Assembly (NCBI RefSeq): GCF_021353265.1
Contig: NZ_JAJTWU010000005.1
Location: 186,001-250,000 of the forward strand
Length of the DNA stretch: 64,000 nucleotides
Reading direction: 5' to 3'
From: Pelomonas cellulosilytica
GTDB taxonomy: Bacteria; Pseudomonadota; Gammaproteobacteria; Burkholderiales; Burkholderiaceae_C
Shown piece by piece: positions 1-64,000 of this stretch. How positions within the stretch are numbered: the stretch's first letter is position 1; each line of letters begins with the position of its first letter. Under the pieces are notes generated by a model. It had not been told where the DNA came from. It was given only the letters and a program-made list of their open reading frames with translations, and did no database searches. A program made the position numbers and the translations under genes.

Positions 1-117
1 CGCTGAAAGGGCAGCCCCGAAGGCCATGAAGATGGAGGGCGATAATAACCGAACCCCCTGTTTTCAAGCCGTCGAACACCAGGTTTCTGGCGTGTGGCTT
101 ACATCTGAAAACCCTTC

Positions 118-413
118 ATGAGCCTCTCTCCTGACGACGTCAGCCGTATCGCCCATCTGGCCCGGCTGGAACTGCAGCCGGCCCAGTCCGACGCCCTGCT
201 CGGGCAACTCAACGGCTTCTTCGAGATCGTCGGCCAGATGAGCGCCGTGGACACCGCCGGCGTCGAGCCGCTGTACACGCCGCTGTCGGCCATCCAGCAG
301 GTGCAACTGCGCCTGCGCGACGACGTGGTCACCGAGACCAACCAGCGCGAGCGCAACCAGCAGAGCGCCCCGGCCGTCGAGGACGGCCTCTTCCTCGTTC
401 CCAAGGTCATCGA

Positions 414-417
<4 letters not shown>
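118..417 (+). CDS. gatC: Asp/Glu-tRNA amidotransferase subunit C
   Basis: Small 99-residue subunit of the GatCAB amidotransferase, which converts misacylated Asp-tRNA(Asn) and/or Glu-tRNA(Gln) to the amidated forms in the cytoplasm. It wraps around GatA and stabilises the complex. The sequence begins with the family's usual pattern ([17 protein letters not shown]) and has the GVEPLYTP segment followed by an LRDD stretch. The length is normal. The stop overlaps the gatA start by 4 nt (ATGA), so the two are translationally coupled, and gatB follows. The upstream 117 bp probably hold the operon promoter. Confidence 0.95.
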
Positions 418-1903
<1,486 letters not shown>

Positions 1904-1904
<1 letters not shown>

Positions 1905-1981
1905 TGGCCCCCACGCTCACTTTGTTCGCTGCCCCCCGAGGGGGTGCGAGCCTCCTTGAGGCGGCTCTGCGGAGTCTCTGA
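1904..1981. repeat. REP-like extragenic sequence between gatA and gatB
   Basis: The short gap holds a stretch reading cccccacgctcac...gttcgctgcc, then ccccgaggggg and agcctccttgaggcggc. From memory, near-identical copies are scattered between genes in many Burkholderiales (Comamonadaceae and Rubrivivax/Roseateles relatives). The ccccgaggggg core is an inverted repeat. A 25-codon ORF (MAPTLTLFAAPRGG...) also spans it, opening at the gatA stop (TGATG), but this looks like an accident of the repeat. It is the only copy noticed in the window. Confidence 0.55.
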
Positions 1982-1983
1982 AC

Positions 1984-3435
<1,452 letters not shown>

Positions 3436-3441
3436 GGCCGA

Positions 3442-3463
3442 GGGCAAGACCTGCATCTTGCCC
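3442..3463. terminator. Stem-loop after gatB
   Basis: Perfect 8-bp stem GGGCAAGA / TCTTGCCC with a 6-nt loop, 6 bp past the gatB stop and between convergent genes. There is no T tract on either side, so it is at best a weak or 3'-end-protecting hairpin. Confidence 0.4.
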
Positions 3464-3508
3464 CACCCCTTGCGAGGCCGGTCCGCGCCCCGCGCGGGCC
3501 TGGTGCCG

Positions 3509-4201
3509 CTACTTCGCGCCCGACTTGGACGTCGCCGGTGGCGTTGTCCGCGGCATCTCGTTGAGCGGCGGCAGCGTGCCCGGGGCGGTGCCGGTCCAGA
3601 GCTTCTTCAGGCGCGCCAGTTCGGCATCGAAGCGCGTGTTGATGCGCACGATCTCGGCCTTCTGGTTCTCGATGAGCACCTGCTGCGCCTCGACGGACGC
3701 ATCGTTGGCATCGAGCTGCTGCTTGAGCTTGGGAGGCAGCGGCTTGCCCTTATAGAACTCGGCCTCGTCCAGCAGTGGCTTGCGCTCGGTGCCGAGGTCC
3801 TTGATGCGGCGCTCGGAGATGCGCATCGCCTTGCTGGCGTCATCCAGCGCTGCATTGCGCGCCTGCTGGTGGGCGGTCTCGTTGGGGTAGCGCTGCATCA
3901 GCGTGCGGTCACGGCGGATGGCGTCCAGCTGGGCGGCACGTTCCGCGGCGGCGCGGCGGTCGGCGGCGTCCTTGGCGGCGCGCTCCTCGGGGCTCATGAA
4001 GGGCGGCAGCGTCGCGCGCTGCGAGCCGTCGGCGTTGAGCACTCGCTGCTCGCGCGACACGCATTCGGCAATCGGCCGGTCGCTCGTGAGTTTGCGGCCA
4101 TCGGGCGTCGTGCAGGTGTAGATGCCCTTGCCCGGGGCACCGTCTTGCGCGTGGACCGCGGTGACAGCCAGCAGGCCGGCAACGAGCAGCAGGGCACGCA
4201 T
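3509..4201 (-). CDS. DUF4124-domain periplasmic protein
   Basis: The 230-residue protein has a clear Sec signal peptide (MRALLLVAGLLAVTAVHAQ). A short DUF4124-like segment follows (GIYTCTTPDGRKLTSDRPIAEC), with two cysteines that could pair. The rest is a long charged Ala/Arg/Glu-rich helical region, probably coiled coil, ending in a Pro/Thr-rich tail. The ATG at 4201 is preferred over a longer open frame because the signal peptide starts there. It sits 7 bp downstream of pyrE on the same strand, so the two may be co-transcribed. The family's function is unknown. Confidence 0.8.
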   Translation of the reverse strand: MRALLLVAGLLAVTAVHAQDGAPGKGIYTCTTPDGRKLTSDRPIAECVSREQRVLNADGSQRATLPPFMSPEERAAKDAADRRAAAERAAQLDAIRRDRTLMQRYPNETAHQQARNAALDDASKAMRISERRIKDLGTERKPLLDEAEFYKGKPLPPKLKQQLDANDASVEAQQVLIENQKAEIVRINTRFDAELARLKKLWTGTAPGTLPPLNEMPRTTPPATSKSGAK

Positions 4202-4208
4202 CGGGGGC

Positions 4209-4874
4209 TCAGACGCCGTAGCGCTCGCGGTAGGCCAGCACTGCCGGGCGGTGCGAGGCCAGCTGGGGCGTGCCGTCCAGGTAGGCCAGCAGGTCGGCCA
4301 GGCCCGCGACGGCGACGACCGGCAAGCCGTAGCGCTGCTGCACCTGCTGCACGGCGGAGTGGGCGCTGTCGACACCGTTCTCGGCCGCCTTCTCCTGGCG
4401 GTCCAGCGCGATGGCGACACCGCAGGGCGTGGCGCCGGCGGCTTCGATCATCTGGATGGACTCTCGCACCGACGTGCCGGCCGAGATGACGTCGTCGATG
4501 ATGAGCACGCGGCCCTTCACCGGCGCGCCGACGAGGGTGCCCCCTTCTCCGTGGTCCTTCGCTTCCTTGCGGTTGTAGGCGAACGGGACGTTATGGCCAC
4601 GCCGCGCCAGCTCCATCGACACCGCGGCAGCCAGCGTGATGCCCTTGTAGGCCGGGCCGAAGATCATGTCGAACGCGAGGCCCGACGCGATCAGGCGCTC
4701 GGCGTAGAAGCTGGCGAGGCGGCCGAGCTTGGCGCCGTCGTCGAACAGGCCGGCGTTGAAGAAGTACGGACTGAGCCGGCCCGCCTTGGTCTTGAACTCG
4801 CCGAAGCGCAGGACGCCTGCCTCGACGGCAAACGCGACAAAGGACTGGGCGAGGGAGTCGGCGGCGATGGACAT
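4209..4874 (-). CDS. pyrE: Orotate phosphoribosyltransferase
   Basis: The 221-residue PyrE catalyses orotate + PRPP to orotidine 5'-monophosphate in de novo pyrimidine synthesis (cytosolic homodimer). Visible motifs are FKTKAGRLSPYFFNAG near the N terminus (family TLKSGR/SPYFFN block), the flexible-loop KEAKDHGEGG and the PRPP-binding signature VLIIDDVISAGTS at about residues 123-135. The length matches proteobacterial PyrE. A strong terminator for the gene upstream on the same strand lies just before it, so pyrE probably has its own promoter. Confidence 0.97.
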   Translation of the reverse strand: MSIAADSLAQSFVAFAVEAGVLRFGEFKTKAGRLSPYFFNAGLFDDGAKLGRLASFYAERLIASGLAFDMIFGPAYKGITLAAAVSMELARRGHNVPFAYNRKEAKDHGEGGTLVGAPVKGRVLIIDDVISAGTSVRESIQMIEAAGATPCGVAIALDRQEKAAENGVDSAHSAVQQVQQRYGLPVVAVAGLADLLAYLDGTPQLASHRPAVLAYRERYGV

Positions 4875-4895
4875 GTGACAAAGATTCTAGGGGGC

Positions 4896-4935
4896 AAAAA
4901 AACAGGCCCGACCCCTAGAAAGGGCGCGGGCCTGT
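4896..4935 (-). terminator. Rho-independent terminator of the TonB receptor gene
   Basis: Perfect 9-bp stem ACAGGCCCG / CGGGCCTGT (4902-4910 and 4927-4935). On the minus strand it is followed by a run of seven T (4896-4902 read as A on plus). It lies about 40 bp past the receptor stop and just before pyrE. Confidence 0.85.
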
Positions 4936-4978
4936 GCTGGTTTTCACCGGTCGGGCTGAAGCCCGCCCAGTCAGGGGG

Positions 4979-7258
4979 TCAGAACGACGCCTTGAACTGC
5001 ACGCCGTAGCTGCGCGGCTCGTTGACGATGCCGGTCAGGTTATTGAAGTCGATGGCAGCGACGACCTGGCGGTGGTCGGTGATGTTGCGGCCGTAGGCGG
5101 CCACCTCGTACTTGCCGTTGGCCCAGCCATAGCCCACGCGCAGACCGCCTTCCAGCGCCGACTTGGCGGTGTACTCGACGGCCTTGTAGAGGAACATGTC
5201 GTACTTGTCTTTATAGGCCCAGTCGGTCAGCACGGTCAGCTCGCCGCCGGCCAGCTCGGTGCTGTACTTCAGCGTCCAGTTCCACACCAGCTTGGGTGCG
5301 CGCGGCAGCGGATTTCCGTTGATGCTGACGATCTTGTCCGAGGCCGGGAAGCCGGCGACCAGCGGGTTCAGCACCGTGCATGGGGCACCGCAGGCCCGCA
5401 CGAACAGGTTGGGGTCCTTGATCTCCGTGTCGTTGTATGACAGACCCAGCGTCGTGCGCCAGTCGCGGGCGATGATGGCCTGCGCATCGATCTCGAAGCC
5501 CTGGCCCTCGGCCTTGGCGGCGTTGACGAGGCGGTTCTGGTTGACCGAGCCGCTGCCAGCGGTGAGCTGCATGTCCTTCACGCGGTACTTGAACACCGTG
5601 CCGCTGATGCGGGCGGTGTTGTCCAGCAGGTCGGCCTTGAAGCCGGCCTCCACGGACAGCACCTTCTCGGCGTTGCCGATCGAGATCGTGTCGCCGAACA
5701 GCACGCGGCCCTGGATGGACGGCGCGCGGTAGCCGGTGGCGACGCGGGCGAACAGGCTGGTGGCCTTGTCCAGCGCATAGTTGGCGCCCAGGTCCCAGCT
5801 CCAGTTGGACGCTTTGGGGTTGGCCGTCAGCGGGCCGACGTTGGCGCCACCGAAGGGCGTCTGCGTTCGGGCAGCGTCGAAGTCCTTCTGGTCGTGCGTG
5901 TAGCGCAGGCCGGCGGTCACCTTGAGCTCCGGCGTGACGGCGTACTTGATGTTGCCGAAACCGGCCCAGGACTTGGCTTCCTGGTGCTGCACGGCATAAC
6001 CGTTCTGCGGGTCGCCGGCGCTGAAGCTGTCGTAGTTGAAGCTGTCCACCTGCAGCTTCTCGTTGAAGTAGTAAAGCCCCGCGATCCACTGCAGCGGATC
6101 CCCGGTGTTGGACTGCAGCCGGAACTCCTGCGTCGTCTGGCGCAGGTAGGGGATACCGTCTGCGGTCTGCGAATCGAACGGGATGTTGGCTTTCTGGCTG
6201 CCGTAGTCGGGGCCGGACACGCCGTTGTTCGGGCCGAAGCCGCCGTCCACGTCGCCGCGGCTGTAGAACTTAGCCTGGTCGTGCGCGGTGATCGAGTACA
6301 GCGACACGCCGTCGAAGTCCCAGCGCAGCCGGGCGCTGACTTCGCTGGACTTCAGCGTCTGCGAGTTATAGCCGTCGGTGGGGTAGTAGCTGTCGTTGTA
6401 GCCATCCACCAGCTCGTTCGTGCCCTGCTTGATGATGTTGGCGCGGAAGGTCGTGGCCGTGCCCTTGTAGTCACGCGCCTGCACCTTGAAAAGACCCTCG
6501 AAGCCGCTCGTCTTGTACAGCGCCTGCACGCGGATGGCCTTGTCGTTGTAGCCCTCGAGGTCGGCAGTCGCGCTGCCGGTGGCGGCCAGCGGGTTGTGGA
6601 CGCGATCGTCCTGGCGCTGCACGAGGCCGGCCACGCGCAGCGACAGCTCGCTGTTGACCGGCGCGTTGACGGCAGCCTCCAGGTTCATCGCATTCCAGCG
6701 GCCGAAGCCCAGGTTGGCATAACCTTCCAGCCGCTTGGTCGGCTTGGCGGAGTCGAACTTCATGACGCCGGCCGGCGAGTTACGGCCGAACAGCGTGCCC
6801 TGCGGGCCGCGCAGCAGCTCGACCTGCTCCATGTCGAAGACCGGGAAACCCTTCAGCGCAATGCTCTCCTGAACGACGTCGTCGTACACCAGCCCCACCG
6901 GCTGGGAGGCGTTCATGTCGAAGTCGGTGTTGCCCAGGCCGCGCACATAGAAGCGCGGGAAGGTACGGCCATAGTCGGACTCGATGTTCAGGCTCGGCAC
7001 CTTGCCTGCCAGCGCGCGGATGTCCTGACCGCTGGCGTTGTAGACGTCGAGCTCTTCCGACTTGATGGCCGAGATGGACTGGGGCACGTCTTTCAGGTTC
7101 TCGGCCCGGCGGCTGCCGGTGACGATGACGGCCTGCAGCTGGTTCACGTCCTTCTTGGCGTCGGCCGCGGGAGCCTCCTGCGCCAGCGCGGCCGGCACGG
7201 GGAAGGCCGCGCTCAGCGCCAGCACAAGCAGGGTCGGAGTGATGCGGGGATACGGCAT
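4979..7258 (-). CDS. TonB-dependent outer-membrane receptor
   Basis: The 759-residue protein has a signal peptide (LLVLALSAAFPVPAALA), a TonB-box-like segment (LQAVIVTGSR) and the plug domain (DVPQSISAIKSEEL, then VELLRGPQGTLFGRNSPAG). The long beta-barrel ends in a C-terminal Phe (VQFKASF), the outer-membrane insertion signal. The family imports siderophores, cobalamin, sugars or other large substrates using TonB/ExbBD energy. The plug and barrel resemble the FecA/CirA-like and xenobiotic/siderophore receptor groups, and the substrate cannot be read from sequence. It stands alone, with a terminator downstream and no uptake genes beside it. Confidence 0.93.
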   Translation of the reverse strand: MPYPRITPTLLVLALSAAFPVPAALAQEAPAADAKKDVNQLQAVIVTGSRRAENLKDVPQSISAIKSEELDVYNASGQDIRALAGKVPSLNIESDYGRTFPRFYVRGLGNTDFDMNASQPVGLVYDDVVQESIALKGFPVFDMEQVELLRGPQGTLFGRNSPAGVMKFDSAKPTKRLEGYANLGFGRWNAMNLEAAVNAPVNSELSLRVAGLVQRQDDRVHNPLAATGSATADLEGYNDKAIRVQALYKTSGFEGLFKVQARDYKGTATTFRANIIKQGTNELVDGYNDSYYPTDGYNSQTLKSSEVSARLRWDFDGVSLYSITAHDQAKFYSRGDVDGGFGPNNGVSGPDYGSQKANIPFDSQTADGIPYLRQTTQEFRLQSNTGDPLQWIAGLYYFNEKLQVDSFNYDSFSAGDPQNGYAVQHQEAKSWAGFGNIKYAVTPELKVTAGLRYTHDQKDFDAARTQTPFGGANVGPLTANPKASNWSWDLGANYALDKATSLFARVATGYRAPSIQGRVLFGDTISIGNAEKVLSVEAGFKADLLDNTARISGTVFKYRVKDMQLTAGSGSVNQNRLVNAAKAEGQGFEIDAQAIIARDWRTTLGLSYNDTEIKDPNLFVRACGAPCTVLNPLVAGFPASDKIVSINGNPLPRAPKLVWNWTLKYSTELAGGELTVLTDWAYKDKYDMFLYKAVEYTAKSALEGGLRVGYGWANGKYEVAAYGRNITDHRQVVAAIDFNNLTGIVNEPRSYGVQFKASF

Positions 7259-7439
7259 AGGAAATCCTCGGATGACGGGTGAGACGGGGGAGGAGGGGAG
7301 ACGCAGCCGGGCATTTGTGATGCCGCCGGATTGCTACGGGATAGTAAAGATCACGTGACAGTTTCACGATGAAAGCGCCCCCCCTGTTGTGTCCATGCTG
7401 CACTGCGATACTGGGTCGCTGACCTCTGCTTTCACTGCC

Positions 7440-8231
7440 ATGCGCTTCATCACTGCCAACCTCAACGGCGTGCGTTCCGCCGCCAGCAAGGGTTTCTTCC
7501 AATGGCTCGAACAACAGCAGGCTGATGCGGTCGGCGTGCAGGAACTCAAGGCCCAGGCCGACGTCGTCGAGACGCAGTTCCGCAGCTGCGAGAAGCTGGA
7601 CGGCCATTTCCACTACGCCGAGAAGAAGGGCTATTCCGGCGTCGGTCTCTACACCCGCGAGGCGCCCAGCGACGTCATCACCGGCCTCGGCCTGCCCGAG
7701 TTCGACAGCGAGGGGCGGTGGGTCGAGAAGCGCTTCGACAAGCCCGGCCGCAAGCTCAGCCTGATCAGCGTCTACTTCCCCAGCGGCACCAGCGGCGAGG
7801 AGCGCCAGCAGGTGAAGTACCGCTTCCTCGACGCCGTCTACCCCCACCTGATGGCGCTGAAGGCTGAGCGCGAGTTCATCCTCGTGGCCGACGTCAACAT
7901 CGCGCACAAGGAAATCGACCTGAAGAACTGGCGCGGCAACCAGAAGAACAGCGGCTTTCTGCCGGAGGAGCGCGCCTGGCTCACCCGATTGTTCGACACG
8001 GCCGCTGGCGGCGGTCTCGTGGATGTCTTCCGCACGCTCAACGACAGGCCCGAGCAGTACACCTGGTGGAGCAACCGTGGTGCCGCGCGCGCGAACAACG
8101 TCGGGTGGCGGCTGGACTACCACCTGGCCACGCCCGGCGTCGCCGCACTCGCGCGAGCCGAGTCCATCTACACCGGCCAGCTGTTCAGCGACCACGCGCC
8201 GCTGACGATCGACTACGACTTCACGCTCTGA
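7440..8231 (+). CDS. xthA: Exodeoxyribonuclease III family AP endonuclease
   Basis: The 263-residue member of the ExoIII/EEP superfamily cleaves DNA at abasic sites and degrades duplex DNA from 3' ends in base excision repair. Motifs are the N-terminal MRFITANLNGVRSA, the metal-binding Glu in QELKAQ, DVNIAHKEIDLKN, and the C-terminal SDHAPLTIDYDF catalytic block. The start is the ATG at 7440, because MRFITANLNG is the family's beginning; the open frame continues 17 codons further upstream. It is divergent from the TonB receptor gene across 181 bp. Confidence 0.95.
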   Translation: MRFITANLNGVRSAASKGFFQWLEQQQADAVGVQELKAQADVVETQFRSCEKLDGHFHYAEKKGYSGVGLYTREAPSDVITGLGLPEFDSEGRWVEKRFDKPGRKLSLISVYFPSGTSGEERQQVKYRFLDAVYPHLMALKAEREFILVADVNIAHKEIDLKNWRGNQKNSGFLPEERAWLTRLFDTAAGGGLVDVFRTLNDRPEQYTWWSNRGAARANNVGWRLDYHLATPGVAALARAESIYTGQLFSDHAPLTIDYDFTL

Positions 8232-8409
8232 AGCGAGCAGAAGGGCGATAGAAGCGCTCGGTTGCAGCGCGTAACGAGCCGCTACGGTGTGGCCCGCCCT
8301 CCTACAGTCGGTTGGGCACGGAGCCGACCCCGGCGCCGAAGCGACCTGTCTAGAGTGGATTCCAGCCGGTGGCAATGGCCGGCTCCCCAAGCTTTGAAAG
8401 GAATCCACC

Positions 8410-8883
8410 ATGTCCACCCTCAAGACCGCCACCTCCGCGCTGACCGCCGTCGCCCTCGTCACCGGCATCAGCCTGGCCTGGGCTCAGGCCGACGACTCGG
8501 CGCAGCCCACACCGTCGACGACCGCCGCCGGCACGATGCCGAGCGAGCAGACGCCCGCCGACCCGAACGCGCCCACGACCGGCACGATGGCCGTTGACCC
8601 GGCCAACACCGGCGCCCCCGCGGCCACCAACCCGCCGGTCGACAGCACGGCGCAACTGCCGGCCAACAGCACGGCCACGCCGAACTCGCTGAACACCAAC
8701 CAGGCGGCGACGAATGCCAACGGTGCGCCCTCGTCGAGCAGCATGGACAACAGCAACACATCGACGGCCAATAGCAGCTCGATGTCCAGCCCGTCGACCG
8801 GCACCGACAGCACGTACAACAACAATGCCACCAACAACCGCGGCAGCACTTACGAGCCCGCACCGCGCGCCGACCGGAACTGA
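8410..8883 (+). CDS. Secreted Ser/Thr/Asn/Pro-rich low-complexity protein
   Basis: The 157-residue protein has a signal peptide (MSTLKTATSALTAVALVTGISLAWAQ). A disordered tail dominated by Thr, Asn, Ser, Ala and Pro follows, with no cysteine and no recognisable fold. An AAGGA ribosome-binding site (about 8395) precedes the ATG. It could be a periplasmic or surface linker-like protein. Similar small proteins are common in Burkholderiales and have no assigned function. The next gene starts 37 bp downstream, so co-expression with the L,D-transpeptidase-like genes is possible. Confidence 0.7.
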   Translation: MSTLKTATSALTAVALVTGISLAWAQADDSAQPTPSTTAAGTMPSEQTPADPNAPTTGTMAVDPANTGAPAATNPPVDSTAQLPANSTATPNSLNTNQAATNANGAPSSSSMDNSNTSTANSSSMSSPSTGTDSTYNNNATNNRGSTYEPAPRADRN

Positions 8884-8920
8884 TCGAGTACCGCTGACAG
8901 GACGCGCCCGCTGAACCGCC

Positions 8921-9745
8921 ATGCGATTCGACGACACGCGCCCGAAGGATGCCGCCGCCGGCGCTGCCCGGCGCGACATCCTCTCCGGCCTGGGCCAGGG
9001 CGCGCTGATCGCCGCCGTGGCCCTGGCCGTTCTCTACGGCGCTTTCGGCCACCTCTTAAAGCGCCACCGCACGACGCCTGCAGCGCCGCCGCCACCGGTC
9101 GCCGTAGCACCCGTGACGCCGCCGCCCGCCATCCAGAGACGGCTCGACTTCGGCACGGCGAAGGCGCCCGCCGACGTGACTCGCGTCGCGGCCTGGGCCG
9201 TGGCGCAAGCCGACAACGGCGACCGCCCCTTCGCCATCGTCGACAAGCGCGGCGCAAGCCTTTACGTGTTCGACGTGACGGGCAAGCTGCTGGGCACCAG
9301 CCCCGTGCTGCTCGGCTACGCCGCGGGTGACCTCACCGTCGAAGGCATCGGCAACAAGAAGCTCGAGGACATCAAGCCGAGCGAACGCACGACACCGGCG
9401 GGCCGGTTCCAGTCCGAGCCGGGCCGCAATGCACACGATCAGGACGTCGTCTGGGTCGACTACGACGCCGCCGTGTCCATGCACCGCGTCATCAACAGCA
9501 ACCCGTCGGAGCGTCGCCTGCAGCGCCTGGCCACGCCCACGCCGGCCGACAACCGCATCAGCTGGGGCTGCATCAACGTCCCCGTCGCCTTCTTCGACAC
9601 GACGCTGTGGCCGAACATCGGCAAGGGCCGGGGCGTCGTCTACGTGCTGCCGGAGCGCCTGCCCCTTACCGCGTTCTTCCCTGGCGCCGCCGACACGCCG
9701 ACGCTGGCCCAGGCGGGCGGCCACGGTAACAGAGCCAGACCGTGA
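8921..9745 (+). CDS. L,D-transpeptidase-like (YkuD fold) membrane-anchored protein
   Basis: The 274-residue protein has one N-terminal membrane anchor (GALIAAVALAVLYGAFG), a Pro/Ala linker and a YkuD-type domain. The signature His (VSMHRVINSN) and the catalytic-Cys motif (ISWGCINV) are both present with the usual spacing. The family cross-links peptidoglycan (3-3 links) or attaches lipoproteins to it in the periplasm. The motif deviates from the canonical SHGC (Trp replaces His), so substrate or activity may differ. A paralogue follows directly downstream. Confidence 0.82.
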   Translation: MRFDDTRPKDAAAGAARRDILSGLGQGALIAAVALAVLYGAFGHLLKRHRTTPAAPPPPVAVAPVTPPPAIQRRLDFGTAKAPADVTRVAAWAVAQADNGDRPFAIVDKRGASLYVFDVTGKLLGTSPVLLGYAAGDLTVEGIGNKKLEDIKPSERTTPAGRFQSEPGRNAHDQDVVWVDYDAAVSMHRVINSNPSERRLQRLATPTPADNRISWGCINVPVAFFDTTLWPNIGKGRGVVYVLPERLPLTAFFPGAADTPTLAQAGGHGNRARP

Positions 9746-9835
9746 AGTTCTCGCCTGTGCGCGGGCGCTGCACGTTCCTAGACTGCCTGCCAAGGTGGTG
9801 CCAGGTGGCGCCACGCATGGACAGCGGGGCAGCAG

Positions 9836-10447
9836 GTGGACAGCAAATGGGCGAGCCGGGTCGGGGCCGGCGTTCTCGTGGGATGGAGCGTCATTTCGAT
9901 GGCGGCCGCCTCGGCCGACGTGGCGGTGCGGCCGGTGGCGCATGACGCGCAGGACGGCCGCCCCTTCGCCATCGTCGACAAGCGCCAGGCGACGCTCTCG
10001 GTCTACGCCGCCGATGGCCACCTTGTCGGCCGCACGGCCGCGCTACTGGGGCTGACGCCCGGCGATGTCGAGCCGGCCAGCGCGCGCGGCAAGACGCCGG
10101 GCCAGCTCGGCACGCACGAACGCGTGACACCCGCCGGCCGCTTCGAGGCCATACCGGGCCGCAATCTCAACGGCGAGCGTGTCGTCTGGTTCAACTACGA
10201 CACCCACCTCGCGATCCACCGGCTGCGGCCGGTGGCGGCCAGCCAGCGCCGCCCCGAGCGCCTGGTTTCCGCCCACGCGCAGGACCACCGCATCACGTTC
10301 GGCTGCGTCGTCGTCGACCCGGCCTTCTTCGACGATGTCGTGCTGCCGACGCTGGGCAACGGCCCGAGCCTCGTCTACATCCTGCCGGAGCGCGACGCCG
10401 TCGCGGCCGGCACGGCGGGGTCCTCTCGCGCCGCTGCCGCGCCCTGA
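9836..10447 (+). CDS. Second L,D-transpeptidase-like paralogue
   Basis: The 203-residue protein has a signal peptide (VGWSVISMAAASA) instead of a membrane anchor. Its catalytic domain is clearly related to the preceding gene: both share DGRPFAIVDKR-type starts, ERVTPAGRFEAIPGRN, a His in LAIHRLRPV and a Cys in ITFGCVVVDPAFFDD. The start is a GTG at 9836, chosen because the signal peptide begins there. Divergence is about half of positions by eye, so this is an old tandem duplication. Both paralogues keep the His and Cys, but the motif around Cys (TFGCVVV) is atypical and catalysis is uncertain. Confidence 0.8.
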   Translation: MDSKWASRVGAGVLVGWSVISMAAASADVAVRPVAHDAQDGRPFAIVDKRQATLSVYAADGHLVGRTAALLGLTPGDVEPASARGKTPGQLGTHERVTPAGRFEAIPGRNLNGERVVWFNYDTHLAIHRLRPVAASQRRPERLVSAHAQDHRITFGCVVVDPAFFDDVVLPTLGNGPSLVYILPERDAVAAGTAGSSRAAAAP

Positions 10448-10512
10448 GCGGCTGAGCCTCGGGGCAATCCCGGAGGCCGGCTGATCGAGAAGCACCGTTC
10501 CAGGCAGGAAAA

Positions 10513-12129
10513 TTGCGAGCCCTGCCGCGGGCTACCGCCCGCCTCTCCGCCCCACTGGGCCCACCTGGAACGAACGACGTGACTACCTCCACCCCCGCGA
10601 CCGATCCGGCCGCGTCCGGCCGCAGCATCCTCGGCCAGCCCAACTCCCTCTTCGTCCTGTTCTTCACGGAGATGTGGGAGCGCTTCTCCTACTACGGCAT
10701 GCGCGGCCTGCTCGTGCTGTTCCTGGTGTCCGAGGTCGCCAAGGGCGGCTGGGGCTGGACGCGCGCCGAGGCGACCACCCTGTACGGCTGGTACACGATG
10801 GGCGCCTACCTGCTGCCCGTGCTGGGCGGCTACATCGCCGACCGGATGCTGGGCACGCGACGCGCGGTGCTGATAGGCGGCTTCGTCATCGCGGCGGGCC
10901 ACGTGTCGATGTTCCTGAACACGGTGCCGAGCTTCTATGCCGGCCTGGCGCTCGTCGTGCTGGGCACAGGGCTGTTCAAGCCCAACGTGTCGGCCATCGT
11001 CGGCCAGCTCTACGGGCCCGACGAAGACAACGCCCGCGACGGCGGCTACACACTGTTCTACATGGGCGTGAACGCGGGCGCCTTCTTCGGCATCCTGCTG
11101 TGCGGCTACATCGGCGAGAAGGTGTCCTGGCACCTCGGCTTCGGTCTGGCGGGCCTGTTCATGATCCTCGGCGCGCTGCAGTTCTATTTCAGCCAGGCCA
11201 TTTTCGGCGCCATCGGCGAGCCGCCGCGGCCCGGCGAGAAGGCGGCCGTCACCGCTGCGCAAGATGAATCGCCGGCCCACGTCGTGGCCGACCGCCTGAA
11301 GGCCATCTTCGTGTTCTCGTTCTTCACGATCTTCTTCTGGTTCGCCTTCGAGCAGGCCGGCGGCTCGATGACGATCTTCGCGGCCGACTACACCGACCGC
11401 ACGCTGGTCGGCGCCAGCGGCTTCGCGTTCAAGGTCATCAACTCGCTGATGACGGTGCTGCCCGCGTTCATCCTGACCTGGCTGCTGTGGAAGCTCAACC
11501 GCGCCACCGGCAGCCGCTACTTGCTGGCCAATGGCCTGCTGGCGCTCGCCTTCGCCGTCATCTGGGGCCTGGTGATCTGGATGCTGGGCCGCGAGTTCGC
11601 GCTGGAGCAGTCCGAGGTGCCGGCCAGCTGGTTCGGTGTGCTGAACTCCTTCTTCCTCGTCATCCTGGCGCCGAGCTTCTCCAAGATGTGGGAGCGTCGG
11701 TGGAACCCGCCCGGCCCGGTGAAGTTCGGCCTGGGCCTGGTGCTGCTGGGCCTGGGCTTCGCGGCGCTGTCGTACGGCTCGGCCGGCATTCCACAAGGCG
11801 CCAAGACGGCGCAGGTCAGCATGCTCTACCTGACGCTGGCCTACCTGCTGCACACGATGGGCGAGCTGTGCCTGTCGCCGGTGGGCCTGTCCTACATCTC
11901 CAAGCTGGCACCGGCGCGGCTGCTGGGCGTCATGTTCGGCGTCTGGTTCCTGAACACCGCCATCGCCAACAAGCTGGCCGGCGTCAGCGGCTCGTTCATC
12001 GACGAGATTTCAACGCGTTACTCGATGTCGGCCTTCTTCCTGATCTTCACGGTCATCCCCATTGCAGCCGGATTGGTGCTGATGGCGATGACGCCGCTCA
12101 TGAAGAAATGGATGCACGGCGTGCATTGA
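10513..12129 (+). CDS. POT-family proton-coupled peptide transporter
   Basis: The 538-residue MFS transporter is of the proton-dependent oligopeptide (POT/PTR2) family, importing di-/tripeptides across the inner membrane. Diagnostic features are EMWERFSYYGMRGLL in helix 1 (the ExxERFxYY motif) and the GGYIADRMLG and GTGLFKPNVSAIVG loops. The protein is predicted to have 12-14 transmembrane helices. The TTG at 10513 has an AGGCAGGA sequence upstream. A GTG at 10579 would shorten the protein by 22 residues and is an equally possible start, since homologues begin near GQPNSLFVLFFTE. Confidence 0.92.
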   Translation: MRALPRATARLSAPLGPPGTNDVTTSTPATDPAASGRSILGQPNSLFVLFFTEMWERFSYYGMRGLLVLFLVSEVAKGGWGWTRAEATTLYGWYTMGAYLLPVLGGYIADRMLGTRRAVLIGGFVIAAGHVSMFLNTVPSFYAGLALVVLGTGLFKPNVSAIVGQLYGPDEDNARDGGYTLFYMGVNAGAFFGILLCGYIGEKVSWHLGFGLAGLFMILGALQFYFSQAIFGAIGEPPRPGEKAAVTAAQDESPAHVVADRLKAIFVFSFFTIFFWFAFEQAGGSMTIFAADYTDRTLVGASGFAFKVINSLMTVLPAFILTWLLWKLNRATGSRYLLANGLLALAFAVIWGLVIWMLGREFALEQSEVPASWFGVLNSFFLVILAPSFSKMWERRWNPPGPVKFGLGLVLLGLGFAALSYGSAGIPQGAKTAQVSMLYLTLAYLLHTMGELCLSPVGLSYISKLAPARLLGVMFGVWFLNTAIANKLAGVSGSFIDEISTRYSMSAFFLIFTVIPIAAGLVLMAMTPLMKKWMHGVH

Positions 12130-12317
12130 CCGCTGCACGCGGCGCCAGGTCGGCGGATGAAACCAGCGCGTAACCGAACGACTCGTCAACGCGCCTTGTC
12201 GGTCACAGTTCGGCGCTGGTGACAAGTAGTGTCAGCAGGTTCAGGGGACTTCAGGCGAGAAATAGTTAGCGGCTGATTGATCTCGCTACAGTGGCCGGCT
12301 TGCATTCGGAGCCCCCC

Positions 12318-13538
12318 ATGACAAAGAAAAGCCTGGCCCTGAGCCTGTCTCCCCTTGCGGTCGTCGCGCTGCTTGCCGCGTGCGGACAACACCCCGACGG
12401 CGCAGGCGGCCCGGGTGGTGCGGGCGGTCCGCCGCCGGTGTCCGTAGCGCCGGCCACGCAGCGTGACATTCAGGAGTTCGACGAGTTCACCGCGCGTCTG
12501 GAGGCGCCCGACACCGTCGACGTGCGGGCCCGCGTGGCCGGCACCATCGAGGCGGTGCGCTTCAAGGAAGGCCAGCTCGTCAGGAAGGGCGATCCGCTGT
12601 TCAGCATCGACGCCCGCGCCTTCAAGGCCGACGTCGCGCGTGCCGACGCGCAGATCGCCGCGCTGAAGACGCAGGTGGACCTCGCCCGTGCCGAACTGGC
12701 CCGCTCGGAGAAGCTCGTCAGCGTCAACGCGGTGAGCCCGCAGGAGATCGACCAGCAGCGCGCCGCGCTGCGGGCCGCCGAGGCCAACCAGAAGGCCGCC
12801 GAGGCGGCGCTGGTGCAGGCCCGACTCAACGTCGAGTACGCCAACATCACCGCGCCCGTCAGCGGCCGTACGTCGCGGGCCAATGTCACGCCGGGCAACC
12901 TGGTGGGCGTCGGCGACCCGGTGCTGACGACGCTGGTCTCCAGCGACAAGGTCTACGCGTACTTCGACGCCAGCGAGGCGACCTATCTGAAGTACATGCG
13001 CGCCGCGCGTGAGGGCCGCGTCGCGTCGCCCGCGTCGCTGGCCGTGCAGATGGGCCTGTCCAACGAAGAGGGCTTCCCGCACACCGGCAAGCTGGACTTC
13101 GTTGACAACCGGCTGGACCCGGCCACGGCGTCCATCCGCGCCCGCGCGGTGTTCGACAATAAGAATGGTCAGTTCACGCCGGGCCTGTACGCGCGTATCA
13201 AGCTGGGCGGTGCGGCCAGCTACGCCGGAGTCGTCGTGCCCGACCGCGCGATCACGACCGACCAGACCCGCAAGATCGTTCTCGTCGTCGGCGCCAACAA
13301 CATCGTCCAGCCTCGCCCGGTCACCCCCGGCGCGCTGATCGACGGCATGCGCGTCGTGAACGGCGTGAAGGCCGGCGAGCTGGTCATCGTCGACGGCCTG
13401 CTGCGCGCCTTCCCCGGCGCCCCGGTCACGCCGCAGGTGCTGAAGGTGGACGACAAGGGCATGCCCGTCCCGGCCGCGCCTCCCGGCCAGCCCGGTGCCG
13501 CGCCCGCTCCGGCGCCGGCCTCTGCCGCCTCGAAGTAA
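12318..13538 (+). CDS. RND efflux periplasmic adaptor (membrane fusion protein)
   Basis: Lipoprotein of 406 residues with a lipobox (LLAAC, Cys about 21). Next come the biotinyl-lipoyl half-motifs (VRARVAGTIEAVRFKEGQLV and ANITAPVSGRTSRANVTPGN), a central coiled-coil hairpin, beta-barrel and membrane-proximal domains. It bridges the inner-membrane pump and outer-membrane factor of an HAE1-type RND system exporting hydrophobic or cationic compounds. The ATG at 12318 gives the lipoprotein signal. The pump gene follows after 18 bp. No regulator gene adjoins the operon. Confidence 0.94.
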   Translation: MTKKSLALSLSPLAVVALLAACGQHPDGAGGPGGAGGPPPVSVAPATQRDIQEFDEFTARLEAPDTVDVRARVAGTIEAVRFKEGQLVRKGDPLFSIDARAFKADVARADAQIAALKTQVDLARAELARSEKLVSVNAVSPQEIDQQRAALRAAEANQKAAEAALVQARLNVEYANITAPVSGRTSRANVTPGNLVGVGDPVLTTLVSSDKVYAYFDASEATYLKYMRAAREGRVASPASLAVQMGLSNEEGFPHTGKLDFVDNRLDPATASIRARAVFDNKNGQFTPGLYARIKLGGAASYAGVVVPDRAITTDQTRKIVLVVGANNIVQPRPVTPGALIDGMRVVNGVKAGELVIVDGLLRAFPGAPVTPQVLKVDDKGMPVPAAPPGQPGAAPAPAPASAASK

Positions 13539-13556
13539 TCCGAAGGCAGACGCCCC

Positions 13557-16500
13557 ATGGACATCTCACGCTTTTTCATCGACCGGCCGCGCTTCGCGAC
13601 CGTGTTGTCCCTGTTCATCTTCCTCATCGGCGCGCTGGCCATCCCGCTGCTGCCGATCTCGGAATACCCCGAGGTCGCGCCGCCGCAGGTCGTCGTGCGC
13701 GCGCAGTATCCCGGTGCCAATCCGCGCGTGATCTCCGAAACGGTGGCCACGCCGCTGGAGGAGCAGATCAACGGCCTCGAGAACGTGCTGTATTTCGAGA
13801 GCCAGGCCACCGGCGACGGCAGCATGGCGCTGACGGTCACGTTCAAGATCGGCACGCACCCCGAGGCGGCCGAGACGGCCGTGCAGAACCGCATCAACCG
13901 CGCGCTGCCGCGCCTGCCCGATATCGTGCGCCAGATCGGCGTGACGACGGAGAAGGCCGCGTCCAACCTGACGATGGTGGTCCACCTGGTCAGCCCGGAC
14001 AACTCGCGCGACGCGCTGTACCTGCGCAACTACGGCACGCTGAACGTGCGTGACGACCTGCTGCGCGTGCCCGGCATGGGCTCGGTGCTGAGCTTCGGCG
14101 CTGGTGACTACGCGATGCGCATCTGGCTGGACCCGCAGAAGCTGGCCGGCCGCAACCTCACTGCCGGTGATGTCGTCGGCGCGATCCGCGAGCAAAACAC
14201 GCAGGTCGCCGCCGGCGTGCTGGGTGCGTCGCCGTCGCCCAAGGGCACCGATTTCCAGCTCGCGATCAACGCCCAAGGGCGCCTCGCCACCGAGGAGGAG
14301 TTCGGCAACATCATCGTCCGCAGCGACACGAAGACGGGCGCCATGGTGCGCGTCAAGGATGTCGGACGCGTCGAGATCAGCGCCAACACCTATGCGCTGC
14401 GCAGCCTGCTGAACAACAAGGAAGCCGCGGCCATCGCCATCTTCCAGGCGCCTGGCTCCAACGCGCTGGCCATCTCCGACAACGTCCGCGCGACGATGGA
14501 GCGCCTGAAGCCCAGCTTCCCGAAGGGCGTGGACTACGCCATCGTCTACGACCCGACGCGCTTCGTGCAGAGCTCCATCGAGAAGGTCGTGCACACGCTG
14601 TTCGAGGCCATCGCGCTGGTGGTGCTGGTCGTCATCGTCTTCCTGCAGACGTGGCGCGCGTCCATCATCCCGCTGGTGGCCGTGCCGGTGTCGATCGTCG
14701 GCACCTTCGCCGTGCTGCTGCTGCTGGGCTTCTCGATCAACACGCTGACGCTGTTCGGCCTCGTGCTGGCCATCGGCATCGTCGTGGACGACGCGATCGT
14801 CGTCGTCGAGAACGTCGAGCGGAACATCCAGGACGGGCTGACGCCGCATGACGCGACGGTCAAGGCGATGCAGGAAGTGTCCGGGCCCATCATCGCCATC
14901 GCGCTGGTGCTGTGCGCGGTGTTCATCCCGCTGACGCTGGTGCCAGGGCTGTCGGGCCAGTTCTACAAGCAGTTCGCCGTGACGATCGCGATTTCGACGG
15001 TGATCTCGGCGTTCAACTCGCTGACGCTGTCGCCCGCGCTCGCCGCCATCCTGCTGCGCCCGCACGACGCGCCCAAGGACGCGTTGACGCGAGGCATGGA
15101 CAAGCTGTTCGGCGGCTTCTTCCACTGGTTCAACCGCTTCTTCCACCGCCGATCGGAGTCCTACGGCCGCGGCGTGACCGGCATCCTGAGGCGCAAGTCG
15201 GCCGCCGTCATCGTCTACGCGATCCTGCTGGGCCTGACCGGCCTGCTGTTCACGCGCATTCCCAGCGGCTTCGTGCCTGCGCCGGACAAGCAGTACCTGA
15301 TCGGCGTCGCGCAGCTGCCGGCCGGTGCCAGCCTCGACCGCACGGAGGAAGTCATCCGCCAGATGAGCGCCATCGCGCTCAAGGTGCCCGGCATCGTCGA
15401 CTCGGTGGCCTTCCCCGGCCTGTCGGTCGCCGGCTTCTCCGCCGCGCCGAACGAAGGCATCGTCTTCTTCGGCCTGGAGGGCTTCGACCAGCGCACGTCG
15501 CGCGAGAAGAGCAAGGAAGCCATCCTCGGCCAGGTCAACGGCGCCATCCAGCAGATCCAGGGCGCGCGCATGTTCGTCGTGCCGCCGCCGCCTGTGGACG
15601 GGCTGGGCATTGCCGGCGGCTTCAAGGTGCAGGTGCAGGACCGTGGCGGCCAGGGCGAGCAGGCCTTGTACGGAGCGACCTGGGGCACGCTGGGGCAGAT
15701 CTACGGCAACCCCAACACCAGCATCGGCACGCCGTACTCCAACTACGACATCAACGTGCCGCAGCTGTTCGCCAACGTGGACCGCACCAAGGCCAAGCAG
15801 ATGGGCGTGCCGCTGGGCTCCATCTACGACACGCTGCAGATCAACCTCGGCTCGCTGTACGTCAACGACTTCACCAAGTTCGGCAAGACCTACCAAGTCA
15901 TCGTGCAGGCCGACGCCCCGTTCCGCGCCAAGGCCGACGACCTCGTGCAGCTCAAGACCCGCAACGACGCCGGCCAGATGGTGCCGCTGGGCTCGCTGCT
16001 GAGCGTGGAGCCCACCTTCGGCCCGACGCGCGTCACACGCTACAACGGCTTCCCGGCTGCGGACATCAACGGCGCGCCCAAGCCCGGCTTCTCCTCGGGC
16101 CAGGCGGAGGCGGAGATCGAGCGGCTGCTGAAGACGCTGCCGCGCGGCTTCGGCTACGAGTTCACCGACCTGAGCTACCAGGACCGGTTGACCCGCAGCG
16201 TGACGTTGCCGGTGCTCAACATCCAGGTGCCCACGCTGGCGGCGGTGCTGGCCTTCTCGGTGCTGCTGGTCATCCTCGTGCTGGCCGCACAGTACGAAAG
16301 CTGGAGCCTGCCGCTGGCCATCATCCTGATCGTGCCGATGTGCATCCTGTCGGCGCTGTTCGGCGTGTGGCTGTCGCATCTCCCGCCGTTCATGCAGGCA
16401 GGCGACCTGAACATCTTCACGCAGGTGGCGCTGGTCGTGCTGGTGGGCCTGGCGTGCAAGAACGCCATCCTGATCGTCGAGTTCGCGAAGGAGCTGGAGG

Positions 16501-16847
16501 AGCGCGGCAAGCCCATGCTGGACGCCGTCATCGAGGCCTGCCGTCTGCGACTGCGCCCCATCCTGATGACGTCCATCGCCTTCTGCGCCGGTGTCATCCC
16601 GCTGATCCTCGGCAGCGGCGCCGGCAGCGAGATGCGCCGCGCCATGGGCATCGCCGTGTTCGCTGGCATGCTGGGCGTGACGCTGTTCGGTATTTTCCTG
16701 ACGCCGGTGTTCTACAGCCTGCTGCGCGCCGGCACCGAGAAGCGCCGCGCCCGCGCCGCCGCGCTGAAGGCGCAGATCGACGCCTCGGCCCATGCCTTCC
16801 ACCCCGGTGTCGACGACGACGCCTCCACGAATGCGAAGGGCCACTAA
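13557..16847 (+). CDS. RND multidrug efflux pump, HAE1 family
   Basis: Inner-membrane proton-driven pump (1096 residues). Family marks are MDISRFFIDRPRFATVLSLFI at the N terminus, the first periplasmic loop (YPGANPRVISETVATPLEEQI), and helix 4 with GIVVDDAIVVVENVERN, which carries the paired Asp residues of the proton relay. The second half has GLACKNAILIVEFAKEL. The length is slightly above AcrB. It forms a tripartite exporter with the adaptor upstream and the outer-membrane factor downstream. Substrate range cannot be deduced. Confidence 0.96.
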   Translation: MDISRFFIDRPRFATVLSLFIFLIGALAIPLLPISEYPEVAPPQVVVRAQYPGANPRVISETVATPLEEQINGLENVLYFESQATGDGSMALTVTFKIGTHPEAAETAVQNRINRALPRLPDIVRQIGVTTEKAASNLTMVVHLVSPDNSRDALYLRNYGTLNVRDDLLRVPGMGSVLSFGAGDYAMRIWLDPQKLAGRNLTAGDVVGAIREQNTQVAAGVLGASPSPKGTDFQLAINAQGRLATEEEFGNIIVRSDTKTGAMVRVKDVGRVEISANTYALRSLLNNKEAAAIAIFQAPGSNALAISDNVRATMERLKPSFPKGVDYAIVYDPTRFVQSSIEKVVHTLFEAIALVVLVVIVFLQTWRASIIPLVAVPVSIVGTFAVLLLLGFSINTLTLFGLVLAIGIVVDDAIVVVENVERNIQDGLTPHDATVKAMQEVSGPIIAIALVLCAVFIPLTLVPGLSGQFYKQFAVTIAISTVISAFNSLTLSPALAAILLRPHDAPKDALTRGMDKLFGGFFHWFNRFFHRRSESYGRGVTGILRRKSAAVIVYAILLGLTGLLFTRIPSGFVPAPDKQYLIGVAQLPAGASLDRTEEVIRQMSAIALKVPGIVDSVAFPGLSVAGFSAAPNEGIVFFGLEGFDQRTSREKSKEAILGQVNGAIQQIQGARMFVVPPPPVDGLGIAGGFKVQVQDRGGQGEQALYGATWGTLGQIYGNPNTSIGTPYSNYDINVPQLFANVDRTKAKQMGVPLGSIYDTLQINLGSLYVNDFTKFGKTYQVIVQADAPFRAKADDLVQLKTRNDAGQMVPLGSLLSVEPTFGPTRVTRYNGFPAADINGAPKPGFSSGQAEAEIERLLKTLPRGFGYEFTDLSYQDRLTRSVTLPVLNIQVPTLAAVLAFSVLLVILVLAAQYESWSLPLAIILIVPMCILSALFGVWLSHLPPFMQAGDLNIFTQVALVVLVGLACKNAILIVEFAKELEERGKPMLDAVIEACRLRLRPILMTSIAFCAGVIPLILGSGAGSEMRRAMGIAVFAGMLGVTLFGIFLTPVFYSLLRAGTEKRRARAAALKAQIDASAHAFHPGVDDDASTNAKGH

Positions 16848-16849
16848 GC

Positions 16850-18241
16850 ATGATCGCCCGTCTCACCCTCCTCGCCGCGGCCGCTGCACTGGTCGGCTGC
16901 GCCGCGCCCGGCCTGTCCAGCGGCCCGACCAACCTCGCACCGGCCGCGTTCGCGCAACTGCCGCCATCCAACGCCGGCGCGGCCACGATGACCACCGCCT
17001 TTGCCGACAGCGCGCAGCTGCAGCGTGTCGTTGATGACGTGCTCGCCAACAACCGAGACCTGCGGGCCGCCGCCGCGCGCCTGAAGCAGGCCGAGGCGCT
17101 GGCCGACGCCGCGGGCGCTCAGCGCCTGCCGAGCGTGGGCGTCGGCGCCAGCGCCAGCCGGCAGCGCGCACCCAACGACCAGGGCCAGTTCCGCAACTTC
17201 AACAGCTACGGGGTCAATGCGACGGCCGCCTGGGAGGTCGACCTGTGGGGCCGTGCTGCCGCCAATGCGCGGGCTGCCGGCTATGACGCCGAAGGCGCCG
17301 CGCAGGACCGTGACGCCGCGCAGCTGAGCCTGGCGGGCACGGCGCTGAACCTGCAGGCCCAGCTCATCGGCCTGGGCCATCGCCTGGCGCTCGCCAAGGA
17401 AGCGCTGACGGTGCAGAACCAGCTGCTGGATCTCGTCAAGGCACGCGTCGGCGCAGGCCGCGGCACCGCAGTGGACCAGGCGCGTGCCGAGGCGCTTGTC
17501 GCGCAGACGGCCGCGAGCGTCCCTGCGCTGCGCAACGCCGCCTGCCTGACGCGCCTGCAGCTCGACGTGCTGCGTGGCCAGCCACCGGCCGATTGCGACA
17601 AGGCCGACAGCGACCCGCTACCCGCCATGCCTGAACCGCGCCTCATCAGCCTCGGCACGCTGCCCGACCCCGCCGGCCTGCTCGCCGCCCGCCCCGACGT
17701 GCGGGCCGCGGCCAGCCGCGCGCAGGCCGCGGCCGCCCGCGCCCAGGTCGCCTGGGCCGCGCGCTGGCCCAGCTTGGGTCTGACCGGCCAGATCGGCTGG
17801 AGCGCCGGCCGCGCGGGCGACCTGTTCAAGAGCGGCTCGCAGATCCACAGCATCGCCGGGGCGCTGAACTGGCAGTTCCTCGACTTCGGCGCCCGTCGCG
17901 CCGAAGAGAACGCCGCGCGCGCCGGCTACGAGGCCGCCGTCGCCACGGCGGAGCAGGCTCAGCTCACCGCGCTGCAGGACGCGCAAGGCAGCCTGTCGAC
18001 GCTGCGCGAAACGGAGCTGCAGGCCGTCTCCCAGGCCACCGCGGCCGAGGCGACGACGCGCGCCCGCGATCTCGCCCTCAAGCGCTACGAAGCCGGCGTG
18101 ACCGACTTCTACACGCTGCTGACGGCCGAGCAGGAACGGCTTGTGGCGCAGGATGCGCTGATCCAGGTGCAAACGGCACGCGCCGCGGCGTTGCTGGCGG
18201 TGCACAAGGCGTTTGCGGCAAAGCTGACGGCCCAACGCTGA
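16850..18241 (+). CDS. RND outer-membrane factor lipoprotein (OprM/NodT type)
   Basis: The 463-residue TolC-like channel carries a lipoprotein signal (LTLLAAAAALVGCAAP). It has two repeats of the outer-membrane efflux domain, including VVDDVLANNRDLRAAAARLKQAEA and the WEVDLWGR motif typical of OprM/NodT lipoproteins, and the C-terminal KRYEAGVTDFYTLLTAEQ. The ATG at 16850 lies 2 nt after the pump stop, so it is the third gene of the operon. It forms the exit duct for the RND pump. Confidence 0.95.
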   Translation: MIARLTLLAAAAALVGCAAPGLSSGPTNLAPAAFAQLPPSNAGAATMTTAFADSAQLQRVVDDVLANNRDLRAAAARLKQAEALADAAGAQRLPSVGVGASASRQRAPNDQGQFRNFNSYGVNATAAWEVDLWGRAAANARAAGYDAEGAAQDRDAAQLSLAGTALNLQAQLIGLGHRLALAKEALTVQNQLLDLVKARVGAGRGTAVDQARAEALVAQTAASVPALRNAACLTRLQLDVLRGQPPADCDKADSDPLPAMPEPRLISLGTLPDPAGLLAARPDVRAAASRAQAAAARAQVAWAARWPSLGLTGQIGWSAGRAGDLFKSGSQIHSIAGALNWQFLDFGARRAEENAARAGYEAAVATAEQAQLTALQDAQGSLSTLRETELQAVSQATAAEATTRARDLALKRYEAGVTDFYTLLTAEQERLVAQDALIQVQTARAAALLAVHKAFAAKLTAQR

Positions 18242-18290
18242 GGGCGTCGGAAGCCGGCGGCCTTCGTGGTCCCGGCTGCCGAGTCGTGAA

Positions 18291-18593
18291 TCAATCGCGG
18301 CTCAGCAACCGCCTCACCTGGACGGAGCCCCACTGCTGCCGCAGCAATGCCAAGGCCATCAAGCCGCACAACGTCAGCAGCAAGCTGGACAGTACGCTGG
18401 TGCCATTGCCGGCCAGCGCGCCACGCCAGAGGCTGAAGGCGATCACCAATGTCGCCGTCAGCCGCAAGTAGTCCGCGGCGCGGAGTTCGCCGCACACGAC
18501 CACTTCGCCGTTCGACAGGTTCTTCCAGCCGCGCAGCTGCTGCCAGTTGCCGGTCTCGGGCAACACCGCTGTCACAGCGTCTCCAGCCTCCAC
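18291..18593 (-). CDS. Small two-helix membrane protein, hypothetical
   Basis: A 100-residue open frame with a GTG start. The soluble N terminus (VTAVLPETGNWQQLRGWKNLSNGEVVVCGEL) is followed by two hydrophobic helices (LRLTATLVIAFSLWRGALAG and VLSSLLLTLCGLMALALL) and a basic tail. The membrane pattern argues for a real gene. The start is uncertain and no family was recognised. It sits between the RND operon, with which it converges, and the LysR gene. Confidence 0.45.
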   Translation of the reverse strand: MEAGDAVTAVLPETGNWQQLRGWKNLSNGEVVVCGELRAADYLRLTATLVIAFSLWRGALAGNGTSVLSSLLLTLCGLMALALLRQQWGSVQVRRLLSRD

Positions 18594-18770
18594 GCGAGGC
18601 GAGCCGGGCAGATGAACGGAGAGGGAGCGGTGGCCGGCTCTCGGGCGATGGGATCTCGCTTCACGTCGAAGACGCGGTTAAGGCGAAAGGTCTGGATCTG
18701 CACGGAAGGCGGGTTGGATGCGAAGCTTGAAGTCTCGCTCAACGGTACAGCTTGGCCGCCTGCGACAACC

Positions 18771-19655
18771 TCACCCCGCCGCGGCGAGGAGCTTCTCCAG
18801 CGCCTCCAGCCGATGCCGCCGCGGCGCGGTGATCGCGTAGAAACGTTCGACGACGTCGGCCGACTGGCCGGCGATGACAAGCTGGCCGCTCTTCAGCTCG
18901 TCCTGCACCACCACCTCGGGAAGCAGTGCCAGCCAGCCGCTGTCGCGGGCGATCAGGCGCAGTAGCGCCATGTCGTCGACCTCGGCGCGCAGCCGCGGCA
19001 CGACGCCGGCTGACGCGCACAGCGCGTCGAACTGGCCGCGCACCGCATTGCGCGGGCCGGGCAGCGCGATGTCCACGCCATGCAGGTCCTGCGGCACGCG
19101 CAGGCTGCCGGCAGCCCAGCGTGACGCCGGACCGACGATGGAGATCGCCTGACTGGCAAGGAACTGGCAGTGCAGCGGCCGCTCCGCGTCGGCCGGCACG
19201 CTCTCGTTGGCCAGCACGGCGTCCAGCTGGTGCTCCAGCAGCCGCTGCAGCAGGCCGTCCAGCAGGCCGGACTCCAGCGTTAGCACGACGCCCGGGTCGT
19301 CCAGCAACGGTCGCAGCAGGTTCTCCTGGAAGTTGCGCGACATCGTCGCGACACTACCCACGCGCAGCCGCACGAGGCCCTGGCTGTGACCCTGCAACCG
19401 GCCGAGAAGCTCCTGGCCCAGGCCGAAGATGTCCTCGGCGTAGGACAGCACGACCTGTCCCGCCTCGGTCAGCACCAGGCGCCGGCCCTCGCGGCTGAAC
19501 AGCGGTTCGCCGAGGCGGTCTTCAAGCTGGCGGATCTGTGCCGACAGCGCCGACTGCGACGTGTGCACCTCTTCCGCCGCGCGCGTCAGGTGGCCCAGCT
19601 TGGCGACGCGCCAGAAGTAGAACAGGTGGTGGAAGTTCAGCTGCCCCAGCCGCAT
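18771..19655 (-). CDS. LysR-family regulator divergent from dabBA
   Basis: The 294-residue LysR-type regulator has an N-terminal winged HTH (LGHLTRAAEEVHTSQSALSAQIRQLEDRLG, residues about 20-50) and a C-terminal effector-binding domain. The NFHHLFYFWRVAKLG start resembles the NhaR-like subgroup, which often adjoins DUF2309/DabA operons. It is transcribed away from dabB across a 98-bp gap, the usual arrangement for a LysR activator of the neighbouring operon. An AT-rich near-palindromic stretch in that gap (ATTC...GAAT, about 19673-19694) is a candidate binding site. The effector is unknown and may be related to CO2/bicarbonate status. Confidence 0.92.
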   Translation of the reverse strand: MRLGQLNFHHLFYFWRVAKLGHLTRAAEEVHTSQSALSAQIRQLEDRLGEPLFSREGRRLVLTEAGQVVLSYAEDIFGLGQELLGRLQGHSQGLVRLRVGSVATMSRNFQENLLRPLLDDPGVVLTLESGLLDGLLQRLLEHQLDAVLANESVPADAERPLHCQFLASQAISIVGPASRWAAGSLRVPQDLHGVDIALPGPRNAVRGQFDALCASAGVVPRLRAEVDDMALLRLIARDSGWLALLPEVVVQDELKSGQLVIAGQSADVVERFYAITAPRRHRLEALEKLLAAAG

Positions 19656-19753
19656 CGTTCTGTTTGTGAGATTGATTCGTTTCGTTTATTGAATTTTACG
19701 GAACGTGTCGCCGTCCGCACCATGCCGTCCGTCGCGACTCACGCCCCACGGAC

Positions 19754-21271
19754 ATGGATGCCCTGCCCTTCTCCCTCGCCCCGCTGCTGCCGGCGGCCTG
19801 CATGTCGCTCGTCGCGCTGCTGCTCGCGGTCGTGCCGATGACCACCCGCTCCACCTGGCGCTGGCTAGGTGCCGGCACGGCAGTCGCGCTGCTGGCCACC
19901 GCGGTGCTGCTGGTTGATTTGCCGCCGCGGCTCGCCGACCTGCCCGGTCTGCAGGTCAGCCGCCTCGGCCTCGCCATCGCCGTACTGGTGCAGACGGTGG
20001 GCCTGGTGGTCGGCGTGTTCTCCGCGCGCTACCTGCAGGGCGAGCCGGACCAACGGCGCTACGCTGCGGCGCTGGCCACCGTGCTGGCTGCCGTGCAGGT
20101 GCTGCTGCTGGCCGACCACTGGGGCCTGCTGATCGCCGCCTGGGCCGCCGTAGGCCTGGCGCTGGAGCGGCTACTGTGCTTCTACGGCGACCGGCCGTTC
20201 GCGCTGCTGGCTGCGCACAAGAAGCGCGTGGCCGACCGTACCGCGGACGTGCTGCTGGTCGCCGCCGCCGGCCTGAGCTGGCATGAGGTGGGCACCGGCT
20301 CCCTGAGCGATCTGAGCGCCCATGTGCAGGCGAACGGCCTGTCTCCGGCGCTGCAGGTGGCGGCCGTGCTGCTGGTCCTGGCCGTCGTGCTGCGCACGGC
20401 GCTGATGCCGGTTCATGGCTGGCTGATCCAGGTCATGGAGGCGCCGACGCCGGTGTCGGCGTTGCTGCATGCCGGCGTCGTCAACCTCGGCGGCGTCGTG
20501 CTGATCCGCTTCGCCGAACTGCTGGAGCCGGCGTTCGTCGCGCGCGGGTTGCTCGTCGTGTTCGGCCTGGGCACGGCGCTGGGGGCGGGGCTCGTCATGC
20601 TGACGCGCATCAGCATCAAGGTGAGACTGGCCTGGTCCACCGTCGCGCAGATGGGCTTCATGGTGCTGGAGTGCGGCCTGGGCCTGACGACGCTGGCCGC
20701 GCTGCACCTAGTGGGCCACTCGCTCTACAAGGCCCATGCCTTCCTCGCCGCTTCCGACTCCGTGCGCCAGACGCGGCGCCGGGCGCTGTATGAGCCAGCA
20801 CTGGTCCACGGCGCGATCCTGCTGGTGGCGCCGGTGTTGGCCGCGGCCGTCGTCGCCGGTGTCGCGTGGGCCGCGGGCGGTGCGCCGTGGCCGTGGTGGT
20901 GGAGCGGCCTGCTGGCGCTGGCCTGGGCGCCGCTGCTGTGGCTGCCCGGCTGGCGGCCCGCGCCGCTCGCCACAGGTCTCGCGCTGGCCGCCGCGTTGAC
21001 GGGCGTTGCACTCGCCGCCCACGCGCTGCCGCTGGGCCTGGCGGACGCGCCGCATGACGCGCTGGGCGTGCCCGCGCTGGCCGGCTTCGCGGCGCTCTAT
21101 GCGGTATTGGCCACGCTGCAGTGGCGCCCCGCGGCGCTGGGAGTGGCCCGGCGCTGGAGCTACACCGGCTTCTATCTCGACGAGTTCTACACGCGCTGGA
21201 GCCTGCGCCTGTGGCCGCGCCGCTGGACGCCCGCCGCGCCCGCGACGACCTGCCCCCACCCGGCCCTCTGA
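19754..21271 (+). CDS. dabB: DabB, membrane subunit of DAB inorganic-carbon pump
   Basis: The 505-residue polytopic protein of the NuoL/MrpA proton-conducting family has the conserved LIQVMEAPTPVSALLHAGVVNLGGVVLIRF block, including the lysine/histidine-lined channel helices. It is paired with the DUF2309 protein directly downstream. In the DAB systems of chemolithoautotrophs (Halothiobacillus), DabB supplies ion-gradient energy so that DabA converts CO2 to bicarbonate in one direction inside the cell. The dabB-dabA order, 14-bp spacing and LysR divergence fit. It could be mis-annotated elsewhere as an NADH dehydrogenase subunit, but no other complex I genes are nearby. Confidence 0.88.
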   Translation: MDALPFSLAPLLPAACMSLVALLLAVVPMTTRSTWRWLGAGTAVALLATAVLLVDLPPRLADLPGLQVSRLGLAIAVLVQTVGLVVGVFSARYLQGEPDQRRYAAALATVLAAVQVLLLADHWGLLIAAWAAVGLALERLLCFYGDRPFALLAAHKKRVADRTADVLLVAAAGLSWHEVGTGSLSDLSAHVQANGLSPALQVAAVLLVLAVVLRTALMPVHGWLIQVMEAPTPVSALLHAGVVNLGGVVLIRFAELLEPAFVARGLLVVFGLGTALGAGLVMLTRISIKVRLAWSTVAQMGFMVLECGLGLTTLAALHLVGHSLYKAHAFLAASDSVRQTRRRALYEPALVHGAILLVAPVLAAAVVAGVAWAAGGAPWPWWWSGLLALAWAPLLWLPGWRPAPLATGLALAAALTGVALAAHALPLGLADAPHDALGVPALAGFAALYAVLATLQWRPAALGVARRWSYTGFYLDEFYTRWSLRLWPRRWTPAAPATTCPHPAL

Positions 21272-21285
21272 CTGGAGCACCCGCC

Positions 21286-23769
21286 ATGCACACCGACGCC
21301 GCCGAACAGCAAGCCGTGGCCCACGCTGCCACACCCGAGGCCCGCCGCCGCATCGAGGCCGCCTGCGACGCCGCCTGCCACGCCATCGCCCCGGCCTGGC
21401 CGCTGGACCGCGCCATCGCCGTCAACCCGCACTGGCAGCGCATCGGCCTGCCGCTGCGCCGCGTCGCCGCGCGCATGGCCCTGCTGGGCGGGCTGCAGGT
21501 CTTCCCGCCGCGCGAGCGCCAGCGCGAAACCTGGCAGGCCGGCCGCATCACGCCGCAAGACCTGGCCCTGGCGCTGCAGCGCCTATCTGCCGCGACCGGG
21601 CTCACCGAGGCCGACTGCATTGCTGCGCTCGACCGCACGCCGGGCCTCGCGCCGCTGCCGCTGCTCATCGACGTGCTCGACAACGACCCCGCACGCGACA
21701 ACCGGCTGACATGGCGCCAGGCCATCACGCACCAGGTCAGCCAGACCTGCGCCGCCTTCTTCGACACCGCGCAGGCCGACTGGCAGCCCGAGCGCGACGG
21801 CGGCCTCTACGCCTTCTGGCGCGACACGATCACGCACGACCATGGCATCGGCACGCTGATGGGCCTGCCGCAGCTGCAGCGCGGCCTGCCGGCGCTGCCC
21901 GCCACGCGCGAGGACGCCGAGGCGTGGGCGCTGCAGCACCTGGGCCTGCACGAAGACGCCTGGGCCGACTACCTCGAGGCCGTGCTGCTGACCGTCAACG
22001 GCTGGGCGTCCTGGTGCGCATACCGGGCTTGGCAGGCGCCGGCCGGTGCGCCCGAGACGCGTCATCTGCGCGACCTGCTGGCGATCCGGCTGGCCTGGGG
22101 CGCGCTGCTGCTCTACGTCAAGGACGACCTCGCCGCGCGCCAGGCCTTCGCTGCCTTGCAGGCTGCGTGGCGGCGTGCGCCGGATCGGCTGGCGAAGGCG
22201 GAGACCGCGCTGCTCGTCGACGAGGTCTGGCAGCTGGCGCTGGAGATCGGCTACCAGCGCCAGTTGGCCGCGCAACTGGCCCAGGCGCCGGGTTTCACGC
22301 CGGCTGAGCCCGAGGCGCAGGCGGTGTTCTGCATCGACGTGCGCAGCGAGCCGCTGCGCCGCGCGCTGGAGGCCACCGCGCCGACACTGCAGACGCTGGG
22401 CTTTGCCGGCTTCTTCGGCGTGCCGGCGGCCTACACGCCGCTGGGCACCACGGCGCGGCGCCCGCAGCTGCCCGGCCTGTTGCAACCGGTGGTCGAGGTG
22501 GTCGACCGCCTGCTGCCCGGCAACCCAGTTGCCCAGGCTGAGGCCGAGCGGGCCCGTCGCCAGCGCCTGGGCTGGGCGGAGCAGTGGGCCACCACCACTC
22601 GCTGGCCGGGCGCTGCGTTCTCCTTTGTCGAGTCGCTGGGCATGGGGTACCTCGGCAAGCTGGGCGGTTGGCTGAGGCCGGCCGAACGCGTGCGCGACGG
22701 CGGCGACCAGGCCGGCCTGCCTGCCCGGTACCGGCCCATGTGCCGACCGCAGCTGCTGGGGCTGTCGCTCGACGAGCGCGCGGCGCTCGCCGCCAAGGTG
22801 CTGCGTGCGCTGGGCCTGGCGCAAGGCGCGGCGCCGCTGGTCATGCTGGTGGGCCATGGCAGCCAGTCGGCCAACAACGCGCAGGCCGCGGCGCTGGACT
22901 GCGGCGCCTGCTGTGGCCAGACGGGCGAGGTCAACGCCCGCAGCCTGGCGCTGCTGCTCAACGACGCCGACGTGCGCGAGCGGCTGCCGGCGCTGGGCAT
23001 CACGCTGCCCGGGGGCACGCGCTTCGTCGCCGCGCTGCACAACACGACGACCGATGAGATCGAAGGCTTCGACGTCGACCTGCTGCCGCCCGAGACGCGC
23101 CAGCGGTGGCAGCAGTGGCAGCCAGTCTTCGCCGAAGCGGGCGACCGCGTGCGCCGCGAGCGGGCCGCGTCGCTGAGGCTGGACCCGCGTGCGCCCGCTG
23201 GCAAGCTGCTGGCCGCGCTGCGCCGCCGCGCCAACGACGGCGCGCAGACGCGGCCCGAGTGGGGCCTGGCCGGCAATGCCGCCTTCGTCATCGCGCCGCG
23301 CCGTCGCACCTGGGGCACCGTGCTGCAGGGCCGCGCCTTCCTGCACGACTACGACGCCGCCCACGACGCCGACGGCAGTCTGCTGGAACTGCTGATGACG
23401 GCGCCGATGCTGGTCACGCACTGGATCAACTGGCAGTACCACGCCTCCACCTGCGAGCCGGAGCGCCTGGGCAGTGGCAACAAGCTGCTGCACAACGTCG
23501 TCGGCGGCCACCTCGGCGTTTTCGAAGGCAATGGCGGCGACCTGCGCATCGGCCTGTCGCGACAGTCGCTGCACGACGGCGAGCGCTGGGTGCACGAGCC
23601 GCTGCGGCTGACCGTCGTCATCGACGCGCCGGAGGCAGCCATCGAGGCAGTCATCGCGAAGCACGCGGTGCTGCAGCAGCTGCTCAGCAACGGCTGGCTG
23701 CATCTGTGGCGGTTCGGCGAGGGCGCCCTGGCACGCCGCGACGACGGCCGCTGGACGGCGCTGGGCTAG
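21286..23769 (+). CDS. dabA: DabA, carbonic-anhydrase-like subunit of DAB pump (DUF2309/UPF0753)
   Basis: The 827-residue cytoplasmic protein of the DUF2309 family has a beta-carbonic-anhydrase-like site, intact here. Cys349 and Asp351 lie in FCIDVRSE, His524 in LVGHGSQSANN and Cys539 in ALDCGACCGQ, matching the zinc ligands and Asp described for Halothiobacillus DabA. The ATG at 21286 has a GGAG upstream and is preferred to a longer open frame. Together with DabB it hydrates CO2 vectorially, accumulating bicarbonate for carboxylases. The stop overlaps the stop of the convergent pqiC-like gene. Confidence 0.92.
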   Translation: MHTDAAEQQAVAHAATPEARRRIEAACDAACHAIAPAWPLDRAIAVNPHWQRIGLPLRRVAARMALLGGLQVFPPRERQRETWQAGRITPQDLALALQRLSAATGLTEADCIAALDRTPGLAPLPLLIDVLDNDPARDNRLTWRQAITHQVSQTCAAFFDTAQADWQPERDGGLYAFWRDTITHDHGIGTLMGLPQLQRGLPALPATREDAEAWALQHLGLHEDAWADYLEAVLLTVNGWASWCAYRAWQAPAGAPETRHLRDLLAIRLAWGALLLYVKDDLAARQAFAALQAAWRRAPDRLAKAETALLVDEVWQLALEIGYQRQLAAQLAQAPGFTPAEPEAQAVFCIDVRSEPLRRALEATAPTLQTLGFAGFFGVPAAYTPLGTTARRPQLPGLLQPVVEVVDRLLPGNPVAQAEAERARRQRLGWAEQWATTTRWPGAAFSFVESLGMGYLGKLGGWLRPAERVRDGGDQAGLPARYRPMCRPQLLGLSLDERAALAAKVLRALGLAQGAAPLVMLVGHGSQSANNAQAAALDCGACCGQTGEVNARSLALLLNDADVRERLPALGITLPGGTRFVAALHNTTTDEIEGFDVDLLPPETRQRWQQWQPVFAEAGDRVRRERAASLRLDPRAPAGKLLAALRRRANDGAQTRPEWGLAGNAAFVIAPRRRTWGTVLQGRAFLHDYDAAHDADGSLLELLMTAPMLVTHWINWQYHASTCEPERLGSGNKLLHNVVGGHLGVFEGNGGDLRIGLSRQSLHDGERWVHEPLRLTVVIDAPEAAIEAVIAKHAVLQQLLSNGWLHLWRFGEGALARRDDGRWTALG

Positions 23770-24389
23770 GAGCCGGCCACGATGCGCGCGGCGAGCGCGA
23801 CGATGCTGCGCCGGTAGGCGTCGGCCAGCGAATCGGCGTCGGCCGCGCAGCGCTGCGCGATGTCGGCGTTGCCCGCGGGTGGGAGCGCCGTGCCGGCCGG
23901 CGCCTGCAGCGGGGCCCAATGCCAGCGGGCGCGCAGCGTGAGCACCAGGCCGCTGCCGTCGGGCCGGGCCAGCCATTCGTCCACGCGCACGTTCAGCCGG
24001 AGCGATTCCACGTCCCGGTCCGCCGCGCCGCCGAGCCAGACGGCATACGGCGCGCGCAGCCGGCCCAGGTCCTCGGCCAGCAGCCGTGGCAGTGCGTCGC
24101 GCAGCGGCTCGGCCCAGCGCGCCTCGGGCCAGGGGCGCAGGCCGGCGCTGCCTTCGGCCACCAGCAGTTCGTCGCGGTCCAGCAGCTCCGGCAGCGCGAC
24201 CTGCGGGCTCAACACCCAGGCGCGGTCGTCCTGGCCCGGCCGGGCATCGGCCGGCAGCGGCGGCGTGCCGGTCAGGCCGAAGAGGCGGCGTGGCGGCGTT
24301 TCACGCGTCGCGCAGCCGGCGAGGGACGCAGCGGCCAGCAGCAGCAGGCGGCGGCGGGGCAGCGCGGCCCATGGGGTGAGGGGCGTCAT
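23766..24389 (-). CDS. PqiC/YmbA-like ABC-type transport auxiliary lipoprotein
   Basis: The 207-residue lipoprotein has a signal (RRRLLLLAAASLAGC) and the PqiC/DUF330 pattern: LPELLDRDELLV, then RWAEPLRDALPRLLAEDLGRL and VRVDEWLARPDGSGLVLTLRARW. In the Pqi and related systems this outer-membrane lipoprotein partners an MCE protein that bridges the periplasm for lipid transport. It is the last of four overlapping genes (permease, ATPase, MCE protein, this lipoprotein), and its start overlaps the MCE stop by 4 nt. Confidence 0.85.
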   Translation of the reverse strand: MTPLTPWAALPRRRLLLLAAASLAGCATRETPPRRLFGLTGTPPLPADARPGQDDRAWVLSPQVALPELLDRDELLVAEGSAGLRPWPEARWAEPLRDALPRLLAEDLGRLRAPYAVWLGGAADRDVESLRLNVRVDEWLARPDGSGLVLTLRARWHWAPLQAPAGTALPPAGNADIAQRCAADADSLADAYRRSIVALAARIVAGS

Positions 24390-25423
24390 CGGCGGGACTC
24401 CGGCAGCGGCGCATCGGGCTTGCGGCCGCGCAGCAGCGCCTCGGGCTGCGCGTCCAGCGTGTCGGCCAGACGCCGCAGTGCGCGGGCGGCCTGTGACAGG
24501 TCCTGCAACGTGCGATCGGTCTGCTGCAGCAGCGGACCGTCGCGATCGGCCGCTTCGCGCAGCGAGCTGCTGGCGCGCTGCAGCTCCGCCAGCGTGCGTT
24601 GCACGTCCGGCACCAACGGGCCGTCCGGGTCGAGCAGCCGGCCGGCGCGGTCGGCGCTGCTTCCCAGTTTGTCGGCTGCGCCCGACACGCGCTCGCCCGC
24701 CCGGTCCACGCTGGACATCGCACGCTCGGCGCCGCGCGTCAGCGGCGCGGCGCGGCGCTCCAGCTGCGCTGCCAACGCGCGGGCATGGGCGGCGGTGGCG
24801 GCGAAATCCCTCAGCCCCTGCTTCAGCTCTGGGGCCGCCACCAGCGAGCGCGTCGAGTTCGCGATCTGGCTCAGGTCATCGAGGACCTTGCGCAGGTCCA
24901 CGCTCTCCAGCTGGTTCTTCAGCGCCTGGAAGGCCGTCGCGCTCGTCGGAATCTCGGTGGCGTCGCCATGCTCGCCGCCGTGCACGATACCGGGCGGCTT
25001 GCTGCGGAAGTCGAGATCCACATACAGCTGTCCGGTCAGCAGGCTCTGCGTGCCGAGCTGCGCGGTCAGGCCGCGCTTGATGAGCACCGGCAGTGCATGG
25101 CCGATGTCGTCGTGCGAGAAGCGGCCCTCCAGCCCGCGCACCGCGTCGTCGTCCAGTTGGGCCATCACGGGGATGGCGAACGTGTCGGTCTTGGTTTCGT
25201 AGCGCACGCTGATGTCCGTCACGCTGCCCACGCGCACGCCTCGGAAGACGACCGGCGCGCCCTTCTGCAGGCCGAACACCGAGCCCGAGAAGAACATGAC
25301 GACCTTCTGCGGCTGGTCGAACCAGTGCCGGCCCGGCAGCGCGATGAGGGCCGTGGCGAGCGCGGCGATGCCGGCCACGACGAAGGCGCCGATGGCGAAC
25401 GGGTTGGCGCGGCGTCGCTTCAT
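24386..25423 (-). CDS. MCE/MlaD-family lipid-binding protein
   Basis: The 345-residue protein has one N-terminal membrane helix (FAIGAFVVAGIAALATALIAL) and a single MCE domain (VVMFFSGSVFGLQKGAPVVFRGVRVGSVTDI). A long alpha-helical C-terminal region with heptad-like Leu/Ala repeats follows, ending in a charged tail. MCE proteins form hexameric rings or tubes that carry phospholipids between membranes. The ATG at 25423 overlaps the stop of the ATPase gene (ATGA). The helical tail is longer than in E. coli MlaD and nearer to the PqiB/LetB-like or soluble-export type. Confidence 0.88.
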   Translation of the reverse strand: MKRRRANPFAIGAFVVAGIAALATALIALPGRHWFDQPQKVVMFFSGSVFGLQKGAPVVFRGVRVGSVTDISVRYETKTDTFAIPVMAQLDDDAVRGLEGRFSHDDIGHALPVLIKRGLTAQLGTQSLLTGQLYVDLDFRSKPPGIVHGGEHGDATEIPTSATAFQALKNQLESVDLRKVLDDLSQIANSTRSLVAAPELKQGLRDFAATAAHARALAAQLERRAAPLTRGAERAMSSVDRAGERVSGAADKLGSSADRAGRLLDPDGPLVPDVQRTLAELQRASSSLREAADRDGPLLQQTDRTLQDLSQAARALRRLADTLDAQPEALLRGRKPDAPLPESRR

Positions 25424-26190
25424 GCGGCCTGCCGGCGGTCGAGCCCGCCGCGGGTCAGGAACTCGCTCACGGCCTCGGGCCCGTGGTCGCGCAGCTCGGC
25501 GGGCGGGCCGAGCGCCGTCGCGGTGTGTGCCTCGACGTCGAGGAACAGCAGCCGGTCGGCCACGGCGAACAGGCTGTCCAGCTCGTGCGTGACGAGCACG
25601 ATGGCGGTGCCGAGGTCCGTCTTCAGACGCTGGATGAGGTCGTCCAGCCGCGCGGAGGTCAGCGGGTCCAGGCCCGCGGAGGGCTCGTCCAGGCACAGCA
25701 GCGGCGGGTCCAGGACCAGCGCGCGGGCGATGGCCGCGCGCTTTCTCATGCCACCGGACAGCGAGGCCGGCTCGGCGTCGAAGGTCGCGGCGTCAGGGAG
25801 CCCAGCCAGCGCCAGCTTGAAGCGCGCCTGCCGCTCCCGCGCGACCTCGCCGAGGTCGGTGTGCAGCTCCAGCGGAAGCATGACGTTCTCGCCGACCGTC
25901 ATGCTGCTCCACAGCGCTCCGGCCTGGAAGGCCACGCCGATCTCGCGCCGCGGCGGGTCGTCGCCATGCACATCGCGCTCGCGGCCGCCGGCCACCCAGG
26001 TCACGCGGCCCTGCCGCGGCGTCTGCAGACCGATCATGTGGCGCAGCAGCGTGCTCTTGCCGCAGCCGCTGGCGCCGCAGATGGCCAGCACCTCGCCGGC
26101 CCGCACATCGAACGTCAGGCCATGCTGCAGCTCGCGGCCACCGGCGTGCAGGCTGAGGTCGTCGACGCGCATGAGCACCTCACCAGCCAT
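25420..26190 (-). CDS. MlaF-like ABC ATPase
   Basis: The 256-residue ABC ATP-binding subunit contains Walker A GASGCGKSTLLRHM, a Q-loop, signature LSGGMRKRAAIARAL, Walker B PLLCLDEPSAGLDPL and the H-loop VLVTHELDSL. The LSGGMRKR signature is typical of MlaF/Ttg2A lipid transporters. It overlaps the upstream permease gene and downstream MCE gene by 4 nt each, giving a tightly coupled operon that drives lipid movement across the envelope. Confidence 0.93.
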   Translation of the reverse strand: MAGEVLMRVDDLSLHAGGRELQHGLTFDVRAGEVLAICGASGCGKSTLLRHMIGLQTPRQGRVTWVAGGRERDVHGDDPPRREIGVAFQAGALWSSMTVGENVMLPLELHTDLGEVARERQARFKLALAGLPDAATFDAEPASLSGGMRKRAAIARALVLDPPLLCLDEPSAGLDPLTSARLDDLIQRLKTDLGTAIVLVTHELDSLFAVADRLLFLDVEAHTATALGPPAELRDHGPEAVSEFLTRGGLDRRQAA

Positions 26191-27341
26191 CAGATGTCCA
26201 GCCTCTGAAAAATGACTGTGAGCGTTGACGCCGCGACGACCATCCAGACGATGGCCTGCACGACGGCGGCCGTCGTCGCCTCGCCCACGGCCTGCGCGCT
26301 GCGGCCGGCGTTCAGCCCCTGCCGGCAGCCGGCCAGCGCGACGAGCACCGCGTAGACGCTGCCTTTCAGCAGGCCAACGAACAGGTCGGCGCCGGTCAGC
26401 GATTCGCGCGTCGTCGCAACGTAGGCGGCGGCCGGCACGTCATACAGGCCGACCGCGATGACGCCGCCCACCGCCAGCCCAGCGACACCGGCGCACAGCG
26501 TCAGCAGCGGCCCGGTGACGAGCAGCGCCAGCATGCGGGGCAGCACGAGGTGCTCCACCGGGTCGACACCCAGCGTCGTCAACGCGTCGATCTCCTCGCC
26601 GGCGCGCATGCTGCCGATCTGCGCCGCGAACGCCGCGCCCACGCGGCCCGCAAGCACAATGCCTACGACCAGCGCGGCGATCTCGCGCACGACGCCGATG
26701 GTCACAAGATTCGCGATGAAGCTCTGCGCGCCGAAGCGCTGCAGCTGCTGCGCGCCCATGTAGGCCACGATCAGGCCGACGAGGCTGCTGACCAGCAGCA
26801 CGATGGGCAGGCTGCGCGGCCCCGTCTGCTCGATCTGCCACAGCCAGTCGCTGCGCCGCATCGCCGTGCGGCCGCGGGCCAGCCGGCCCAGCGCGACGAG
26901 CAGGTCGCCCACGAACGCGAGCGTCGTGTGCCAGGGCGGCTCGGCGACAGCGGCCGTCTCGTCCGCCTTGGGAGCCGAGCCCCCATCCGGCGCCGGCAAG
27001 CTCAGCTGCAGCAGCGGCTGCAGGCCGCGCGGCAGGCCGCCCAGGTCCAGCGCGACGCCCTGGCGCGCCAGCGGTGCCAGCGCCTGCCACAGCAGCGCCG
27101 CCAGCGGCGGTTCCCAATGCGTCATGGCCGACGTGTCGAACGACACCCTCGTGCCCGCGTCGGCCGTCAACCCCGGAGGGGCCGCCGGCAACGTGGCGCC
27201 GTCGTCTCCCCAGCGGCCGGCCAGCACCAGCCGCCACTGCGGCCCCTCGCCCTCCCATCGGGCCTGGCCCGCGGCCTGGCGCGCGCGCTCGGCATCGGGC
27301 ACGGCGAGCATCGGCGGCAGGGCGGGTTGAGCGGTCGACAT
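26190..27341 (-). CDS. MlaE-like ABC permease with N-terminal STAS-like domain
   Basis: Lipid ABC permease. The C-terminal half is the MlaE family: GPRSLPIVLLVSSLVGLIVAYMGAQQL, then EIAALVVGIVLAGRVGAAFAAQIGSMRAGEEIDALTTLGVDPVEHLVLPRMLAL. The N-terminal roughly 130 residues form a soluble STAS-like domain (VSFDTSAMTHWEPPLAALLWQAL), a fusion seen in a subset of these permeases that lack a separate MlaB. The start is taken as ATG 27341. A GTG at 27368 extends it by 9 residues and cannot be excluded. First gene of the operon. Confidence 0.9.
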   Translation of the reverse strand: MSTAQPALPPMLAVPDAERARQAAGQARWEGEGPQWRLVLAGRWGDDGATLPAAPPGLTADAGTRVSFDTSAMTHWEPPLAALLWQALAPLARQGVALDLGGLPRGLQPLLQLSLPAPDGGSAPKADETAAVAEPPWHTTLAFVGDLLVALGRLARGRTAMRRSDWLWQIEQTGPRSLPIVLLVSSLVGLIVAYMGAQQLQRFGAQSFIANLVTIGVVREIAALVVGIVLAGRVGAAFAAQIGSMRAGEEIDALTTLGVDPVEHLVLPRMLALLVTGPLLTLCAGVAGLAVGGVIAVGLYDVPAAAYVATTRESLTGADLFVGLLKGSVYAVLVALAGCRQGLNAGRSAQAVGEATTAAVVQAIVWMVVAASTLTVIFQRLDI

Positions 27342-27518
27342 GGCAGCGCGATGCTCGGCCGCCGTCACGTCTCACAGCCCCGGACGCGGACGACGGCGCC
27401 TGTAGGACGGCGCCTTGCGCCTGCGCTGTCGGCGGCGGCCGACGAGTCGACCCACCCATGGACGATGCCCTGCGGCGACGCCGGCGCGCACAGTTGGTGC
27501 CTCTTACAGGAGCCCTTC

Positions 27519-27785
27519 ATGACCCCCAAGCAGGACCAGCCCCGCACGCCCGGCGATGCGTCACGCCCGCAAGGCCCGTCGTTGCCGCACGACCGGGACC
27601 AGCAGGCCGCGTCGACCGAAGCCAAGCCCAACCCGCACATCGACCGCGCCGCGCGTGACCTGGCGCAAGGCCAGGTGGACACCGACCTGCGCGCCACGCC
27701 AGGGCTGGACGCCGAACGGCGCGGCGACCTGGTGAAGGGCGGCGAACGGGCCGCCAGCGACCGCAAGCCGTCGTCGCAGCGCTGA
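27519..27785 (+). CDS. Small hydrophilic hypothetical protein
   Basis: The 88-residue protein is very polar (Asp, Arg, Gln, Pro), with no hydrophobic segment and no recognised family. A good AGGAG ribosome-binding site (27508-27512) sits 6-7 nt before the ATG, which supports a real gene. Segments such as HIDRAARDLAQGQVDTDLRATPGLDAERR suggest a mostly disordered or loosely helical cytosolic protein. It is divergent from the mla-like operon. Confidence 0.6.
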   Translation: MTPKQDQPRTPGDASRPQGPSLPHDRDQQAASTEAKPNPHIDRAARDLAQGQVDTDLRATPGLDAERRGDLVKGGERAASDRKPSSQR

Positions 27786-27858
27786 GCCCTGGGGCGAATG
27801 GCGGGCCGGAGGTGGCCAATGGCGCCGGGCGCTGCCGCCGGCGGGCTAACCTCCCGCC

Positions 27859-28926
27859 ATGTCAATCCTGCCGCCTCGTTGGCGCCTACCGTATGTCGCG
27901 CTGCTGACCGTCGTCGGCCTGCTGCTGAGCGTCTCGGCGCTGCAGGCCTACCGACTCTCGGGAGGGCGACATGCGTGGGAGCCCTTCCTGTGGGAGTTCA
28001 GCTCGGTCTACGTCGTCGGCGCCCTGGGCCTGGGCGTGCACGCGCTGATGGGGCGGTTGCGCGGACAAGCCTGGCCGCACCAGCTGACGGTGCATGCCGT
28101 CGCTCTGCCGGTGTTCAGTGGCCTGCACATTGCTGGCATGTTCGGCCTGCGCCTGTTCGTCTACGGCCTGGTCGGACAGCCCTACCACCCGGACTCGCTG
28201 CCCACGCTGCTGCTCTATGAAGGTGGCAAGGACGCAGTCACCTACATCAGCTTCTGCCTCATCGCGCGCGGCGTGTGGATGGCCCACGCGGCGGCCGCGC
28301 GTGCGCAGGAGTTGGAGCGCGCGCGGCGCGAGCTGGCCGAGGTGCGGCTGGCGCGGCTGGCCGACCAGGTACAGCCGCACTTCCTGTTCAACACGCTGAA
28401 CCTGATCAGCGCGGTCATGTACGAGGACGTGCCGAGCGCCGACCGGCTGCTGTGCCAACTGGCCGACCTGCTGCGCCAGACGCTGGCCGCTCAGCAGCGC
28501 GCTGAGCACACGCTGCGCGAGGAGCTGGCGCTGGTGCAGCCCTTCCTCGCGCTGATGCAGGCACGCTTCGGACCGGAGCGGCTGGTCGTCCACCTCATGG
28601 CCGACACGGCTGCCCAGGATTGCCGGCTGCCCGCGCTGCTGCTGCTGGCGCCGGTGGAGAACGCCATCAAGCACGACGTGGCGCGCCACCGCGGGCGCGT
28701 GACGGTCAGCGTGGCGGCTGAGCGCGACGGTGATCGACTGCGGCTGCGTGTGAGCAACCACGGCGGCATGCCGGTGCCGCAGACGCCGCCCGACCCCGAC
28801 GGCGGCCTGGGCCTGCGCAACCTGCGCGAGCGACTGGAAGCGCGCTACGGCGCCGCGGCGCGCGTCGACTTCGGGCCCGATGCGCAGGGCGTGACGCTGT
28901 GCGTGGAGTTGCCGTGCGCGTGCTGA
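27859..28926 (+). CDS. LytS/AlgZ-type sensor histidine kinase
   Basis: The 355-residue protein has four predicted transmembrane helices at the N terminus and a His_kinase domain with the phospho-accepting His174 in VQPHFLFNTLN. A C-terminal HATPase_c region follows (PVENAIKHDV N-box, GGLGLRNLRERL G-box). This class of kinase works with LytTR response regulators. The reading frame overlaps the downstream regulator start, so the two are translationally coupled. The signal is unknown. Confidence 0.92.
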   Translation: MSILPPRWRLPYVALLTVVGLLLSVSALQAYRLSGGRHAWEPFLWEFSSVYVVGALGLGVHALMGRLRGQAWPHQLTVHAVALPVFSGLHIAGMFGLRLFVYGLVGQPYHPDSLPTLLLYEGGKDAVTYISFCLIARGVWMAHAAAARAQELERARRELAEVRLARLADQVQPHFLFNTLNLISAVMYEDVPSADRLLCQLADLLRQTLAAQQRAEHTLREELALVQPFLALMQARFGPERLVVHLMADTAAQDCRLPALLLLAPVENAIKHDVARHRGRVTVSVAAERDGDRLRLRVSNHGGMPVPQTPPDPDGGLGLRNLRERLEARYGAAARVDFGPDAQGVTLCVELPCAC

Positions 28927-29606
28927 TCGTCGATGACGAACCGGGCGCGCGCGCCAAGCTGCGCCGGCTTCTCGCCGCTGAGGCCGACGTGGCGGAGCTG
29001 CTGGAGGCACCCGACGCACCGGCCGCGCTGGCGCTCGTCCGCCAGCAATCCGCGCCGCCGGACCTGGCCCTGCTGGACATCGAGATGCCCGGCGGCAATG
29101 GTGTGCAGCTGGCCGCCGCGTTGCGCGAGGCCGGCGTGCGAAGTGTCATCTTCTCCACGGCGCACGCCGAGCATGCGCTGCGCGCGTTCGAGCTGGCCGC
29201 ACTGGACTACCTGCTCAAGCCCTACACCGCCGAGCGCCTGGCCGACGCGCTGGCCCGCGTGCGCGAGCGCCTGGCCCGCCCCGTGCCACCCGTGGGCCAG
29301 TGGTGGGTGGAGGGCGAGCGGGTGCGGCTGGCCGACGTGCAGTGGATCTCGGCTGCCGACAACTACATCGAACTGCACCTGCCGCCACGCAGCCTGCTGG
29401 AACGTGCCACGCTGCGGGAGGCGCTGTCCCGCCCCGGCTGGGCCACCCGCTTCCTGCGCGTGCACCGCAGCCATGCGGTGAACCCGGGGCATGTGCAGCG
29501 CATCGAGCGCCTGGGCAGCGGCGAGGCGCTGCTGACGCTGACCTGTGGCGAGACGCTGCGCGCGTCGCGCGGCTACCGGGCTGCGCTGGCGTCACTCGCC
29601 CCGTAG
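28914..29606 (+). CDS. LytTR-family response regulator
   Basis: The 230-residue protein has a receiver domain (VRVLIVDDEPGARAKL, phospho-acceptor Asp55 in LLDIEMPGG, KPY) and a C-terminal LytTR DNA-binding domain (VQWISAADNYIELHL and FLRVHRSHAVNPGHV). The GTG at 28914 is chosen because GGAG lies 6 nt upstream and the receiver domain starts right after it. An earlier in-frame GTG exists at 28899. It overlaps the kinase gene. The target genes are unknown; the downstream acyltransferase is a candidate. Confidence 0.93.
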   Translation: MRVLIVDDEPGARAKLRRLLAAEADVAELLEAPDAPAALALVRQQSAPPDLALLDIEMPGGNGVQLAAALREAGVRSVIFSTAHAEHALRAFELAALDYLLKPYTAERLADALARVRERLARPVPPVGQWWVEGERVRLADVQWISAADNYIELHLPPRSLLERATLREALSRPGWATRFLRVHRSHAVNPGHVQRIERLGSGEALLTLTCGETLRASRGYRAALASLAP

Positions 29607-29665
29607 CGCCAGCGCTTCGCCCCGGCCCCCTCGCCCGCGTGGCCGCCGGCCGCGAAGCTGGCGCC

Positions 29666-30871
29666 ATGCACACCGACACCACCTTGCCGGCCCGCCGGCT
29701 GCCCTTCCTCGACGGCCTGCGCGTGGCCGCCTTCGCACTGCTGATCCCCTATCACGTCGGCATGTACTACGTGACGTGGGATTGGCACGTGAAGAGCCCC
29801 GCAGCCTCCACGGCGCTGGAGCCGTTCATGATGCTCAGCTCGCCCTGGCGGCTGAGCCTGCTGTTCCTCATCGCCGGCGCGGCCTGCCGGGGCCTGTTCG
29901 CCTGGCGCGGCCTGGCGGGCACGGTGAAGGACCGGTCGATGCGCCTGCTGCTGCCATTGCTGTTCGGCATGGCCGTCATCGTGCCACCGCAGGCCTACTA
30001 CGAAGTGCTCACCAAGGCGCCGCAGCTCTTGCCCGGCGACGGCGGCTACCTGGACTTCTGGCGCGCCTACCTGCAGGGCGGCCGCTACTGCCGCGGCGAC
30101 GACTGCATGGTGGTGCCGACATGGAACCACCTTTGGTTCCTGCCCTACCTGTGGGTCTACGCCGTGCTCGGCGCGCTGGCCGCTGCAGCGTGGCGAAAGC
30201 CGGTGCCTGGGCTCGCGCTACCCGGCTGGGCATGGCTGCTGCTGCCCGCCGTGCCGCTGGCGCTGCTTCGGGTGTTCGTCATGCCGCACTGGCCCACGAC
30301 GCATGACCTCGTGCACGACCTCTACAACCACCTGCAGTACGGCTTCGTCTTCGCGGTGGGCTGGGCCAGCCGCACATCGCTGGGCCAGGGGCTCTGGCCG
30401 GCCGCGCTGCGGTGGCGCTGGGCGGCACTGGGCCTGGCCGTGGCCGGCTGGGCGGCGCTGCAGGCGTTCAATGCCCACTACGGCGACGCCGCCCCGCCCG
30501 ACGCCTTGCTGGCCGCCGCCCGCAGCCTGCGCGCCGCGATGGTGTGGTGGTCGCTCCTGGCCGCCTGCGGCTGGGCACAGCGCGCCTTCACGCGGGAATC
30601 ACCGGCGCTGAGGCAGGCCAGCGCGGCGGTGTTCTGCCTGTACATCCTGCACCAGAGCGTCATCGTGGTGCTGACCCAGGCGCTCCGGCCGCTCGGCCAG
30701 CCGTGGGGTGTGGAGGCGCTCGTGCTGGTCGCGCTGACGTTCGGGCTGTGCGCGCTGGCCTACCTGGGCGCCCGTCGGGTGCCGGGGCTGGCGCTGCTGC
30801 TGGGCATCCAGCGCCGCCGGCCTGGCGCGCCGGATCAGGCTGCGACGGCCGCGGCGCCCTCGTTGACGTAG
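29666..30871 (+). CDS. Acyltransferase 3 family membrane protein
   Basis: The 401-residue polytopic membrane protein has the family's N-terminal block RLPFLDGLRVAAFALLIPYHVGMYY, with the conserved Arg and His. It also has an LLFLIAGAACRGLFAWRG segment and about ten transmembrane helices. Acyltransferase-3 (OafB/OpgC-type) proteins move acyl or succinyl groups onto glycans on the periplasmic side. Length and layout are close to OpgC (MdoC). The substrate is not deducible. The 3' end overlaps the end of the convergent amidotransferase gene by 37 nt. Confidence 0.88.
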   Translation: MHTDTTLPARRLPFLDGLRVAAFALLIPYHVGMYYVTWDWHVKSPAASTALEPFMMLSSPWRLSLLFLIAGAACRGLFAWRGLAGTVKDRSMRLLLPLLFGMAVIVPPQAYYEVLTKAPQLLPGDGGYLDFWRAYLQGGRYCRGDDCMVVPTWNHLWFLPYLWVYAVLGALAAAAWRKPVPGLALPGWAWLLLPAVPLALLRVFVMPHWPTTHDLVHDLYNHLQYGFVFAVGWASRTSLGQGLWPAALRWRWAALGLAVAGWAALQAFNAHYGDAAPPDALLAAARSLRAAMVWWSLLAACGWAQRAFTRESPALRQASAAVFCLYILHQSVIVVLTQALRPLGQPWGVEALVLVALTFGLCALAYLGARRVPGLALLLGIQRRRPGAPDQAATAAAPSLT

Positions 30872-31632
30872 ACGCACTCGCCCTGGGCGAACACGCGAAC
30901 CTCGCCCGGCGCGAACGCCCGCCAGGCCTCGTCATGCGTCAGCGGCTCGGTGGCGACCAGCGTCATCAGGTCGCGCGGGCCGTTCAGCGTCGCGAGGTCC
31001 ACGCTCAGGTCGCCATCGCGCAGCCGCACATGGCCGAACGGCGGCTCGCGGCGCAGCCAGTGCAGCCGCGTGGACGCATGCGCCAGCATCGCGTGGCCGT
31101 CGCTCAGCAACAGGTTGAAGCGGCCGTGCCGGGAAACCTCGTGCAGCCACGGCACCAGCGTGTCGGCCAGCTCGGGCCAGGCGGGCAGGCGGTCGCCGAA
31201 GCGCTGCTGCAGCCGCTGCATCAGCCAGCAGAAGGCGCGCTCGCTGTCGGTCTGCCCGGTCGGCAGGAAGCTGCCGTCGAGCCGGGGGTGGAAGTCCTTC
31301 AGGTCGCCGTTGTGGGCAAACACCCACGTGCGTCCGGCCCAGTGGCGACGGAACGGGTGGCAGTTGTCGACCGACCGTGCGCCCTGTGTCGCCTTGCGGA
31401 TGTGGGCCATGATGTTGCGCGCCGGCACCGGATGGCGGCCGTAGTGCGAGGCCAGATCCGACTCGGCGGCCGGACGGTCCTCGACGACGACATCGCAGCG
31501 CTCGCCGTCGTGGAAGGCCACGCCCCAGCCATCGACATGGTCCGCCGTGCGTCCGCCGCGAGCGGCGAAGCCGCTCAGCGAGAAGTTGGCGGCAGCCGGC
31601 AGGCGGCTGTTGAGGGCGAAGAGCTCACACAT
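30835..31632 (-). CDS. Class II glutamine amidotransferase (YafJ-like)
   Basis: The 265-residue protein begins MCELFALNSR, so the N-terminal nucleophile Cys2 is exposed after Met removal; this decides the start at 31632 over a longer open frame. Other family features are DHVDGWGVAFHDG, HIRKATQGARSVDNCHPF and WVFAHNGDL. YafJ-type proteins are Ntn hydrolases related to the GAT domain of glutamine-dependent enzymes. Their physiological partner is unknown. Confidence 0.9.
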   Translation of the reverse strand: MCELFALNSRLPAAANFSLSGFAARGGRTADHVDGWGVAFHDGERCDVVVEDRPAAESDLASHYGRHPVPARNIMAHIRKATQGARSVDNCHPFRRHWAGRTWVFAHNGDLKDFHPRLDGSFLPTGQTDSERAFCWLMQRLQQRFGDRLPAWPELADTLVPWLHEVSRHGRFNLLLSDGHAMLAHASTRLHWLRREPPFGHVRLRDGDLSVDLATLNGPRDLMTLVATEPLTHDEAWRAFAPGEVRVFAQGECVYVNEGAAAVAA

Positions 31633-31900
31633 CGGAGGCGTCAGGCAGCGGGCGTATGGAGGCAACGCGGCAAGTCTGACGATGGATGACATGAAGGGCA
31701 ACGAACCTTCCGTCATGAGCTCATGCAGTCGTGCTTTGTACACGACGCAGCGGCAATCCCTAGATTGCAAAGGCGTCGGACGCGTGTGACGCCGTGCGGT
31801 GATTCGTTCACAAACACATCCTGCAACATTTACTCCTGACGTCAGGCATGCTCTCCTACGCTTTCATTCGAGCTCGCACTGCGGGCCGAGGAGTGCTGAC

Positions 31901-32584
31901 ATGTGGATGAATGACGTCTTCCTGCCGGACCACGGCGTGTCCGGCGCCCGCCCCCGCCAGGAGCGCCGCGCCGCGGCTTCGTTGTCGAGCCAGTGGCTCG
32001 GCCTGGTGCTAGAAGAGCTCGACTACGGCGTCGTGCTGCTCAACGGCGCGGGCCGCGTGCTGCACACCAACCTGGCGGCGCGTGCGACGCTGGAGACGGG
32101 CCATCCGCTGGAGCAGGTGGGCCCCCACCTGCGCGCGCGGCTGCTGACCGATGCGGTGCCGCTGGCCGAGGCCCTTGAAAGCGCCGAGACGGGCGGGCGC
32201 CGTTGCCTGCTGCGCCTTGGCGACGACCGCGCCGAATGCGGCCGGGCCAATGTCGTCGTCGTGCCGCTGAACCGCGACGTGAGCCAGGCGGCCGTGCTGC
32301 TGCTGCTGGAGCGGCGCCAGCTCTGCGGCGACCTGGCCGCGCAATGGTTTGCGCTGCGCTACCAACTGACGCCTGCGGAGACCGAGGTGTTGAAGGCGCT
32401 GTCCAACGGTGTCAAGCCGACGGAGGTCGCGCAGCGCCAGGGCGTGGCCATCTCCACCGTGCGCAGCCAGATCCAGAGCATCCGCGCCAAGAGCGGCGCC
32501 GACAGCATCGGCGAGCTGATGCGTCAACTGGCACTGCTGCCGCCGCTGGTGTCGTCGCTGCGGCCCGCCAATCTGGTCAATTGA
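31901..32584 (+). CDS. LuxR-type HTH regulator with PAS-like N terminus
   Basis: The 227-residue protein has an N-terminal PAS-like segment (LEELDYGVVLLNGAGRVLHTNLAARATLE) and a C-terminal LuxR HTH (YQLTPAETEVLKALSNGVKPTEVAQRQGVAISTVRSQIQSIRAKSG). The ATG at 31901 has AGGAG about 9 nt upstream and is favoured over an upstream in-frame start. There is no receiver domain, so it is not a classical response regulator. The ligand and targets are unknown. Confidence 0.85.
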   Translation: MWMNDVFLPDHGVSGARPRQERRAAASLSSQWLGLVLEELDYGVVLLNGAGRVLHTNLAARATLETGHPLEQVGPHLRARLLTDAVPLAEALESAETGGRRCLLRLGDDRAECGRANVVVVPLNRDVSQAAVLLLLERRQLCGDLAAQWFALRYQLTPAETEVLKALSNGVKPTEVAQRQGVAISTVRSQIQSIRAKSGADSIGELMRQLALLPPLVSSLRPANLVN

Positions 32585-32676
32585 ATCGGGACCGCCCCGC
32601 CCGGGGTGGTCCATTGAACCGGTGAACTAACATCCGGCCCCACGCCGGGCAGGCCCCTTGCCTGCGGCGCTGCTGG

Positions 32677-33309
32677 ATGTCCGACACCCCCACCGACGCC
32701 GAATTCCAGGCCTTGCCTCCCGCGCTGCGCCAGCTCGCGGTGCGTGGCATCGCCCGCAGCTATCGCAAGGACGTCGTGCTGATCGAGGAAGGCTCGGTCG
32801 GCGACAACCTCTACGTGATCCTGTCCGGTTCGCTGCGCGCCTACAGCAGCGACGCCCGCGGCCGCGAGATCACCTATGGCGTCTACGGCCCCGGCGAGTA
32901 CGTCGGCGAGATGAGCCTGGACGGCGGACCGCGCTCGGCCAGCGTCATCACCGAGGAGGCCAGCCGGCTGGTCATGGTCACGCGGGCGAGCCTGCTGACG
33001 CACATCAGCGAGCACCCTGAGTTCGCTTTCGAGCTGCTGACCAAGGTCATCCGCCGCGCTCGCGCGGCGACGTTGTCCACCAAGCAGCTGGCCCTCAACG
33101 ACGTCTACGGCCGGTTGCGCAGCCTCGTCGAGGACCTGACGATCGACGGCCGCCACCTCGCGCTGACGCACCAGGGAATGGCGCAGCGGCTGGGCTGCTC
33201 GCGCGAAATGGTGTCCAAGCTCGTCAAGGACCTGGAGCTGGGCGGCTACCTGCGGCGCGTGGCCGCCGGCGAGTACCAGCGGCTCAAGAACCTGCCGGCG
33301 CGCTGGTGA
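32677..33309 (+). CDS. Crp/Fnr-family transcriptional regulator
   Basis: The 210-residue protein has a cyclic-nucleotide-binding beta-roll (VGDNLYVILSGSLRAYS, GPGEYVGEMSLDGGPRSASV) and a C-terminal HTH_Crp (LTHQGMAQRLGCSREMVSKLVKDLELGGYL). The GEMSLDGGPRSASV stretch resembles the phosphate-binding cassette, so cAMP or a related nucleotide may bind. No cysteine cluster for an Fnr-type iron-sulfur centre is present. It converges with the M48 protease gene, with 3 bp between stops. Confidence 0.9.
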   Translation: MSDTPTDAEFQALPPALRQLAVRGIARSYRKDVVLIEEGSVGDNLYVILSGSLRAYSSDARGREITYGVYGPGEYVGEMSLDGGPRSASVITEEASRLVMVTRASLLTHISEHPEFAFELLTKVIRRARAATLSTKQLALNDVYGRLRSLVEDLTIDGRHLALTHQGMAQRLGCSREMVSKLVKDLELGGYLRRVAAGEYQRLKNLPARW

Positions 33310-33312
33310 GCG

Positions 33313-34281
33313 CTACTGCGCCGGCTGCTGCCGCGACTTGAGCGGCGGCGCGACCGGGAAGCGCTGGTCCGGTCTGGATGCGCGCGCGTACAGCCCTTCC
33401 ACCTTGGGCAGGTTGGCCTGGATGTCGCGGATGCGCGTGCCGCTGGCCGGGTGGGTGGACAGCCACTGCGGCGGCGCCCCCTTGTTGGCCGCCATCATCT
33501 TCTCCCACAGCCGCACGGCGGCCGACGGGTCGTAGCCCGCGCGCGCGGACAGCTCGATGCCGACGAGGTCGGCCTCGGTCTCGTCCTCGCGGCTGAAGCG
33601 CAGCGTCATCAGCTGCGCGCCGACATTGGCCAGCCCGCGACCGAGGTTGCCCAGGCCCAGCAGCGCCGCACCGAGTTCAACGACGCCGTTCGTGACGGCC
33701 GTCTTGCCCATGCGCTCACGGGCGTGCTCGCGCAGCGCATGCGACACCTCGTGGCCCATGATGGCCGCGACCTCGTCGTCCTCCAGCTTCAACTTCTCGA
33801 GGATGCCGTAATAGAAGGCGATCTTGCCGCCCGGCATGCAGAAGGCGTTCAGCTCCGGGCTGCCAAGCAGGTTGACCTCCCACTTCCACTGCCGGGCGCG
33901 GTCGTTCCACTCGTAGCTATGCGGGATGATGCGCTGGGCGATGTAGCGCAGCCGCTGCAGCTGCGGGTGGTCCATCGGCGCCAGCGCCCGCTGCTGGGCG
34001 GCCTGCTGCATCATCTGCGCGTACTGCTGGCCGCCGCCGCGCTCGATGTCGTCCGCCGAGATCATGCCGGCGAAGCGGCTCTTGGGGCCCACGTCCACGC
34101 CCTCGCGCGCCCAGGCCGGCATGAAGGCCGACGCACCCAGCAGCCCGGTGAAGAGCCGCCGGCTGCGCTGGGCCGGTGGCGTGCAGCGGCCGGCGGCGCA
34201 ATCGGCGCAGTCGCCGAACATGCGCGGCCGCGGGGTGGTGAATTGCAGGTCGTCGCGTACCTGGAAGTCAGGGTCGTCCAT
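33313..34281 (-). CDS. M48-family metalloprotease
   Basis: The 322-residue protein carries the zinc motif HEVSH (in AAIMGHEVSHALREHARERMGK) and the downstream Glu in REDETEADLVGIEL. This is the BepA/LoiP-like group of M48 peptidases, which work in envelope protein quality control. The N terminus has a Cys-rich patch (FGDCADCAAGRC) and a twin-Arg-like stretch (RSRRLFTGLLGASAFMPAWA) that may be a TAT signal starting some 40 residues in. The ATG at 34281 is the first plausible start. Confidence 0.88.
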   Translation of the reverse strand: MDDPDFQVRDDLQFTTPRPRMFGDCADCAAGRCTPPAQRSRRLFTGLLGASAFMPAWAREGVDVGPKSRFAGMISADDIERGGGQQYAQMMQQAAQQRALAPMDHPQLQRLRYIAQRIIPHSYEWNDRARQWKWEVNLLGSPELNAFCMPGGKIAFYYGILEKLKLEDDEVAAIMGHEVSHALREHARERMGKTAVTNGVVELGAALLGLGNLGRGLANVGAQLMTLRFSREDETEADLVGIELSARAGYDPSAAVRLWEKMMAANKGAPPQWLSTHPASGTRIRDIQANLPKVEGLYARASRPDQRFPVAPPLKSRQQPAQ

Positions 34282-34353
34282 GGGCCGGCATTGTGCGATG
34301 GCGGCGAGGCCCTTCGCCGTAGGACGACATGCGGGACTGGCGACAATGCCGCC

Positions 34354-34830
34354 ATGGACAGCCAGCAATTCCGCGCCGCCCTCGGTATGTTCGCCACCGG
34401 CGTGACCGTCATCACCGTGCGCTCGGCGGACGGCGGCCTCGTCGGGCTGACGGCCAACTCGTTCAACTCGGTGTCTCTGGAGCCGCCGCTGGTGCTGTGG
34501 AGCCTCGCGCGCCGCGCGGGCTCGCTGCCGGTGTTCACGCACGGCACGCACTACGCGATCAACATCCTGGCGGCCGACCAGAAGGACCTGGCCCAGCGCT
34601 TTGCGACGCGCGACATCGACCGCTTTGCCGGCGTGGCGTGGCGCGAAGGTGCCGGCGGCGCGCCGGTGCTGGACGGCGCGGTGGCCGTCTTCGAATGCGC
34701 CAACCGCAGCCGCTACGAGGAGGGCGACCATGTCATCTTCGTCGGCGAGGTGGAGCGCTGCACGGCCCGCCCCGGCGCGCAGCCGCTGATCTTCCACGGC
34801 GGCCGGTATTTCACCGAGCTCCCTATCTGA
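34354..34830 (+). CDS. Flavin reductase family protein
   Basis: The 158-residue protein is of the HpaC/flavin-reductase fold: FRAALGMFATGVTVITV at the N terminus, GLTANSFNSVSLEPPLVLWSLAR (flavin-binding), and a C-terminal GDHVIFVGEVE segment followed by LIFHGGRYF. Members reduce free FMN/FAD with NAD(P)H to supply two-component monooxygenases. No monooxygenase gene is adjacent. The ATG lies 72 bp from the divergent M48 gene start. Confidence 0.92.
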   Translation: MDSQQFRAALGMFATGVTVITVRSADGGLVGLTANSFNSVSLEPPLVLWSLARRAGSLPVFTHGTHYAINILAADQKDLAQRFATRDIDRFAGVAWREGAGGAPVLDGAVAVFECANRSRYEEGDHVIFVGEVERCTARPGAQPLIFHGGRYFTELPI

Positions 34831-34987
34831 CGCCTGTGGTCTGACCGACCTGCTCGAGGCGGCCCGGCCCGGCGCGCGGCCCGAAAACGCGAGGCTGTGG
34901 GAATTTCGGGATGGCGATGTCGATATCCCTGCGTTCTGATCGTCGTCACCGCAGAGGGTCGTCCTCTGCCCAGTCACGTCCACAGCC

Positions 34988-35431
34988 ATGCCAAACACCG
35001 TCACCCTGCACCGCGTGCTGCGCTGCCCGCCCGAGCGCGTCTATCGCGCCTTCACGACACCGGCCGCAATGGCCAAGTGGCTGCCACCTTTCGGCTTCAC
35101 CGGCACCGTCCACGAGATGGACGCCCGGGTCGGCGGCAGCTGGCGCATGTCGTTCACGAATTTCACGACAGGCGACAGCCACGGCTTCGGTGGCCGCTAC
35201 GTGGAGCTGGTGCCGGGAGAGCGGCTGCGCTACACGGCGACGTTCGATGACCCGCACCTGCCGGGCGAGATGACGACCACCGTGGAGCTGCGCGCCGTGT
35301 CGTGCGGCACGGATGTGCGCATCACGCAGGACGGCATCCCGGAGGTGATCCCGGTGGCTGGCTGCATGCTCGGTTGGCAGGAGTCGCTGGTGCAGCTGGC
35401 CCAGGTGGCTGAGCCGGAGATCCGCGGCTAG
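34988..35431 (+). CDS. SRPBCC/AHSA1-like domain protein
   Basis: The 147-residue protein has the AHSA1/Bet v1-like fold: VYRAFTTPAAMAKWLPPFGFTG, then EMDARVGGSWRMSF and LVPGERLRYTATFDDPHLPGEMTTTVEL, ending with GWQESLVQLAQV. Such proteins bind hydrophobic ligands in a deep cavity, and their roles are diverse and usually unknown. It is a single gene that converges with the ABC permease gene, with 5 bp between the stops. Confidence 0.87.
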   Translation: MPNTVTLHRVLRCPPERVYRAFTTPAAMAKWLPPFGFTGTVHEMDARVGGSWRMSFTNFTTGDSHGFGGRYVELVPGERLRYTATFDDPHLPGEMTTTVELRAVSCGTDVRITQDGIPEVIPVAGCMLGWQESLVQLAQVAEPEIRG

Positions 35432-35436
35432 GGTGC

Positions 35437-36882
35437 TCAGGCCAGGCGCCCGGCCGGCAGCGCAGCGGGTGCGTTCTGCACCACGCGCCAGCGCCAGGCG
35501 AGCAGGCCCGCCGACACGATCGGCACGACGGTGATGACCAGCGCCCGCGGCACGCCGACGCGGTCGACCGCCAGGTACAGCAGTCCGCCCAGCCCGAGGT
35601 ATGCGAAGACCGGCAGCACCGTCGTACCCGGCGTGGGCGCGCGCATGAGCGCCGGCCGGCGAGTGAGCGACAGCACCGCCACGGGCAGCGCACCGAGGGC
35701 CAGGTAGGGCAAGGCCGGCGAGTAGCCGTTCACGGAGACGACGCACAGCACCACCAGCGTCACCAGCCAGGTCACGAAGCAGTCGCGCAATTGCCGGCCG
35801 GCCACGGCGCGGTTCAGCGCGGCCCCTTGCGGCATGCCCGGCAGCAAGCGCAGCAGCGCCTGCTCGCGGCGGCTCTGCCACAGAGCGTTGGGCAGCATGA
35901 ACGCAGGATTGAGCCCCATGCAGACCAGCCACAGGCCGATGCTCGTCCCGCCCGTGCGCCAGACTTTGGCCATGTCGAGCTCATAGATCCGACAGACTGC
36001 CGCGAAAATTAACGCCATGACCGCCGCCATCGTGCCGAAGGTCAGCGCCTGATTCAGCCAGTGCTGAGGGCCGCGCAGCACGATGTCGGCACGGGCCATC
36101 ACGTTGTGTGGGCCCGCCTGCGCCAGCAGCCGTTGCCGCCAGGCCGACAACATGCGCTCGAAGGGGCGGAACAGCCATTCGATGCGCCCACCCCAGGCCG
36201 CCAGGTTCGGCTGCCGGCCATCCGCCATCATGCGCATCACGGCGCGGCGCTGCGTCTGCCGCGCGTAACGCTCGCGGTGCCTGGGCCCGCCGTCGTCGAA
36301 CATCAGCGTGACGAGTCCGGCCTGCAGCAGCAGCGCCAGCGCCAGCAGCGTTTGCGGCTGAGCCAGCCACGCCGCCGACAGCTGCGCGCCTAGCGGTGCA
36401 AGCCGCTGCGACAGCGCGCCGATGAGGGGCGATTGGAAAATGAGCAGCAGCCACAGCCACCAGAGTCGGGCCGACCACAGCAGGAAGGTGGCGATGGCGC
36501 TGTTGACGAGCAGCGCCAACTCCCAATGGCCATGCCCTGGGAGGATGAGCACCACCAGCGACGTGGTGGCGCCGGCATGCAGCACCCATGCAAGCAGCGC
36601 GGCTTGGCGCAACGCGCGCAGGTGCCCAGGGACGCAGCGGGCGGCATGCGGGTGGTTCTGCTCCGACAGGTTCAGGCCGACCACCCACCAGGTGCAATGC
36701 AGCGTGAACACAGCGATGCCCAGCCAGATGCGCCAAGCGATGGCCAGCGGCGCGAACACGCCCGTGATGACGAGGCTGCCCACCAACAGCAGCGCCAGTA
36801 CGAGCCGCCCCCACGGCGCGCTACGGTCCCGCTGCCGCCACGATGCGAGCACGACCTGAGAAAACTGCGTGGCCGTCATCAT
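35437..36882 (-). CDS. ABC-type permease of the GntR-regulated operon
   Basis: The 481-residue polytopic membrane protein has about 10-12 hydrophobic helices and a cytoplasmic basic loop (RHRERYARQTQRRAVMRMM). It resembles no single well-known permease, but its position makes it the membrane partner of the ATPase directly upstream (4-nt overlap). YtrA-regulated ABC systems of this kind often protect against envelope-active compounds. The substrate is unknown. Confidence 0.75.
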   Translation of the reverse strand: MMTATQFSQVVLASWRQRDRSAPWGRLVLALLLVGSLVITGVFAPLAIAWRIWLGIAVFTLHCTWWVVGLNLSEQNHPHAARCVPGHLRALRQAALLAWVLHAGATTSLVVLILPGHGHWELALLVNSAIATFLLWSARLWWLWLLLIFQSPLIGALSQRLAPLGAQLSAAWLAQPQTLLALALLLQAGLVTLMFDDGGPRHRERYARQTQRRAVMRMMADGRQPNLAAWGGRIEWLFRPFERMLSAWRQRLLAQAGPHNVMARADIVLRGPQHWLNQALTFGTMAAVMALIFAAVCRIYELDMAKVWRTGGTSIGLWLVCMGLNPAFMLPNALWQSRREQALLRLLPGMPQGAALNRAVAGRQLRDCFVTWLVTLVVLCVVSVNGYSPALPYLALGALPVAVLSLTRRPALMRAPTPGTTVLPVFAYLGLGGLLYLAVDRVGVPRALVITVVPIVSAGLLAWRWRVVQNAPAALPAGRLA

Positions 36883-37766
36883 GTCAGCTCCGTGAAGAGA
36901 TCGTCCAGGTTCACGCGGTCCACCGCCACGCTGTCGGGCAGTGTGGTGTCGGCCGGCAGCCGCGCCAGCACGCGCTCGCGCCCAGCCTCCAGCGGCGTGC
37001 GCTTCAGCGGCTGTGCGCCAAGCCGCGCCATCAGCGTGGCCATTTCCGTCACGCTGCCGGTGAATGCCCGAACCTGCTCCAGCAGCTCGTCCAGCGGCGC
37101 CTGCAGCGCGATGCGTCCGCGGCTGAGGAAGGCGATATTGAAGGCCACGCGCTCCAGGTCAGACAGGATGTGCGTGGAGAACACGACGGTCGCGCCGCGG
37201 TCCATCACCTCGCCGACGAGCTCGCGCAGGAAGTCGCGCCGGCCGGCCGGGTCCAGGCTGGCGACGGGCTCGTCCAGCACCAGCAGATCCGGCTCGTGGG
37301 CCAGCGCGCGGATGATGGACAGGCGCTGCTTCTGGCCGCCGGAGAGTTTGCGGATCGCCTGGTCGCGCGGGATCTCCCAGCGCGACATCAGGCCCTCCAC
37401 CTTGGCGTCATTCCAGCGCGGATAGAAACTGCGGAAGTAGGCCAGCAGCTGCGCCGGCGTGAAGGCCTCGAACAGATCGCTGTGCTGCGGCACATAGCCG
37501 ATGCGCCCGCGCGCCGCGTCGTCCAGCCGCAGCGCGTCCTGGCCGAACAGCTGCACGGCACCGGCATCGGGCTCGCGCAGGCCCAGCAGCGTCTCCAGCA
37601 GCGTCGTCTTGCCGGCGCCGTTGCGGCCCAGCAGGCCCACCACCTGGCCGGGCAGCAGCTGCCAGTCGAGCCGGTCCAGCACGCTCGGGCCGTTGGGATA
37701 GCGCAGCGTCACCTGGCTGAGCGCCGCACTGGCGGCGTCGCTGTGCGGGAAATGCGGGCTGGTCAT
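36879..37766 (-). CDS. ABC ATPase of the GntR-regulated operon
   Basis: The 295-residue ATP-binding protein has Walker A GLLGRNGAGKTTLLETL, signature LSGGQKQRLSIIRAL, Walker B PDLLVLDEPVASLDP and H-loop VVFSTHILSDLERV. It is of the CcmA/YtrB-like exporter class, with a C-terminal extension after about residue 230. It overlaps gntR upstream and the permease downstream by 4 nt each, so all three are one translational unit. Confidence 0.92.
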   Translation of the reverse strand: MTSPHFPHSDAASAALSQVTLRYPNGPSVLDRLDWQLLPGQVVGLLGRNGAGKTTLLETLLGLREPDAGAVQLFGQDALRLDDAARGRIGYVPQHSDLFEAFTPAQLLAYFRSFYPRWNDAKVEGLMSRWEIPRDQAIRKLSGGQKQRLSIIRALAHEPDLLVLDEPVASLDPAGRRDFLRELVGEVMDRGATVVFSTHILSDLERVAFNIAFLSRGRIALQAPLDELLEQVRAFTGSVTEMATLMARLGAQPLKRTPLEAGRERVLARLPADTTLPDSVAVDRVNLDDLFTELT

Positions 37767-38155
37767 GGGGCCTCCTCCAGGATGGTCTTGAACAGTTGCA
37801 GGGCCTGGCTCTTCGGCAGTGCCAGCTGGCGCGCCTCGGCGGCCGCCTTCTCCAGCGTCGGGCGCAGCAGCTCGACACGGTCCGCCGTCGGTTGCGCCTG
37901 CCGGTGCTGCGCCGCCACAACCATCGACAGCCCCCGCCGGCGTTCCAGCACGCCCTCCATCTCCAGCAGCGAATAGGCCTTGGAGATCGTCATCGGGTGC
38001 ACCGCGAGCGCGTGCGCCAGCTCACGCACCGACGGAATCTCGTCACCCGCCTTCAGCTGCCCGGCCGCCACACGGCGCTTCACCTGCTCGATGAGCTGGC
38101 GGTAGATCGGCTCGGTCGAACCGGTGTCGATGTGGACGAAATGCAGGGGATCCAT
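37763..38155 (-). CDS. GntR-family regulator, YtrA subfamily
   Basis: The 130-residue protein has an N-terminal winged HTH (EPIYRQLIEQVKRRVAAGQLKAGDEIPSVRELAHALAVHPMTISKAYSLLEMEGVLERRRG) and only a short helical C-terminal tail, as in the YtrA subfamily. Such repressors autoregulate an ABC-transporter operon and are relieved by envelope stress or antibiotics. It is the first gene of the three-gene operon and has a perfect palindromic operator 15 bp upstream of its ATG. Confidence 0.92.
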   Translation of the reverse strand: MDPLHFVHIDTGSTEPIYRQLIEQVKRRVAAGQLKAGDEIPSVRELAHALAVHPMTISKAYSLLEMEGVLERRRGLSMVVAAQHRQAQPTADRVELLRPTLEKAAAEARQLALPKSQALQLFKTILEEAP

Positions 38156-38170
38156 GAGGCATCTGCCAAT

Positions 38171-38192
38171 GTGTACTAGTACGATAGTACAC
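38171..38192. promoter_or_regulatory. Palindromic operator of the gntR/ABC operon
   Basis: Perfect 8-bp inverted repeat GTGTACTA-(6)-TAGTACAC, 15 bp upstream of the gntR ATG. A further GTGTAC half-like copy follows at 38193-38198. GTac-rich palindromes with this spacing are typical of YtrA-type GntR repressors, so this is most likely the autorepression site. The Tn7-like element begins only 14 bp beyond it, so any promoter elements further upstream are now supplied by the transposon end. Confidence 0.8.
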
Positions 38193-38206
38193 GTGTACAG
38201 CGCTCG

Positions 38207-38252
38207 TGTCGAAAACCATTCAGTTCTGAACTTTGTTCATTCAAGTCTGAAC
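38207..38252 (+). repeat. Left end of the Tn7-like element with two TnsB-type sites
   Basis: The terminus is TGTCGAAAACC, then site L1 CATTCAGTTCTGAAC (38217-38231) and site L2 CATTCAAGTCTGAAC (38238-38252). Their starts are 21 bp apart, two helical turns, in the same orientation. L1 pairs with the right-end site R1 at 13-14 of 15 positions. The layout is typical of Tn7-family ends. Confidence 0.85.
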
Positions 38253-38462
38253 TTTTCGATGGATAGGGCACGGTGGCCCGGCTGGGCGCCGGGCTGCCGG
38301 GGCGTGCAAGATAGGATGCAGGGATGCGATGGCCAGTGGCGGCCCTAGGTGGGCGTGGAGGCTGCCGACAGGGACGTTCGACACCCGCTGCGGACCTTCA
38401 TCGCCCAGTGCGAGCAGAAGGGCCTCCTGGCGCTGCCTGGCTTAACTTTCCCGGTGGCCAGG

Positions 38463-38548
38463 TTTGCGGGAAAAGATGCACGGGGGAGGAGGGGTATTGC
38501 CCGTCTCAGATGCTTGGTGAAGTCAGCCCAAGGCTGATCTGAGTCGTT
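38463..38548 (+). repeat. 86-bp direct repeat, copy 1 (inside left end)
   Basis: Begins tttgcgggaaaagatgcacg and is about 94% identical to 58223-58308. It contains a hairpin TCAGCC-CAA-GGCTGA (38523-38537) inside a longer CTCAGAT / ATCTGAG pairing. In copy 2 the one change in the inner stem (C to T) keeps a G-U pair. The surrounding 38253-38882 has no convincing gene: short open frames there (for example 38349-38537) run into the repeat and look accidental. Its role is unknown; see the finding on the transposon boundary. Confidence 0.8.
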
Positions 38549-38883
38549 CGAGGTTCGGAACGCGAGCGGCAGCTCACGCCAGAACCGCCCGCTCGGGTCC
38601 ACATCGACTTACCGGCGGCTTCCCTATCCAAGCCGATCGCCCGACAGTCGTGCCCGTCTTCTACCTATTTGAGCGGCCGCTTCTGCTGTTTTCGACCGGC
38701 GCTGCGGACCCTGATCAGTCCTCGACTACAAACGCGCCGGCGCCGTAAAGCAGTTGCCCATTCTTGAAGTTCAACAGCGACGTCTAAGGGCTGCCGCTTT
38801 ATTTACCAACTCACAGGCTGGTATGTTCTCCCATACTGACTTGATCGTGCTTAACTCCGCAGAAGCGGCGAGGCGTCAACCAC

Positions 38884-40815
38884 CTAGTATCTCAGTGAAA
38901 GTTCCTCTAGCGCAGCCCTATCGGAGACGGTTCCGATTGCAAGTGCGGCAGCGTAGAGCGATTCTGCATACAATATTTCCAGAAACTTTTTCCGCCGAGA
39001 CTCAGGTGCCTCGCGTAGGTATGTCTCTACCCATTTTGCATGAGCGCCCGTCAAATTCTTCGCGAAGATATGCGCTCTGCGAGTTACGCTAGGCAGAGAC
39101 GAGGCCAAAAGAACTGCCCGCTTGAGATCATCTGTTAGGCGTTGAATGATTGATCGGTGGGTGGTGTCGTATTGGCGGTCGACTTTGGCTATTCTTGATA
39201 TATTTGGATTAGAGTCATCTGCCCAAGCTCCCCAAACCTCAGATGCGGCCACCTCTTCCGATTGGCTGAGCGCAAAGAGAATTCTCTTCATATTTGGCTC
39301 GGATGCCAAAGCGGCTGATATCTCGCCTCGGATGAGAAGGAGTATGTAATCGGCCGATGTAACGGAGCCTGCAGCCAGAAGTATAATCTCACGCCACTGT
39401 CGATTGCAGATGTTCGCAAAGCTGAGTTCGTGACGCAGGGTTTTCTCATTTGTGCTGTCGATTAAGTACTGCGCCACAAAGTACTCGTGGATGGTCAAGT
39501 GGGAGAAGGCATAGTAGTCGCTGGTTTCGTGAACGACTAACCCATGAGCTGCCTCAAGATTGCGGAGAACCTCGTTCGCTTCCAGGCCGTCGTCTATTTC
39601 CCGTCGGGGAAGAGATTTGAGGTACTGCGCAATCACCGTGCATGCAGTCCCACCGCTAAAGATGAAGTGTCCTTGCTTGAAGAGCGTGTACGCCACATAT
39701 GCGAGCATCTGCTCCTTTCGTGAAGACGTGAGCTTGCGATACGGATTGTCTCGCTCGATACCTCGAGACACGCTCCACCGACGAAGCAGCGCCTCAACCG
39801 CCTCTTTGTAAAGATCGCCTCGTCGCAAGGGAAATTCCCGAGTTTCGTCATATCCGATGCAGAGAAGAGCAAGCAATAGTGGCGTGCTTGCAAGGTCACG
39901 AAGTCCTCCATTGTCAGGTAGCGCCCAAGCGTCCAAGAACGAGCGCAGTGCGGCGGGGTCATCGGAATACCATCGCTTGACAAATGAAAGCTGTTGTTGC
40001 GGAGAGAAATCTGCGATCTGAGCGACCGCAAACTTTTCGAAAGTGAAAAGTTCTGCTCCGACTCGGCAAGTCAAAATTACCTGCAGCTTTGGGTATCCTG
40101 AGGCAATCTTAAGTATTTCACCAATCAATGTTCGACGGATTCCATCCCTCTCTGTAACTTCATCAAGACCGTCAAGTAGCAACACGGCTCGCCCAGCATC
40201 CATAAGATGATCGAGGAACTCTTCTGTATTTGGAAGCTTCGCAATTTCGAACTGTTGCGCAATATGTCGCCAAAGGTTAATTTCGCTTGAATCCGCAACA
40301 TTCTCTGATATGTCCTTGAGCGCCACGTAGATTGGGGTGGAACGCTTGTTACTGGCGATCGAACGAAGTACAAGATGGCGCAGCAGTGTTGTCTTACCTG
40401 CGCCAGGCTTCCCCGTCAAATAAATGCGCTTCTCGCGCAAGATGGCCTCGGCGGGGAGTCGCTGTTCTTCGTCGGCTTGGCGCTTTTGTCTCAGCGCTGT
40501 CGCATCTAACGCGGAAGGGTTGCGGCGCTTTTGCTCTAACGGAGAGTCGTAGATATACACGTCGGTAAATATCTCGCTGAGGCGAATCTCCTTTGGATGC
40601 CCCAACAGTCTTGTTGTGGATACTCGTGCATAGAGAGCGGAGAGGTAAGCTTCGGCGTTTGTCTTCCAGACTACCGAAGCCCATTTCGACTCTGCATACT
40701 TTTCAAGTTTCTTTTTTAGGCGCTCGGGCACGAAGTCCCATGCAGTTTTGGCAGCTTCGCGGATGACAGAAATGTCTTCCGGATTCAAGCTTCCAAGGTC
40801 CGGAAATCCAATCAT
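38884..40815 (-). CDS. Bacterial NACHT NTPase, probable anti-phage protein
   Basis: The 643-residue STAND protein has a short helical N-terminal region of about 125 residues. The NACHT module has Walker A GKPGAGKTT (135-143), Walker B LLLDGLDEV (212-220), LTCRVG sensor, and the winged-helix tail FSHLTIHEYFVAQYL (about 437-451) typical of bacterial NACHT proteins. An alpha-helical C-terminal region of about 190 residues probably senses the trigger. Bacterial NACHT proteins of this layout defend against phages. No nuclease or TIR effector is fused, so the N-terminal region is the likely effector. An AGGGAG ribosome-binding site precedes the ATG. The gene is clearly more AT-rich than the core genome, so it was recently acquired. 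Confidence 0.88.
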   Translation of the reverse strand: MIGFPDLGSLNPEDISVIREAAKTAWDFVPERLKKKLEKYAESKWASVVWKTNAEAYLSALYARVSTTRLLGHPKEIRLSEIFTDVYIYDSPLEQKRRNPSALDATALRQKRQADEEQRLPAEAILREKRIYLTGKPGAGKTTLLRHLVLRSIASNKRSTPIYVALKDISENVADSSEINLWRHIAQQFEIAKLPNTEEFLDHLMDAGRAVLLLDGLDEVTERDGIRRTLIGEILKIASGYPKLQVILTCRVGAELFTFEKFAVAQIADFSPQQQLSFVKRWYSDDPAALRSFLDAWALPDNGGLRDLASTPLLLALLCIGYDETREFPLRRGDLYKEAVEALLRRWSVSRGIERDNPYRKLTSSRKEQMLAYVAYTLFKQGHFIFSGGTACTVIAQYLKSLPRREIDDGLEANEVLRNLEAAHGLVVHETSDYYAFSHLTIHEYFVAQYLIDSTNEKTLRHELSFANICNRQWREIILLAAGSVTSADYILLLIRGEISAALASEPNMKRILFALSQSEEVAASEVWGAWADDSNPNISRIAKVDRQYDTTHRSIIQRLTDDLKRAVLLASSLPSVTRRAHIFAKNLTGAHAKWVETYLREAPESRRKKFLEILYAESLYAAALAIGTVSDRAALEELSLRY

Positions 40816-41384
40816 CTATATCTCCCTTGGGTTGGACTTGTTAGGCTGCACAGAATGACACGGACAGAAGCTGTGCGGCGACGTACAGCTATGGTGCCAT
40901 TCGGGATCTGCCTCTTGTCACCAGAGAACCCTACACCCTATCAAGTGTTCCAACGTCCACTGACCACACTACTGTCAGACGCGAAAAGGCGATGAACGGC
41001 GAGAACGGGTCCGCTGTGATACCGGTACTGCCCATGCGATCTAATGTAGTAGAGACGCGGCGCTTGATCCGCATTTCAGAAATCGAGGCACGCTGAGCGT
41101 CAGTCTTTCGTCGATTCGGCCCCGAGCCATGGGCGCGGGCGACTTCATCGAAAGGCCGGTCTATGCCTGAGACCGGGCGGTCCGAGCTTGACTAGGCCGT
41201 CGCCTGGATGACCGGAATGTGTTGAGTACCTGTCGCACGACACGCACCGCCGACCGACCGAGATAGGCTGGTTGCGCTCAGTCGACGGTTACGCCACGAA
41301 CGTCAGCGCGCACTGCAACCCGTCTTTGGCGAGCATCGCCTTGATACTGCGGGATGCCACGGCCATCAGTGCTAGAGTGAAGAT
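40816..41384. other. Intergenic region between NACHT gene and retron
   Basis: About 570 bp without a supported gene. It must hold the divergent promoters of the NACHT gene and the retron RNA. No convincing -35/-10 pair, palindrome or terminator was recognised. The last 100 bp is where the retron promoter would be expected. Confidence 0.5.
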
Positions 41385-41521
41385 GGACTCGCGGACAGAT
41401 TTTTTGCCATGCTTCATGGCATGTGAAACAAATGTCCGGGGATATGCTCCTCGGCGTCCCTCGGTGTTGCCCGGCATCTCGCTGAGCAACTGTGCGGTCG
41501 CGTAAGAGTGTCCGTGGGTCC
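41385..41521 (+). ncRNA. Retron msr-msd RNA (Ec67/Eco2-like)
   Basis: Immediately upstream of the reverse-transcriptase gene. The a1 arm GGACTCGCGGACA (41385-41397) pairs over all 13 positions with a2 TGTCCGTGGGTCC (41509-41521), including two G-U wobbles. The a1 arm is followed by G-ATTTTTTG and a perfect hairpin GCCATG-CTT-CATGGC (41406-41420). This matches the Ec67 msr layout, where the branching G sits in CAGATTTGTTG before a hairpin, so G41398 is the predicted branch point. The msd part is the GC-rich stretch from about 41437 to a2. The RNA would be reverse-transcribed into 2',5'-branched msDNA. The a1/a2 stem is strong evidence; msd boundaries are approximate. Confidence 0.82.
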
Positions 41522-41544
41522 GCTTTGTTTCGCCGCCTTCACGC

Positions 41545-43293
41545 ATGTCCCAACTCAAACAGCTGAAGGCCGCAACGACCCTCTCTGACGTAGCCAGGCT
41601 CCTCGAAGTCAAGCCGGGCATGCTGTCCTTTGTTCTGTACAAGAAGCCAAAGGCAGCTCTGTACTCCAAGTTCGATATCCCGAAGCGACACGGTGGCACG
41701 AGAGAGATCTGGGCGCCAGACAAGGACCTGAAGCTCGTTCAGCACCGCCTTGCTAACCTGCTTCAGAACTGCGTTGAGGAGATCAACAGCTCGCGCGGTC
41801 ACGTCGAGGATGGCAAGCGCCATGGCGTCGCGCACGGGTTCAAGCGCAAGCACACGATCATGACTAACGCGCGTGTGCATGTGACGCGCAGGTACGTCTT
41901 CAACGTGGATTTGCATGACTTCTTCGGCACGATCAACTTCGGCCGGGTGCGCGGCTTCTTTCTGAAAGACAAGAACTTCGCGCTTCACGAGAAGGTGGCA
42001 ACCGTGATCGCACAGATCGCATGCCATGAAAACAAGCTTCCGCAGGGTAGCCCCTGCTCGCCGGTCATCTCGAACCTGATCGGCCACGTGATGGACATCA
42101 TGCTGGTCCGACTGGCCTCAGCAACGGGCTGCAGCTATTCGCGCTACGCCGACGACCTGACGTTCAGCTCGAACAAGAGTAAGTTCTCGTCCCGCGTCGC
42201 AAGGCAGGATGACGCAGACAAGGACCTCTGGCTACCGGGTCAAGGACTCAAGCGCCTGGTCGCCAAGGCCGGCTTCAGCTTCAACGACAAGAAGACCCGG
42301 ATGCAGTATCGGGACTCGCGGCAGGACGTGACGGGCCTGGTTGTGAACAGGAAGGTGAACGTCCCCGCAACCTATCGCTACACCGTCCGCGCAATGGTTG
42401 ACCATGCCCTGAAGACGGGCGCGTTCGAACGCATCTTCAAGAAGCTAGATGCGGCTGGCGTCGAAACGACCTTCAAGCAGCCCGGCACTAACCGCCAACT
42501 CATCGGCATGTTGTCGTACATCGATCAGGTCGACCTCTACAACCGCAAGCTCCGAGAAGATAACGGCCTCGAACCGCACGACACCTCGGGGCGAACCGAA
42601 CAGTTCCGCCGGTTCCTGTACTTCGATGCGTTTCACGCGATCGGATCGCCGGTCATCGTTTGTGAAGGCCCGACGGACAACATCTATCTCAGACACGCGA
42701 TTAAGCGATTGGCGCCGAAGTACCCAATGCTCGCCGCCGGAACGCCGCCAAAGCTGCTCCTGAGGCTGTTCAAGTATGGGCAGCGCCGGACCAGCGAGAT
42801 CACCCAACTCACGGGAGGGGTGGGTGGGCTTTGCCACTTAATGAAGCACTATCACTCGGACTTCATCAATAAGATCAAGGCGTCGGCTCCGAAGTACCCC
42901 GTCATCGTTCTTGTCGACAACGACGCAGGCGCGAAGGACATCTACGGCGCGATCTCTGGCATCACCAAGAAGCCGCGCCCGACCGGTAGAGAGCAGTTCA
43001 TCCACGTCGTCGGAAACATGTACGTGGTGCCGACGCCCTTGGGTGCCGGCGGCGCCAAGACAGCGATCGAAGACTTCTTCGATGCGAAAACTCTCGCGGA
43101 GACGCTCGGCACGAAGACCTTTTCGCGAGCGCCGAAATTCGACGACACCAAGCACTTCGGCAAGGCGGCTTTTGCGCGCGAGATCGTCGATAAGAAGGCC
43201 GACTCGATTGACTTCAGCGGGTTCTCGGCGATCCTGGACGGCGTGGTAGCGGTAGTGGCTGACTACGCAAAGCGCCATCCGCCGGTGCCGTAG
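41545..43293 (+). CDS. Retron reverse transcriptase fused to TOPRIM domain (Ec67/Eco2-like)
   Basis: The 582-residue protein is close to Ec67 RT in length and layout. In the RT domain, Asp122 lies in NVDLHDFFGTI, LPQGSPCSPVISN at about 165-177 and the catalytic YADD at 201-204. The retron-type AHGF segment (96-99) and VTG motif (261-263) are also present. The C-terminal TOPRIM has Glu373 in VIVCEGPTDN and the DxD pair Asp457/Asp459 in VIVLVDNDAG. In such retrons the msDNA-RT complex holds the TOPRIM effector in check until phage infection releases it, causing abortive infection. The gene begins 24 bp after the a2 arm; the ribosome-binding site is weak. Confidence 0.93.
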   Translation: MSQLKQLKAATTLSDVARLLEVKPGMLSFVLYKKPKAALYSKFDIPKRHGGTREIWAPDKDLKLVQHRLANLLQNCVEEINSSRGHVEDGKRHGVAHGFKRKHTIMTNARVHVTRRYVFNVDLHDFFGTINFGRVRGFFLKDKNFALHEKVATVIAQIACHENKLPQGSPCSPVISNLIGHVMDIMLVRLASATGCSYSRYADDLTFSSNKSKFSSRVARQDDADKDLWLPGQGLKRLVAKAGFSFNDKKTRMQYRDSRQDVTGLVVNRKVNVPATYRYTVRAMVDHALKTGAFERIFKKLDAAGVETTFKQPGTNRQLIGMLSYIDQVDLYNRKLREDNGLEPHDTSGRTEQFRRFLYFDAFHAIGSPVIVCEGPTDNIYLRHAIKRLAPKYPMLAAGTPPKLLLRLFKYGQRRTSEITQLTGGVGGLCHLMKHYHSDFINKIKASAPKYPVIVLVDNDAGAKDIYGAISGITKKPRPTGREQFIHVVGNMYVVPTPLGAGGAKTAIEDFFDAKTLAETLGTKTFSRAPKFDDTKHFGKAAFAREIVDKKADSIDFSGFSAILDGVVAVVADYAKRHPPVP

Positions 43294-43426
43294 CACGCCA
43301 TCCCGTGACCGGGAGATCGTGCCTGTCTGGACAGAGGCCGCCGGGGCATGCTTCGGCGAGCGATCTGCTGGCGAGAACGAGGCACATTGATAGCTTCGTG
43401 GCAACTGCTCGAACTGTGTCGACCAT

Positions 43427-46400
43427 CTACTTCGGCAGCGAGAGGTTGATCGCCCGGATAGCTACTTTCGCTCTATCCACGACGGGGACACGTTCAACCA
43501 GCATCGCCTCCATGGTTCGAGCGCTGGTTGGCCGATCCCCCTCAGGAGATGAGCGCGGTTTAAAGTCGAACCAGAGTACTAGATAGATCCCATGGCCATC
43601 CGCAGTTGGATCGTTCGAATATAGCTTTTGAAGCTGATCGCGCCATGCCAGCCAGAGACTGGCGTTGTCTTCTCTCTTGATTTCGATAGGCACCGCGAGC
43701 TGTCGACCAGAGCCCGAATACTCCACTCGAAGGTCTGATCGCTTCTCTGCAGCTGCTCGTCGCTCAGGCACAACATGAACGTTCAAGGGTCTGAAGCGCT
43801 CCCGCAATTGCTCCAGCAGTAGATCGCGGCAGTCGTTCTCGACTTTCGGCGTGGCTTCGGTTTCTTTCGTGCTATTCCAGTAGAGCCGGAGTCCAAAAGT
43901 GTCTGCTCCTCGGAGCTTCTTCTCAAGATCGCCAAGATGGTCAAGGGTCAGCGCAAGAAGGTCGGCCTGATTTGCAGGTGGACCACCAGCAATCGTCAAT
44001 GCTGCGGCCTCCGGTGTTGGATGCGCGTAGTAGGCCTCGCGCGCTACGTCCTGTTGGGAAAGCGCACTGAAATTCAGGCGAATTGCCCATGGCTCGAGTT
44101 GCGGGAGCTCTGCGAGCCGCTGGAGTTCGATGGCGGCTGACCGTTGAGGATCTGCGGCCAGCATCGTAACGAGTGCCCGCACGGTGTCGCCACGCTCATC
44201 GGCAGCTGAAACCCAATGGGCGCCTGTCGGCCGCTCTGGCCTTGTGATTGGCGCAAGGGCCTCAATGAGTCGAGATAGTGTTTTTGGAGATACACGGCGC
44301 AGGGATCGACCAACGCTGCTTTGCTGGTGGAGGGCGTTCCCTAGGGCAGCCAAGCGCTTCTGGTTCTTGCCAACAAATTCGGTCAACTGCTGCAGGGCAC
44401 TATCGCGGTACGGCAAATCTGCCGCTAGCCAGCAAAGGCGCTGCGCAGCATCGATGGACGGGTTGTCGAGCCTCCGTCGAACGATGGAGGCAGCAAGTGC
44501 ATCATCGAGAAGATGAAGGCCACTAAGCAAGTGGCTGTTTAGCTCCCGGCGAGATTCCTCTGAACTGCGCTGGGGAAAGCTCAGGAGAAGCTCCGGCAAT
44601 ACCATGCGCGCGAGTTCCGCCTGCTTTGGCTCCGATGTCAACGCCCACAGTCCTGACACGTGGAGGGGCCCCTTGCGCCTCAGGGCACGAATCGCATGGC
44701 GAATAAGCAGCGGCGCAACGATGGACGGGCGGGCCTCCGCGGCGCGAGAGTACCAAGCTGGCGTCTCGGTACCGTCGGTGAGCCAACTCGCGATTAAGGT
44801 GGATAAAAGCTTATCGCTCCAGCCATCGACCACCGCGACGTCCCGCTCACTGGCCCGCCGTGCGGCAAGAAGCAATGCCGGTCGGATCAAGTGATACCTG
44901 CCTTTGGCGTTCAGCTCAAGAATATCATCTGCGCTGGGAAGGTCGGCGCGAACAAAAACGTTGTTCAGTCCGGCAAGTGCCGCCCTGCTTGTCTCGACGT
45001 CAGTGACTAAGAAGTCTTGAGCCAGTTCCTCCGGGGTCTCTCCTTGTATGTCATAGAACCGCTTTCCACACGCCAGCGCGAACTGATGCATCACATGAGA
45101 TGGGGCACTGCCATCTAGGATCGCCGGTACGTGTGGGGCAAGGGCTATCCGTCGTGCCTCTCGCTTCGCGCGAGTTTCCGCTTCGTGCCTTCTTAGGCGA
45201 CGATGCTCCTCGCCCTGCCAATTGCCTTCAAGTGCGCAACTGAAGGCTTGTTCCAACCATTCGACAGCACTTGGGTGACGGTCGGTATTGGCAGCGACCC
45301 AACCTTCAATCTCTTCAATGGAGGGGATGTCGAATCCCGCCGGGGTATCTACGACGGCGCGAGCAGCTTGGAGAAAGCAGTACTCCGCCAGTTGCTGGTC
45401 TGTCTTGGTCGCTGCATGCTGTAGCAGCCAGTAGAACCAGTCTCGGGGAAGGGTGGCACGCAAGAGCCGTTGTTCACCTTCCCAGAAGTAGCGCCGCCCG
45501 CTTTGAGGATCGGTTCGAACAGCGTCCCATGCTAGCGCGACGATGGCCTTCATTCGCCCAGGCCGGCCAGTTAGCCAACTTGAAATTCGGGCTCCTCCGG
45601 CATCTGCATCCAGCTTGGCAAAGCCGTGTTTGTCCATGCCGAGGTCCAACCACGCAGACAACGTCGCGTCGTCGGCTTGATCGCCTGCGTTCTCCAATGC
45701 CCCCGCTAGGATGCCAGTGCGAAGACGATTCCATTCGCCCTCAAACTCGGTACGCGACTGCGGCTTGAGTTGAAGCCAAGCATTGACCAGCTTCGGGAAA
45801 TCGTGCGGGCGCGACCGATTGACGAGTCCGCTGTACCAAAATCTGGGCATCGTCGTGTTCCGTGCGATGTCACCGGGCTTCGGCCAGAATCTGAAAACCT
45901 CGTCCGGTCCCAACTGTTCGGGGTACATGCCGTCGAGGAGCTCGCTTGATAGTCGGGCATCCAGGTCCTTGAGGCTGCCATCGCGAAACTGCTCAAGCCA
46001 GGATCGTGCCTTGTTGACTTCAAGGCTACCGCCCTGCATCCAGACCTTCAGAGCTAGGATTCGGTTGCCGAACCAAACGGCGTCGTCTTCAACCCACGCC
46101 TCCAGCAGCGACCGGAGTTCCTGCATGGGTTCTCCGTTAATGAGTGCGTCAAAGACGCAGCCCATGAACGCTTGGTTCGAGCGATCTGGTGATCGGTCTG
46201 CCAGCACCTCTTCGAGCACATCCGCCATGTCTGCGGAGGCCAGAGGTGCAAATGGATGACTGGCCCAGTGCTGGTTGCGAAACCAAGGGTTCCGCTCGGC
46301 CTGGGCGCGGAGCGCCGCGAGAAGGGCCCGCTTGTCGTCGACGGAAAAGGCTGCGACGTCCCCGTTCAACACAATGCTTAGCGGATCCAGTTCAACTAGG

Positions 46401-47506
46401 GCCAGACGATCGCGAGCGTCGTGAACGGTCAGCCATCCGAGCAGGCCTCGAAGAGGCTCAACCACGCCCCCATCAGTACCCTGCATCAGTGCCAAGATCC
46501 GGCCCAAGGGCAGTCCTTTGCTCAGTCGCTCTGCGATAGATCTTGCCGCCAAAAACTCAGCAATGCTTCTATGTCTCGCAAACGACTCGCCATCGATCGT
46601 TGTGAAGACCTTGCTTGCAAGTGCGCGTTGCGGCGCAACTAGCTCGAATACCTTAGGAAGTGAATGCCAGGCGATGGAGGTGACGCTGCCCTCCAAAGAC
46701 TTCGTAAGAGACGACTTGCCGCTAAAAAGCAGAAGCGCGCAAAGCAATCCAGCATCGTCAAGGATTTGGTCCACGTCGCCTGGCTGCAGGGGCAAGACCT
46801 CCAAATGGGCAGGAGACTGCTCGGTAACCAACGTGCGGCAAGCCAGTCCGTAGATGTCGCAGCGGGTAGCTGGCCACCCTTGGTTGTCAGCTACCGCGCG
46901 GATTGTCAGATCGAGCAGCAGTGGGTTGCCGAACAAGGGCGCGAGCCCCAAGGCAGCACCTTGTTCCAGAAAGGCATCAGCATCAGGAACTTCGCCGGGG
47001 CGACCCACCAAGATTTGTCGCTGCTCGTCTTGGGAAAGAGGCTCCAGATGCAATTCATCGACCTCCCCATTGGGGGCAACTTGGCGTAGAGCGTCGAGAT
47101 CGGTCTGAGATCGCCAGTCATGCTCTCTGCAGGAAAGTCTGAAGCGCGGCCGCCCAAGTTCCTTGAGCTTGGCACGAATCGCATCCAACGGAATGCGCCC
47201 ATCGGCAGCACCGGCTCGCATCTCGTCAAGGCCGTCTATGAAGAGCGTCTTCCCGTGATCGCTGCGCTCAATCCCGAGCGAGATGAAGTCCCTTGCGCTG
47301 ATGTATACGCAGCCTTCGCCCAGACCCTCTTCTCGGAAGGACGCACTCTTTCCAGACCCGGGATCGCCAAGGAGAACATACGCTGCTATGCCACGCCAAG
47401 CCTCAAGGGGACGAGTTTCTGGCCTGCCTTCGGCCGACAAGCTTGTAGCGCGGCGCGGTATGTACAGCCGAACCTTGGTGGTGGCGGACCGAGTCACCGT
47501 GTCCAC
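43427..47506 (-). CDS. Giant STAND/NACHT-like NTPase with C-terminal PD-(D/E)xK nuclease domain
   Basis: This 1359-residue protein has an NTPase module right at the N terminus: Walker A LLGDPGSGKS (45-54), Walker B LFIDGLDEM (88-96), RLSCREHDW arginine/sensor segment and a FARHRSIAEFLAARS tail, as in NACHT proteins. About 800 residues of helical, repeat-like sequence follow, probably the sensor. The last 140 residues look like a PD-(D/E)xK nuclease: Glu1223 in KVENDCRD, Asp1258 in KRSDLRVEY, and Glu1275-x-Lys1277 in VPIEIKRE. The effector is therefore C-terminal, unlike the N-terminal nucleases of the Avs proteins I know. Its start overlaps the DUF4143 gene by 13 nt. Function inferred: nucleic-acid-degrading defence. 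I do not recognise the family by name. Confidence 0.78.
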   Translation of the reverse strand: MDTVTRSATTKVRLYIPRRATSLSAEGRPETRPLEAWRGIAAYVLLGDPGSGKSASFREEGLGEGCVYISARDFISLGIERSDHGKTLFIDGLDEMRAGAADGRIPLDAIRAKLKELGRPRFRLSCREHDWRSQTDLDALRQVAPNGEVDELHLEPLSQDEQRQILVGRPGEVPDADAFLEQGAALGLAPLFGNPLLLDLTIRAVADNQGWPATRCDIYGLACRTLVTEQSPAHLEVLPLQPGDVDQILDDAGLLCALLLFSGKSSLTKSLEGSVTSIAWHSLPKVFELVAPQRALASKVFTTIDGESFARHRSIAEFLAARSIAERLSKGLPLGRILALMQGTDGGVVEPLRGLLGWLTVHDARDRLALVELDPLSIVLNGDVAAFSVDDKRALLAALRAQAERNPWFRNQHWASHPFAPLASADMADVLEEVLADRSPDRSNQAFMGCVFDALINGEPMQELRSLLEAWVEDDAVWFGNRILALKVWMQGGSLEVNKARSWLEQFRDGSLKDLDARLSSELLDGMYPEQLGPDEVFRFWPKPGDIARNTTMPRFWYSGLVNRSRPHDFPKLVNAWLQLKPQSRTEFEGEWNRLRTGILAGALENAGDQADDATLSAWLDLGMDKHGFAKLDADAGGARISSWLTGRPGRMKAIVALAWDAVRTDPQSGRRYFWEGEQRLLRATLPRDWFYWLLQHAATKTDQQLAEYCFLQAARAVVDTPAGFDIPSIEEIEGWVAANTDRHPSAVEWLEQAFSCALEGNWQGEEHRRLRRHEAETRAKREARRIALAPHVPAILDGSAPSHVMHQFALACGKRFYDIQGETPEELAQDFLVTDVETSRAALAGLNNVFVRADLPSADDILELNAKGRYHLIRPALLLAARRASERDVAVVDGWSDKLLSTLIASWLTDGTETPAWYSRAAEARPSIVAPLLIRHAIRALRRKGPLHVSGLWALTSEPKQAELARMVLPELLLSFPQRSSEESRRELNSHLLSGLHLLDDALAASIVRRRLDNPSIDAAQRLCWLAADLPYRDSALQQLTEFVGKNQKRLAALGNALHQQSSVGRSLRRVSPKTLSRLIEALAPITRPERPTGAHWVSAADERGDTVRALVTMLAADPQRSAAIELQRLAELPQLEPWAIRLNFSALSQQDVAREAYYAHPTPEAAALTIAGGPPANQADLLALTLDHLGDLEKKLRGADTFGLRLYWNSTKETEATPKVENDCRDLLLEQLRERFRPLNVHVVPERRAAAEKRSDLRVEYSGSGRQLAVPIEIKREDNASLWLAWRDQLQKLYSNDPTADGHGIYLVLWFDFKPRSSPEGDRPTSARTMEAMLVERVPVVDRAKVAIRAINLSLPK

Positions 47507-48762
47507 TCCTCCGCCGGCCGCCGGAGGAATTCGCCGACGGGCATGGCCTCGCTGCCTACCAGAAGCTTCCGTGTCTCGGGATGCCGCCGAATGAACTCGG
47601 TTATGCCGCGGTGGTGCGATTCAACGCTGTTCGATTTGACTTCGATGGCTGCGAGGATGCCGCGTCGCTCCAAGATGAAATCAACCTCGTCGTCACCATC
47701 TCTCCAGTAGTGAACACGGGTGTCTCCGTCGGCCGTGTTGATTAGGTGAGCGCCCACGGCACTTTCGACCAATCGCCCCCAATGACTGCGGTCAGCGCGC
47801 GCTTCCGCAAATCCGTAGTTCCCCATGGCGCCCATTAGCGCCGTGTTGTGCACCATGAACTTGGGCGGTGACCTGCGTTGCCGTATCGCCTGTCCAGAGT
47901 ACTTCTGCAGCCCGGAAAGCAAGCCTGCATAGGAGAGCAGGTTGAGCTGGTGCGTCAATGTCTGAGTGTGCGCACCACCTAGCCGCCCGCCTGCCTTGTC
48001 GAGCGCCAGGATTTGTCCCGAGTAAGAGCAGCCAAGGCTGAAGAGTTCACGGAGCAATGCGGGCTTATCGACCCGGAACATCTCGAAAACGTCTTTCTCG
48101 ATGTTCGGCAGGATCAGTGATTCGCGCACATAGCTGCGCCAACGAGCCTCATCGCCAAGAAGGCTTGCGCTGCCCGGGAAGCCGCCGAAGTACAAGTACT
48201 GCTCCAGCGTCAGGCCAAACGCCTCGTTCATCTCCTCGAACGACCAATGGCCCAGCCGCAGGATTTCATAGCGCCCGAGCAAGCTCTCCGTCAGGCCGCT
48301 CTGTATAAGCAATGGAGCAGAGCCGAGGAGTACAACGTGCATCGGAATGCCAAGTGAACGGGCTCTATCCCAGAGCCCTTTGACAACGCCAGACCACTGT
48401 GGAACTCGTTGCACCTCATCGATGACCAGTACATAGGGCATCGTCTTCGCAGCGGGGTGATCAGAGTGGTGCCAGGCCTTGGCTGCCGTTTCGGCATGTC
48501 CCCACTGCAAGATCAACCACTCTTCATCGATGCGGGTGGGCTGAATCCAGTCGAGGCCGGATGAGGCTGCAAGGGGCGATGGCTCAGCGTTGAGTAGTGT
48601 GCGCGCTGAAGGTGGCCGTTCAGACCGGTTCACGACCTGGTCGACAAGCGTCGTCTTTCCGACTTGCCGTGGTCCGGCAACGATCTGGATTCGCGCAGGC
48701 GCCTCCGCCAGACGCCGCGCCAATGTCGGTCCGAGATCTCGGAGAAAGGGCCCCTTGCGCAT
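47494..48762 (-). CDS. DUF4143-type AAA ATPase, upstream partner of the STAND nuclease
   Basis: The 422-residue AAA_14/DUF4143 protein has Walker A IVAGPRQVGKTTLVDQVV, Walker B YVLVIDEVQRVPQW, the sensor VLLGSAPLL, and a C-terminal DUF4143 domain ending in DDEVDFILERRGILAAIEVKSN, which is a PD-(D/E)xK-like motif. The family is widespread and mostly uncharacterised. The ATG at 48762 is chosen because homologues begin shortly before the RRLAE...GPRQVGKTTL block; an open frame continues upstream through a GTG at 48792. It overlaps the 1359-aa gene by 13 nt, so the two are one translational unit. This coupling suggests a two-part system. Confidence 0.82.
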   Translation of the reverse strand: MRKGPFLRDLGPTLARRLAEAPARIQIVAGPRQVGKTTLVDQVVNRSERPPSARTLLNAEPSPLAASSGLDWIQPTRIDEEWLILQWGHAETAAKAWHHSDHPAAKTMPYVLVIDEVQRVPQWSGVVKGLWDRARSLGIPMHVVLLGSAPLLIQSGLTESLLGRYEILRLGHWSFEEMNEAFGLTLEQYLYFGGFPGSASLLGDEARWRSYVRESLILPNIEKDVFEMFRVDKPALLRELFSLGCSYSGQILALDKAGGRLGGAHTQTLTHQLNLLSYAGLLSGLQKYSGQAIRQRRSPPKFMVHNTALMGAMGNYGFAEARADRSHWGRLVESAVGAHLINTADGDTRVHYWRDGDDEVDFILERRGILAAIEVKSNSVESHHRGITEFIRRHPETRKLLVGSEAMPVGEFLRRPAEEWTR

Positions 48763-48773
48763 GGCTTGATGAT

Positions 48774-48793
48774 AGTGAGTAAATTTACTCACT
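48774..48793. promoter_or_regulatory. 20-bp perfect palindrome before the DUF4143 operon
   Basis: AGTGAGTAAATTTACTCACT is a perfect 20-bp palindrome whose edge is 11 bp upstream of the ATG at 48762. It is a strong candidate operator controlling the DUF4143/STAND operon. It contains the sequence TAAATTTA, which could be part of the -10 region. No matching regulator gene adjoins it, so autoregulation or a host regulator is possible. Confidence 0.65.
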
Positions 48794-48959
48794 GCAATCA
48801 CCCGCGTTGCGACGGGCGGCACCGAGCCCTTCGTTCCCGGGACGGGAGCGTGTTGCGTGCAGGTTTTGTGGGTCGACCGCACTGGTAGGACCATCCGATG
48901 GACCTAAATTGGTCGTAGCTTGATCGTCTCGAAACAACCCAGCGCGAGCTTCCGCATGC

Positions 48960-49300
48960 CTCCGATAAGGGCCTGTCAAATCGTCGAGCTGATTGAGCGC
49001 GTTCGTTGCAAAGTTGCCGGTCGGCTTTGGCAATTGGCTGCATGACGACGGCGCGAGACGCCACCTGATCGCCATGGCACACGTCCCGAACCCTGAGTGC
49101 GACGAGGTTGCATCCCCGCAGCTTGCTGTCGATGCCAAAGTTGAAGAGAGCGAGGTCTCGTACCCGACTCTCCATCTGGAGCCTCACGCACAGCGCCCAA
49201 ATTGTCCTTGAGCTTGGCCGGTGGGAAGAAACGCCGGTGTCGGGGACTGGTTTCTGAGCTGCTGGGGCGACGGTCGCTACGACGGCCGCCGGAGGTCGTA
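48960..49300 (-). pseudogene. Decayed tyrosine-recombinase (integrase) remnant
   Basis: Minus-strand reading of 49205-49038 gives IWALCVRLQMESRVRDLALFNFG then SKLRGC-LVALRVRDVCHGDQVASRAVVMQ. This is a well-known integrase segment, whose intact homologues continue with KTQRPVQFEIT... . Here the upstream part (FFPPAKLK) and the downstream part are in other frames, and the catalytic Arg/His/Tyr region is missing. It is thus a frameshifted, truncated fossil. The rest of 48794-49535 shows no other supported gene. Confidence 0.72.
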
Positions 49301-49314
49301 GGGACCAAGACAGC

Positions 49315-49536
49315 TCAAATATTGATGAACTCGGTGGCGAGCGCCTGGCCGGGCTCAGCAACGCCGACCTTCGCCCCGCTATTAGCGGCCCGCTTGGCGG
49401 CGACGTAGAGCAGGATGGCTTTGCGGAGTGCGGCGGTCCTCGCTGCCTCATCCGTGCCGACGATCTCGTCAAATTCGCGACTCAGGCCCGCACCCATCGT
49501 GATGGTGCAGCGGAATGTGTGTTCGTTGTCTGGCAT
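49315..49536 (-). CDS. Small RHH/antitoxin-like protein
   Basis: The 73-residue protein starts at the ATG at 49536, with GGAGCGCGAG upstream. A short beta-strand-like start (HTFRCTITMGAG) is followed by a helical segment (AARTAALRKAILLYVAAKRAANSG) and the tail KVGVAEPGQALATEFINI. This pattern resembles ribbon-helix-helix proteins with a GxxxPGQxLxTEFINI tail found on plasmids and islands. It could be a DNA-binding regulator or an antitoxin that has lost its toxin. No toxin gene is beside it. Confidence 0.6.
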   Translation of the reverse strand: MPDNEHTFRCTITMGAGLSREFDEIVGTDEAARTAALRKAILLYVAAKRAANSGAKVGVAEPGQALATEFINI

Positions 49537-49590
49537 GCTCGCGCTCCGCGCTCCTTGGTGGACAGCACCTGCTTCGTCTGCGCAATCCAC

Positions 49591-49907
49591 ACGGCGGCCG
49601 GCATGGCTGCTCCAACGTTTCCGAAGCGTGCGTAGACATCCGGGCTCTCTCAGGACTGGGGGGTGTCATGCGGTCCGTCCGATGCCGGCAACGGGCCGAC
49701 GCGTGCTCGCTTGGTGTCCCGGTTGCCGTCTCCAGAAACGCCAGCAAGACATCAGTCCTCAGGTTTCGGGATTATGGTCTCGATGCGCCCAACTCAATGG
49801 CAGTCCGGTCTGGCGTCGGTGAGGACGGCGAAGCAGCTAGAGATCAATCAAACCCGAAGAAACGCTTGTCGAAAGGGGCGCTGCGGGTAAGGTTGCCCGA
49901 AACGCCA
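49591..49907. other. Intergenic region, no supported feature
   Basis: About 317 bp between the RHH-like gene and the exonuclease gene. Open frames on both strands lack family resemblance and good starts. No repeat or terminator recognised. Confidence 0.4.
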
Positions 49908-50447
49908 TCAGAGAAAGGCGCGGGCGTTGGCCCGCGCGTCCTGTAGAGCGTGGTGCTCGCCCCCCTGTTGTGTCAGGAAAGCAGCTCGACGGGCCGCGTC
50001 GATCTTTTGCTCGATGTTCTCCAGCTTCCAGCCTCTTGGCAGCGCGCCGCCAAGCAGCCGCTCAACCAGATCGACGTCTCCCTCGAAGTCGTAGCACAGC
50101 ACGGGCTTGGGCTTGCGTGGTGTAGCCAGCAGCCACGCGAGCAATTCTTCGCGTAGCTGATCAGACGGCATCGCACGCCCGGGCAAGCGCCCTAGCAGGG
50201 GAAGCACAACCTCGCAAGTGAAGGTGCTGCACAGCGCCACTTCAAAGTCGGTCCGCTCAGCGTAGAACTCGCGCCCATCCTCGCCCACGATGGCCACGCT
50301 GATGAGCTGGAAGGACTCGAAGTCCGTGAACTCGGTATCCAGGAAGTAGCGCGTCTTCCAAGGGCTGCGCGGCCCCTTCTCTGGCTGCCAGCCGTCGCAA
50401 GCGCCCCAGTTTGCTGCCAAGGCTTCGGGATTACTCACACGCTGCAC
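49908..50447 (-). CDS. DEDD-family 3'-5' exonuclease
   Basis: The 179-residue protein has the DnaQ-like exonuclease motifs in order: FLDTEFTDF (Asp and Glu of motif I), CYDFEGDVDLV (motif II Asp) and HHALQDARANA (motif III His/Asp, DEDDh type). It resembles small 3'-5' exonucleases encoded on mobile elements. It could trim DNA or RNA; the substrate cannot be read. The first 30 residues precede the fold, so the true start may lie nearer residue 30. It lies between the defence cargo and the transposition genes, on the same strand as the latter. Confidence 0.78.
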   Translation of the reverse strand: MQRVSNPEALAANWGACDGWQPEKGPRSPWKTRYFLDTEFTDFESFQLISVAIVGEDGREFYAERTDFEVALCSTFTCEVVLPLLGRLPGRAMPSDQLREELLAWLLATPRKPKPVLCYDFEGDVDLVERLLGGALPRGWKLENIEQKIDAARRAAFLTQQGGEHHALQDARANARAFL

Positions 50448-51256
50448 CTCTCACTTGCTCTTGATCTTGACTAGCGGCCGGGCGCTGCCATCGGACGCGC
50501 GGTTCGGGGAGTCTGAAACCTCCGACTTTCTCTCGCGAGTTCCGAAGCGACGAGGTCAGCGCATGTCGGCGGTGGCTGGCTTCGTGGCGAAGAACTCTTT
50601 CCAGTCAGCAGGACGGGTCCAACCGCGGGTCGAGACACGAAGCCAAGGACCAAGGACCGTTCAGTCGCTAGCATGGCATAGATCAAGCTCGGCGCCGTTT
50701 CTATCGCCCAACCGGGAATCCCAGTCCCCATTGTTCTTGATGCTCAAATTCATCGATCCAAACGGCTGCCGCACTTGCTGGTATCTGCGGTCAGGATCCG
50801 CGCTGGTTCGGCGGTGAGGAGGCGGCTTTGCTGTGTAAACGCACCGCTGCGCGCCCGATGTCAGCACTCGATGCGGGGATGGTCTTGAAGGAGGCGAGCG
50901 GGCTTTGTTGCCATGTCGCCAGGGGGCAGGTCACGGCCCCGCCCTTACCAAGCGCTTGCTGGCGACAGCGCGGCGCGGGCGAAGGAAGTTTTGCCGCACC
51001 CACGGCTGTGGACGCGCTTCGCAGCCCGGACAACGCGGTAGCAGTGCCGTGCACAGGGCACTTGCCGGAGCAGGTTCGAGCTCGGGGGCTGACCAGCGGC
51101 CCTGGGTCTGTGCTGCGGGCTTGCGAGGAACCCTGATGCGTCACGGGGGACATCAGCGGAGGCATTGACGGCGCTCGGCGCTTGCCGCTGCTCCTCGTGA
51201 CGCAAGCGTCACCGCGCGTGTCCCGTCTGGCGGACTGATGCGCCGCCACCCCATCG
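50448..51256. other. Non-coding or degraded region in the transposon
   Basis: About 810 bp with only unconvincing open frames on both strands. No conserved protein motif was recognised. A short inverted repeat GTGACGC-AA-GCGTCAC (51197-51212) is present. This may be the remains of older cargo. Confidence 0.4.
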
Positions 51257-51541
51257 TCAGACCGGCATCTTGGGCTGCGTCGGGCGTTCCTCGGACACTA
51301 CGACATCGACAAGACGTTCGCCACCTCCCCCGAACGCCTGTCGAATGGCCGGGTCGAACACGCCCCGACCGAGCCGGTAGTCCTCCTCCATCAGCCGATC
51401 GAAGTCCGGGCTGCCGAACTCTCTACCGACGGCGGGCATCCGATCCCATAGCTGGTCTTCCAGCATGCTGGCCATCCGCCGCTGAATGAGGTCCCGGTGA
51501 ATGCAGTGGATCCTGGCACGTTGCTTTCTGAGCGATGTCAT
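51257..51541 (-). CDS. Small hypothetical protein, third of an overlapping trio
   Basis: The 94-residue protein starts with a basic helix (MTSLRKQRARIHCIHRDLIQRR). An acidic middle follows (DFDRLMEEDYRLGRGVFDPAIRQAFGGGG), then a strand-like end (LVDVVVSEERPTQPK). No family recognised. Its ATG overlaps the stop of the preceding gene by 4 nt. Linked translation of three tiny genes suggests they act together. Confidence 0.6.
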   Translation of the reverse strand: MTSLRKQRARIHCIHRDLIQRRMASMLEDQLWDRMPAVGREFGSPDFDRLMEEDYRLGRGVFDPAIRQAFGGGGERLVDVVVSEERPTQPKMPV

Positions 51542-51786
51542 CCGAACTCCTTTGCCTTGATCGCGGGCTCAGCCAGGGCTCGCTGGAATTTCTCTAGGGC
51601 GCGCCGCGCCGCTCCTGGCTCGTCGTCTGCTGTCCACATCATGATGGCTGGTTCCACCGAGTAGCCGCGAAGGCGGCCGTCTGCCTCGTAGTAAACCTCG
51701 TGCACCGCGCTGTACGAATCTTCTCCTGCGTCGAACTCGATCACCCGGAGGTTCCAGTAGCTGTGTTTTCGCGTGCTGTCGGTCAT
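51538..51786 (-). CDS. Small hypothetical protein, second of an overlapping trio
   Basis: The 82-residue protein reads YWNLRVIEFDAGEDSYSAVHEVYYEADGRLRGYSVEPAIMMW, followed by a helical AARRALEKFQRALAEPAIKAKEF. The HEVYYEADGRLRGYS segment resembles short proteins found on plasmids and genomic islands, also without a function. The compact alternating pattern suggests a beta-sheet followed by a helix. It overlaps both neighbours by 4 nt. Confidence 0.65.
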   Translation of the reverse strand: MTDSTRKHSYWNLRVIEFDAGEDSYSAVHEVYYEADGRLRGYSVEPAIMMWTADDEPGAARRALEKFQRALAEPAIKAKEFG

Positions 51787-51992
51787 GGCTGCGGTTGGAG
51801 CGTGAGTTGCAGGGCTTGGTATGGGGGCGAGTTCGTCAGCATGCGGCGATGGCCTTCGACCGGCACATACTGCTCGAAGCTGATACCCGCCACATCCAGC
51901 TCATCCGCAGGTATCTCCAGCAACCTGTCCATCCATTCACGCGCGTCCTCGTGCGACATGCGAGTTGGCGCCCGCCCCAGCAGTTCGAACAT
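51783..51992 (-). CDS. Small hypothetical protein, first of an overlapping trio
   Basis: The 69-residue protein has an N-terminal MFELLGRAPTRMSHEDAREWMDRLLEIPADELDVAGISF and a C terminus ending in a Gln/Pro-rich strand-like stretch. No family recognised. It is the first of three genes joined by ATGA overlaps and begins 94 bp after the second tniQ stop. It may be read from the tns transcript. Confidence 0.55.
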   Translation of the reverse strand: MFELLGRAPTRMSHEDAREWMDRLLEIPADELDVAGISFEQYVPVEGHRRMLTNSPPYQALQLTLQPQP

Positions 51993-52085
51993 CCCGTGCC
52001 GGGGTGTAAGTCCTTCATTGGTTAGTCTCCTTGTTGTGGCACGCTTGCACGGCTGATACCAATCCGTTTGGTACCCACCCAGTCT

Positions 52086-53042
52086 TCAAATCAGGCCGTC
52101 AAACAGCTGTTGCTGAGCCGGATGTCGGGGGACGGAGTCACGCCATCTTCGACCCAACTTCAGGTTCCGCATCTCGCGTGCGGCAGCAGCACGATCCCAG
52201 ACCGTGACGCCCACCATTGCCTGCAGCGCCAGGGCACGGGAAGCGCTGCCGTCTAGGCCAGAAGGGCGGCCATCTGCCGACGCTCGCAGGGCATCTAGCC
52301 CGTGGGTGAGCAGTCGCTCCACGCGCTCGCTGCTCAGCCAAGGCCTCTTGTCCTGGATCTTGGCGCCGCGATACGCCTTCATGCCCCCGCCGAACACGAA
52401 TATCAAGCGGAAGGCCCCGTCCGGACTGGTGCCACGCAGCTGTGGCGCGATGTCTTCAAGCCCAGTGACGCACGGTGCATGTTCGTCCGGCAGAACCTGC
52501 TTTGAGAGCCATTCGCACCATTGAAGCACCGGGCCCTCGACGCCGCGAGAAACCTTCGCCGCGCCGGCGAGATACGCCCCGCAGTCGCACACGTCCAGCG
52601 CCGGGCGCATGGGGCTGAGTGCGCGTGCGCAGGCAGCGCAGGCGTCCTGCAGTGTCTCTTGATGGATGTGGCACACCGGGTACGCCAGCAGATCCCACTC
52701 CAGGCGGGCCGCACCTTCTTCGTCCAGGCAGGCGGGGCATACCTGCTGGTGGATGCCGCGCAACAGCCATGCCTCCTGCCACACGTGGCCGAACAGTCGC
52801 ACCTCGGGCCACTGGTCGCGTGCGTGAGGTATTGGCATCCGATGCTCAAACCACTCAGCCTGCCCCCCTACGAGTTCGGCGAGTAGATCGGCATCTGTCG
52901 CCAGGGGACGTGCGCGCCGAGCGTTTCGACAGTAGCTGACCGATTCCTTGACGCTGACGCCGTTGAGACCGAACACGCGCAGCAAGTACCCAGGGGCGGA
53001 CTCGACCCGTCGGGGTTCAGTCGGGATAGGCAGTCGCGACAT
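52086..53042 (-). CDS. tniQ: TniQ-family targeting protein, second copy
   Basis: The 318-residue TniQ/TnsD-like protein has the N-terminal pattern PGYLLRVFGLNG. A zinc-finger region follows (CPACLDEEGAARLEWDLLAYPVCHIHQETLQDACAACARAL, then CDCGAYL). A C-terminal helical region of about 150 residues is probably DNA-binding. TniQ proteins choose the insertion site and recruit TnsC. It overlaps the other tniq gene by 1-4 nt (ATGA). Two dissimilar TniQ proteins in one element suggest either two targeting pathways or a hetero-oligomer. Confidence 0.85.
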   Translation of the reverse strand: MSRLPIPTEPRRVESAPGYLLRVFGLNGVSVKESVSYCRNARRARPLATDADLLAELVGGQAEWFEHRMPIPHARDQWPEVRLFGHVWQEAWLLRGIHQQVCPACLDEEGAARLEWDLLAYPVCHIHQETLQDACAACARALSPMRPALDVCDCGAYLAGAAKVSRGVEGPVLQWCEWLSKQVLPDEHAPCVTGLEDIAPQLRGTSPDGAFRLIFVFGGGMKAYRGAKIQDKRPWLSSERVERLLTHGLDALRASADGRPSGLDGSASRALALQAMVGVTVWDRAAAAREMRNLKLGRRWRDSVPRHPAQQQLFDGLI

Positions 53043-53914
53043 CAGGACGCCCTCAGGCCTGAGGGTTCCTGGTCATGCGATGCCGGCGGTGTTGGGCCGA
53101 CGCGTGCTCGAACAGGTGCTCCGGTTGTTGTCGCCAGCAACGTCGACATGGACTTTCGCTGAAGAGCGACGAGGTCACTCATCGGCGCAGGCGGGTTGCT
53201 CAGGCGTTGGACCTCGCGCCAAAGCTGATCGAGGGACATGCCTGGCCCTTGAACAACCTCCGGCCCATGGCGGCCCCACTCCCTGAGCCAGTGCGGCAGC
53301 CGGCGGACGAACTCGAAGTCCATCGGCAGTGGAGCCATCGCATCCAGGCGACCGCCGCAACTCAGACACAGGCTCAGATCGCCGACACCCATGCGCCGTG
53401 GCCCGGCCGTGGCCATGTCCTGCATCAGCTCGACATGGGCGTTGCAGTTGGGGCATTGCTCTTCGAGCAGGCATCGGTGCCAAGGGCAAAAAACCAGCTC
53501 CTGCACCCGCGCGTACAGGTGCATGCACGGCACCTGATCGAACTTCAGGCACAGCGGACAGAAGCGATAGCGGCCGCGATGCCTTGAGGGCGAGCTCATC
53601 CACCTGCCGGCTGCCGCGTGTCGTGGCGAAGAGTCGGTGTAAATCCGTCCCAGCTCAAGCCCCCGAACCTGTGGGGCCTCAGATCTGACCTTCCTGAAGA
53701 CGAAGTAGTACGAACGGTCAAAGTCCGCCCTAAAGGTGAAGCCCAGGTAGGCCGCAAGCTCGGCCGAATCGCACCCTTGCAGCGCAGCCACACGCGTGAG
53801 CCAGGAGTTCGGGGCTTCGTGGTCCTGCGCGTGCGGAACACCAACGAGCGCGGCCACCCGCGCATCGAAGTGCTTCAGGACCGGCACAGTCCATCGGAAA
53901 GGGCTGGATGCCAT
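53042..53914 (-). CDS. tniQ: TniQ-family targeting protein, first copy
   Basis: The 290-residue TniQ-like protein has an N-terminal helical part (NSWLTRVAALQGCDSAELAAYLGF) and the zinc-binding block FCPLCLKFDQVPCMHLYARVQELVFCPWHRCLLEEQCPNCNA. A second pair, LCLSCGGRL, follows. The protein is shorter than Tn7 TnsD (508 aa) and has little beyond the zinc region. It lies 16 bp after tnsC and is coupled to the second tniQ. Together they should direct TnsABC to a target site. Confidence 0.85.
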   Translation of the reverse strand: MASSPFRWTVPVLKHFDARVAALVGVPHAQDHEAPNSWLTRVAALQGCDSAELAAYLGFTFRADFDRSYYFVFRKVRSEAPQVRGLELGRIYTDSSPRHAAAGRWMSSPSRHRGRYRFCPLCLKFDQVPCMHLYARVQELVFCPWHRCLLEEQCPNCNAHVELMQDMATAGPRRMGVGDLSLCLSCGGRLDAMAPLPMDFEFVRRLPHWLREWGRHGPEVVQGPGMSLDQLWREVQRLSNPPAPMSDLVALQRKSMSTLLATTTGAPVRARVGPTPPASHDQEPSGLRAS

Positions 53915-53930
53915 ACCCGCTCGAGTTCCA

Positions 53931-54893
53931 CTATGCCCAAGGGCAACTCGACAGCTCTTGGCTCCCGAATGCCCGCTGGTAGGCTAGCTTCAGTTCAACG
54001 GGGGTCGGCGTGCTCTTGCGGGCATCGACCGTCGCCATCGCAAGTTCCGCCAGATACTGCTTGAGCCGGCGGAGGTTGCCGCGAGCGGTCTTGTGGATCG
54101 CCTCCCTGATCTCGCGCGATGTCTGGAGCTGCTTGAACTCCAGGGCTGAATTGCTAGGCATCAGCGACTGCACCAGCGAGAGCCAAGGCTTATCCAGCGT
54201 GAAGTCGCTCAGAGCCTCGTTCACGACGCAGCGACTTTCCAGGTACGGGTCGACGTGACCCAGCTCGGACAGAGAGATGCCACCCACGATGCAGACGGCG
54301 ATTTGGGCCTCATCCATGACCTCGCGGAAGTACTCGCTGATCGACGTGCCGTCGTCGCGCCTTGCCTTGCTTTGGCCGATCATCTGGTGTCCCTCGTCCA
54401 CCAGCAGAAGTCGTATCTTGCGGCGGCGCAGCGCGTCAATCGACAGGGAGCGGCGCGCATCAAGATTCGCATTGCCGACCTTGAATAGCGGGTAGTTCAG
54501 TAGGCCTAGGATGCGTTGAACTACAGCCGCCAACGATCGTCCGCGACGCAAGCGCAGGTAGAGGACGCCAGACCCGCGGTCAGCAAGGTCATGCACCGGC
54601 AACGCGTCCAGGAAATACCGGCAAAGCGTGGTCTTGCCCACGCCGGCGTTGCCGCCGATGACGCCGCCCACCGGCTGTCGCAGCTCCTTGCTGAGCAAGA
54701 ACATGCGGTCGAGACTGCCGACCAGTTCGTTGAATCGGTCGTGCTTGACGATGGCGTTGTCTATCGCAGCGCCCTGCTGGAGCGCTTTCGGCGTGTAGGT
54801 TGCCAGCCAGCGCTCGCGAATCTGGCGCCGGCCGATGTCGACCTCCAGCTCTTCCGGGTCCAGGGGATCAAATCCATGGTCATTCGAACGCAT
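53931..54893 (-). CDS. tnsC: TnsC/TniB AAA+ transposition regulator
   Basis: The 320-residue AAA+ ATPase has Walker A GGNAGVGKTTLC, Walker B RLLLVDEGHQM, sensor-like VCIVGGISL and a C-terminal helical lid (AIHKTARGNLRRLKQYLAELA). TnsC forms ATP-dependent filaments or rings on target DNA and links the TniQ target selector to the TnsAB transposase. It overlaps tnsB by 14 nt and is followed by the two tniQ genes. Confidence 0.93.
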   Translation of the reverse strand: MRSNDHGFDPLDPEELEVDIGRRQIRERWLATYTPKALQQGAAIDNAIVKHDRFNELVGSLDRMFLLSKELRQPVGGVIGGNAGVGKTTLCRYFLDALPVHDLADRGSGVLYLRLRRGRSLAAVVQRILGLLNYPLFKVGNANLDARRSLSIDALRRRKIRLLLVDEGHQMIGQSKARRDDGTSISEYFREVMDEAQIAVCIVGGISLSELGHVDPYLESRCVVNEALSDFTLDKPWLSLVQSLMPSNSALEFKQLQTSREIREAIHKTARGNLRRLKQYLAELAMATVDARKSTPTPVELKLAYQRAFGSQELSSCPWA

Positions 54894-56868
54894 AGGTTTC
54901 CATCTCGTTGGGCAGGGCCATCAGTTCGGCCTTGGTGACGGGGATCAGAGGAGTCGCAGCGTCAGCGGATTCGGGCTTGCGCGAGGCAGCGCCGAGCGTC
55001 GACGTGGACGTGAACCCCTCGGCGGCCTTCAGAAAGTTGGACTTCACGCGTTTGCCAGAGCGGATCGCGCCGCCCCACATGTCGATGAGCTCCAAACGGC
55101 CACGCGTCAACGTCTCAGCGGCGTTGCGGAGGGTTAGCTCTTTCTTTTTTGACGCTCGGATCGCCCTGTGCTGGACGGCCGACAGACCCTCTGTGTATTC
55201 GGCCTGACATGACGGCACGTGCAGCCATGATTTCTGGAGCGGGTCGTGGACCCAGACGTGGTGGAGGTTCTCTGGGTTGAACTTGACCTCGGTCCGGAAA
55301 GTCAATCCCACCCGACGGCGAAGGGCTTGGAGTTCAGGCGAGTTGTATCGGAGGTAGTCTTTGACGACACCTTCGTTGCCCACGGTGAGGGTCTTGGCGC
55401 TGGCCATGATGATGTCCAGTTCATTGAAACTGCTTGCCAGCCGAGGCGCCAGCTGCGTGGCGAGGCCTTCGCCATAGAGGTCATAGGCCCGGTCGAGCCT
55501 GCGTTCGCTCACCTCGAAGGGATGGACATCAACTACGGCCTTCAGAACACCCATGCAAAGGGCGCCGAACGTGATGCAAGCGTGCTTCTCAGGCTGTTCC
55601 GGTAAGTAGTTGTTCAGCGGCTTCTCAACTCGGCCTGCGGCGGGGAGATAGCCGTTGATCTCGCCGATCGTGCGTTCCACAGTCGGCTTGAGCCAGGGCT
55701 GCCTTACGGCGCAATGCAACACGTCGGTTGCGAGATGCCAGGCCGCTGCGTGGAAATGGCGGGAATGGAACTCCAGGCCGTTGTCCACGACGATGAGGTC
55801 CGGGATGCCAAAGGCCAGCCAGCGATGCCGCAGCTCAGCGTGCTCCGTGAGGAAGTATTTCGGGGAAATTGCGATCTTGAACGCCGATAGCGCGCTGGCT
55901 AGGCTGGCACTCCAGAAGCTGATGAAGAACCCGGCGATGTAACCGCTATAGCCGTCGACAACGACGGTGATCGTCGGGCGTCCCATGGGCATGCCCGTCA
56001 CGTCGTGCACGACGACGATGTCGAGGATCGTGTGGTCGATCTCGTACCTGGCCAGCGCCCGAGGGGCATCAATGCCACCCAAGCTGTAGCGCCATTTGTT
56101 CCTCGCATAGGCCGGCCCATATCGCGCGACGCAGCGCTCAAAGGGCGATACCTCGTGGATCACGCGGCGCAGCGTGGAGATGCTGATGGCAGCCTCGGCC
56201 GCATCGATGCGGCCGCGATCAGCCTGGACGCTGAGCTCCCTGTCGATCACCAACTTGGTGGCGCTGGCTGACGGGCGCTTGCGGGTGCAGTAGTGGTCGC
56301 GGACTTTGCGACGTGCGATCTCCAGGACCAGTGGATGCAGCCGGCCGCTGGCTCGACGGAAGCAGTTCCCGCTGAGCAACGACAGGGGGTTCCCTCCAGA
56401 CCGGTCAAACTTGCGCATCCAGTCCATGACCGTTGAGGCGGTCGGGACCTGTGCTGCAGAAGTCGTCTCAGCCTCGGCCAGCTCCGACACTGTTTGCGCA
56501 GGCAGCTTGGCAAGTTCAATCCGGATGAGTGACCGCATTCCCTTGCGAATGCCTCGCCTGAGCATGTGCTTGACGATGCCCATGCGGTACTTCAGTCGCC
56601 GTTGCTCTTTCTCCGGGAGGTCCTCAACGGTCTGGACCAACTGAGTTGCGGACTCGGCCTGTTTGGACAAGGCGACGGGGTGCTCCTGTACGACAAGCAG
56701 CCGGCCTGCGAGAAGATCTCGCTGAAGTTCTGCCGTGGAAATCGTCTTGGGCGCGCCGCTTTCAAGGTCGAGGAAGACATTGCGGGAGTCGTCGAGGGTG
56801 CGGTCAAGCCGCCACGTCCTCTGCCCGTCCCGGATGACCAAGCCAATGGTCAGGGTGAAGGTGCTCAT
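54880..56868 (-). CDS. tnsB: TnsB-family DDE transposase
   Basis: The 662-residue transposase of the Tn7/Mu/IS21 retroviral-integrase superfamily has the catalytic triad Asp278 (RYEIDHTILDI), Asp362 (LIVVDNGLEFHS) and Glu398 (LKPTVERTIGEING). N-terminal helical domains bind the transposon ends, and a C-terminal Mu-like beta-barrel and tail follow. TnsB makes the 3'-end cuts and joins ends to target DNA. It overlaps tnsA by 65 nt, an unusually long overlap, and tnsC by 14 nt. Confidence 0.94.
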   Translation of the reverse strand: MSTFTLTIGLVIRDGQRTWRLDRTLDDSRNVFLDLESGAPKTISTAELQRDLLAGRLLVVQEHPVALSKQAESATQLVQTVEDLPEKEQRRLKYRMGIVKHMLRRGIRKGMRSLIRIELAKLPAQTVSELAEAETTSAAQVPTASTVMDWMRKFDRSGGNPLSLLSGNCFRRASGRLHPLVLEIARRKVRDHYCTRKRPSASATKLVIDRELSVQADRGRIDAAEAAISISTLRRVIHEVSPFERCVARYGPAYARNKWRYSLGGIDAPRALARYEIDHTILDIVVVHDVTGMPMGRPTITVVVDGYSGYIAGFFISFWSASLASALSAFKIAISPKYFLTEHAELRHRWLAFGIPDLIVVDNGLEFHSRHFHAAAWHLATDVLHCAVRQPWLKPTVERTIGEINGYLPAAGRVEKPLNNYLPEQPEKHACITFGALCMGVLKAVVDVHPFEVSERRLDRAYDLYGEGLATQLAPRLASSFNELDIIMASAKTLTVGNEGVVKDYLRYNSPELQALRRRVGLTFRTEVKFNPENLHHVWVHDPLQKSWLHVPSCQAEYTEGLSAVQHRAIRASKKKELTLRNAAETLTRGRLELIDMWGGAIRSGKRVKSNFLKAAEGFTSTSTLGAASRKPESADAATPLIPVTKAELMALPNEMETYAFE

Positions 56869-57481
56869 GGTTGTTTGCCAGGAAGAGGGGTTGTTGGGGC
56901 TTGAGGTCGAAGCTCGGGCCGACGGTCAGCAGACGCCGGCCTACGGCGTGACCGATGAGGCCCAAGGCGTAGCCCGCCTGCTCGGCGTCGCCGACGGTGG
57001 CGCCTGACTGCAAGGAGGCCCAGGTCAACAGCGCATCGAGAGCGCCAGGTGGGGGCGTACGGCGCGCCATCGCCCGAAGCGCGGAGACCTGCGCGGTGCG
57101 CTCTGGGTCGAGCAACTGGCTGGGCACCAGATAGAGCGGCAGGCCGAGTGACCGCACCGCATCCCGCAGCCCGGCGTCCAACAGCTCACGGAACCGCTTT
57201 TCGAAGGGCTGCCCCTTGGCCTCGACGAGAGCCTGGGTTCCATCCGACAGCGTGATCCGTAGGTCGGGGGTGTAGTGCTGTGGACGCTCGCCCGCCTTGA
57301 ATTCGATCGCCAGCGGTTGGGATTCGATCCGGACGACGCCTGGCGTCAGCAGCAGGATTTCAATGCAGTGTTTCTCGAGCCTGGATTCGTGCTGAATGGG
57401 TTCGGCTTGGAACCATGGCTCGTGCACCGCTCCCACGCTCCGGTGTGGGGAGCGCGTGATGATTTTTCTTGGGGGTTTCAT
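56804..57481 (-). CDS. tnsA: TnsA endonuclease
   Basis: The protein of about 225 residues has the TnsA restriction-like active site: ESRLEKHCIEILLL (Glu), HYTPDLRITLSDGTQALVEAK (Asp ... Glu-x-Lys). A helical C-terminal part follows. TnsA cuts the 5' ends so that the element moves by cut-and-paste rather than by copying. The ATG at 57481 is preferred over a TTG five codons upstream. It is the first gene of the tns operon and overlaps tnsB by 65 nt. Confidence 0.92.
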   Translation of the reverse strand: MKPPRKIITRSPHRSVGAVHEPWFQAEPIQHESRLEKHCIEILLLTPGVVRIESQPLAIEFKAGERPQHYTPDLRITLSDGTQALVEAKGQPFEKRFRELLDAGLRDAVRSLGLPLYLVPSQLLDPERTAQVSALRAMARRTPPPGALDALLTWASLQSGATVGDAEQAGYALGLIGHAVGRRLLTVGPSFDLKPQQPLFLANNHEHLHPDHWLGHPGRAEDVAA

Positions 57482-57585
57482 TTTCCCGATCGGCAATAGT
57501 TGTCCCGCCCAGGCCTAACCTGGGATTGACTTTTTGCGCGGGGAGAATGAAACTGAAGTCTCTGAGGGCAGCTTCAAGCTCCCGG

Positions 57586-57624
57586 GCGCCACCAACCCCT
57601 GCAAGGGATGGTGGCGCTTTTTTT
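57586..57624 (+). terminator. Strong intrinsic terminator facing outward between tnsA and gp16-like gene
   Basis: Perfect 9-bp stem GCGCCACCA / TGGTGGCGC (57586-57594, 57609-57617), with an inner CCCT/AGGG pairing and seven T following on the plus strand. Oriented to stop plus-strand transcription, yet no plus-strand gene ends here. A possible TTGACT element lies at about 57525. It therefore suggests a short plus-strand RNA starting upstream of tnsA, or an antisense/attenuator element. Confidence 0.75.
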
Positions 57625-57646
57625 CGCGCGGACGTTGGGAGTCGCG

Positions 57647-57892
57647 CTACGTCATGCTGTTCTCCTTGGCTTCCTTTGGTGCTGGCGACTGCTTGATGCC
57701 CAGCGCAACTGCGATTCGATGCGCGTTCCCGCGCATGGCCTGCGTGTAGCCACCAAGAACTTGGTACACAGCGTTCGGATGAAAGCCGTGCTGGCGAGAC
57801 CAGTCTGCGATTGACTCACCGCGCTCGTTGAAATCAGCCCGAACGCGAGCCACCTGGGCCTGCCAGCTGATGTCATTCGGTCCCGTGGTCAT
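57647..57892 (-). CDS. BcepMu gp16-like small HTH protein
   Basis: The 81-residue protein has the pattern ADFNERGESIADWSRQHGFHPNAVYQVLGG...RGNAHRIAVALGIK, which matches the BcepMu gp16 phage-associated family of small helix-turn-helix proteins (a Ner/Cox-like early regulator). It is transcribed in the same direction as tnsA, 165 bp upstream of it. In this position it could regulate the transposition operon. The same family occurs in Mu-like phages, hinting at shared control of DDE transposition. Confidence 0.8.
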   Translation of the reverse strand: MTTGPNDISWQAQVARVRADFNERGESIADWSRQHGFHPNAVYQVLGGYTQAMRGNAHRIAVALGIKQSPAPKEAKENSMT

Positions 57893-58119
57893 TTTGATGA
57901 AGTGTTATGCAGCGCGAGAAGCGGACGCGACTATATGCATGCGGCATGCAGTTTCGCAACAAGTGCCAATCCGACTTAGGGTTTTCTATTGATTATGAAA
58001 TCATGTACGATGGAGTTTTGCTGCAAAACCATGTGCATGTATATGAAGTAATTTCTGGTGGGAGTACTTCTGCGCTGATGCGAGCAGAAGCAGGGCGGGG
58101 GCCATAAGAATTCGTAAAT

Positions 58120-58222
58120 GTTCAGAGTTGAATGAGCACGGAGTTCAGGACTCCCTGGGCATGGTTTGTCCAAGTGCTTGATTCGGCAGTGGGTAGTGTT
58201 CAGAACTCAATGAACTTCGACA
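58120..58222 (-). repeat. Right end of the Tn7-like element with three TnsB-type sites
   Basis: Read inward from 58222 the end is TGTCGAAGTT. Site R1 lies at 58198-58212 (GTTCAGAACTCAATG on plus), R2 at 58143-58157 (GTTCAGGACTCCCTG) and R3 at 58120-58134 (GTTCAGAGTTGAATG). All are inverted relative to the left-end sites. The unequal number and spacing between left and right ends is normal for Tn7-like elements. The stretch 57893-58119 is AT-rich and should hold the promoter of the gp16-like gene. Confidence 0.85.
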
Positions 58223-58308
58223 TTTGCGGGAAAAGATGCACGGGGGAGGAGGGGTATTGCCCGTCTCAGATGCTCGGTGAAGTCAGCTCAAGGCTGATCC
58301 GAGACGTT
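58223..58308 (+). repeat. 86-bp direct repeat, copy 2 (abutting the right end)
   Basis: About 94% identical to 38463-38548, and homology begins at the very first base after the transposon terminus. It keeps the TCAGCT-CAA-GGCTGA hairpin. In Tn7 the right end is the one facing the att site, so this may be the element's recognition sequence. The following 58309-58538 has no supported gene. Confidence 0.8.
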
Positions 58309-58538
58309 TGCAGCTCGCGGCATCAGCGACCGCTACCGCCGAAAGCCGCCAAGCGGCGTCCGCAAGCTCGGCCGGCAGCTTTGCCCCCTGCGATCTTCCG
58401 CTTGATGCTGATGTTGGTATCCGCGCAGCTCATTGACCGCCTCCCCATTCCGCGCCCACCTCAATCGAGCCCTTGCGGTAAGTCGCGCTCGCTCGCTGGG
58501 CCCGCTAGGATGACGCGACAAGTCCAAGGGAGGCAGAA

Positions 58539-59967
58539 ATGATCGGCAAGGTTCGGCTCTACGACTACCGCTGCTTTCGCCGCGAGGCGCCAGCCACGCT
58601 TGAGTTCAGCAAAGGCTTCACCTCCTTCGTCGGCCCTAACAACTCAGGCAAATCCGCGCTCATCCGGTTCCCGTACGAGATGCGCAATGTCATCGCGGGC
58701 ATTGCGGACCAGATGACGCAGGGCACTTGGACGAACCTCGCGAACCAAAAGGGGTGGAACGTAAGCCATGGGCTGTACGAGCCCGCCGAGATTCTGTGCG
58801 AGAGGAACTATCCGGAGTGCTCGATTGATTTCGAGCCAACCCTGAGTGAGGGAGAACAAGTCCTGTCGGTGGCGAAGATGCGTGTCACCTTCGACCAGAC
58901 AGCATCCTTCTATTGCGTGACCCTTTTCGATTCAAACGGCAGCGAGCTGCCTCCGTTGAACCAGGGAGCGTCTCAGACAGACAATCGGTTGACGGTTGGC
59001 AGTGCCGTGTACACCGTCGGCCCGCTACGAAAGTTCCTCCAGTTTCTGCGCGACATCCAATACGTAGGCCCGTTCCGAAACGCCATCAACGAAGGTGCTG
59101 GGACGCACTTCGATGCCTACATCGGGACGGGCTTCATCGCCCAGTGGAATCAATGGAAGACCGGCCCCAACCGGAGCCAAAACAGGGCCATTCAAGAGGT
59201 CACTGAAGACGTCAAACGGCTGATTGGGGCCGACTCACTCGAGATTTCCGCCACGGCCGACGGCAAGTCACTGCAGGTCGTTGTGGACCGACGTCCTCAC
59301 AAGCTACAAGAGCTCGGTGCCGGCTTCTCTCAGATGGTCCTCATTCTGGCCAATGCGCTCATCAAGAAGCCGTCGATGATCGTCATCGACGAGCCAGAAC
59401 TGCACCTGCATCCCAGCCTCCAAAACGAGTTCCTGACCACGCTGGCCAACTACTCGGCGCACGGCGTGATGTTCGCAACGCACTCCATTGGTCTTGCCCG
59501 CCAAGCCGCCGACCAGTGTTTCACTGTGCAGCGACAAGGCCAGGGATCAACGGTCCGTCCATATCAGCGCACGCCTCAGTTGGCGGAATTCCTTGGTTCG
59601 CTGGGCATAGCCGGGCTGCAAGAGTTGGGCTGGAACACCATCCTGCTCGTTGAGGGCGTCAACGACGTCCGTACCGCTCAGGCATTGCTTCGGCTGTACG
59701 ACAAAGACCATTGCACCGTAGTCTTGCCGTTGGGTGGCGATGCGATGGCAAACGGCAAGAGGGACGAGGAACTGAGCGAGGTGAAGCGTCTTGCCGGCAC
59801 AGACGGAAAGGTATTTGCGCTGGTAGACAGCGAACGCGAAATGGCTGGCGGCCCTGCACTAAAGGCTAGGCAGCGCTTCAGCGACAGCTGCGACATGCTG
59901 GAGATCAAGGTTTGCATTACCGAGCGTCGAGCCATCGAGAACTACCTGACGCAGCAATCACTCGATG
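58539..59967 (+). pseudogene. OLD-family ATPase/TOPRIM nuclease, 5' part (split by IS21 element)
   Basis: ATPase of the OLD family: Walker A GPNNSGKSAL, signature-like LGAGFSQMVLILANAL, Walker B SMIVIDEPELHLHPSLQ and H-loop FATHS. A C-terminal TOPRIM region follows with ILLVEGVNDVRTAQALL (Glu) and VFALVDSERE (Asp). OLD nucleases act in phage defence and plasmid/phage exclusion. The frame runs into the IS at 59968 and stops at 60023, giving a 494-residue chimera. Joining across the IS with one 9-bp duplication removed restores a 527-residue protein ending at 63684. The last 51 native residues are lost; catalytic motifs are retained, so partial activity is possible. Confidence 0.9.
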
Positions 59968-60096
59968 TGAACGGCGGTCAGGAAGCGCGCTTATTCGGCG
60001 GTGAGAGCGCGGTTTTGCCTTGAGCCCTGGGAAGGGTCAATTGCGAGTGAGGGGGGCGCGGCGTCGGCCGTGGCCGTCGTCATTCATGAGTTGACG

Positions 60097-60130
60097 GCCA
60101 GGCGGGCGCCCTGCAGGGCGCCCGCCTGGC
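60097..60130. repeat. 34-bp perfect palindrome near the IS left end
   Basis: A GC-only-type perfect inverted repeat centred on CTGCAG with no spacer (arms start gCCAGGCGGGCGCCC). It would form an extremely stable hairpin or cruciform about 130 bp inside the IS. No T tract follows. It could insulate istA from outside transcription or serve in transposition. The rest of 60018-60403 has no supported gene. Confidence 0.8.
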
Positions 60131-60403
60131 GGCGGCGCGAGTAGGGGCGGGGGATGCGCGTGGTTCAGGGCGCGGCGGTGAGGTAGAACCTCGCCGTGCC
60201 CGAGAGGTAGGCGGGCACGGTGCCGGCCCATCGCGTGGCAGCTAAAGCCCGGACACCGTGCCCTACAACCGCGCCAAGTAGCGGGATGCGAGCGCAGTGT
60301 ATGCCGCGGCACGCGGCCGTACACGCTGCATGCAGCTTGCCCTTGGCGTTCCCCGGGAGTCGTTCCGGGGAGCCTGGCCGTCGACCATCCCGCCCGTCTG
60401 TTC

Positions 60404-60859
60404 GTGTGCGCGCGCTGCCGAGTGCAGGTCCTGCTGTGCAGCCGCTGCGATCGTGGTCAGCGCTATTGCGGCCGAGCCTGCTCCGGTGCGGCTCGCCGCG
60501 AGGCGCGGCGTGCGGCGGCACAGCGCTACCAGCGCAGCCGCGCCGGTCGCCTGGCCCATGCCGAGCGCTCCCGGCGCTGGCGTCAGCGCCAGCGCGAGGG
60601 CGAGGACGAACACGGCGCCATTGCCGCTGGCCGCACCCTCCACTTCGTGACGCATCAGGGTTGGCGGGCCGAGGTGCCTGCTGCTCCACTGACCGTGAAC
60701 GAGCCCGACCACGCGGCGAACGCCACCGCTGACCAGGCGCTACAGATCAGGCCGCGCTGCCGGCGCTGTGGCGCGCCGCTGTCGCCCTGGGTGCGCCAGG
60801 GGTTCGTGCGTCACGGCCTGCGGCGCTGGCCTGCCCGCGTGGTCGATCCCTGTCCCTGA
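60404..60859 (+). CDS. IS21-associated Cys-rich accessory protein
   Basis: The protein of about 151 residues has [25 protein letters not shown], a probable zinc-binding cluster. A basic [36 protein letters not shown] segment follows, and a second CRRCGAP pair lies near the C terminus. From memory, similar proteins accompany some IS21-like elements and are annotated as hypothetical. The basic, cysteine-rich make-up suggests nucleic-acid binding. The GTG start is uncertain: the frame stays open upstream and homologues likely begin a few residues earlier. It ends 20 bp before istA. Confidence 0.7.
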
Positions 60860-60879
60860 AGGTCTTCGAAGGAGTCATC

Positions 60880-62382
60880 TTGGTCATCTCCGCCGACATG
60901 AGCGCGCAGATCCTGCGCCTGCACGAGACCGAACGCTGGCGCGTGGGCACCATCGCCCGGCAGTTGCACGTGCATCGCGACACCGTGCGGCGCGTGCTCG
61001 CGCAGGCGGGCCTGTCGCCGCCGGCCGCGCTGCTGCGACCCAGCCGCGTTGACCCGTTCCGGCCGTTCATCCTGCAGACGCTGGCGAAGTTCCCGACGCT
61101 CACCGCAGCGCGTCTGTTCGACATGGTCCACGAGCGCGGTTACCGCGGCAGCCCCGACCACTTCCGCCACCTCGTGGCCTCCCTGCGTCCGCGCCCGGCG
61201 GCCGAGGCCTACCTGCGGCTGCGCACCTTGCCAGGCGAGCAGGCGCAAGTCGACTGGGGGCACTTCGGCTACCTGCAGATCGGCCGCGCGCGCCGGCCGC
61301 TGATGGCCTTCGTGATGGTGCTGAGCTACTCGCGCCGGATCTTCCTGCGCTTCTTCCTCGATGCCCGGATGGACAGCTTCTTGCGCGGCCATGTCGAGGC
61401 GTTTGCCGCCTATGGCGGCTGTGCCCGGGTTCTGCTCTACGACAACCTCAAGAGCGCCGTGCTCGAGCGCATCGGTGACGCCGTGCGCTTCAATCCCGAG
61501 CTGCTGAAGTTCGCGACCCACCATCGCTTCGAGCCGCGCCCGGTCGCCGTGGCCCGCGGCAACGAGAAGGGTCGGGTCGAACGCAGCATCCGCTACATCC
61601 GCGAGTCCTTCTTCGCGGCGCGCGAGTTCGCCGACCTGGATGACCTCAACGCGCAGGCGCGCCGTTGGTGCGAGGGGCTCGCCTCGGATCGGCGCTGGCC
61701 CGAGGACGGCAGCTTGAGCGTGCGACAGGCCTTCGAGGCCGAGCGCGCAAGCCTGCTGGCGCTGCCCGCGCAGGAGTACCCCCTGGGCGAGCGCGTGGCC
61801 GTGCAGGTGGGCAAGACGCCCTACGTGCGCTTCGACCTCAACGACTACTCGGTGCCGCACACCCACGTGCGGCGCACCCTGGCCGTGCTCGCTGATCCCG
61901 AGTGCGTGCGCGTGTTCGACGGCGCAGCCGAGATCGCCCGGCACGCCCGCAGCTACGACGCAGGCGCGCAGATCGAAGATGCCGCCCACATCGATGCGCT
62001 GGTACAGCACAAGCGCCGCTCGCGCGGGCACCGGGGTGTCGATCGGCTCAGCCGTGCGGTGCCAAGCGCGTCTGTGCTGCTCGCGCGGGCCGCCGAGCGT
62101 GGCGAGAACCTGGGCTCCATCACCGCGGCACTGCTGCGCCTGCTCGATCGATACGGCGCCTCGGCGCTGCAGGCGGCCATCGACAGCGCGCTGGCCCAGG
62201 GCGTGCCGCATCCGAACGCGGTGCGCCTGGCCCTGGAGCGCGCCCGCGAGGAGCAGGGGCTGCCCCCGCCCACGGCGCTGCATCTGAGCGAGGAGGTCGC
62301 GCGCCGCGACGCGCCCGTGCGTTCCCACGCCCTGGCCAACTACGACCGAATCGTCCCGGCGGATGAAGGAGAACAGCCGTGA
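60880..62382 (+). CDS. istA: IS21-family transposase IstA
   Basis: The 500-residue DDE transposase has an N-terminal HTH ([24 protein letters not shown]) and the catalytic core: Asp in [10 protein letters not shown], Asp in [11 protein letters not shown], Glu in [16 protein letters not shown]. The TTG at 60880 has AGGAG 7 nt upstream and is preferred; the first ATG (60898) lacks a site at a suitable distance. The istB start overlaps its stop, the normal IS21 arrangement. Confidence 0.95.
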
Positions 62383-63182
62383 ACGCACCCATGTCGGCCC
62401 ACGCCGCCGAATTGCGCACTCGGGCCACCGAGCTGCGCTTGCACGGCCTGCTGGCCCATTGGGCCGACGTGATGACCGATCCCGAGGCCGCCGCGCGCGT
62501 GGCGCAGTGGCTGGACTGGGAGACCCAGGAGCGCAGTCGCCGCAGCCTGGAGCGCCGCCTGCGCGAGGCCCACATCGGTCAGTTCAAGCCGCTGGCCGAC
62601 TTCGACTGGAGCTGGCCCGCGCAGATCGACCGCGGCGCCGTGGAAGACCTCATGGCCTTGCAGTTCCTCGCCGACGCCACCAACGTCGTGCTTGTCGGCC
62701 CCAACGGCGTGGGCAAGACCATGTGCGCCTGCAACCTTGGCTACCAGGCGGTGCTGGCTGGCCACACGGTGCTGTTCGTCACCGCCGGCCAGTTGCTGGG
62801 CGATCTTGCCGCTCTGGACAGTGACTCGACCCTGCGCCGCCGGCTGCGCCATTACGCCGCTCCCGACCTGCTGCTGATTGACGAAGTCGGCTATCTCTCC
62901 TACTCCAACCGCCACGCCGACCTGCTGTTCGAGCTGGTCAGCCGGCGCTACCAGCACAAGAGCACGGTGGTCACGACCAACAAAGCGTTCGCCGACTGGG
63001 GCGAGGTGTTCCCGAACGCGGCCTGTGTCGTCTCGCTGGTCGACCGGCTGATGCACCGCGCCGAGGTCGTGCGCATCGAAGGCGAGTCCTACCGGGCCAA
63101 GGAGGCCCAGGAGCGGCTGGCCGCACGAACGCGCCAGCGCGCGGCCAGAGCCGGCGCCACCTCCCGCAAGGCCAAGCCGTGA
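62379..63182 (+). CDS. istB: IS21-family helper ATPase IstB
   Basis: The 267-residue AAA+ protein related to DnaC/DnaA has Walker [21 protein letters not shown], Walker [15 protein letters not shown] and sensor VVTTNKAF. It loads on target DNA and activates IstA. GTG start at 62379 with AGGAG upstream, overlapping the istA stop by 4 nt. The C terminus is basic ([14 protein letters not shown]). Confidence 0.95.
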
Positions 63183-63376
63183 CGCCACGCCCGGCCACCC
63201 CATCGGTGCTGCCGACGCACTGGACGCCCGAGCAGGCGTTGGCAGTCTCCGAGTGCCTGCAGGCCCTGAGCGAGCAGCTCTGGATCCTCTACGGCCCGCG
63301 GATCCAACAGGCCTGGCGCGATCAACTCGTGCGTGACACACCATCGCCCCCCGCCGACCCGACTGAACCGTTCTGA
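63179..63376 (+). CDS. Small IS21-associated protein downstream of istB
   Basis: The 65-residue protein starts at a GTG overlapping the istB stop by 4 nt. It has one amphipathic helical segment (TPEQALAVSECLQALSEQLWILYGPRIQQAWRDQLV) between Pro-rich ends. From memory, similar short ORFs follow istB in related elements, so it is probably translated. Its function is unknown; translational coupling hints at a role with IstB. Confidence 0.65.
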   Translation: MTPRPATPSVLPTHWTPEQALAVSECLQALSEQLWILYGPRIQQAWRDQLVRDTPSPPADPTEPF

Positions 63377-63429
63377 CGCCGCCGAATAACGTCGCCTCCC
63401 TCGTCGGCGGCGTCCTCATCTCATCCACC

Positions 63430-63447
63430 AGGGCCCCACGGGGCCCT
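63430..63447. terminator. Stem-loop near the IS right end
   Basis: Inverted repeat AGGGCCCC-AC-GGGGCCCT, 53 bp after the small ORF and before the right terminal repeat. No T tract. It may stop IS transcripts or block read-in. Confidence 0.45.
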
Positions 63448-63529
63448 TCCTACTGGTACCGGCCTACGTCCAAAACCGCGTCCTCACCGCCGAATAAGCG
63501 CGGATCCTGACCGCCGCTAACACTCGATG

Positions 63530-63684
63530 CTGCTTTCGCGCCTGACCGTTTTAAAGCGCTCGATCCGTACGCTGTACCGGGGGCGGCCTTCTGGGGCAAA
63601 GGTGAGAGCTGGCGAGCAGCAAAGCACATGACCATGGCGGAGCTGGCTGCGACGGACCTAGGAAAGTTCTTTGAGTCAATGTAG
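63530..63684 (+). pseudogene. OLD-family gene, 3' fragment downstream of the IS
   Basis: After the second cactcgatg copy the reading frame of the 58539 gene resumes. It encodes a 51-residue native C terminus (FAPDRFKALDPYAVPGAAFW..., ending GKFFESM) with a stop at 63682-63684. The total coding length of the rejoined gene is 1584 nt, a multiple of three, which confirms precise interruption. Not expected to be expressed alone. Confidence 0.88.
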
Positions 63685-64000
63685 GCAGCTTGCACCTTGA
63701 ACGGATATTTCTGCCCACTCCGGGCACGCTGTGCGCGGTGGAGCTCGAGCGAAAGCAAGCCTGAATCATGCCGAGTGAAAGCGCTGTTGCATGCCAGCAA
63801 GAAGACTGCGCTATGCATGGTCAAACGTCTGCATTAGTCCCATCACCGGACGCATGGCACATGGCGTTGACCGACCGAGATCGCTGCAGACCGGCCGGTC
63901 AACCAGCGAAGACGGCTTCAGGCTGATCTCGGACGCTAGTTGCCAAGCGACTGAGTGTATGGGGGCAAAAAGCGCATGTTGGGCAAGAAGCGCATCGCCT
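63685..64000. other. Unassigned sequence at the window end
   Basis: No supported gene. It contains GACCGACCGAGAT (about 63869-63881), also present near 41252. A stretch CAGGCTGATCTCGGACG at about 63931 is weakly similar to the hairpin part of the 86-bp repeats. The accessory region probably continues beyond the window. Confidence 0.4.

Follow-up and report, generated by a model that had tools for sequence, protein, structure and literature searches.

A recurrent gene pair of a DUF4143 ATPase and an EruA-like NACHT protein, with a conserved palindromic leader, as a candidate antiphage operon

Two overlapping genes on a contig of Pelomonas cellulosilytica raise the question of whether a DUF4143 ATPase works together with the large NACHT-type protein encoded directly behind it. 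The window, meaning the whole stretch of 64,000 nucleotides that was analysed, holds both genes intact, as open reading frames 43427-47506 and 47494-48894 on the minus strand. The reading favoured here, at slightly better than even, is that the pair forms a two-gene antiphage operon in which a nuclease-armed NACHT protein is controlled by a DNA-binding ATPase. The computed evidence comprises the adjacency of the genes, the grouping of the paired partners in a single clade, conserved motifs, fold predictions and a leader element; what is new is the pairing of a DUF4143 ATPase with an EruA-like protein. The pair is made up as follows:

43427..47506, minus strand: second gene: EruA-like NACHT protein of 1359 aa
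47494..48762, minus strand: first gene: AAA_14-DUF4143 ATPase of 422 aa, PADLOC PDC-S01 family
47506..47512, minus strand: GGAGGAG, possible ribosome-binding site, judged from the sequence, for a GTG start at 47497

As called, the genes overlap by 13 nt, in keeping with the overlapping two-gene arrangement of a preliminary description of this DNA. The real overlap is more likely the 4-nt GTGA, with the large gene starting at GTG 47497, because this in-frame codon sits 8 nt past GGAGGAG (47506-47512). The start of the small gene at 48762 agrees with the starts of DUF4143 relatives. The ATG at 48894 was ruled out as its start, since the relatives begin at the equivalent of 48762.

The preliminary description put the pair forward as its best candidate for a new system, but the parts themselves belong to named families: the small protein matches PDC-S01, and the large one aligns end to end with the NCBIfam model NF058535.1, 'NACHT domain-containing antiphage protein EruA' (864.5 bits; residues 23-1356 against positions 6-1318 of 1318). 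The large protein falls short of the equivalog cut-off of 1000 bits; the model matches all 34 members of the relatives set (the window protein and 33 relatives). EruA above the cut-off occurs in two of 369 genomes of the class (loci L002 and L003), in proteins 19-22% identical to the window protein that, unlike it, have no DUF4143 gene within ∼1.4 kb upstream. The HyoA model NF058534.1 matches 32 of the 34 members, and the window protein only in part (residues 311-789, 125.6 bits), well short of the 1200 bits that the model demands. Avs proteins likewise join a STAND-type NTPase to a nuclease effector and may, by analogy, work alike. Known Avs effectors are N-terminal, whereas the nuclease-like domain of the window protein is C-terminal and its Walker A motif lies at residue 47. 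At E 0.1 none of the PADLOC families, and so no Avs model, matched the window protein; Avs4 matched one of the 34 members (E 0.0034). Three regions can be distinguished in the large protein:

46427..47389, minus strand: NACHT-type NTPase region, approximately residues 40-360, with K53, D91, D94 and E95 in 79/79 rows
44015..46426, minus strand: middle region, approximately residues 361-1164, likely sensor part
43427..43894, minus strand: C-terminal PD-(D/E)xK-like domain, approximately residues 1205-1359 (E1223, D1258, E1275, K1277, Q1291), from conservation, a structural model and Foldseek

Both the N-terminal NACHT-type NTPase and the C-terminal PD-(D/E)xK motif set had been proposed before, and both are borne out by conservation. 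Walker A occupies residues 47-54 and Walker B (DGLDE) residues 91-95; in an 80-row alignment, the four NTPase residues listed above and E1223, E1248, E1275, K1277 and Q1291 are kept in every one of the 79 rows with a letter, and D1258 is present in 78. Pfam NACHT matches three of the 34 members of the relatives set, the window protein not among them. The middle region is likely the sensor part, by analogy with STAND proteins. The C-terminal domain is predicted at a pLDDT of 91.2 with the order of elements of PD-(D/E)xK enzymes, and, by the author's count, PD-(D/E)xK-type nucleases or complexes holding one account for 44 of 50 displayed Foldseek rows; none of its matches reached E 0.001, TM-scores were at most 0.45 and rank 1 was a non-nuclease. 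The models thus support the expected nuclease fold, with a D...ExK core, through element order and the list of matches, but not through any match at E 0.001. Sequence searches of solved structures gave weak P-loop or chance matches only.

The small protein matches the PADLOC PDC-S01 model PDLC04791 at E 1.3e-143, through residues 52-464 of the 466-aa open reading frame and model positions 4-393 of 395. PDC-S01 comes without a named partner, the 'S' presumably marking a single-gene candidate, whereas here a PDC-S01-type gene belongs to a recurrent pair. Its predicted parts are the following:

48649..48675, minus strand: Walker A, G30-T38, with K36 in 50/50 paired and 12/12 unpaired rows
47851..48063, minus strand: predicted winged helix, residues 234-304, from the AlphaFold2 element order
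47557..47790, minus strand: predicted PD-(D/E)xK-like domain, residues 325-402, from motif conservation and the model

The models support an AAA+ ATPase followed by a winged helix (mean pLDDT 91.3 in AlphaFold2) and a second PD-(D/E)xK-like domain with alpha-beta-beta-beta-alpha-beta order, whose E333, D361, E374 and K376 are all present in 50/50 paired and 12/12 unpaired rows. Foldseek ranks 1-4 are ORC, ORC, Cdc6/Orc1 and Apaf-1 at low TM-scores; the matches in the PDB score 0.15-0.38 (query-normalised), mainly due to the AAA+ part. In a profile comparison of the nuclease-like domains of the two proteins the catalytic residues align, at a probability of 7%. The winged helix and nuclease-like motif set of the small protein, and the conservation of the palindrome, are absent from the preliminary description.

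The adjacency of the two genes is recurrent: a DUF4143 gene lies directly upstream of the EruA relative in 49 of the 73 loci with at least 1.4 kb of upstream DNA, a fraction that is inflated because the 80 loci (seven of them left out for want of upstream DNA) were picked by likeness to the window protein. Measured from the site that aligns with residue 1 of the large window protein, the DUF4143 stop falls between -37 and +20 nt. Loci L006/L125 and L091, and L005 and L096, are apparently the same contigs, judging by their identical lengths and scores, and were counted once. Paired DUF4143 proteins form one clade, with 50 paired against 12 unpaired sequences (support 100/99) and, in a larger FastTree, 54 against 19 others, two of which have no assignable pairing status (support 100); correcting the status of a few rows leaves fewer unpaired relatives and the same clade. 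Both trees carry long-branch warnings; the large-protein tree (80 rows, without partial or fragmented eruA genes) is a quick one, and the small-protein tree is drawn without unpaired rows that score below 150 bits or match no more than 300 residues, including L135-L137.

It is unlikely, in the light of this clade, that EruA alone constitutes the whole defence and that the DUF4143 gene is a separate defence or selfish unit with its own operator, merely co-transcribed. EruA can exist without the partner, because many eruA loci have no DUF4143 gene directly upstream: 24 of the 73, all eight usable plasmid loci (24 records matched, 9 loci fetched), L002, L003 and two of the 28 E. coli genomes looked at; in two Pseudomonas eruA loci tested, the upstream gene is instead a dehydratase of the ilvD/edd type. 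The ATPase likewise has relatives without eruA. In searches of the class and phylum with the small protein, all five hits of at least 378 bits adjoin an eruA gene. The range of 300-375 bits holds twelve hits: the ten with at least 1.4 kb downstream have no eruA there, and the other two lie too close to a contig end to judge. Pairing is not assignable for L153 and L156, with just 239 and 333 nt downstream. Against a separate unit stand the tight or overlapping spacing of the genes and the single DUF4143 clade kept by EruA across many Pseudomonadota and metagenome-assembled loci labelled Cytophagales, Longimicrobiales and Desulfobulbus.

Other neighbours were seen beside eruA. In E. coli, two relatives of the Citrobacter homologue are followed by a HEPN gene of the LA2681 type, and a Paracoccus plasmid carries a divergent DUF4143 gene downstream of an eruA-like gene.

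The paired operon has a further shared feature in its leader:

48774..48793, no strand assigned: perfect 20-nt palindrome AGTGAGTAAATTTACTCACT, with the core TGAGTAAATTTACTCA at 48776-48791

Allowing up to 2 mismatches, 47 of 50 paired loci, the window included, have the core ahead of the DUF4143 start codon; at that tolerance it turns up in 0.017% of shuffled leaders. Across 0.93 Mb of paired loci the pattern TGAGT-N6-ACTCA has 41 occurrences, of which 40 fall in the leader (40/49 loci), and it is absent from 34 unpaired eruA loci (0.67 Mb); in the 6.35-Mb host genome the window site is the only one within 2 mismatches. The half-site TGAGTA/TACTCA also stands before 8 of 12 unpaired DUF4143 genes, including Bacteroides and Collinsella plasmid records, its exact form missing from L126 and L132-L134; the count becomes 10/14 with L135 and L136, whose contigs end inside the gene and which both have the half-site. 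A phylum search with the small protein found it before all nine hits (three paired, four unpaired, two not assignable). The palindrome therefore probably belongs to the DUF4143 protein, being absent from unpaired eruA loci while its half-site precedes unpaired DUF4143 genes. Viral contigs gave no match to an extended, 22-nt form of the palindrome. Of the 'shared palindromic promoter region' described earlier, the palindrome stands, while the promoter gains no support from a scan of 43250-49500 for the sigma-70 consensus, which found none (1.4 expected by chance). The same interval has seven terminator-like sites against 4.9 expected, and Rfam gave no RNA at gathering threshold over 37000-60100.

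The palindrome might instead be an mRNA hairpin gating translation of the operon rather than a protein-binding site, a proposition that is rather improbable. Perfect palindromes reach 58 nt, the arms outside the core are complementary over ∼12 positions though their letters differ (kinship not corrected), and several loci have their start codon within the 3' arm or next to it. Folding of six hand-chosen leaders is divided, with z = -14 (L099), -6.7 (L074) and -3.7 (L107) on one side and modest values of -2.4, -2.5 and -1.5 for the window, L043 and L042 on the other. The letters of the core are themselves fixed, in unpaired relatives the half-site recurs in direct or rearranged repeats, and the paired DUF4143 protein has a predicted winged helix, all of which count against the hairpin.

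In the operon reading favoured here, the middle region of the EruA-like protein would sense an infection cue, the N-terminal NTPase would switch and probably oligomerise, and the C-terminal PD-(D/E)xK domain would cut nucleic acid. The DUF4143 ATPase would control expression of the pair by binding TGAGTA half-sites in its own leader, and may also join in sensing. The DNA binding and autoregulation, the nuclease activity, and the trigger and outcome are the proposed parts of this scheme. A toxin-antitoxin-like arrangement, with the DUF4143 protein restraining a toxic EruA nuclease until infection titrates or destroys it, would suit the overlapping genes, the putative autoregulator in first place and the nuclease-like domain of the EruA-like protein; it is distinctly unlikely, as partnerless EruA is common and the intact ATPase and nuclease-like motifs of the partner exceed the needs of an antitoxin.

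The argument from a defence island holds within the window and not beyond it. Both neighbours named in the preliminary description are present, a retron Ec67-type reverse transcriptase at 41545-43293 and a NACHT protein at 38884-40815, and lie with the pair between transposon-like ends. Elsewhere, few of 147 neighbouring open reading frames in 29 paired loci match defence models. They come from a larger set of 219, drawn from 42 paired loci that span 10 kb or longer, and were called greedily with a lower limit of 110 aa; since the set excludes frames from 900 aa upwards, it would overlook very large defence genes. Most of the 25 neighbour Pfam families shown, of 174, serve housekeeping or transport, and these largely non-defence neighbours lend no support to the idea of the pair as a general resident of defence islands. 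A DNA-repair or mobile-element module, which the scarcity of defence genes near the pair elsewhere and the AAA+-winged-helix folds typical of replication proteins would fit, is very unlikely, given the antiphage name of the EruA family at NCBI, the setting of the window pair, the EruA relatives on plasmids and the full pair on a viral contig (L139).

A literature search of partial coverage, weak as evidence of absence, found no paper on antiphage EruA or on the pair, and the accessible text of the DefensePredictor paper lacks the terms Eru, Hyo, AAA_14 and PDC-S01 (PMC13092281). According to the accessible text of PMC12988326, PDC-S01 ranks among the most abundant prokaryotic defence candidates, and validation is pending for most PDCs.

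EruA-like proteins have differing adjacent genes, with DUF4143 upstream, HEPN downstream or a divergent DUF4143 downstream. Within the favoured operon reading, the conserved pair and palindrome suggest a job for a DUF4143 ATPase from a very common family of defence candidates, and its pairing with an antiphage-named NACHT family, together with a family-specific leader element, offers a handle on that role. A more speculative and doubtful extension is that PDC-S01-type DUF4143 ATPases are operator-bound guards on a palindromic, perhaps cruciform-forming leader: an infection cue such as a phage protein, a nucleotide change or broken DNA would make the ATPase release or cut this element, and the NACHT nuclease would be unleashed. 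If true, this would amount to a two-layer switch and would explain how one of the commonest defence candidates works.

The two genes of the pair encode a small protein, an AAA_14-DUF4143 ATPase, and a large EruA-like NACHT protein. Their coordinates and motif numbers were correct in the preliminary description:

47494-48762, minus strand: small-protein ORF, 422 aa, intact
43427-47506, minus strand: large-protein ORF, 1359 aa, intact

The ORFs as called overlap by 13 nt. Because GGAGGAG (47506-47512) sits 8 nt ahead of an in-frame GTG at 47497, the large protein may start there, leaving an overlap of 4 nt.

The large protein has no Pfam match. It aligns end to end with NCBIfam NF058535, ‘NACHT domain-containing antiphage protein EruA’, which also matches all 33 relatives aligned with it (34/34). 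The score of 864.5 bits falls under the curated cut-off of 1000 bits, so an EruA equivalog was rejected and the protein is named EruA-like. Pfam NACHT matches weakly in three of these 34 proteins and is absent from the window protein, so the NACHT label is based on motifs and NCBI's name. Across an alignment of 80 rows, Walker A K53 and Walker B D91/D94/E95 are conserved in all 79 rows with a letter there, as are E1223, E1248, E1275, K1277 and Q1291; D1258 is conserved in 78 rows. The AlphaFold2 model of residues 1165-1359 (mean pLDDT 91.2) has the element order of PD-(D/E)xK enzymes: one helix, three strands, a second helix and a last strand. In a Foldseek search, such enzymes or complexes with one make up 44 of the 50 rows listed by the author's count (including PaqCI, SwaI, MspJI, HamA, EndoMS, MUS81, FokI, Hjc and DdmD), with no match at E 0.001 or better, TM-scores of at most 0.45 and an unrelated protein at rank 1.

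The small protein matches Pfam AAA_14 and DUF4143 and the PADLOC family PDC-S01 (E 1.3e-143); no NCBIfam model matches it at E 0.1. Its model (mean pLDDT 91.3) contains an AAA fold, followed at residues 234-304 by a unit of three helices and then two strands resembling a winged helix, and a C-terminal unit of helix, three strands, helix, strand. Profile alignment superposes its D361..ExK on D1258..ExK of the large protein, with a probability of only 7%. Among PDB structures, ORC, Cdc6/Orc1 and Apaf-1 take the first ranks and RuvB rank 10, at low query-normalised TM-scores (0.15-0.38) that mainly reflect the AAA+ part. K36, D115, E116, E333, D361, E374 and K376 are found in all 50 paired and all 12 unpaired DUF4143 relatives.

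A scan of genome contigs with the large protein found 237 relatives, of which 80 were kept. A DUF4143 gene lies directly upstream of eruA in 49 of these loci and is missing from 24 despite at least 1.4 kb of upstream DNA; seven are short of such DNA and stand outside the 49/73, which is no unbiased pairing rate, as matches were ranked by their similarity to the window protein. None of eight usable plasmid loci (nine of 24 matching records fetched) has an upstream DUF4143 gene, nor do loci L002 and L003. The gene upstream of unpaired eruA is a dehydratase (ilvD/edd-type) in the two Pseudomonas loci tested and an IS110-type transposase in another (L047). On the large-protein tree the pair label needs 7 changes versus a shuffled mean of 22. 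The small-protein tree sets all 50 paired proteins apart from 12 unpaired relatives as a single clade (support 100/99); with new matches added, 54 again form one clade against 19 others, two of which (L153, L156) have downstream DNA too short for unpaired status. Searches of the class and phylum for the small protein gave five matches of at least 378 bits (its own genome, G159, G661, G607 and G406), all adjoining eruA; of twelve at 300-375 bits, ten have no eruA in at least 1.4 kb downstream and two are undecidable. On these results the partnership appears to go back to a single recruitment that was passed on and lost in some lineages. The complete pair also occurs on an IMG/VR contig (L139).

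Other partners are possible. On a Paracoccus plasmid (L036), an EruA relative is followed by a divergent DUF4143 protein (L036:9960-11216), which matches Pfam DUF4143 without AAA_14 and shows no Walker A in translation; this is perhaps an independent pairing. An LA2681-type HEPN gene lies downstream of enterobacterial EruA relatives in E. coli (L158, 12 nt past the eruA stop; L159, ∼0.6 kb) and Citrobacter (L120), and its product is another possible EruA partner. The Citrobacter eruA gene is matched in 28 of 5426 E. coli genomes.

The leader of the small-protein gene holds a palindrome:

48774-48793: perfect 20-nt palindrome

Its core, TGAGTAAATTTACTCA, recurs with at most two mismatches in 47/50 paired loci, counting the window, and in 27/30 after thinning, versus 0.017% of shuffled leaders. 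Its most frequent starting point is 18 nt ahead of the estimated start codon; in the window it starts 29 nt ahead. Paired loci (0.93 Mb) contain TGAGT-N6-ACTCA 41 times, with 40 copies inside the leader (40/49 loci), and the 34 unpaired eruA loci (0.67 Mb) contain none; in the 6.35-Mb host genome the window site is the only one within two mismatches. Beyond the core, ∼12 positions per side are complementary more often than arms mixed between loci (37/48 versus 0.38 at position 10, a small gain at positions 2 and 7), with varying letter pairs and kinship ignored. Perfect palindromes of 58, 44 and 42 nt stand directly before the DUF4143 start codon in L099, L074 and L060.

TGAGTA/TACTCA, the half-site, stands before the gene in 8 of 12 unpaired DUF4143 relatives, in both relatives of that set with unknown pairing status and in all nine phylum-search matches (three paired, four unpaired, two of unknown status), often in arrays, versus 2 of 34 unpaired eruA genes. 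Judged by these sequences, the element tracks the DUF4143 gene rather than EruA, across varied hosts, which together with the predicted winged helix points to putative autoregulation by the DUF4143 protein; the palindrome may instead act as an RNA hairpin. Unpaired PDC-S01-type genes with half-sites, often arrayed, ahead of the start codon are those of L122, L123, L127-L130, L152, L154-L155 and L157; the half-site is absent before those of L126, L133 and L134, and L132 has a CTAG-type variant.

The pair sits within a lower-GC stretch (38-60 kb of the window) with these features:

38207-38231 and 58198-58222: 25-nt inverted ends, 84% complementary, enclosing the pair
38884-40815: 643-aa NACHT protein, weakly like the EruA NACHT region (45.9 bits)
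41545-43293: retron Ec67-type fused RT-TOPRIM protein (NF038237, 700 bits)
58132-60023: 136-aa ORF, then a 494-aa AAA_15/AAA_21 (OLD-like) ATPase just outside the right end

With TnsB-, TniB- and two TniQ-like genes also between the ends, 38207-58222 is probably a 20-kb Tn7/Tn5053-like defence-carrying transposon with the pair as cargo. On the outside the ends are flanked by different five-base sequences (gctcg, tttgc), showing no target duplication, and Rfam at its gathering threshold finds no retron RNA near the RT gene. A 118-nt direct repeat (85% identical) abuts the right end (58223-58340) and recurs inside the left part (38463-38580). In other genomes the neighbours of the pair are mostly no defence genes: a PADLOC scan (E 1e-15) of 147 ORFs (110 to 899 aa) from 29 paired loci found 13 families, of which mad3 alone has more than one member. 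Its six matches are perhaps the ABC transporters, likewise six in Pfam; the others are single matches, such as NERD-UvrD, SoFic and QueC.

Both families are already named, in NCBIfam (release of June 2026) and PADLOC (2023); the literature searched, which lacks the paper naming EruA, yielded no account of the pairing, the paired clade or the leader element. The best-supported reading is an EruA-like NACHT protein whose C-terminal domain is nuclease-like and whose expression is controlled by a putatively DNA-binding AAA+ partner. The DUF4143 protein would bind DNA and govern expression of its nuclease-armed partner, in a putative defence function suggested by the NCBI family name, the PADLOC listing and the transposon cargo of the window.
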